From a virus: 21,623 nucleotides of DNA. The stretch lies in IMG/VR virus record IMGVR_UViG_3300035659_000113, positions 1 through 21,623 of that record. One strand, given 5' to 3'. The position numbers were made by a program, and so were the translations under genes. The notes under the pieces are model-generated. The model was not told the DNA's origin. It did not search any database and saw nothing but the letters and a program-made list of their open reading frames with translations. This document shows positions 1 through 21,623 of the stretch, piece by piece (position 1 is the stretch's first letter; every line of letters begins with the position of its first letter).

Positions 1-1
1 T

Positions 2-283
2 TGCGGCTTTGTAGGTTATATAACTACTACGGCTTGCCGTCAATGCTTCAGAGTAAGCTCCGTAATTACCATTCTTGAAATAAACCGTATCGCCAGGCTC
101 AACATTAGGTGAAAGAGTATTGCTATCATACGCCCTGGCCATCGTTTTCCACGGCTGTGCTTCTGTGCCAGGATTGGCATCATTACCATTCGCATCATCG
201 AGGTAATAAGTAGTAGCAGCCCAGAGAGGACTTACTAAGAACATAACACACAATAAACCATTAAATTTTTTCATAGTCTTCAT
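2..283 (-). CDS. Secreted right-handed beta-helix protein, N-terminal part (cut by window edge)
   Basis: The reading frame is open from the ATG at 283-281 to the window edge, giving 94 codons with no stop. A second in-frame ATG lies at 274-272. From that ATG the protein starts MKKFNGLLCVMFLVSPLWA, a clear Sec signal peptide (Lys-Lys, hydrophobic core, A-x-A-like cleavage before ATTYY). The mature part has the pattern YYLDDANGNDANPG, then PWKTMARA and PGDTVYFKNGNY. In my experience this is the N-terminal cap of secreted parallel beta-helix (pectate-lyase-like, DUF1565-type) proteins. The helix itself would lie beyond the edge. A virion fibre does not need a signal peptide, so this is more likely cargo or a host flank than a structural protein. 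No ribosome binding site precedes either ATG, but a good promoter does (285-312). Enzyme activity and substrate cannot be inferred from this fragment. Confidence 0.75.
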   Translation of the reverse strand, partial: MKTMKKFNGLLCVMFLVSPLWAATTYYLDDANGNDANPGTEAQPWKTMARAYDSNTLSPNVEPGDTVYFKNGNYGAYSEALTASRSSYITYKAA

Positions 284-284
284 A

Positions 285-312
285 ATTACAAACAAATTAA
301 CCAATTTGTCAA
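285..312 (-). promoter_or_regulatory. Predicted sigma70-type promoter of the secreted beta-helix gene
   Basis: On the minus strand a perfect -35 box TTGACA (312-307) is followed after 16 bases by TGTAAT (290-285), which matches the -10 consensus at five of six positions. The expected start of transcription is near 279-276. That is downstream of the ATG at 283 and only a few bases before the ATG at 274, so the message would be leaderless or nearly so. The promoter lies in the 37-base gap after the last late structural gene. It would let the secreted protein be made independently of the late operon. Prediction from sequence only. Confidence 0.6.
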
Positions 313-320
313 CATAATTC

Positions 321-554
321 TTAAGGGATTTCTAAATGATTTACCCAATTTCCACTTTCCTTCCTGTCTATTTTAAGACTGTCCGCCGTCCACGTTATTT
401 GCCAACTGCCATTCATATTCGGGTCACCAAGAGCTAAAACTCCTCCCGTCAAAGGTATTGAGCCATCGGCGGCAATATAGTTCGATTCAATAGCGGCAAT
501 GTCCTTGTTCTGCTTGTATAAAAGCAAACGCTCTTTACGCTTATTAAGGTTTAT
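321..554 (-). CDS. Small fibre-tip-like structural protein with probable AUA start
   Basis: From a TTG at 527 this ORF encodes 68 residues ending at TAA (323-321). The better start is an ATA at 554-552, giving 77 residues. It is preceded by AGAGGTGATTT, exactly the 11 bases that precede the ATG of the tail tube A gene at 11620. The TTG at 527 has only a weak GAG upstream. The sequence has a short basic N-terminus, then NYIAADGSIPLTGG, ALGDPNMNGSWQIT and ESGNWVNHLEIP. This resembles the repeated 'DG-PLTG' units and closing strands found in phage tail fibres, so a small trimeric tip or accessory fibre is plausible. It begins 20 bases after the stop of the giant ejection protein. Function is inferred from sequence style only. 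Confidence 0.7.
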   Translation of the reverse strand: MNLNKRKERLLLYKQNKDIAAIESNYIAADGSIPLTGGVLALGDPNMNGSWQITWTADSLKIDRKESGNWVNHLEIP

Positions 555-574
555 AAATCACCTCTTGACAAAGT

Positions 575-3500
575 TTATAATTTTTCTTTCGGTGGCTGAC
601 CTGATGATTTAGAGAACAAATTTTTTACTTTCTTGGGCAGTTGCTCATAACCACGTTCCGTAACAGTCTTTTCTCTCGCCTTTTTTCTTTCTTTCATCCG
701 CCTGTCCGTATCGGATATAGTTATCGGCACTTCCGGCCAGCGGGCGTTCCATTCGATTATCAAATCGGCGGCCTTTTTGTAATTATTATTTATTCGGGCA
801 AGAGTCACTTCGTCAAGTCGTTCATCATATAACTGTTTAACGTCCATCGTCGCCTCGAATTGCATACGTTGTATGCTCTCGGTTTCAGGACGGAAGCCAA
901 ACGCTTTTTTCCATAAATCCCAGGTTTCAAGTTTATATGTTGCTCTTTGTTTCGAATCGTAATTTGTCGTATCCTTCTGCAAGGCGTCAACAAGATTGAC
1001 AAATTGTTTCGCCGCCGGAGATGAATCCACCAACGACTTTAGGCCACGAGGAATCAATCCTATTTCTTTAGCAACCTTTTCTTCAGTCAAATCACCATAG
1101 AGTCGGATTGCCGTTTGACCCGTTGGTCCGAATATAAGATTGCCTGTTTTTTCGTATATGTTTCGACCTTGTGGTATATCTATCGGGTTTACAGAACCGC
1201 TCAAATCTATTCCGACCAGAGCAGGCAAGCCGTGATGTATAACATTTGCAGCATCTTCGCCCCATTCATCCTTGATTTTTTTGTATAATTTATAAGTCAG
1301 ATAGCCCATCCCGCCTACTTCAATGGTCTTTAGAAAAACACTTGTCCCACCGACTGCCAATAACGCCGCCACCCATCGAGCAACACCGCCCCAGTTGCCT
1401 TCCCTGGCAAGACGACTTACTAATTCGAGATTTTTAATCGGGAATCTCTTATACTGGAAGGCAAGACCGCCTATGGGACTGCTCATAACGCCAGGTATGT
1501 CCGAAGGCGTATAAGTGAATTGAGTAAATAACTGTCCTCTCAATCGTCCGTATCGAGCGGCTTCAGAATCGTTCATTCCCATCTTTATCCCCCTGTCATA
1601 GAGGGCAAGAAAAGCAACGCCCTGGTTGCGTATTTCCGAAGCTCCGGCAGGCAGAAATCTCTCAAATTTCCTGGCTCGTTTCATTCCTAATTCGTGGACT
1701 TTGCCCGAAAGACCGGCAACTTTATGCTCTCTTAAAATCCGTTGACCTTCTTTTGAGTAATAAAGTCGAAATCCCCGATACAGACCTTTTTCACCCACGA
1801 TAGGCCATAAAGTTTGGAGCGGCTGCAACGAATTGACCACATAGAAACGACCTGTCTGTAAGTGCCGCCAGTAATTTATGGTCTTAAACATTCCGGTCCA
1901 GCGTTCAAGCACCCAGGGTTTGTGATAGTTTCTGACGACTGGAATCTCATTCAGTAATCCATCAAGTGTCTTCGCCGTAACAGTCCTTTTTTTAGACCAT
2001 AAAATGTCTCTTGAGTTTTCCAGTCGTTCCGCCCAACCAGGCAACCCTTTCGCCTTGATTTTTTCAATCAAAGGAGTAACAGTCCTATTCATCTGGGTAA
2101 GGAACTTCCAGCGGTTAAACTGGCTTGTCTGTATCGCCCAGACCTTCCAGAAGTCGGTCAGGTATCCTTCCGCTCCCTTGCGGTGCATTAAAGCACCCCA
2201 CCATTTTTGTTTGCTTTCGCGCTTGCCTATAATTCCTCGAATTGCATCGGATATTTCCTGTCTTTCGGCTGCAACCGCTTCGGCAAGATGTTGTTCAAGA
2301 ACGAATGCCTGTTTTCTCGAAACCCTCAAAACGTCATAGGGTATTGAAAATTCCCTGTCGGCGATAAGCTGAATATCGTCTGCATCCCCGAAACCTTCTG
2401 CTTTTCTCGCATCCTTAAAGTCGGCCAGTCTTTGAACGGCCTCTTTTCTTGTCTCCGCCCTGCCGATAAAATGAACATTACCTTCTGTGTCCCGAAATCT
2501 CAGATTATACTGACCCAAAAAGATATGCTGTATATGAGACCATTCCCTGCCCCAGTCATCAGGAATCTTTATCGCAGCAAGGTCCTCTGCCATTTGCGAT
2601 TTCTTTTTATTCTCAATGTCAAGACCGGATTCTTTAGCAAGGTTCTGTAATTCTGCTTTCTTTTGTCTTTTGTAAAGCGCCTTCCACATCGCCCTTTTCT
2701 GACCGATTATTTCCTGCCTCATCACCTCATCCTGCTCCTTGAAATGCGTCAGGATAGGTTTGATTTCTTCCGGTATATCTCTGGCAGCGGTTATCTCCTC
2801 CGGCGAATAATGTTTGTCCATAAGCTCAAAGAATTTAACGCCTTTTTCTTGTCGGTATTCTTTCGGCAGTTGTTTGTAGAAGTGTTGGTCAACAGTCAAT
2901 GAAGACTGCGTTTCATTCCACATCCTCATTCCGGTATCGGCCATCTCCTCCGCCGCACTGATAATTTCGGGGTCTTTGCTATTGTATGCCTGATTGGTAA
3001 GAGTAAGAATATACTTTTGCAAAGGTCCAATGTCTTTTTTTGCTTCCTGTATGCTGATATTCGGGTTCTCGGCCTCGATTGCAGAAGTCGTATTTATCAA
3101 CGGGATGGCTACGAATCCTGCCTCTCGACTGTCGTTGTATTGCGATGTTTTGCTTTTGATTTCTTCCGAAGGTTTAATGTCAAGTTTTTCAGGAACGCCG
3201 GTCAAATCTGTTTCGGGCGACGTCAATCCCAACGCTTTCGCTTTTTCTATGGTTTTGGGTTTGGCAACTTTTATGCCATAACTTTCGAGGTCAATTAGTA
3301 TCTTCTGCCCTTCAATGTCAGGTTCAGCTAAACGGTATTTTTCTTTTTCGAGAAATTCAGTTTGTGTTCCTGCTGCTCCGCCTTGTAGCATTTCTCTACC
3401 CAAAAGGTCTTTGGGTCTTTTAGGTTCAATTAAACCATCGAGAAAATCGCCTATTTCTCCAGCTTGCTGCTCTTGTTGAATTGCAAGTCTTTCGTCTGTT

Positions 3501-5806
3501 TCTTTGCGGGCAACTGAAATCTTTTCATCAAGTCCCGTTTTAATATCCTGTAAAACTGCATTTCTTTGCTGCTCATATTCTGGACTCCTAAATTCAGCCA
3601 AAATCTTTTTTTGGTTTGCTGTTAAATTTGTTTCAGTTATCCCAATACTTTTATCTGCCAATGCAATTTCAATAACTGAACCAGGATGAACATCGCCTCT
3701 TATATTAGCAGATTGTATAGAGTATTGTAAGAGTTGATTTGGAGTTGGTTTTAGCTTTTCATTCTGAATAAATGCCTCTGGCGGAAGTTGATTTTTGACA
3801 TCAGCCAATACTTTCTTGGGAACAATATAGTAATCCTCTCCACTTCGGGACTGAACCTTCCAGATTTCATCTGTTTTAGCTCGAAGCGCATCCATTGTTG
3901 AACGAGGCAAACGAACCGGCACTCGGTCAAATTCACTCGACCAAATAAAAGTTTTACGCAGTTTGTTACTGCCCACACTTGCAGGAAACGCTCGATTTCT
4001 TTCTGCTCTTAATCCCTTCTGCCCCCAATCGTAAAGTTTTTTGCTTTCCTGCCATTCTGTTGGAACTGAAGTATAAATTACTTTAGTCGGCGGAACTTCC
4101 GCCTTCGGCAAGACCTCTGGCTTGCCCCATTCCTGTTCAACAGACCATAATGCCATATCGAGATTTTCTTTTGCAGATTTTTCAGAATCTAAAGATATAT
4201 TAACGCCACCGGCTTTTTCTGCGTGGTCGCTCAACCTAATTGTAAACGTGCCTATATCCTCACTTTTATTTTCTACCGTAAGATAATACGAACTACCAGA
4301 ACCCCTTTCCCAATAAGTTCTTGCCACATCAGGTCTTTTTCGGATTTCTGAACTTATTACATTTATCGTGTTTTCAACGTGTTGACCATATAAACCAAGA
4401 GATTGAGATGGCGTTGGCTCTTTTATCTCCGCCAAACGGTCTGCGTAAGTATAATCAAAATACTTGTCAACAGTTTTGGGGCCAGTTACGGTCGGCTCGG
4501 CGGTTATTTTTGCCCCTGCGGCCTCCACAGAGGGCTTCTCGGCGATTGTGGGGGCTTCGCCAGTAGTTATAGCAGTAGTTTCTTTTGGAAGATTATTTGA
4601 CCAGTATGTCTTTAATGCCTCCTCTTTTTGTGCGGCCTTGATAAGCTCCTTCTTTAGCGCACGGGCGGCGTTCCTGACCCCTGCCTGCACATTTGCCGGA
4701 AGTTCCGTAAAACGAATATCCTGCCCAATAGATTCTCCATACATTTTAACCGTTTGGTCAACAATTTCCGGCTCGATATCCTTACTCAAAAAGTCTATCG
4801 TTTTCGGATATTTTCTTGCCAAATATGCCGCCGCCCTTTGAAACGCCCCTTGAACTTCCGGTATCTTTGTAAGTGGAGCAAGAAATCCCATTCCCGCCGT
4901 CAGACCAACACCCCAACCCATTCCTTTGGCAGTATCAAAAGCGATTTGTTTCGGCGGATTGCCTTTAAGAGCAGAATCCAAACCACTCCACGAACCGACA
5001 AATGCTGTATTTTCAGGTGCGGCTTGCAGAAAGTTCACTAATCCCTGCCGTAAAAGATTTCTTATACCCGCACCGGACAGCGTTTTTAGTTCCATTCCTT
5101 CAGCGCTTAACGTTTTGGAAATAAACGGTTGTGATATTTTCTGACCTGCACTTGTGAGAACATTAGACAATCCACTTACGGCAAAAAACATTTTCAAAAC
5201 TGCATATTTGGCAATCTGTTCGCCTGCCCATCCTGCGACTTCGGGTGATTTTTGATACCACTTGAGAGTATCGTGATATTCGAAAGCCAAAATCTTTTGA
5301 ACATCCTCTTTTGTAGTCAGTCGCCAATCACCTGCTATTTTACCACCAACTCGACCGAGAAAATCCGAAATAGGCAAGGTCGCAAAATTAAACTTCTCTA
5401 TCGGCGAAGCGTTTTCCCAATTTGGTGGTTTGGCGGGGTATGTAAAACCAAGCATAGATTCGAGAAAAGTCTTTTTTTCTTTTCCAGTTGGCGCACCAAT
5501 ATATGAAGGTTTATAACCTTCTTTCTCCAGTTGTGGTATAATAAAATTTGCAATGTCTGTCGGGTCAACAACAGCATTGGTCATTGCGGTTAATGGTTCG
5601 TAAATCCCTGCCACATCTTCCGGCGGCAAACTATATCGAACAGAAGTATCGAATGTTTTTCCAGCAAACTGATGGACTTCTTCGAGGTCGATTCTCGCCT
5701 TGCCCGAACCGGCAGGCCATTGGATGGGTTGCTCTATTAAACCATCGAGTCTGTTAGTTTGAGGTTCAATAGTTTCTGGCTCTAATAATGTCGCAAGTCT
5801 GTTCAT
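575..5806 (-). CDS. Giant internal virion (ejection) protein, T7 gp16-like position, polyvalent-type
   Basis: This 1743-residue protein ends the ejection-core block, the place of gp16 in T7. The start ATG overlaps the previous stop (ATGA). No Shine-Dalgarno is visible, so translation is probably coupled. Hydrophobic stretches lie near residues 195-215 (AKYAVLKMFFAVSG), 290-310 (GMGWGVGLTAGMGFL) and 1475-1510 (WVAALLAVGGTSVFLK), consistent with insertion into the host envelope during DNA ejection. The middle is charged and helical. Near 1047-1078 a Rho_N/SAP-like helix pair (AELQNLAKESGLDIENKKK) suggests nucleic-acid contact. The C-terminal motif GLPALVGIDLSGSV (about 1522-1535) is one I recall from large polyvalent-protein-associated domains of phages. 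I could not identify the lysozyme-like transglycosylase motif found at the N-terminus of T7 gp16. Role is inferred mainly from position, size and hydrophobic pattern. Confidence 0.85.
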   Translation of the reverse strand: MNRLATLLEPETIEPQTNRLDGLIEQPIQWPAGSGKARIDLEEVHQFAGKTFDTSVRYSLPPEDVAGIYEPLTAMTNAVVDPTDIANFIIPQLEKEGYKPSYIGAPTGKEKKTFLESMLGFTYPAKPPNWENASPIEKFNFATLPISDFLGRVGGKIAGDWRLTTKEDVQKILAFEYHDTLKWYQKSPEVAGWAGEQIAKYAVLKMFFAVSGLSNVLTSAGQKISQPFISKTLSAEGMELKTLSGAGIRNLLRQGLVNFLQAAPENTAFVGSWSGLDSALKGNPPKQIAFDTAKGMGWGVGLTAGMGFLAPLTKIPEVQGAFQRAAAYLARKYPKTIDFLSKDIEPEIVDQTVKMYGESIGQDIRFTELPANVQAGVRNAARALKKELIKAAQKEEALKTYWSNNLPKETTAITTGEAPTIAEKPSVEAAGAKITAEPTVTGPKTVDKYFDYTYADRLAEIKEPTPSQSLGLYGQHVENTINVISSEIRKRPDVARTYWERGSGSSYYLTVENKSEDIGTFTIRLSDHAEKAGGVNISLDSEKSAKENLDMALWSVEQEWGKPEVLPKAEVPPTKVIYTSVPTEWQESKKLYDWGQKGLRAERNRAFPASVGSNKLRKTFIWSSEFDRVPVRLPRSTMDALRAKTDEIWKVQSRSGEDYYIVPKKVLADVKNQLPPEAFIQNEKLKPTPNQLLQYSIQSANIRGDVHPGSVIEIALADKSIGITETNLTANQKKILAEFRSPEYEQQRNAVLQDIKTGLDEKISVARKETDERLAIQQEQQAGEIGDFLDGLIEPKRPKDLLGREMLQGGAAGTQTEFLEKEKYRLAEPDIEGQKILIDLESYGIKVAKPKTIEKAKALGLTSPETDLTGVPEKLDIKPSEEIKSKTSQYNDSREAGFVAIPLINTTSAIEAENPNISIQEAKKDIGPLQKYILTLTNQAYNSKDPEIISAAEEMADTGMRMWNETQSSLTVDQHFYKQLPKEYRQEKGVKFFELMDKHYSPEEITAARDIPEEIKPILTHFKEQDEVMRQEIIGQKRAMWKALYKRQKKAELQNLAKESGLDIENKKKSQMAEDLAAIKIPDDWGREWSHIQHIFLGQYNLRFRDTEGNVHFIGRAETRKEAVQRLADFKDARKAEGFGDADDIQLIADREFSIPYDVLRVSRKQAFVLEQHLAEAVAAERQEISDAIRGIIGKRESKQKWWGALMHRKGAEGYLTDFWKVWAIQTSQFNRWKFLTQMNRTVTPLIEKIKAKGLPGWAERLENSRDILWSKKRTVTAKTLDGLLNEIPVVRNYHKPWVLERWTGMFKTINYWRHLQTGRFYVVNSLQPLQTLWPIVGEKGLYRGFRLYYSKEGQRILREHKVAGLSGKVHELGMKRARKFERFLPAGASEIRNQGVAFLALYDRGIKMGMNDSEAARYGRLRGQLFTQFTYTPSDIPGVMSSPIGGLAFQYKRFPIKNLELVSRLAREGNWGGVARWVAALLAVGGTSVFLKTIEVGGMGYLTYKLYKKIKDEWGEDAANVIHHGLPALVGIDLSGSVNPIDIPQGRNIYEKTGNLIFGPTGQTAIRLYGDLTEEKVAKEIGLIPRGLKSLVDSSPAAKQFVNLVDALQKDTTNYDSKQRATYKLETWDLWKKAFGFRPETESIQRMQFEATMDVKQLYDERLDEVTLARINNNYKKAADLIIEWNARWPEVPITISDTDRRMKERKKAREKTVTERGYEQLPKKVKNLFSKSSGQPPKEKL

Positions 5807-7245
5807 TTTTGAAGAAGTTTAATAATATCATTTACATCGCCGCCTTTTTGGATATAGACCCACGCAGTATTTTTTTCTTCATCAGTCATATCCTTCCAGT
5901 AAGGGTCTAAAGCAATGTCCGGCGCGGATTGCAACCTCAATTCATTCGGTCTTGCCTGTGTTTGTTCGATAGTCTTTTGTCCGGCCATCAATTCCGCAGA
6001 CCTTTGATACATTTCCTTCGCTGTCGGAGTCTTTTTATTCGCTATCTCATTATCAATCCAGCCAAGCAAGTCCAGATTGAGTCGCAAAGACCGTTCCCTG
6101 TTGGCGGTCGTTTCCCACCATCCGGCTATTTGCTGCCTGTTGGCAGCCATTGTTGATTTCAAATCAGAAACGATATGTTTTGGATAAGGATGTTCCAACT
6201 TCCCTATTGCCCATTTGAAGTCGTTGTCCGTAATTCCACCAGTCGTATATCTGGTCGTCAAGATGTTGTCATATGCCTGTTGTTTAGATAGTTGGCCTTG
6301 ACTAAACTGCATAACAGTATTTGAGATTTCATCATAACCATCGGGCGTGGTCTTGGGCGGCGCAACAGCGAAAGAACCCTGTATGTATCCCTGCCATTTT
6401 TCCTTGTCCTCCTTATCAAGTGTGCTTAATTCGACCTCATCGGAAGTAAGTGTTCCGGTCATAAGTTTTTTTGCAGAGTCATTATAAAATTTAATGGTAT
6501 TCGCATATCTATTGTCCTGTTCCTGTTTGACCCTGCCCGCCCAGTAATTGTCGAGTCGATTACCGAGTATGGCCTTGTCCTCATCGGAAAGACCGGAACT
6601 GTCTATGACCTCATATCCGGCTTCTTTATCGCCCGCCCTGATTGCCAACGAAAAAACAGTCTGGTTATCTATGTCGTTTTTGGCCTTCCTTAAAATCAGT
6701 TCCGCCTTATCCTTCGATACGACGCCGGTATGAATAGCCAGGCCAACAGCCTTTTCTACTCTCGGGTAATCATTGTCCGCAATCCCACTTGCCACATTAT
6801 TGTCAAGGGCATCCCCCATCGCATCAATTTTCATCTTGTTATCGAGATTATTAAAGTGAGTATCGAATTGCGGTTCATAAGAATTGAGTTTGTTCTGCAT
6901 CAGATTGCGGACATTCGGTCTTTTAATGGCGGAGATTATCGCAACTCTATCGACGGCGGCTTTTGTGTGAAGCTGCTTTCTTGCCTCTGGGTCTTGTGTG
7001 GTTTGTAAAGCGGCAAATTCAGTGTTCCAGTTTTCGTGTATCTGTCGTTCGGCATTAGAAGTATCCGTAGCATCCTGCGCCTCAGAAATTCGATTTAAGA
7101 CATCCATTCCGAATTTGGCCATTGCTCCGCCTAATCCTGCAACGGCCTCGGCAGGAGCAGCGGCAATGTTTGCCATATTGGAGGGGACTGTTTCCCTTGT
7201 TGCAGGCGGCATTATTTTCGATTGGTAAGTTCCAATTATCGGCAC
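5803..7245 (-). CDS. Internal virion core protein, T7 gp15-like position
   Basis: A 480-residue protein starting at GTG (7245-7243). The start is set by a strong AGGAG that overlaps the stop codon of the upstream gene (TAGGAGATTAACGTG). The N-terminus is Ala/Pro-rich (PPATRETVPSNMANIAAAP). The rest is charged and strongly helical with few hydrophobic stretches, as expected for the gp15-type middle component of the ejection core. It lies between the gp14-like and the giant gp16-like proteins, the order seen in T7-like virions. The stop codon overlaps the next start as ATGA. No catalytic motif is visible. The family call rests on synteny and composition, not on a recognised domain. Confidence 0.75.
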   Translation of the reverse strand: MPIIGTYQSKIMPPATRETVPSNMANIAAAPAEAVAGLGGAMAKFGMDVLNRISEAQDATDTSNAERQIHENWNTEFAALQTTQDPEARKQLHTKAAVDRVAIISAIKRPNVRNLMQNKLNSYEPQFDTHFNNLDNKMKIDAMGDALDNNVASGIADNDYPRVEKAVGLAIHTGVVSKDKAELILRKAKNDIDNQTVFSLAIRAGDKEAGYEVIDSSGLSDEDKAILGNRLDNYWAGRVKQEQDNRYANTIKFYNDSAKKLMTGTLTSDEVELSTLDKEDKEKWQGYIQGSFAVAPPKTTPDGYDEISNTVMQFSQGQLSKQQAYDNILTTRYTTGGITDNDFKWAIGKLEHPYPKHIVSDLKSTMAANRQQIAGWWETTANRERSLRLNLDLLGWIDNEIANKKTPTAKEMYQRSAELMAGQKTIEQTQARPNELRLQSAPDIALDPYWKDMTDEEKNTAWVYIQKGGDVNDIIKLLQK

Positions 7246-7254
7246 GTTAATCTC

Positions 7255-7803
7255 CTATGGTCTCGGTGAAATATTAAGATAAGTTCCTGACGAAGTTCCA
7301 GGCAAAGTCGAGGCAGGACTGCCCGTTACGCCTTTGCCAAACATACCACTTGAATAACCATAGAGTCCCAACCTTGCTGTGCCAGTCAAAAGTGTTGTCA
7401 TCGCATTTAACGTCTCCGCCTTTTTTGCGTATTTCGCCTGACTTTTTAATAGCGCGGACTGTGCCATATATTTCTGCGATTCCACCTGACCTGTATATCT
7501 TGTCACAAGTGCGTCCCGTTCAATTTTGCTTGCGCTTTCGGCAAGGGCTTCCAACGGAGAACCTTCCAATCGAACACTCGAAGCGCCGACAGTCGCACGC
7601 TGCTCCGCCTTGAACTTCTCACCCTGCCTGCGGAACGCAGCGACTTCGTAAGAAGTCTTTTTCTTGGTTATCTCCGCCTCACGTGCAGCGAGGGCGGCAT
7701 CGTATTTCAAAAATGCCTCTTTGGCCTCGCCCGCCTGATATTGTCCCATAGCGGACATCCCGATACCGGCGGAAAATAATCCAATTAAAGCACCTTCAGC
7801 CAT
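7255..7803 (-). CDS. Internal virion core protein, T7 gp14-like
   Basis: A 182-residue protein with an N-terminal Gly/Ala-rich hydrophobic segment (ALIGLFSAGIGMSAMGQ), followed by a long Ala/Lys/Glu-rich helix. That helix contains RRQGEKFKAEQRATVGASS, then LEGSPLEALAESA. The 'AA-R-QGE...GASGV...GSPL' pattern is typical of podovirus gp14-like virion core proteins. A second weakly hydrophobic Gly-rich stretch (LLTGTARLGLYGYSSG) lies near the C-terminus. The ATG at 7803 overlaps the stop of the GNAT-like gene by 8 bases and follows AAAGGA at good spacing. The stop is TAG (7257-7255), embedded in the ribosome binding site of the next gene. It is expected to be ejected early and help form a channel in the outer membrane, by analogy with T7. 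Confidence 0.85.
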   Translation of the reverse strand: MAEGALIGLFSAGIGMSAMGQYQAGEAKEAFLKYDAALAAREAEITKKKTSYEVAAFRRQGEKFKAEQRATVGASSVRLEGSPLEALAESASKIERDALVTRYTGQVESQKYMAQSALLKSQAKYAKKAETLNAMTTLLTGTARLGLYGYSSGMFGKGVTGSPASTLPGTSSGTYLNISPRP

Positions 7804-8209
7804 TTTGTTTGTCCTTTATGATATATCTTTCGTGAACGAAAAATCCAGGGTTTGTCTCAATAAAACCAAGTCGTTTTATGAACTCCGGCGATTGTGGCAT
7901 ACCTTCTTTTGCTGATGTTACCAATCGCCAGATATTTTTCTCGGTCGCAAATTTTTCTATGTATTCTTTACTGATTTCAAAGATTGATTTTTTATGATGT
8001 TCTCTGGCATTTTGACTGCACGCCAACCACGCCTCGCCAAGACCATAAATCCGTAATCCGCCACAAAGAAGAATTTCCCCATCCAAGACAACGGTAATAG
8101 CAGGACCTGAAGTCTGATTGACCTCTGACCATCCAGGTGCAATATCAGGCACAAGGATTTTTAAGTCCTCTGCTTTATAGGGACGAATTGTAATTTTTGA
8201 GTCTATCAT
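7796..8209 (-). CDS. GNAT-fold phage protein, T7 gp13-like position
   Basis: A 137-residue protein beginning with the strand pattern ITIRPYKAEDL, typical of the first strand and helix of GNAT acetyltransferase folds. It continues with VVLDGEILLCGGLRIYG (central strands), AREHHKKS in the region where acetyl-CoA would bind, and FIKRLGFIETNPGFF, the usual C-terminal 'lGF' strand. The region between ACSQNAREHHKKS and the following helix lacks a clean R/Q-x-x-G-x-G/A acetyl-CoA motif, so catalytic activity is doubtful. Podoviruses often place a GNAT-like protein here, next to the ejection-core genes (T7 gp13). The start ATG overlaps the upstream TGA (ATGA) and its own ribosome site is weak, so coupling is likely. 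Confidence 0.75.
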   Translation of the reverse strand: MIDSKITIRPYKAEDLKILVPDIAPGWSEVNQTSGPAITVVLDGEILLCGGLRIYGLGEAWLACSQNAREHHKKSIFEISKEYIEKFATEKNIWRLVTSAKEGMPQSPEFIKRLGFIETNPGFFVHERYIIKDKQNG

Positions 8210-8481
8210 CCCAATTGTTTCGTCAAAAGTGAAGGTGGCCGCAACCAGTTTCCAGACATTGTTGTGGTCGTTTGTCTTTTCTGCAACTGTCGCTTTTCTG
8301 TCGCCTTCATTTTACCTATATCCTGCGTTCTTGGCAGAGGGACTGGTTCAGGCAATTTCGGCGTATGCGGTTTAGGCGCTAAAGCGCTTGATAAAAGTGA
8401 ACCGCCAATAATCCCTTCGGCAACAATAGAGGCAGTCGCAGCCGCCCCCGTCAATCCAAATACAGCAGCAACAATTCCCAT
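8206..8481 (-). CDS. Small virion-module protein with hydrophobic N-terminus and Pro-rich linker
   Basis: Ninety-one residues from the ATG at 8481. That start is preferred over an in-frame TTG at 8487 because AAGGGA lies 7 bases before the ATG but only 1 base before the TTG. Residues 1-35 are hydrophobic and Gly/Ala-rich (MGIVAAVFGLTGAAATASI), possibly a membrane segment. A Pro-rich stretch follows (PKPHTPKLPEPVPLPR), then a basic Gln/Thr-rich tail ending PPSLLTKQLG. Small proteins of this layout occur between the nozzle and internal core genes of many podoviruses, but I know no assigned function. It overlaps the downstream gene by ATGA. Confidence 0.75.
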   Translation of the reverse strand: MGIVAAVFGLTGAAATASIVAEGIIGGSLLSSALAPKPHTPKLPEPVPLPRTQDIGKMKATEKRQLQKRQTTTTMSGNWLRPPSLLTKQLG

Positions 8482-8483
8482 AT

Positions 8484-10883
8484 TCAAATCCCTTCAATAA
8501 TTGCCTTGACTATTATCGAGCGAATAACCAAAGGCAATGGAGCATCTTGCACAAGAGTTATAGATGTTTCTTTCTGCCAGTCTGTTTGGTAAAACGGAAC
8601 TTCTCTCTCCATTCTCGGATAAATTCCGGAAAATAATTCTCTTTCAGTCAAGTCAAGTTCGGTCAAATGACTGGCATCAGAACCGAATTTGACTCCTTTT
8701 CCTGTTGCGTATAGATCTAAATTCGTTCCGGCAATCTTGATTTTCTTGCCTTTGGTCGAACCGTTCTGAAACGAAAACTGCAAATCAAGAGTAGTTAATG
8801 TTGATATATAAGACAGACCGACAACAACTTTGCTTGCCGCCGTATCAAGTTCTATCTTACCGTTCCCATCAACTTCCTGACTATCGACAGCCACACCATC
8901 GGCCAAAATATCAACAGTCTCTCCTATCAGATGGTCAAGTCCCGAAATCATTTTCGTTGGCGTCCCATAAATTTTCGACAGAGAGCAATCGAGATACTGA
9001 CAGTCTTCAATATTAGCATCAAGTTTTATCGGATTAAGACGTTCAATGTAACGTTTGTTGCCGCCAACGTCCCTTTTTACGAGCAGCCAAACCTCATCCT
9101 GACCAGTAACGGCACTTGGTATGACTGCAACAGACTCTACGAATCCATTGGTCATCGGGTGCGAGGCGAAAGCCACAACATCGTGAACTTTGCTATAAAC
9201 CATACTCACAACAACACCATCACTCCTGACCATCCAGAGAATAGGTATCGGTTGTTGCTGAAAACACATTCCGATTATTAAGGGTTTAGTAATGTGTTCG
9301 GCGAGAATTGAGATGTCCTCGACAACCATATAATTATAAACGTCAGTCGAATAGACAATTTGACAGACTTTTTGACCCTGTCTCTCAATGAAAAGTATAG
9401 TATTGCCGCTTAACTTGCCCGTCTCAAACTTGTCCGGTTGGATTGCACCCGAACCACCGGGCCCGCTGAAAGTCTGGATTCCACCCTCGACATTTACCGG
9501 CTGAATTGAACTGGATTGGTATGATGTTCCTATGAGGATACTCTGTGAGGAAGGAGTCAGCCAGACAATAGGATTAGACTTGGTAGTTGACAGGTAGAAA
9601 TAAAGAGCATCATCTGCATCAGGTCCTTCAAAGAAATTCTCAAACTCAAAATTCTGGCTTGCCCAAATTCTTGGCGCACGATGCGACTTTGACGCCACGA
9701 AAAGTCGTTGCTGAAAGAAAGTCAAAGTTGTCGGGTATCCCTGTTCAAGAGACCACGCACCTTCAGCCCATTTTTTTGTGGCTTTAGTTGACTGCAATAC
9801 AGGAGTTGAACTTTTGGTAAAATGCTTCCTGCCAAACCAGCCCCATTGTGTTTTTTCCTCGGTAGTTGTAGTTGTTTGAACGCCCTGAAGAGCCGTTAGA
9901 ACCGTTGCTTTAACATTTTTGGGATCTACATAACCAGTTATTCGGACAATGCCATACCATTCGTAGGTAAGAACATTCAGATTATAAGTGCATCCACTGC
10001 CGCCGGAAGTCATATTGAGACGATAAAGTGCTTCATCGACCGTCTCCTCGAACTCCTCCAGCATATTGTCATCCTTCTCAACATCTAAAGAAAATACCTC
10101 GTCCCATATTACACCCTTATCGTAACTTTTCTCAACCGACAAACTGCCTGTCCAACTTCCGTGAGTGGTAATTCTTATCGATGTATTCTCCTGAATAGTA
10201 ATAGAACCGGACTTGCCCACTCCGGAAAATTTCCCTTTTACGCTTGCCGTAGGACGGGTCTGAACTATTTTCCACAAAGACCCCACGTGTTTTGCCGTAA
10301 AGACGTCCGAAGAAGCCGTCAAGTTTATAGTGCCTGTCGTTCCAGACGGCGTAATCGTTGTGTCCGTTTTGTTATCCGGCAGAAACGGCCCATCCTCAAT
10401 CGGGACATCGGCAATTTCCCAGTTATCGTGGTCGTGGCGAATCAATTTCTGCATAGGATGATTCGGGTGGCATAGATACATCAGGTCTTCTACCTGGTCA
10501 AAATGAATATCAATTAACTCATTTTCAGCAAAGACAGTCGATATTTCATAAGGAATACCATCTTTGAGTATCAGTCCGGTCTCACCAGTATCAGGATTTG
10601 TCCGCCAGAACCGCAGGTAGTTCGTCCCCGCCTCGATGATATAAGCGTCTGTAGTCGAAAAGATAAAAGGTATCAATCGGGCAAGTTTATCACTATTCTT
10701 GGCATTACCTATAAACTGCGTGCCTGGCCGCCGGAATGTAGGACCTTGCAGAAACAACAACATATTCTGCATTGTTTTGCAGGCATAACCATATTTAGGA
10801 AGATCTATCCGCCCGAACATTATCGGCGAAATCTCTCCGGTGTTGAAACAGAGTTCTTCAGGATTTAGTAATGTTGCTGGCAT
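8484..10883 (-). CDS. Tail tubular protein B-like nozzle protein
   Basis: A 799-residue, beta-rich protein. The N-terminus (LNPEELCFNTGEISPIMFGR, then MQNMLLFLQGPTFRRPGTQFIG) is the conserved opening of podovirus nozzle and tail tubular protein B families. These have the pattern 'f..GEvSP.l.gR.Dl.kY..gl....N.i....G...rRpGt.fv'. Later features fit too: the FQQRLFVASKSHRAPRIWASQ block and the GPGGSGAIQPDKFETG region. The protein should form the lower tube of the short tail through which DNA leaves. The length is close to that of T7 gp12 (794 residues). The ATG overlaps the stop of the tube A gene (TAATG) and has GAGG 8 bases upstream. Confidence 0.93.
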   Translation of the reverse strand: MPATLLNPEELCFNTGEISPIMFGRIDLPKYGYACKTMQNMLLFLQGPTFRRPGTQFIGNAKNSDKLARLIPFIFSTTDAYIIEAGTNYLRFWRTNPDTGETGLILKDGIPYEISTVFAENELIDIHFDQVEDLMYLCHPNHPMQKLIRHDHDNWEIADVPIEDGPFLPDNKTDTTITPSGTTGTINLTASSDVFTAKHVGSLWKIVQTRPTASVKGKFSGVGKSGSITIQENTSIRITTHGSWTGSLSVEKSYDKGVIWDEVFSLDVEKDDNMLEEFEETVDEALYRLNMTSGGSGCTYNLNVLTYEWYGIVRITGYVDPKNVKATVLTALQGVQTTTTTEEKTQWGWFGRKHFTKSSTPVLQSTKATKKWAEGAWSLEQGYPTTLTFFQQRLFVASKSHRAPRIWASQNFEFENFFEGPDADDALYFYLSTTKSNPIVWLTPSSQSILIGTSYQSSSIQPVNVEGGIQTFSGPGGSGAIQPDKFETGKLSGNTILFIERQGQKVCQIVYSTDVYNYMVVEDISILAEHITKPLIIGMCFQQQPIPILWMVRSDGVVVSMVYSKVHDVVAFASHPMTNGFVESVAVIPSAVTGQDEVWLLVKRDVGGNKRYIERLNPIKLDANIEDCQYLDCSLSKIYGTPTKMISGLDHLIGETVDILADGVAVDSQEVDGNGKIELDTAASKVVVGLSYISTLTTLDLQFSFQNGSTKGKKIKIAGTNLDLYATGKGVKFGSDASHLTELDLTERELFSGIYPRMEREVPFYQTDWQKETSITLVQDAPLPLVIRSIIVKAIIEGI

Positions 10884-11620
10884 TAACTTAACCTCGAAAT
10901 CAATCTCGACCGCATTAAAGTTTTGCCGGACAAAATCTTTGTAGATGATTCTTGAGCGTCTAAAGACCTTGCTTGCGGGATAAGAACAGTTTGCAAGTAT
11001 TGTATAATTTCTGCCGGTAATTTTTCAGATTGCTTTATAGCCATTGATAGTTCAACGGCCAACATATAAACAAGCACCTGAACAAAAAGAGGGTCGTATT
11101 CAGACACAATGACGTTGCGATAGACGTAGCGAATATCACAGTCGGTCTCGTTGAAAAGAATCTGTCTATCTTCTATCCGCCAGGGATATGACTCTGAATC
11201 AAGTGGCTCATCTGTGTCCTTATCGACTGGAGTAATCACACGCAGGCAATCGTCTGGAAGGTCATAGGCATAAGCGTAACCACTTGAAGGTCTGGCGGTT
11301 ACCAAAGTCCATTTTCCGGTGGCGAGGTCGGTGGCAAAAGTTCCCGATGTATGGGCGATAGCACACTTATAAAGTAAAGCACTTGTCCAGACATACTGGT
11401 CGGTCATATAAACAGTTGCCGTCAGCCACGCAGAGGACAGCTTGATTCTTGTTGAGGCAAAATTCCACGAAAAAGACCGCAAGACCTCGTCCCTGACCTG
11501 GGGGTAATATCGACGACATTTAACAGCGTTTCCAGTAGAGTCAGTCTCATAGTGCCCTATTAAACTTGTGCCTACTTTTTCAAGAGACATATTACAGACA
11601 TCAGTTATGCTCAAGGCCAT
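10883..11620 (-). CDS. Tail tubular protein A-like head-tail adaptor
   Basis: A 245-residue protein with the hallmark N-terminus of podovirus tail tubular protein A (T7 gp11): ITDVCNMSLEKVGTSLI, then CRRYYPQVRDEVLRSFSWNF. The family pattern is 'N.aL..lG...I.s......a...c...Y...r...L....W.fA'. The C-terminal half keeps the usual YRNVIVSEYDPLFVQVLVYMLA helix. It forms the ring that joins the portal to the nozzle. The start is well supported by AGAGGTGATTT directly before the ATG. The stop overlaps the next start (TAATG), tying its synthesis to that of the nozzle. Confidence 0.92.
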   Translation of the reverse strand: MALSITDVCNMSLEKVGTSLIGHYETDSTGNAVKCRRYYPQVRDEVLRSFSWNFASTRIKLSSAWLTATVYMTDQYVWTSALLYKCAIAHTSGTFATDLATGKWTLVTARPSSGYAYAYDLPDDCLRVITPVDKDTDEPLDSESYPWRIEDRQILFNETDCDIRYVYRNVIVSEYDPLFVQVLVYMLAVELSMAIKQSEKLPAEIIQYLQTVLIPQARSLDAQESSTKILSGKTLMRSRLISRLS

Positions 11621-11635
11621 AAATCACCTCTAAAT

Positions 11636-12838
11636 CTATTGGGTCAAGCCGTAATAAAGACCGTCCTCATCGTAGTCGAAAATTACGTAAGTTTTGCCAT
11701 CGTTCTTATACGAGCCGCCGGCATTGGCATAGACAGTAGGTTCAGTATCCTGAACGCCGACAGGCCACAGAACCGAATAACTGCCCGTATTGGTAATAAT
11801 CAACTCCAGATTGCCCGTTTTTAATGGCGGAATAAAAGATAAAACTATATTGTCTATCAGAGTAATTGCCTGTCTTTTTGTCTTTGACCAGTCGATAACA
11901 ATCGGGAGAAATGTGCTTAATCGACCATAGGCATCTGACCGACCTTCCGCAGAACCGACAAGGTCGCCAATACGCAGAGACCCGCTTGCTCCAGATTGTC
12001 CGGCAGCAGAACCACTCAAACCTTGAAATCGGGTCAAATTTCCATCTGCCGTAGAAACTCCGCCACTTGTGCCTGAAAGTCGTATCTCCTGCCCGCCGGT
12101 ATCTATATTCAGAGTTCCAATAGCCCCTGACTGACCTGCCGCAGAACCGGCGAGGATTAAATCGGCTGTAAGTTTTCCCGAAATCTCTGATTGTCCCGCC
12201 GCAGAACCGGCAAGGTCAATAGTTGAAACAACATACTCCTTAAAAGCAACAACACCTATAAGCCAGGCACTATAAGAAATTGTCCAGCTTGATGCCCAAA
12301 CACCTGCCGTTACTTGTAATTTATATTGGTTACTATCTGAGAAACCGTCATTATCTGTCCTATTTAGATTCGTTCCACTTTGTGCGGTAGGGGCAGAGTC
12401 ATAACTATCATAAAGATTAGCGACAATAACATCCCCATTTGCCGTAGTCGTTACGCTTTTCGATGGATTGGCACTAACACCACTTCCGCTACTTTTAACA
12501 TCCAAAACACTCGTATAACCGCTTTGTGCTTTGTAACTTGATGCCTGAATGCACAAGTTTATTGAGGCGGAATTAGGCACGCTAATTTGGTAAGCAGCAC
12601 CAGTCGATGGATTCAATAAATACCATAATTCTATTGTTGTCCCACCTGAAATGCCTGCCGCTATTGTCAGAGCAACACCATTATAAGTTGGCGTTCCGCC
12701 CGTGCGCTTCTGTGAACTTTCGCTGCCTACTACTATTCCCAAACAGAGAACGGTAGCACCACTGCCGCAGGTATAGTTCTGCGTAAGTGGATTACTCGAA
12801 CCCGTAAAGCGCAGGTTTGTATCAAAAGTATGAGAAAT
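11636..12838 (-). CDS. Repeat-bearing fibre/spike-like structural protein, probable AUU start
   Basis: The only conventional start is a TTG at 12742 (368 residues), which has no ribosome binding site and cuts into the first beta domain. The frame is open further upstream. An ATT at 12838-12836 follows AAGGAG with an 8-base spacing, the same as the ATG of the gene before it (13361), and gives 400 residues. The added N-terminus (ISHTFDTNLRFTGSSNP, later TCGSGATVLCLG) reads as a normal continuation of the beta-sandwich containing TPTYNGVAL. Five imperfect repeats follow (L-x-GSAAGQS-x-x-x-G-x-L). The C-terminal domain (VIDWSKTKRQAITL... LELIITNTGSYSVLWP... YYGLTQ) resembles those closing many phage fibre proteins. 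A receptor-binding or decoration role is inferred. The codon between ATT and TTG most able to start otherwise is CTG at 12814. Confidence 0.8.
   Translation of the reverse strand: MSHTFDTNLRFTGSSNPLTQNYTCGSGATVLCLGIVVGSESSQKRTGGTPTYNGVALTIAAGISGGTTIELWYLLNPSTGAAYQISVPNSASINLCIQASSYKAQSGYTSVLDVKSSGSGVSANPSKSVTTTANGDVIVANLYDSYDSAPTAQSGTNLNRTDNDGFSDSNQYKLQVTAGVWASSWTISYSAWLIGVVAFKEYVVSTIDLAGSAAGQSEISGKLTADLILAGSAAGQSGAIGTLNIDTGGQEIRLSGTSGGVSTADGNLTRFQGLSGSAAGQSGASGSLRIGDLVGSAEGRSDAYGRLSTFLPIVIDWSKTKRQAITLIDNIVLSFIPPLKTGNLELIITNTGSYSVLWPVGVQDTEPTVYANAGGSYKNDGKTYVIFDYDEDGLYYGLTQ
11925..12225 (-). repeat. Five degenerate repeats inside the fibre-like gene
   Basis: The encoded units are LAGSAAGQSEISGKL, LAGSAAGQSGAIGTL, LSGTSGGVSTADGNL, LSGSAAGQSGASGSL and LVGSAEGRSDAYGRL, spaced by short variable linkers. 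The DNA copies share a core on the plus strand of the type GCCGCAGAACCGGC but differ at many wobble positions. This points to protein-level selection or old duplication rather than a recent tandem expansion. Such 'GSAAGQS' strands are common in fibre and adhesin shafts. Confidence 0.8.
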
Positions 12839-12839
12839 T

Positions 12840-12935
12840 TTATTTTCTCCTTTTAGACCAAGGGATTTTCCCCTTGCGAGCCAGGCGCATTTTCTGCTTA
12901 CTACTTTCAGAATGGCGAAAACCTGTTTCAGGCAA
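12840..12935 (-). CDS. NUMOD3-like basic micropeptide (31 residues)
   Basis: A TTG at 12935-12933 follows AGGAG with an 8-base spacing, the same spacing as the neighbouring genes, and opens a 31-codon frame ending at TAA (12842-12840). The protein contains GFRHSESSKQKMRLARKGK, then PWSKRRK. This resembles the NUMOD3 DNA-contact motif (G-x-x-HSEETK-x-K(I/M)-x-x-A-x-KG(K/R)-x-PW) usually found at the C-terminus of GIY-YIG and HNH homing endonucleases. Here no nuclease is attached. The stop is one base before the AUU start of the fibre-like gene, and that gene's AAGGAG lies inside this coding sequence, so the two are probably coupled. Function is unknown. A DNA- or RNA-binding peptide or a relic is possible. 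Confidence 0.6.
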   Translation of the reverse strand: MPETGFRHSESSKQKMRLARKGKIPWSKRRK

Positions 12936-12968
12936 AAGATTATCTCCTGTGCAAGGGCGATTCACCCT

Positions 12969-13361
12969 TTAATCGAGCGTGAGCGTTAGGTCGCCTATTG
13001 CGAATCTGGCGGTATCGCCCGTTATAATCACCTTCGAGACCGACAGTGCGCCCCAGACAAGCATATTTCCGCCGGATGAAGCGTCAAAAAGGGCGAAATG
13101 AGTTATCGTTCCCCAGTCGGCGGTGGCAGTCGGAAAAGTTATAACGGCAGCGTTGCTGTTTGCCCCGTTTGCCGCAGCCGCCCAACTGCTTCCGCTCGTT
13201 GCCACTCTTGCATAAGAACCGCCGGATACCGGAGTCCCACCACCCGCATCGCTTGGCGCAGCGGTGTAAAGCGCTACGTAAGCAGTAGGCATCGTAAAAG
13301 ATGTTTTGCCGACAATATGGTCAAGAATTTTAAGCTCTGCATAATCACTTATACTACCCAT
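12969..13361 (-). CDS. Fibre-like small structural protein (130 residues)
   Basis: The protein has the layout of a widespread phage family often annotated as tail-fibre-like. It has an N-terminal helix (SDYAELKILDHIVGKTSF), then PTAYVALYTAAPSDAGGGTPV and SGGSYARVATSG. An Ala/Asn/Ser-rich strand region, TFPTATADWGTITHFALFD and a closing GNMLVWGALSVSKVI follow. I recognise the pattern 'YvaLfta.psdaggGtEvsGgsYaR...fp.a.adWGtithf.ifda..gG.llyyg.l'. It probably decorates the capsid or tail. The start ATG is supported by AAGGAG 8 bases upstream. A strong hairpin lies between it and the previous gene. Confidence 0.85.
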   Translation of the reverse strand: MGSISDYAELKILDHIVGKTSFTMPTAYVALYTAAPSDAGGGTPVSGGSYARVATSGSSWAAAANGANSNAAVITFPTATADWGTITHFALFDASSGGNMLVWGALSVSKVIITGDTARFAIGDLTLTLD

Positions 13362-13385
13362 TGGGTTTTCTCCTTATTAAAATCT

Positions 13386-13434
13386 GGAAGGTGGGTAAAA
13401 ACTCGGACTCGACCGAGGAAAAACCCCACCTTCC
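13386..13434 (-). promoter_or_regulatory. Compact two-stem hairpin ahead of the 130-residue fibre-like gene
   Basis: A perfect 10-bp inverted repeat (GGAAGGTGGG at 13386-13395 against CCCACCTTCC at 13425-13434) encloses a second 5-bp stem (CTCGG 13402-13406 against CCGAG 13413-13417) with a 6-base loop. The two stems are separated by an A-rich internal loop (U-rich in the transcript). It sits 17 bases before the ribosome site of the gene starting at 13361. No U-tract follows the stem in the direction of transcription, so it is not a standard intrinsic terminator. A processing, stability or translational control element is more likely. Confidence 0.7.
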
Positions 13435-13466
13435 CCTTATGAACCGGAAAAACTACCGGACACATT

Positions 13467-13661
13467 TTAATCATCAATTAACCTGCCATTCTTATCACGA
13501 GGCCAGACATTCAATCTGACTTTGCCGATAGGCACGGTCGTCTGAATCTTTGTTGCAAAAGTCGGCTCACCGTAACGGGTCGTATAACCCGCCTTCGCCG
13601 TCCTGCGATGGACTTCATCGCGAATATCTTTCTCACTGACGTTATCAGGCACAATCTCCAT
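13467..13661 (-). CDS. Small protein of unknown function between decoration and fibre-like genes
   Basis: Sixty-four residues, starting at an ATG 4 bases after GAGG and 6 bases after the stop of the decoration-like gene. The N-terminal half is charged and helical (SEKDIRDEVHRRTAKAGYTT). The C-terminal half is a likely beta hairpin (TTVPIGKVRLNVWPRDKNGR). It has no Cys, no signal peptide and no membrane segment. I do not recognise the family. Its place in the tight operon and good start make it a real gene, and a minor capsid or head-completion role is possible. Confidence 0.65.
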   Translation of the reverse strand: MEIVPDNVSEKDIRDEVHRRTAKAGYTTRYGEPTFATKIQTTVPIGKVRLNVWPRDKNGRLIDD

Positions 13662-13667
13662 ACGGCC

Positions 13668-14477
13668 TCATATCGAAATCTGGAGCATTATGAACGGACA
13701 GGCGCTTATCGAGGGAGAGGTCGAATCAAGGATGAATCCTGCCGGTTGATATGCTTCCGCAGCAGCCAGGTAATCGCCTCCGTTGACCGAACCATCGCCC
13801 ACGAAATACATCATACGGTCGTGAATAGTATTACCAGGCGTAGTGTCTGCGCCGCCAGGAACTACCCAGCACGGCCCCCACGTCTGACCCCAGAAGTTGT
13901 AACCGCTGGTGACGTTCTGGGAAGGCACGCACATAAAGGCGTTATACTGCAAAGCGCCCTTGCCGAGATAGCGATACGGATTGAACAAAATCTCACAGTA
14001 AGACGAAGAAATCGTCATTACCTGCTCGATTGCACCGTCAACAGTGATATACATAGTTCCACCGGCAGTGGAAATTGCCGTGTTCTTGACAATCAGACGG
14101 TTTTGAACCAGCGACTCACCGTGTCCCATAACGACATAACCGCCGACCAGCTCATCTTCGGCGATTGCACCGCCGCCATAACCATCATCAGAAGCGATAG
14201 TTACGGCGATTTTGGTATCTCCTACGGCAACGGCAGCGGGAAGGACTGCCCCGTTCTGATTAGCAGCAGCGAAATAATTAGCTGCGCCAAAACCAGACAG
14301 TAGTGCCGTTTTGCTCCCACTATACTTAAAAACTCGACCGTCTTTGGTGATGTGGCGAGTGCCGTAGTGATATTGCTGGTCTTCGTGTTGTTTATACAGG
14401 CCATTATCTCTCGGAACACCTTGAACTATCATCGGGATATTGATGTTCCTGCTTGTTGGTAGTAATTCTGTTGCCAT
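13668..14477 (-). CDS. Probable capsid decoration/minor head protein
   Basis: A 269-residue, beta-rich protein directly after the major capsid gene, the usual place for decoration or head-fibre proteins. The opening MATELLPTSRNINIPMIVQG and the segment RHITKDGRVFKYSGSK resemble small capsid-decorating proteins that carry a 'G..frY...' strand. Alternating Gly/Ala/Val-rich strands follow (VGDTKIAVTIASDDGYGGG), and a C-terminal Gly/aromatic-rich part contains YNFWGQTWGPCWVVPGG. No signal peptide. The ATG has AAGGAG 8 bases upstream. The role is inferred from position and composition. Confidence 0.65.
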   Translation of the reverse strand: MATELLPTSRNINIPMIVQGVPRDNGLYKQHEDQQYHYGTRHITKDGRVFKYSGSKTALLSGFGAANYFAAANQNGAVLPAAVAVGDTKIAVTIASDDGYGGGAIAEDELVGGYVVMGHGESLVQNRLIVKNTAISTAGGTMYITVDGAIEQVMTISSSYCEILFNPYRYLGKGALQYNAFMCVPSQNVTSGYNFWGQTWGPCWVVPGGADTTPGNTIHDRMMYFVGDGSVNGGDYLAAAEAYQPAGFILDSTSPSISACPFIMLQISI

Positions 14478-14499
14478 TATTTAAACTCCTTAAAAAAGG

Positions 14500-14550
14500 T
14501 TTCAAAAATCTCAATTCAGTTTCAAATAACCTCAATTCAATTTCACAAAA
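14500..14550 (-). repeat. Short imperfect tandem repeat between capsid and decoration genes
   Basis: Two units of 20-21 bases, plus the start of a third, fill most of the 78-base spacer (plus strand TTTCAAAAATCTCAATTCAG at 14500-14519, then TTTCAAATAACCTCAATTCAA at 14520-14540, then TTTCAC). No ORF or strong fold is visible in them. Confidence 0.6.
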
Positions 14551-14555
14551 TGTCA

Positions 14556-15509
14556 CTAATCCTGGCTAAAATCAATGGTCGGGTCTTTCAGCAGCACGAT
14601 TTCCACAACACCCTTACCCTGAAGCCGCGTCGCGCCAATAAACATCTTGGAATACAGGTAGGTGCTGTATCTCTTGTCGGCACGTTTGGTAATCTCGTTG
14701 GTGTAATCACCCCAGATTCCCAGGAGCATACAGCTCTTGTGGAAGGCATAGCAGTCAATGGCCACGTTGGTCGTATTAAGTGCCTCAACAGAGAATCTGT
14801 CGGAAGGCAGCCAGATGAAATTGAAATTCAGGTAGGAATTTATATCACCGTGAACCAAAGCCCTGATGCCGTTATAGTCGGCACTTGTCGCCTTTGTCGA
14901 GCCGAGTAGATACCACTTCTGGTTGGTGTTGCAGACGAAATACCTGTCGGTGGCCGGAACGCTCATATCGTCCATTAACTGGCCACATTGTGCTATCTTG
15001 GCGAGTGTAATACCCGTAGCTGTTGAGTTGCTGTGGTCGCTGCCTGCGGCAACAACCGTGCCCTGCCCGTCAATCAAACGACATTCACCGATAGCGTAGT
15101 TGTTGATTGCCTCCGTGCCTTCCTTGCCAGCGTATGCAATCCCGCCCATAGCGGCGAGAATCTTCTCATCGTAAGCCCTGTTCGCTGCAGCAGCGGCGGC
15201 ACGGGCATAAGCGCTTTTGGGATCGATAAGCATTCTGACCTGGTCGTAGTCATCCACGAAATCGCCCCAGTCCCACATAGCGCTCGTGACCTTGCGTCTG
15301 CTGTGGGGGGTGTCCATCTGCGGACTGTTGCCGTGCCGGTCATCAGGCCATTCTCCTGAAACCTCGCCGATGTAATCGAAGAAACCCGACTCACCCTTCA
15401 ACGTCTCTGTTCTGACGGCGGGGCGAAGGCCGGTTTTCTCCTGTTGAAAAAGCAGTTCAACGTTAGTCGAATACTGCTTGCTAAAACTTACTTCAATCTC
15501 GTTAGACAT
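14556..15509 (-). CDS. Major capsid protein
   Basis: A 317-residue protein recognised as the phage capsid family found in many podoviruses. Residues 67-123 carry the conserved run TPHSRRKV, then WDWGDFVDDYDQVRMLIDP, then YARAAAAAANRAYDEKILAAMGG. This matches the family pattern 'tph..r.......da..idd.D..rll.dp.s.ya..aa.alnra.D..ii.a..g'. The ATG is preceded by GAAAGGAAG at good spacing. Upstream lies a long structured leader (15555-15666), unusual in this compact operon and probably linked to high expression. The scaffold gene lies upstream and the decoration-like gene downstream, as expected for a head module. It should form the HK97-fold shell, though the fold itself is inferred. Confidence 0.92.
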   Translation of the reverse strand: MSNEIEVSFSKQYSTNVELLFQQEKTGLRPAVRTETLKGESGFFDYIGEVSGEWPDDRHGNSPQMDTPHSRRKVTSAMWDWGDFVDDYDQVRMLIDPKSAYARAAAAAANRAYDEKILAAMGGIAYAGKEGTEAINNYAIGECRLIDGQGTVVAAGSDHSNSTATGITLAKIAQCGQLMDDMSVPATDRYFVCNTNQKWYLLGSTKATSADYNGIRALVHGDINSYLNFNFIWLPSDRFSVEALNTTNVAIDCYAFHKSCMLLGIWGDYTNEITKRADKRYSTYLYSKMFIGATRLQGKGVVEIVLLKDPTIDFSQD

Positions 15510-15554
15510 TGGAACTTCCTTTCAAAAAAAGTTTCTAACCCATTAAAACTGAAA

Positions 15555-15666
15555 CTGATTTTTTCAGGAAATTCCCCAGCTTGCGCCGGATTCCCCTTCG
15601 CTTTAAGGCCGATTGCCTGCCTTCTTTCAGGCCGTCAGCGCGGATGTCGTTGAGACATTACCCGCG
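15555..15666 (-). promoter_or_regulatory. Structured RNA leader of the major capsid gene
   Basis: In the transcript three or four stems follow one another. Stem 1 (15666-15639) pairs CGCGG with CCGCG and AUGUC with GACAU around a UCAAC loop, with a 3-base GUA bulge. Stem 2 (15632-15615) pairs GCCUG with CAGGC; an exclusive alternative pairs AAGGC with GCCUU (15623-15605). Stem 3 (15595-15567) pairs CCGGC with GCUGG, capped by a GCAA (GNRA) tetraloop, and GGGAAU with AUUUCC, with a 3-base GGA bulge. A small CUGA/UCAG hairpin follows (15567-15555). About 45 bases later comes the capsid gene's start. I know no named RNA family that matches. Confidence 0.6.
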
Positions 15667-15682
15667 ACTCAAACTATGCTAA

Positions 15683-15778
15683 TCATAAACCGGATGGTTG
15701 TGAACCATTCCCCGATTTACAATTGATATCGAAAATCTTTTTATTCGCGTTTGCTATAATAAAATTCTGTAACTTCAT
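15683..15778 (-). CDS. Possible micro-ORF between scaffold and capsid genes
   Basis: An ATG at 15778, 4 bases after AGGTGG and 7 bases after the scaffold stop, opens a 31-codon frame (MKLQNFIIANANKKIF... ending QPSGL) to a TGA at 15685-15683. Spacing and ribosome site fit a real small gene. The sequence has no recognisable feature, and its 3' part coincides with an 8-bp inverted repeat (15692-15710, ATGGTT/AACCAT core). The region could instead be an untranslated leader. Weak call. Confidence 0.35.
   Translation of the reverse strand: MKLQNFIIANANKKIFDINCKSGNGSQPSGL
15692..15710 (-). promoter_or_regulatory. Perfect short inverted repeat upstream of the capsid leader
   Basis: ATGGTT (15694-15699) and AACCAT (15703-15708) pair perfectly around a 3-base loop and extend by a G-U and a G-C pair. 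It could be a protein-binding operator or the first stem of the capsid leader RNA. It overlaps the possible micro-ORF. Confidence 0.4.
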
Positions 15779-15785
15779 TTTCCAC

Positions 15786-16649
15786 CTATTTGGGGTATGC
15801 AATGCGCATTAAGGTCGTCATTCGTTCCACAAGTCCCTTGTGTTTTGGGTCATCTTCCTTCAGGTAAGCAGGGTCCTGTTTAATCTCCTCAATTTGCGCC
15901 AACGCTTCACCTGGTTTGATACCGAACGAACTCTGTTTTGTAATAAGACCCATTCTGTCCTCGGAAATCATTTCACCGAGCCTGATAAAGACCTGCGCCA
16001 CTCTTGGGTCTCGGCGGACGTCATTCTCCAGCCGCTCCCGAATGTCGTCCCCTTCCTCGATTCCGTCCGTAACGGCGTTTATTATCGTATCGCAGGCGTC
16101 CATCTTCTCGTTGAAGGTCGCACCCAATTTGTCCTTGAGCTTCGACATTCCCGTTTCGAGAGAGACGTTGAAATCATCGAGAGCTTTCTTGTGTAGTCCC
16201 GACTGAACATCGTTCCAGTCCTTGAAAATTCCCGCCGCCTGCCAGGGCAGAAGCCGATACTTTCTGGCTGTTTGATGATACCAGGCAAGGTTCTCTTTGT
16301 TCTGAAGTTCCTGCGGCACAGTCTCGGCATAAGTCAGCTTATAGTCCTCCGCCTTCTCCGGCATACCAAGCGCCTTGAAAACGTTGTCCCATTCCTCATC
16401 CGGCGCATCATCGCCTGGAATGACAATCTTATTGCGACCAACCAACTTCTGCGCAGCCCGATGGCTCTTGACAAGGTCGGGCAAACCCTTGAACGACTTT
16501 GTAAGCTGGTCTCCTCTCGTATCATCATCGAAGAGATTGACCTCTTGTCCAGTGTTGTCTTTGGTTTTTGTTTCAAGCCAATTCTCCGAGAAAGAACCGT
16601 CTGGATTGACTAACGTTTCGGTTGGTTGTGCTGCATTTTCTTCAGCCAT
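15786..16649 (-). CDS. Capsid scaffold (assembly) protein
   Basis: A 287-residue acidic, helix-rich protein just upstream of the major capsid gene. Residues around 40-105 carry KSFKGLPDLVKSHRAAQKL, then IVIPGDDAPDEEWDNVFKAL and GMPEKAEDYKL. This is the conserved block of podovirus scaffolds ('k....dl...y......lG..iviPgedA..ee...f...lG.Pe..e.Y.l'). The rest is predicted helical with coiled-coil-like charge patterns (LKDKLGATFNEKMDACDTI). It directs shell assembly and then leaves the head. I see no protease motif. The ATG follows a near-ideal site, AAAGGAGATATTT, close to the efficient T7 gene 10 leader. Confidence 0.9.
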   Translation of the reverse strand: MAEENAAQPTETLVNPDGSFSENWLETKTKDNTGQEVNLFDDDTRGDQLTKSFKGLPDLVKSHRAAQKLVGRNKIVIPGDDAPDEEWDNVFKALGMPEKAEDYKLTYAETVPQELQNKENLAWYHQTARKYRLLPWQAAGIFKDWNDVQSGLHKKALDDFNVSLETGMSKLKDKLGATFNEKMDACDTIINAVTDGIEEGDDIRERLENDVRRDPRVAQVFIRLGEMISEDRMGLITKQSSFGIKPGEALAQIEEIKQDPAYLKEDDPKHKGLVERMTTLMRIAYPK

Positions 16650-16669
16650 AAATATCTCCTTTGAATTTT

Positions 16670-16849
16670 TCAGGTTAACAACGTTTTCCTGCTGCGCTTG
16701 CGCTTGCGCTTCTCTGGTATCTTTGCTCCGGATTTCCTTGCTTGCGACAAGGCCGCCGCAACCGCCTGCTTTTGTGGATGACCAGAGGCCATCATTTCTT
16801 TTATGTTACGCGATATTGTTTTTTTAGACGTTCCTTTTGCAAGAGGCAT
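16670..16849 (-). CDS. Small basic phage protein, PLxKG...[13 protein letters not shown] type
   Basis: Fifty-nine residues from an ATG preceded by AAAGGAG (8 bases). The sequence [20 protein letters not shown] followed by [20 protein letters not shown] matches a family common in phage structural regions ('PL.kGsSkktis.NI..lm..G.p.kQAvAIAl..ar...', DUF6496-like). The C-terminus is strongly basic (KRKRKRSRK) and could bind nucleic acid. It lies between the Cys-rich proteins and the scaffold, with 20 bases to the scaffold ATG. Function of the family is not established as far as I know. Confidence 0.85.
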
Positions 16850-16851
16850 CT

Positions 16852-17085
16852 CTAATTCTCCTTTATCTTATCATCCATCTTCGGCCGCCATTCTTGACAG
16901 ATATTGTCCTTGCCAACCATCGGGAAAAGACATATTTGACCCATCACGGGCCTGTCAAGACCGATTATGTTCGATTGCTTTATCGGCATAGGATACGGAA
17001 CAGGTGGCCATCTGTGGCATACACCGTTGTTGCTATTGGCTTCCCGGACCCAGCAATCACAGGTTTCGCAACATCGGTCTATCAT
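16852..17085 (-). CDS. Cys-rich small protein (probable metal-binding), 77 residues
   Basis: Seven cysteines (5, 6, 9, 11, 23, 52, 63) in the arrangement CCETCDCW ... [10 protein letters not shown] ... QICLFP ... NICQEW. The order matches small phage proteins with the pattern 'C..C.fw.....G.Crr.pP.......p.....dwCgeF', which likely bind zinc or an iron-sulfur cluster. It overlaps the upstream Cys-rich gene by 29 bases. The start has AGGTGG 11 bases upstream. The last codon is 2 bases before the next gene's ATG. Specific function unknown. Confidence 0.75.
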
Positions 17086-17305
17086 CGGACTCTAATCCAC
17101 CTGCAATCTTTACATTTTCTCGTTTCGCCGTTATCTCCTTCATATTCGAACACCACAAGTCCCCCGGAGTATTTTCCAGTCGTTGCAGTTTTATCCGCCT
17201 GTTTCTGCATATCCCATAATATCTACCCAATTTACTACTTCGTTTTTGTTTGGGATATTTACCCCAGTAACGACATTTTTTAATGGAACACAATACGGTC
17301 GTCAT
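17057..17305 (-). CDS. Cys-rich small protein (probable metal-binding), 82 residues
   Basis: Four cysteines (6, 11, 33, 52) lie in CSIKKCRYW ... YGICRN ... LWCSNM, a plausible four-ligand metal site. The spacing resembles the neighbouring Cys-rich protein, so the pair may be diverged relatives. The protein is basic (pI high by eye) with a charged C-terminus. The ATG overlaps the stop of the Bbp19-like gene (ATGA). The 3' end overlaps the next gene by 29 bases. No known role. Confidence 0.7.
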   Translation of the reverse strand: MTTVLCSIKKCRYWGKYPKQKRSSKLGRYYGICRNRRIKLQRLENTPGDLWCSNMKEITAKRENVKIAGGLESDDRPMLRNL

Positions 17306-17541
17306 CGTGCCGTTATCTCCGTCTCGACCATCTTCAGGATGTGAAGATACAAATTCCTCGCGCCTTGAATCAGTAAAATGTCCTTAATCTTCAACGTATT
17401 AGTCAGTATCGGCTCTTTGAAATAACAAAACTTTTCCAGGTCGGCCAGAATCTTCCTGCCCGACTCCGTGCAAAAATGCTCCTTGTAAATAATCACGAGC
17501 GAGTCGTGCGCTTCTTTGGCTAATTGGGTCTTGTCGTCCAT
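17302..17541 (-). CDS. Bbp19-like small protein after the portal
   Basis: Seventy-nine residues, helical. The centre CTESGRKILADLEKFCYF and the end LIQGARNLYLHILKMVE match the Bordetella phage Bbp19-like family ('F.tp.GrkVL.dL...C.......d......eG.r..v..Il..l'), which usually follows the portal gene, as here. Start ATG overlaps the portal stop (TAATG). The family's function is uncertain, and its fixed place suggests a head-assembly role. Confidence 0.8.
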   Translation of the reverse strand: MDDKTQLAKEAHDSLVIIYKEHFCTESGRKILADLEKFCYFKEPILTNTLKIKDILLIQGARNLYLHILKMVETEITAR

Positions 17542-19196
17542 TATGCCGCCGCTCCAACCTTCATTAGTTGAGCAGCAGGCGAACCCTCTTCGGGTTTCTT
17601 GCTGATAGATGGCATTGTCCTGGCCGCCTCATTCAGCATTTGAAGCTGTGCCATCGCTGCCTGTTGCTTCTGCCGTGCCGCACGAATCTCATCACGAGCG
17701 GTAATGCTGCGAAGCCATTTAGACGGTATCCCTTCGTTTTCAGCAATGCCACGAGATATTTCATCTAACGAGAAATTGTCCAATACGGAATTATCCACCA
17801 TAATTAACGGAGAAAGACTCGTAAAAACATTGTTCCAGGACCTGATTTCGTTAAATCGAAGAGCCAAAGCAAGCGTGCTAATATACTCAATTCTGTATTG
17901 CAAACCTATCGGAAGCTGCAAAACACCTGCTTCCAACAAGATGTGCAGACTGACCTCAACCAGCCGGTCGTAAAGCTCACTCTTGAGCCGCCCAAAATTC
18001 GGAGACAAGAGGTTCATCTTCTCCTGCATCATCTCAAGAACTTCTGTGGCCGTCCGCCGCTTCTCATCCGAAAGTATCAGGAATATGTCATTGTAGAAAC
18101 CCCGTGCAATCGAATCCCGCTTCTGCTGCTCCATCTCCAAACCCAGCCGAATGTCCCCGCCCGTGTTCCAGGGCTCGGGCTTCAAATCGCCTAAAGACGG
18201 ATTATACTGAATTATTCCATTCGCCTGAATCACCGGCGACTCATCGAACATACCTCCCACCGCCAGTATCGAAGGGGCTATCCTCATCTCCGCATTGGCT
18301 AATGTCATCTTGACTATCTCATTGAGCGTCCTTCCCTCCGGCAACTTCGCCATACCAGGGCTGCGACCTTCAATTTCGCCCGTCCCCTTCATAAACCGAT
18401 GGACAATATACCTTAACTGCCTGACGCCCGACCGCTTGACTAACTTCTTGTCTATCAGCGAAATCCACAGCGAATCCACCGGCATATTCCAGTTGTCCCT
18501 GACCCGTGAATATTCATTAAAGTTTTCATTTGGGACTTGAATATGCAAAAACTCGAACTCATCATCCAACTTACCTTCCCGATAGACTTTCAATATCTGC
18601 TCGCCGAGATTACTCTCCCCAAACCTCTGGACGGCCTGCCTGACCGTATGTTTGAACTTCAGGTAACAGGTATCAACCCGCCCGTAGGCGTCCTCCACGA
18701 AAACATACTCGCTCACGTGCCGAGTTTGATAGCAGAGAGGCGTTTGGTCACCTTGGTCAACGTAGATGTTCCCCGTCCCGAAAGTCCCTAAATCAAGATA
18801 ATCACTGAAAATCTCCATCGGAAAATTAGAGATGTTGACCTGCTCGTGCAAGACTTCGGTGGCATTGGACATCACATCCTTGAACTGTGCCTGCTCCTCG
18901 CCTTCTCCGGCGGTCATCATAAACCACCGCTTGCCCGCAGGTGTCATATAGTTGTAAAGACCAGTAGCGAAAGTATCATTCGCACTAATGGCAGTAGAAT
19001 CATAAAGCTCACTACCTATCTCGCCGCCAGGCGTCCTTGTGGTCGTTACAGTCGCTTTAATCGGCAGGCAGTAATTGGCAACATCCTGACAATGAGCAAG
19101 ATAAGTGCCCTTGTCGGTCTTAAGCTTATCGTAACGGCTGATATGCCGCTTTACTAAATCTGCTTCTGATTCTTTTGCCACTTTTCTTCTTTCCAT
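17541..19196 (-). CDS. Portal (head-to-tail connector) protein
   Basis: A 551-residue protein of the podovirus head-tail connector family (T7 gp8-like). The N-terminal region has KTYL-like packing (KTDKGTYLAHCQDVANYCLP), then GSELYDSTAISANDTFATGL and YNYMTPAGKRWFMM, the conserved 'D.t...a...la.gl...ltpp..rWF.l' block. Further matches are PVDSLWISL, a C-terminal EVLEMMQEKMNLLSPNFGRL and the long helical tail with ARQKQQAAMAQLQ. Length is close to T7 gp8 (536). It forms the dodecameric ring for DNA entry. No Shine-Dalgarno precedes the ATG (nearest GGTGG is 14 bases away), so translation may depend on ribosomes finishing the overlapping small frame. Confidence 0.93.
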   Translation of the reverse strand: MERRKVAKESEADLVKRHISRYDKLKTDKGTYLAHCQDVANYCLPIKATVTTTRTPGGEIGSELYDSTAISANDTFATGLYNYMTPAGKRWFMMTAGEGEEQAQFKDVMSNATEVLHEQVNISNFPMEIFSDYLDLGTFGTGNIYVDQGDQTPLCYQTRHVSEYVFVEDAYGRVDTCYLKFKHTVRQAVQRFGESNLGEQILKVYREGKLDDEFEFLHIQVPNENFNEYSRVRDNWNMPVDSLWISLIDKKLVKRSGVRQLRYIVHRFMKGTGEIEGRSPGMAKLPEGRTLNEIVKMTLANAEMRIAPSILAVGGMFDESPVIQANGIIQYNPSLGDLKPEPWNTGGDIRLGLEMEQQKRDSIARGFYNDIFLILSDEKRRTATEVLEMMQEKMNLLSPNFGRLKSELYDRLVEVSLHILLEAGVLQLPIGLQYRIEYISTLALALRFNEIRSWNNVFTSLSPLIMVDNSVLDNFSLDEISRGIAENEGIPSKWLRSITARDEIRAARQKQQAAMAQLQMLNEAARTMPSISKKPEEGSPAAQLMKVGAAA

Positions 19197-19282
19197 TTAT
19201 GTTTGAATAACCACCAGTCGCCGGCAAATAGATAATACCATTTAACACCAAACAAACGCCCAATTAAACCTTGCCAACCCTT
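19154..19282 (-). other. Trp-rich open frame in phase with the zinc-ribbon gene, past its amber stop
   Basis: Directly after the TAG of the 35-residue zinc ribbon the same frame stays open for 42 codons and ends at TAG (19156-19154), overlapping the portal start by 43 bases. It encodes KGWQGLIGRLFGVKWYYL, then FAGDWWLFKHK and a charged tail. No ATG, GTG or well-placed TTG begins it. An ATT at 19264 follows AAGG by 4 bases, and a TTG at 19255 is also in frame. It may be an amber read-through extension, a separate peptide with a rare start, or chance. Confidence 0.3.
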
Positions 19283-19390
19283 CTAATAAACCTTTTGACA
19301 AGTCGAACAAAATAGCAGGTAATGCGTTAATGAGCCATCGAAAAATTGCAATGGACAGCCACAACGACACAGGACATCAAGCTTGACCAT
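19283..19390 (-). CDS. Tiny zinc-ribbon protein (35 residues)
   Basis: An ATG at 19390, 5 bases after GAGGAT, opens a 35-codon frame ending at TAG. It contains LCRCGCPLQF and LFCSTCQKVY: Cys 8, 10, 12, 28 and 31, with His 23. Two Cys clusters about 16 residues apart are the ligand layout of a minimal zinc ribbon or knuckle. The good ribosome site and the dense operon support it as real. The partner is unknown; DNA or protein contact during packaging is only a guess. Confidence 0.65.
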   Translation of the reverse strand: MVKLDVLCRCGCPLQFFDGSLTHYLLFCSTCQKVY

Positions 19391-19409
19391 TTTCTATCCT
19401 CGACTATAT

Positions 19410-19538
19410 CTAATTAACCATTTCTGGAAACATCTCGGCAAAAAGAGAGTCGGTTTCTAAATATCTGCCCCATTGACAACCATACATATACCAAGACCAA
19501 TTCTTAATCCAGGTTCTCATTGCAATAGAATTATACAT
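19410..19538 (-). CDS. Small aromatic-rich protein (42 residues)
   Basis: The ATG overlaps the stop of the previous small gene (TAATG, stop at 19540-19538), with AGGAG just before it. The frame runs 42 codons to TAG: MYNSIAMRTWIKNWSWYMYG followed by CQWGRYLETDSLFAEMFPEM. It has four Trp and four Tyr in 42 residues and no signal or membrane segment. I do not recognise it. The overlap suggests coupled translation. A second in-frame ATG lies at 19520. Confidence 0.5.
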   Translation of the reverse strand: MYNSIAMRTWIKNWSWYMYGCQWGRYLETDSLFAEMFPEMVN

Positions 19539-19738
19539 TACTCCTGATTCTTTGAACATAACACTCCACTATAATCTATAATATAGTCCAGAACTCTTTT
19601 CCGTGCGTATGGGTCTAACTCATCAATAATCTGCTTCATAAAAGCCATTGCAGACAATTCTTTATCTTCCGCCATTTTGTCAACTACTATAATGTGTGCA
19701 ATCTGCAATGGCACATAGTTTTTATTTTCGTCCGGCAT
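19538..19738 (-). CDS. Small helical protein of unknown function (66 residues)
   Basis: Start ATG with AGGGAA 9 bases upstream and only 3 bases after the previous stop. The C-terminal half (MKQIIDELDPYARKRVLDYI) resembles a short helix pair seen in many small phage proteins ('..l..Ldp.ar.RvL.yl..rf'), probably a protein contact motif. The stop TAA overlaps the next ATG. It lies in frame with the preceding 57-residue gene, separated by its TAG and one codon. Function unknown. Confidence 0.65.
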   Translation of the reverse strand: MPDENKNYVPLQIAHIIVVDKMAEDKELSAMAFMKQIIDELDPYARKRVLDYIIDYSGVLCSKNQE

Positions 19739-19741
19739 TTT

Positions 19742-19915
19742 CTATTTCCCTGCATAAATCTTTTCATCGGCAAATACTGCAACGTCTGCACCATACTCTG
19801 TAAGCATTTTAATCAACAAATCACTTAATGCCTGCAAATCTGCTGTGTCTTTTTCGTCAACATTTACAAGTAACGGATAACCAAGCAACTTTATTCGTGG
19901 TATCTCGACTACCAT
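19742..19915 (-). CDS. Small protein directly after the large terminase (57 residues)
   Basis: The ATG at 19915 lies 3 bases after the terminase stop, with AGAGGAT 5 bases upstream, inside the end of the terminase gene. The 57 codons end at TAG. The sequence (MVVEIPRIKLLGYPLLVNVD, then ADLQALSDLLIKMLTEYGAD and VAVFADEKIYAGK) alternates strand, helix and strand, as in a small alpha/beta protein. It has no Cys or membrane segment. Not recognised. Confidence 0.6.
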   Translation of the reverse strand: MVVEIPRIKLLGYPLLVNVDEKDTADLQALSDLLIKMLTEYGADVAVFADEKIYAGK

Positions 19916-19918
19916 ATT

Positions 19919-21229
19919 TTATCCTCTGCTATACATCAGGTTTTTCGCCACCATCGGCTTCCGATAGTCTTTAGGATACTCAAACTGACGCGGCCTGTAA
20001 AACCCTTCTTTGTGTAATTGAATCACATAGGAAACGTAGCGCATCGCGTCTGCGGCGTGACTTGAAAAATCATGCAGGGGTGCATCATGGTAGATTGGAT
20101 GTTCTTCGGTTGATAACCTCTCATTCTTAAACCACTTATACGCCTGTAAACTCTCAAAACCAATCCGACACTTAACGGCGTCAAACCAAGATTGACCTAA
20201 CACGGCCCTAACAAAGTCTATACCAGGCAGAATGTCAACACGAGGCAGGACTTCACCCTTCCAGCCGATAAGCCGTGCCTCGTCGGCGTAGGTGGTAGCC
20301 GTAACCAAAGACCTGTGGCCAGCGTCAAAAGGCCAGTAATGCTTGCCGTAGGCGTAGGGTTTATTGCTTAAAACCTTCCAGTAGTGGGCAAGTGGCTCAT
20401 TGTTGGCCTCATAGTAATCAATCCATCGAATCTCTTTTCCGATGTATTGCATAAACCAAATGGCCGTAGGGTCGTCAATACCAAGGTCGCTGGAGGTATA
20501 AACCGGATAACTCGAATCGTAAGGCACATTACAGAATCGGCCTTCTTTAACCAAAAGACTCAATTCTCGACCATAAATCGTCCCTTCAATCTCCTCCTCA
20601 TAACTATTCATAACAAACCGTTCATACTTACGAGGAGCTTCAACCTTCATCTTTTCAAGATCTTTAACAAAGTCCACCGCCAGGTGCGGATTGTCGAAAG
20701 TCGTAGCTTCATAAAGCTCGTAATCTTCCCTCTTCTGCGACTTCCACAGCTTCCAAACCCAGTTATGACCTTTGGTATTTGCTATAATACCAAGCCAGTG
20801 CGGACAACCTTCACGTCTTAATCGACCCCGCAACATCTGAAACTGCTCATCTGTATCGAATTCCTCCGCCTGCTCAATCACCGCCCAACCAAGATTAACA
20901 TTCTGTAAGACGTCCAATTCTCGACCGTGCCTGAACATTATCGTTGACTTCGCACCAGTGTCAGGATTAACGATAACTACATTCTTATCGGTTCCAATAG
21001 TCAAGCCGGTGTATCGCTCAAAATCCCGCATCGTAGAGTCTTTTAAGTCTGTATATTCCTTGCGCACAACGAGGCCGAGATTGTCCACGTAATTTTCTGA
21101 ATCTATCAGAGCTTTGAGTATTAAGGCGAGAGTCTTACCATAGCCCCAACCAGCTACAAGAGCCGGAAAACGTGCTTTTGAGGTAATAAAATCAGCTTGA
21201 GCCGGAAGTGGATTTATTTCCTTGTCCAT
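19919..21229 (-). CDS. Terminase large subunit
   Basis: A 436-residue packaging motor of the Terminase_6/PBSX-like type. The N-terminal ATPase has Walker A AGWGYGKT (26-33), the adenine-side Q11 in PAQADF, and a Walker B-like strand LGWAVIEQAEEF (113-124). A coupling motif ANTKG lies at 150-154. The C-terminal RNase H-like nuclease has its acidic residues at D248 (SSDLGIDDPTAIWF), D271 (RWIDYYE) and D394 (HAADAMRYV). Together these couple ATP hydrolysis to DNA translocation and cut the concatemer. It overlaps the small terminase by 38 bases, and its ATG has no clear ribosome site, so coupling is likely. The Walker B acidic pair reads E-Q rather than D-E or E-E. Confidence 0.95.
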   Translation of the reverse strand: MDKEINPLPAQADFITSKARFPALVAGWGYGKTLALILKALIDSENYVDNLGLVVRKEYTDLKDSTMRDFERYTGLTIGTDKNVVIVNPDTGAKSTIMFRHGRELDVLQNVNLGWAVIEQAEEFDTDEQFQMLRGRLRREGCPHWLGIIANTKGHNWVWKLWKSQKREDYELYEATTFDNPHLAVDFVKDLEKMKVEAPRKYERFVMNSYEEEIEGTIYGRELSLLVKEGRFCNVPYDSSYPVYTSSDLGIDDPTAIWFMQYIGKEIRWIDYYEANNEPLAHYWKVLSNKPYAYGKHYWPFDAGHRSLVTATTYADEARLIGWKGEVLPRVDILPGIDFVRAVLGQSWFDAVKCRIGFESLQAYKWFKNERLSTEEHPIYHDAPLHDFSSHAADAMRYVSYVIQLHKEGFYRPRQFEYPKDYRKPMVAKNLMYSRG

Positions 21230-21527
21230 TCTTGTTTGGGAAATTGATAATCAACCTAAAACCGCCTTCAGCAGTCAATTCTTGCTTGAATTCAGCTAAA
21301 TCAGGCAGGACTTTACGTAAGACGTCAGCTAAAACTTTATCGCTCTTAAAAGCCCTTTCGATAAAATGAATAAATAAGTGTTTTTTTTCTTGTTTCTCGA
21401 CTTGTTTTAATGCTTGCAGAAATTGTGTTCGAGCCAATGAAACGCCTTTTGGTCTGCCGTTGGGATTTCCGCTCTCGCCCTTTTGGAAGAGATGTTTGCC
21501 TTTAGGTTTTTGTAGTTCGTCAGGCAT
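21192..21527 (-). CDS. Terminase small subunit-like protein (DUF5681 type)
   Basis: A 111-residue protein with the N-terminal motif LFQKGESGNPNGRPKG (13-28), the signature of DUF5681-type proteins that sit beside phage large terminases. A basic helical middle (ARTQFLQALKQVEKQEKKH) follows, then FKSDKVLADVLRKVLPDLAE and a Gly/Asn/Ser-rich tail. It should recognise phage DNA and hand it to the large subunit, whose gene it overlaps by 38 bases. The ATG has GAAGGGG about 10 bases upstream and overlaps the previous stop by 8 bases. Confidence 0.85.
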   Translation of the reverse strand: MPDELQKPKGKHLFQKGESGNPNGRPKGVSLARTQFLQALKQVEKQEKKHLFIHFIERAFKSDKVLADVLRKVLPDLAEFKQELTAEGGFRLIINFPNKNGQGNKSTSGSS

Positions 21528-21623
21528 TTATAACAAACCCCTTCTTATCCCTTTTAATGGCATTGTAAGCGTCCATACATTGCTGATTGCAATAATAGCG
21601 GTCTTCCGGGACCACATAAATCA
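21520..21623 (-). CDS. 3' end of a small Cys-containing protein (cut by window edge)
   Basis: A frame open from the right edge ends at TGA (21522-21520), overlapping the small terminase start by 8 bases (ATGCCTGA). The visible 33 residues contain VVPEDRYYCNQQCMDAYN and then AIKRDKKGFVINA. The YYC-x-x-x-C-x-x-AY pattern resembles the second half of treble-clef zinc fingers ('fCs..C...y'), whose first Cys pair would lie upstream. The fit with the terminase gene supports coding. Identity uncertain. Confidence 0.5.
   Translation of the reverse strand, partial: IYVVPEDRYYCNQQCMDAYNAIKRDKKGFVINA

Follow-up and report, generated by a model that had tools for sequence, protein, structure and literature searches.

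Introduction

The minor-tail/fibre-like gene of a podovirus-like phage raises the question whether its translation begins at an ATT codon (12838) that follows a strong Shine-Dalgarno (SD) sequence, or at the first canonical start codon in the same frame, a TTG further downstream (12742). The window, i.e., the complete 21.6-kb virus record that was analysed, carries its main genes on the minus strand, encodes a capsid protein approximately 38-40% identical to those of HTVC010P-type Pelagibacter phages, and contains recognisable gp80-type, portal, terminase, and tail tubular genes. The minor-tail/fibre-like gene is located between the gp80-type and the tail tubular gene, and the features of its start region that are discussed first are:

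12969..13361, minus strand: gp80-type fibre I protein gene, upstream neighbour (Pfam PF23140; ATG, AAGGAG-8 nt layout)
12847..12852, minus strand: AAGGAG, SD sequence 8 nt before the ATT, within the last codons of a micro-ORF
12836..12838, minus strand: ATT, probable start codon, aligned with ATG/GTG/TTG starts of homologues
12740..12742, minus strand: TTG, first canonical start in frame (residue 33, in beta-strand 3); rejected
11636..12838, minus strand: minor-tail/fibre-like gene from the ATT, 400 aa (translation, homologues, structure model, and minor tail matches)
10883..11620, minus strand: tail tubular protein A type gene, downstream neighbour (phrog_394)

This paper describes the evidence that translation of this gene probably begins at AUU (12838) after a strong SD sequence, with the UAA of the micro-ORF one base ahead of it.

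Results

Reading frame and Shine-Dalgarno sequence

The minus-strand frame stays open between a TGA at 12964-12962 and its stop codon at 11636; from 12961 onward it contains no ATG, GTG, or TTG before the TTG at 12742, which lies 32 codons into the ATT-started gene. The sequence-only reading of this DNA had pointed to AAGGAG standing 8 bases before the ATT, as it does before the ATG at 13361, and this layout was borne out on the minus strand, where the two leaders have their first ten bases (AAGGAGAAAA) in common. The AAGGAG-8 nt-ATT arrangement opening a 400-codon frame is real, and its SD sequence (-8.7 kcal/mol, aligned spacing 7) is as strong as those of the window's best genes; 0.96% of the positions on the strand have one at least as strong with a spacing of 4-10. 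A scan of the coding strand for SD-supported AUN or CTG codons ahead of canonical starts returned three candidates, at 554, at 12838, and at 14480, the last being a trivial case one codon ahead of an ATG, and the same SD-AUN scan returned two on the non-coding strand. The combination of SD and AUN is by itself weak evidence for the ATT start, and the weight comes from homology, because homology independently picks the same codon.

The candidate at 554 is a possible ATA start (321-554, minus strand) with the leader AGAGGTGATTT, the same as that before the ATG at 11620, and the first canonical start in its frame is a TTG at 527. It had been proposed as a companion of the ATT that would make two AUN starts in one operon. 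A search for homologues of this ORF found none, and the proposal stays unproven because SD-AUN candidates are about as frequent on the opposite, non-coding strand.

Homologues and conservation of the start site

An initial scan gave one homologue, L002 (32%), and another, L009, was found by synteny after a gp80 gene; the latter starts ATG GCT CAC ACA CTG, encoding MAHTL versus ISHTF in the window. A scan with the alignment of these two yielded 57 viral and 8 bacterial loci. All 17 aligned viral homologues start at the position of the ATT (GTG in L085, TTG in L084 and L086, ATG in the 14 others), and the codon aligned with it is ATG in L087-L096 and L098. The three nearest viral homologues, L084, L085, and L086, are unable to start earlier, because an in-frame TAA stands immediately upstream of the start codon in each of them. 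Counted by profile, the family has 39 ATG, 5 GTG, and 4 TTG starts, and no AUN start was encountered elsewhere among these 48 canonical ones; two of the four TTG starts, those of the bacterial sequences L142 and L147, whose N-termini are longer, are displaced by 4 codons. The 83 gp80 homologues that served as a control displayed 79 ATG, 3 GTG, and 1 TTG, and none of the 83 had an AUN start.

Conservation starts at residue 2 at full strength, whereas the 90 bases upstream of the ATT are at chance level, with upstream DNA identities to L084-L086 of 30-34%. Residues 2-32 are approximately 74% identical to those of L085, L086, and L141, and identity to the four nearest homologues amounts to 68-74% over this stretch versus 49-60% over residues 33-120. 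Moreover, codon differences from L084, L085, and L086 cluster at third codon positions (25 of 48, 21 of 42, and 30 of 50, respectively). The view that the ATT occupies the start-codon position was thereby upheld, since the aligned homologues begin exactly there and none near TTG 12742, and from these alignments it is well supported as the start position of a phage minor-tail gene.

The sequence closest to the tail domain (60%) is L141, on a Thermodesulfovibrionia MAG contig, in which a signal-peptide-like stretch precedes AAHTFDTNLRF, so the domain can have other sequence in front of it. Its context raises the possibility that the domain may be common to secreted bacterial proteins. Differences in organisation were also seen for the phrog_376 tail protein, which is unsplit in the window (8484-10883) and looks split in L084, where an N-terminal piece of approximately 60 aa (2664-2849) is separated from the remainder (within 4001-7402, fused behind the TTG-started minor-tail domain) by about 1.1 kb containing a gp80-like gene and others; the same N-terminal piece is present in L085 (2680-2859).

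Predicted fold of the gene product

The 400-aa product consists of an N-terminal beta-sandwich (residues 1-201), degenerate repeats (..GSAAGQSG..), and a C-terminal domain. AlphaFold2, run on the alignment, predicted a beta-sandwich with high confidence (pLDDT 93.9, pTM 0.90), in which residues 4-13, 18-23, and 30-37 form strands. The first two strands and the beginning of the third thus fall within the 32 residues gained by the ATT start, which agrees with the earlier suggestion that these residues complete the sandwich. A Foldseek search against BFVD matched annotated phage minor tail proteins, with TM scores (query) of 0.71-0.78 among the top 15, and a fold search of the PDB gave no convincing relative and no well-matching solved structure. 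By predicted fold and genome context, the product is probably a phage minor-tail/fibre-type protein.

The NUMOD3 micro-ORF upstream of the gene

The region between the gp80-type gene and the ATT contains two further features:

12944..12949, minus strand: CAGGAG, SD sequence of the micro-ORF, 8 nt before TTG 12935 (-7.4 kcal/mol)
12840..12935, minus strand: NUMOD3-motif micro-ORF, 31 aa, TTG start, TAA at 12842-12840

The micro-ORF, which could also start at an in-frame GTG at 12965, three bases past the stop codon of gp80 (41 aa), matches Pfam PF07460 (NUMOD3) over residues 5-27 with 25.7 bits (cut-off 20.4). Neither the 31-aa nor the 41-aa form includes a nuclease domain, the NUMOD3 motif being present alone, and comparison of the peptide with phage records gave a single weak match, to a SegD endonuclease. 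This free-standing motif (12840-12965) between two structural genes is possibly a homing-endonuclease remnant.

The stop of the micro-ORF and the start of the tail gene are arranged as TAA, one base, ATT. Comparable layouts were found in the nearest relatives, as micro-ORFs of 16 aa in L084 and 26 aa in L086 end directly before the TTG starts, and a 168-aa gene ends directly before the GTG start in L085; in all three, upstream ORF and tail gene share one reading frame, and the former ends at the adjacent TAA. The upstream peptides of the relatives are unrelated, so the layout recurs and the sequence does not. The micro-ORF of L086 (3506-3586) is basic (MNRKEKIFGSERLSAKRQPFTSFVRL) and is located between a gp80-like gene and the TTG-started minor-tail gene.

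A predicted hairpin around the Shine-Dalgarno sequence

12821..12858, minus strand: predicted mRNA hairpin burying the SD sequence (z -2.3; folds as good in 7 of 200 shuffled sequences)

The inner helix of this predicted hairpin pairs 12849-12844 with 12837-12832 (GAGAAA with UUUCUC), the outer helices pair 12854-12850 with 12828-12824 and 12858-12856 with 12823-12821, and the loop (12843-12838) would contain the UAA and the A of the AUU. Among 19 starts of the window, that at the ATT has the lowest predicted accessibility of its SD sequence (0.02). The hairpin stands out only modestly, since an equal degree of burial is reached at 4 of 86 GGAG sites and its inner part by itself is unremarkable, and it is not consistently present in relatives.

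A buried SD sequence and an upstream stop in the hairpin loop, both as predicted, would fit coupled, low-level initiation. With respect to the stop-restart arrangement that had been proposed for the NUMOD3 peptide, the anatomy was confirmed and the coupling itself is a prediction, which draws on layout and folding because the micro-ORF sequence is not conserved. From the buried SD sequence and the layouts of L084 and L086, we infer that translational coupling of the micro-ORF to the tail gene is favoured.

Discussion

Alternative explanations

Translation from TTG 12742, the start that gene-finding software would choose, has in its favour that this is the first canonical start codon in frame, and we consider it very improbable. 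Its SD sequence reaches only -2.8 kcal/mol at a poor distance (spacing 14), no aligned homologue starts nearby, and the residues that would be lost are conserved as protein; a start at residue 33 would also break the modelled fold, because strands 1 and 2 are removed and strand 3 is split. Somewhat more serious, and still improbable, is a consensus error or minority variant that conceals an ordinary ATG at the same place. The window is one metagenomic record (21.6 kb), searches of IMG/VR by capsid protein and by exact DNA found no close relatives and no second copy, and ATG is the commonest start among the homologues. However, the homologues begin ATGGCTCAYAC versus ATTTCTCATAC in the window, so that both the G of the ATG and the family-conserved Ala-2 codon have changed (TCT, not GCN); a single-base sequencing error is disfavoured because the two are altered together. 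Besides, the altered bases are paired in the predicted hairpin, which a one-base error would not yield, and the nearest viral relatives are without ATG here as well (TTG, GTG, TTG).

The change from ATGGC to ATTTC at the junction with upstream sequence unrelated to that of the relatives could also mean that the gene lost its start on upstream replacement and is now silent or nearly so; NUMOD3 motifs are part of homing endonucleases, a decaying remnant of which may have been involved. This reading has little probability in our judgement, as the 400 codons are intact and a strong, correctly spaced SD sequence, needless in a silent gene, has been kept. We assign a similarly small chance to a +1 shift in reading frame close to the stop codon of the micro-ORF (AAA UAA A), which would fuse the NUMOD3 peptide to the tail protein and make the ATT an internal Ile codon. 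The micro-ORF and tail frames do differ by exactly +1, and the SD-like AGGAG just upstream of the stop recalls the RF2-type arrangement, in which such an element precedes the stop at a +1 shift; the domain moreover tolerates an N-terminal extension, e.g., the signal-peptide-like stretch of L141. Yet no shift is conserved, the upstream ORFs of L084, L085, and L086 being in the same frame and ending at TAA, the SD spacing suits initiation at the ATT and equals that of gp80, and no parallel was found for a DNA-binding motif joined to such a tail protein. A conserved frameshift or read-through was ruled out, as the frame relations vary among relatives.

Probable initiation at AUU and a possible mechanism

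Initiation at AUU 12838 is the reading that we prefer. The codon may have arisen by one local change at the gene start or by replacement of the upstream sequence, perhaps linked to the NUMOD3 insert. The AUU would be decoded by initiator tRNA as fMet, giving a protein that starts M-S-H-T-F-D. Ribosomes translating the micro-ORF might open the hairpin that hides the SD sequence and stop at the UAA in its loop, after which some of them would restart on the adjacent AUU, kept there by AAGGAG; the weak codon and the hidden SD sequence could together keep this tail part scarce relative to gp80. The full form of this proposal, a two-part brake in which the two U's of the AUU pair with the SD region, the ribosome on the NUMOD3 leader opens it, and stop-restart sets the fibre number, is a tentative suggestion that is more probably wrong than right.

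Gene finders limited to ATG, GTG, and TTG would remove 32 residues from the protein and disrupt its fold. Natural AUU starts are very few, and a phage tail gene would be added to them if the AUU is used; the layout, with a strong hidden SD sequence and a stop one base upstream, suggests how so weak a codon can work. More cases could be found by looking for conserved phage protein starts whose aligned codon is AUN.

Comparison with known systems

A literature search, with most subscription papers outside its reach, found no AUU/ATT start in phages, structural genes included. AUU starts and coupled translation are already known, and the phage minor-tail gene is a new case. AUU is reported to be very weak in E. 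coli, its efficiency being approximately 0.3% that of ATG (Hecht 2017, cited in PMC10666635), and such weakness counts against an AUU start here. The E. coli pcnB gene nonetheless has an AUU start (Binns and Masters 2002, as cited in PMC13009471). As far as can be taken from that citation, the AUU keeps the pcnB protein scarce, in likeness to what would apply here, although pcnB is chromosomal. We know of no micro-ORF stop adjoining the pcnB start.

The infC gene, encoding IF3, starts at AUU in E. coli and Xanthomonas (PMC5559785) and at AUA in S. aureus (PMC13009471). The comparison with infC that had been drawn for this gene is apt for the codon, as an AUN codon accompanied by an SD sequence is the true start in infC and probably so here, and initiation is inefficient, here presumably. 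It does not extend to regulation, as E. coli infC is autoregulated via IF3, no such loop is expected for a phage tail gene, and nothing here points to autoregulation or IF3 sensing. In S. aureus, cvfC1 (AUU) and ccpN (AUA) have strong SD sequences and reach approximately 10% of AUG expression in a reporter (PMC13009471). They resemble the window gene in combining an AUN start with a strong SD sequence, and differ in that they are retained in relatives and were demonstrated by ribosome profiling, whereas the window gene is known from the sequence of a single record. Finally, reinitiation is well documented and requires very short distances (PMC10666635). Termination-reinitiation pairs (PMC6728339, PMC10666635) likewise have stop and start within about one base and the SD sequence inside the upstream ORF, but these are usually ATGA or TGATG overlaps with canonical starts, whereas the window has TAA-A-ATT behind a 31-aa ORF.
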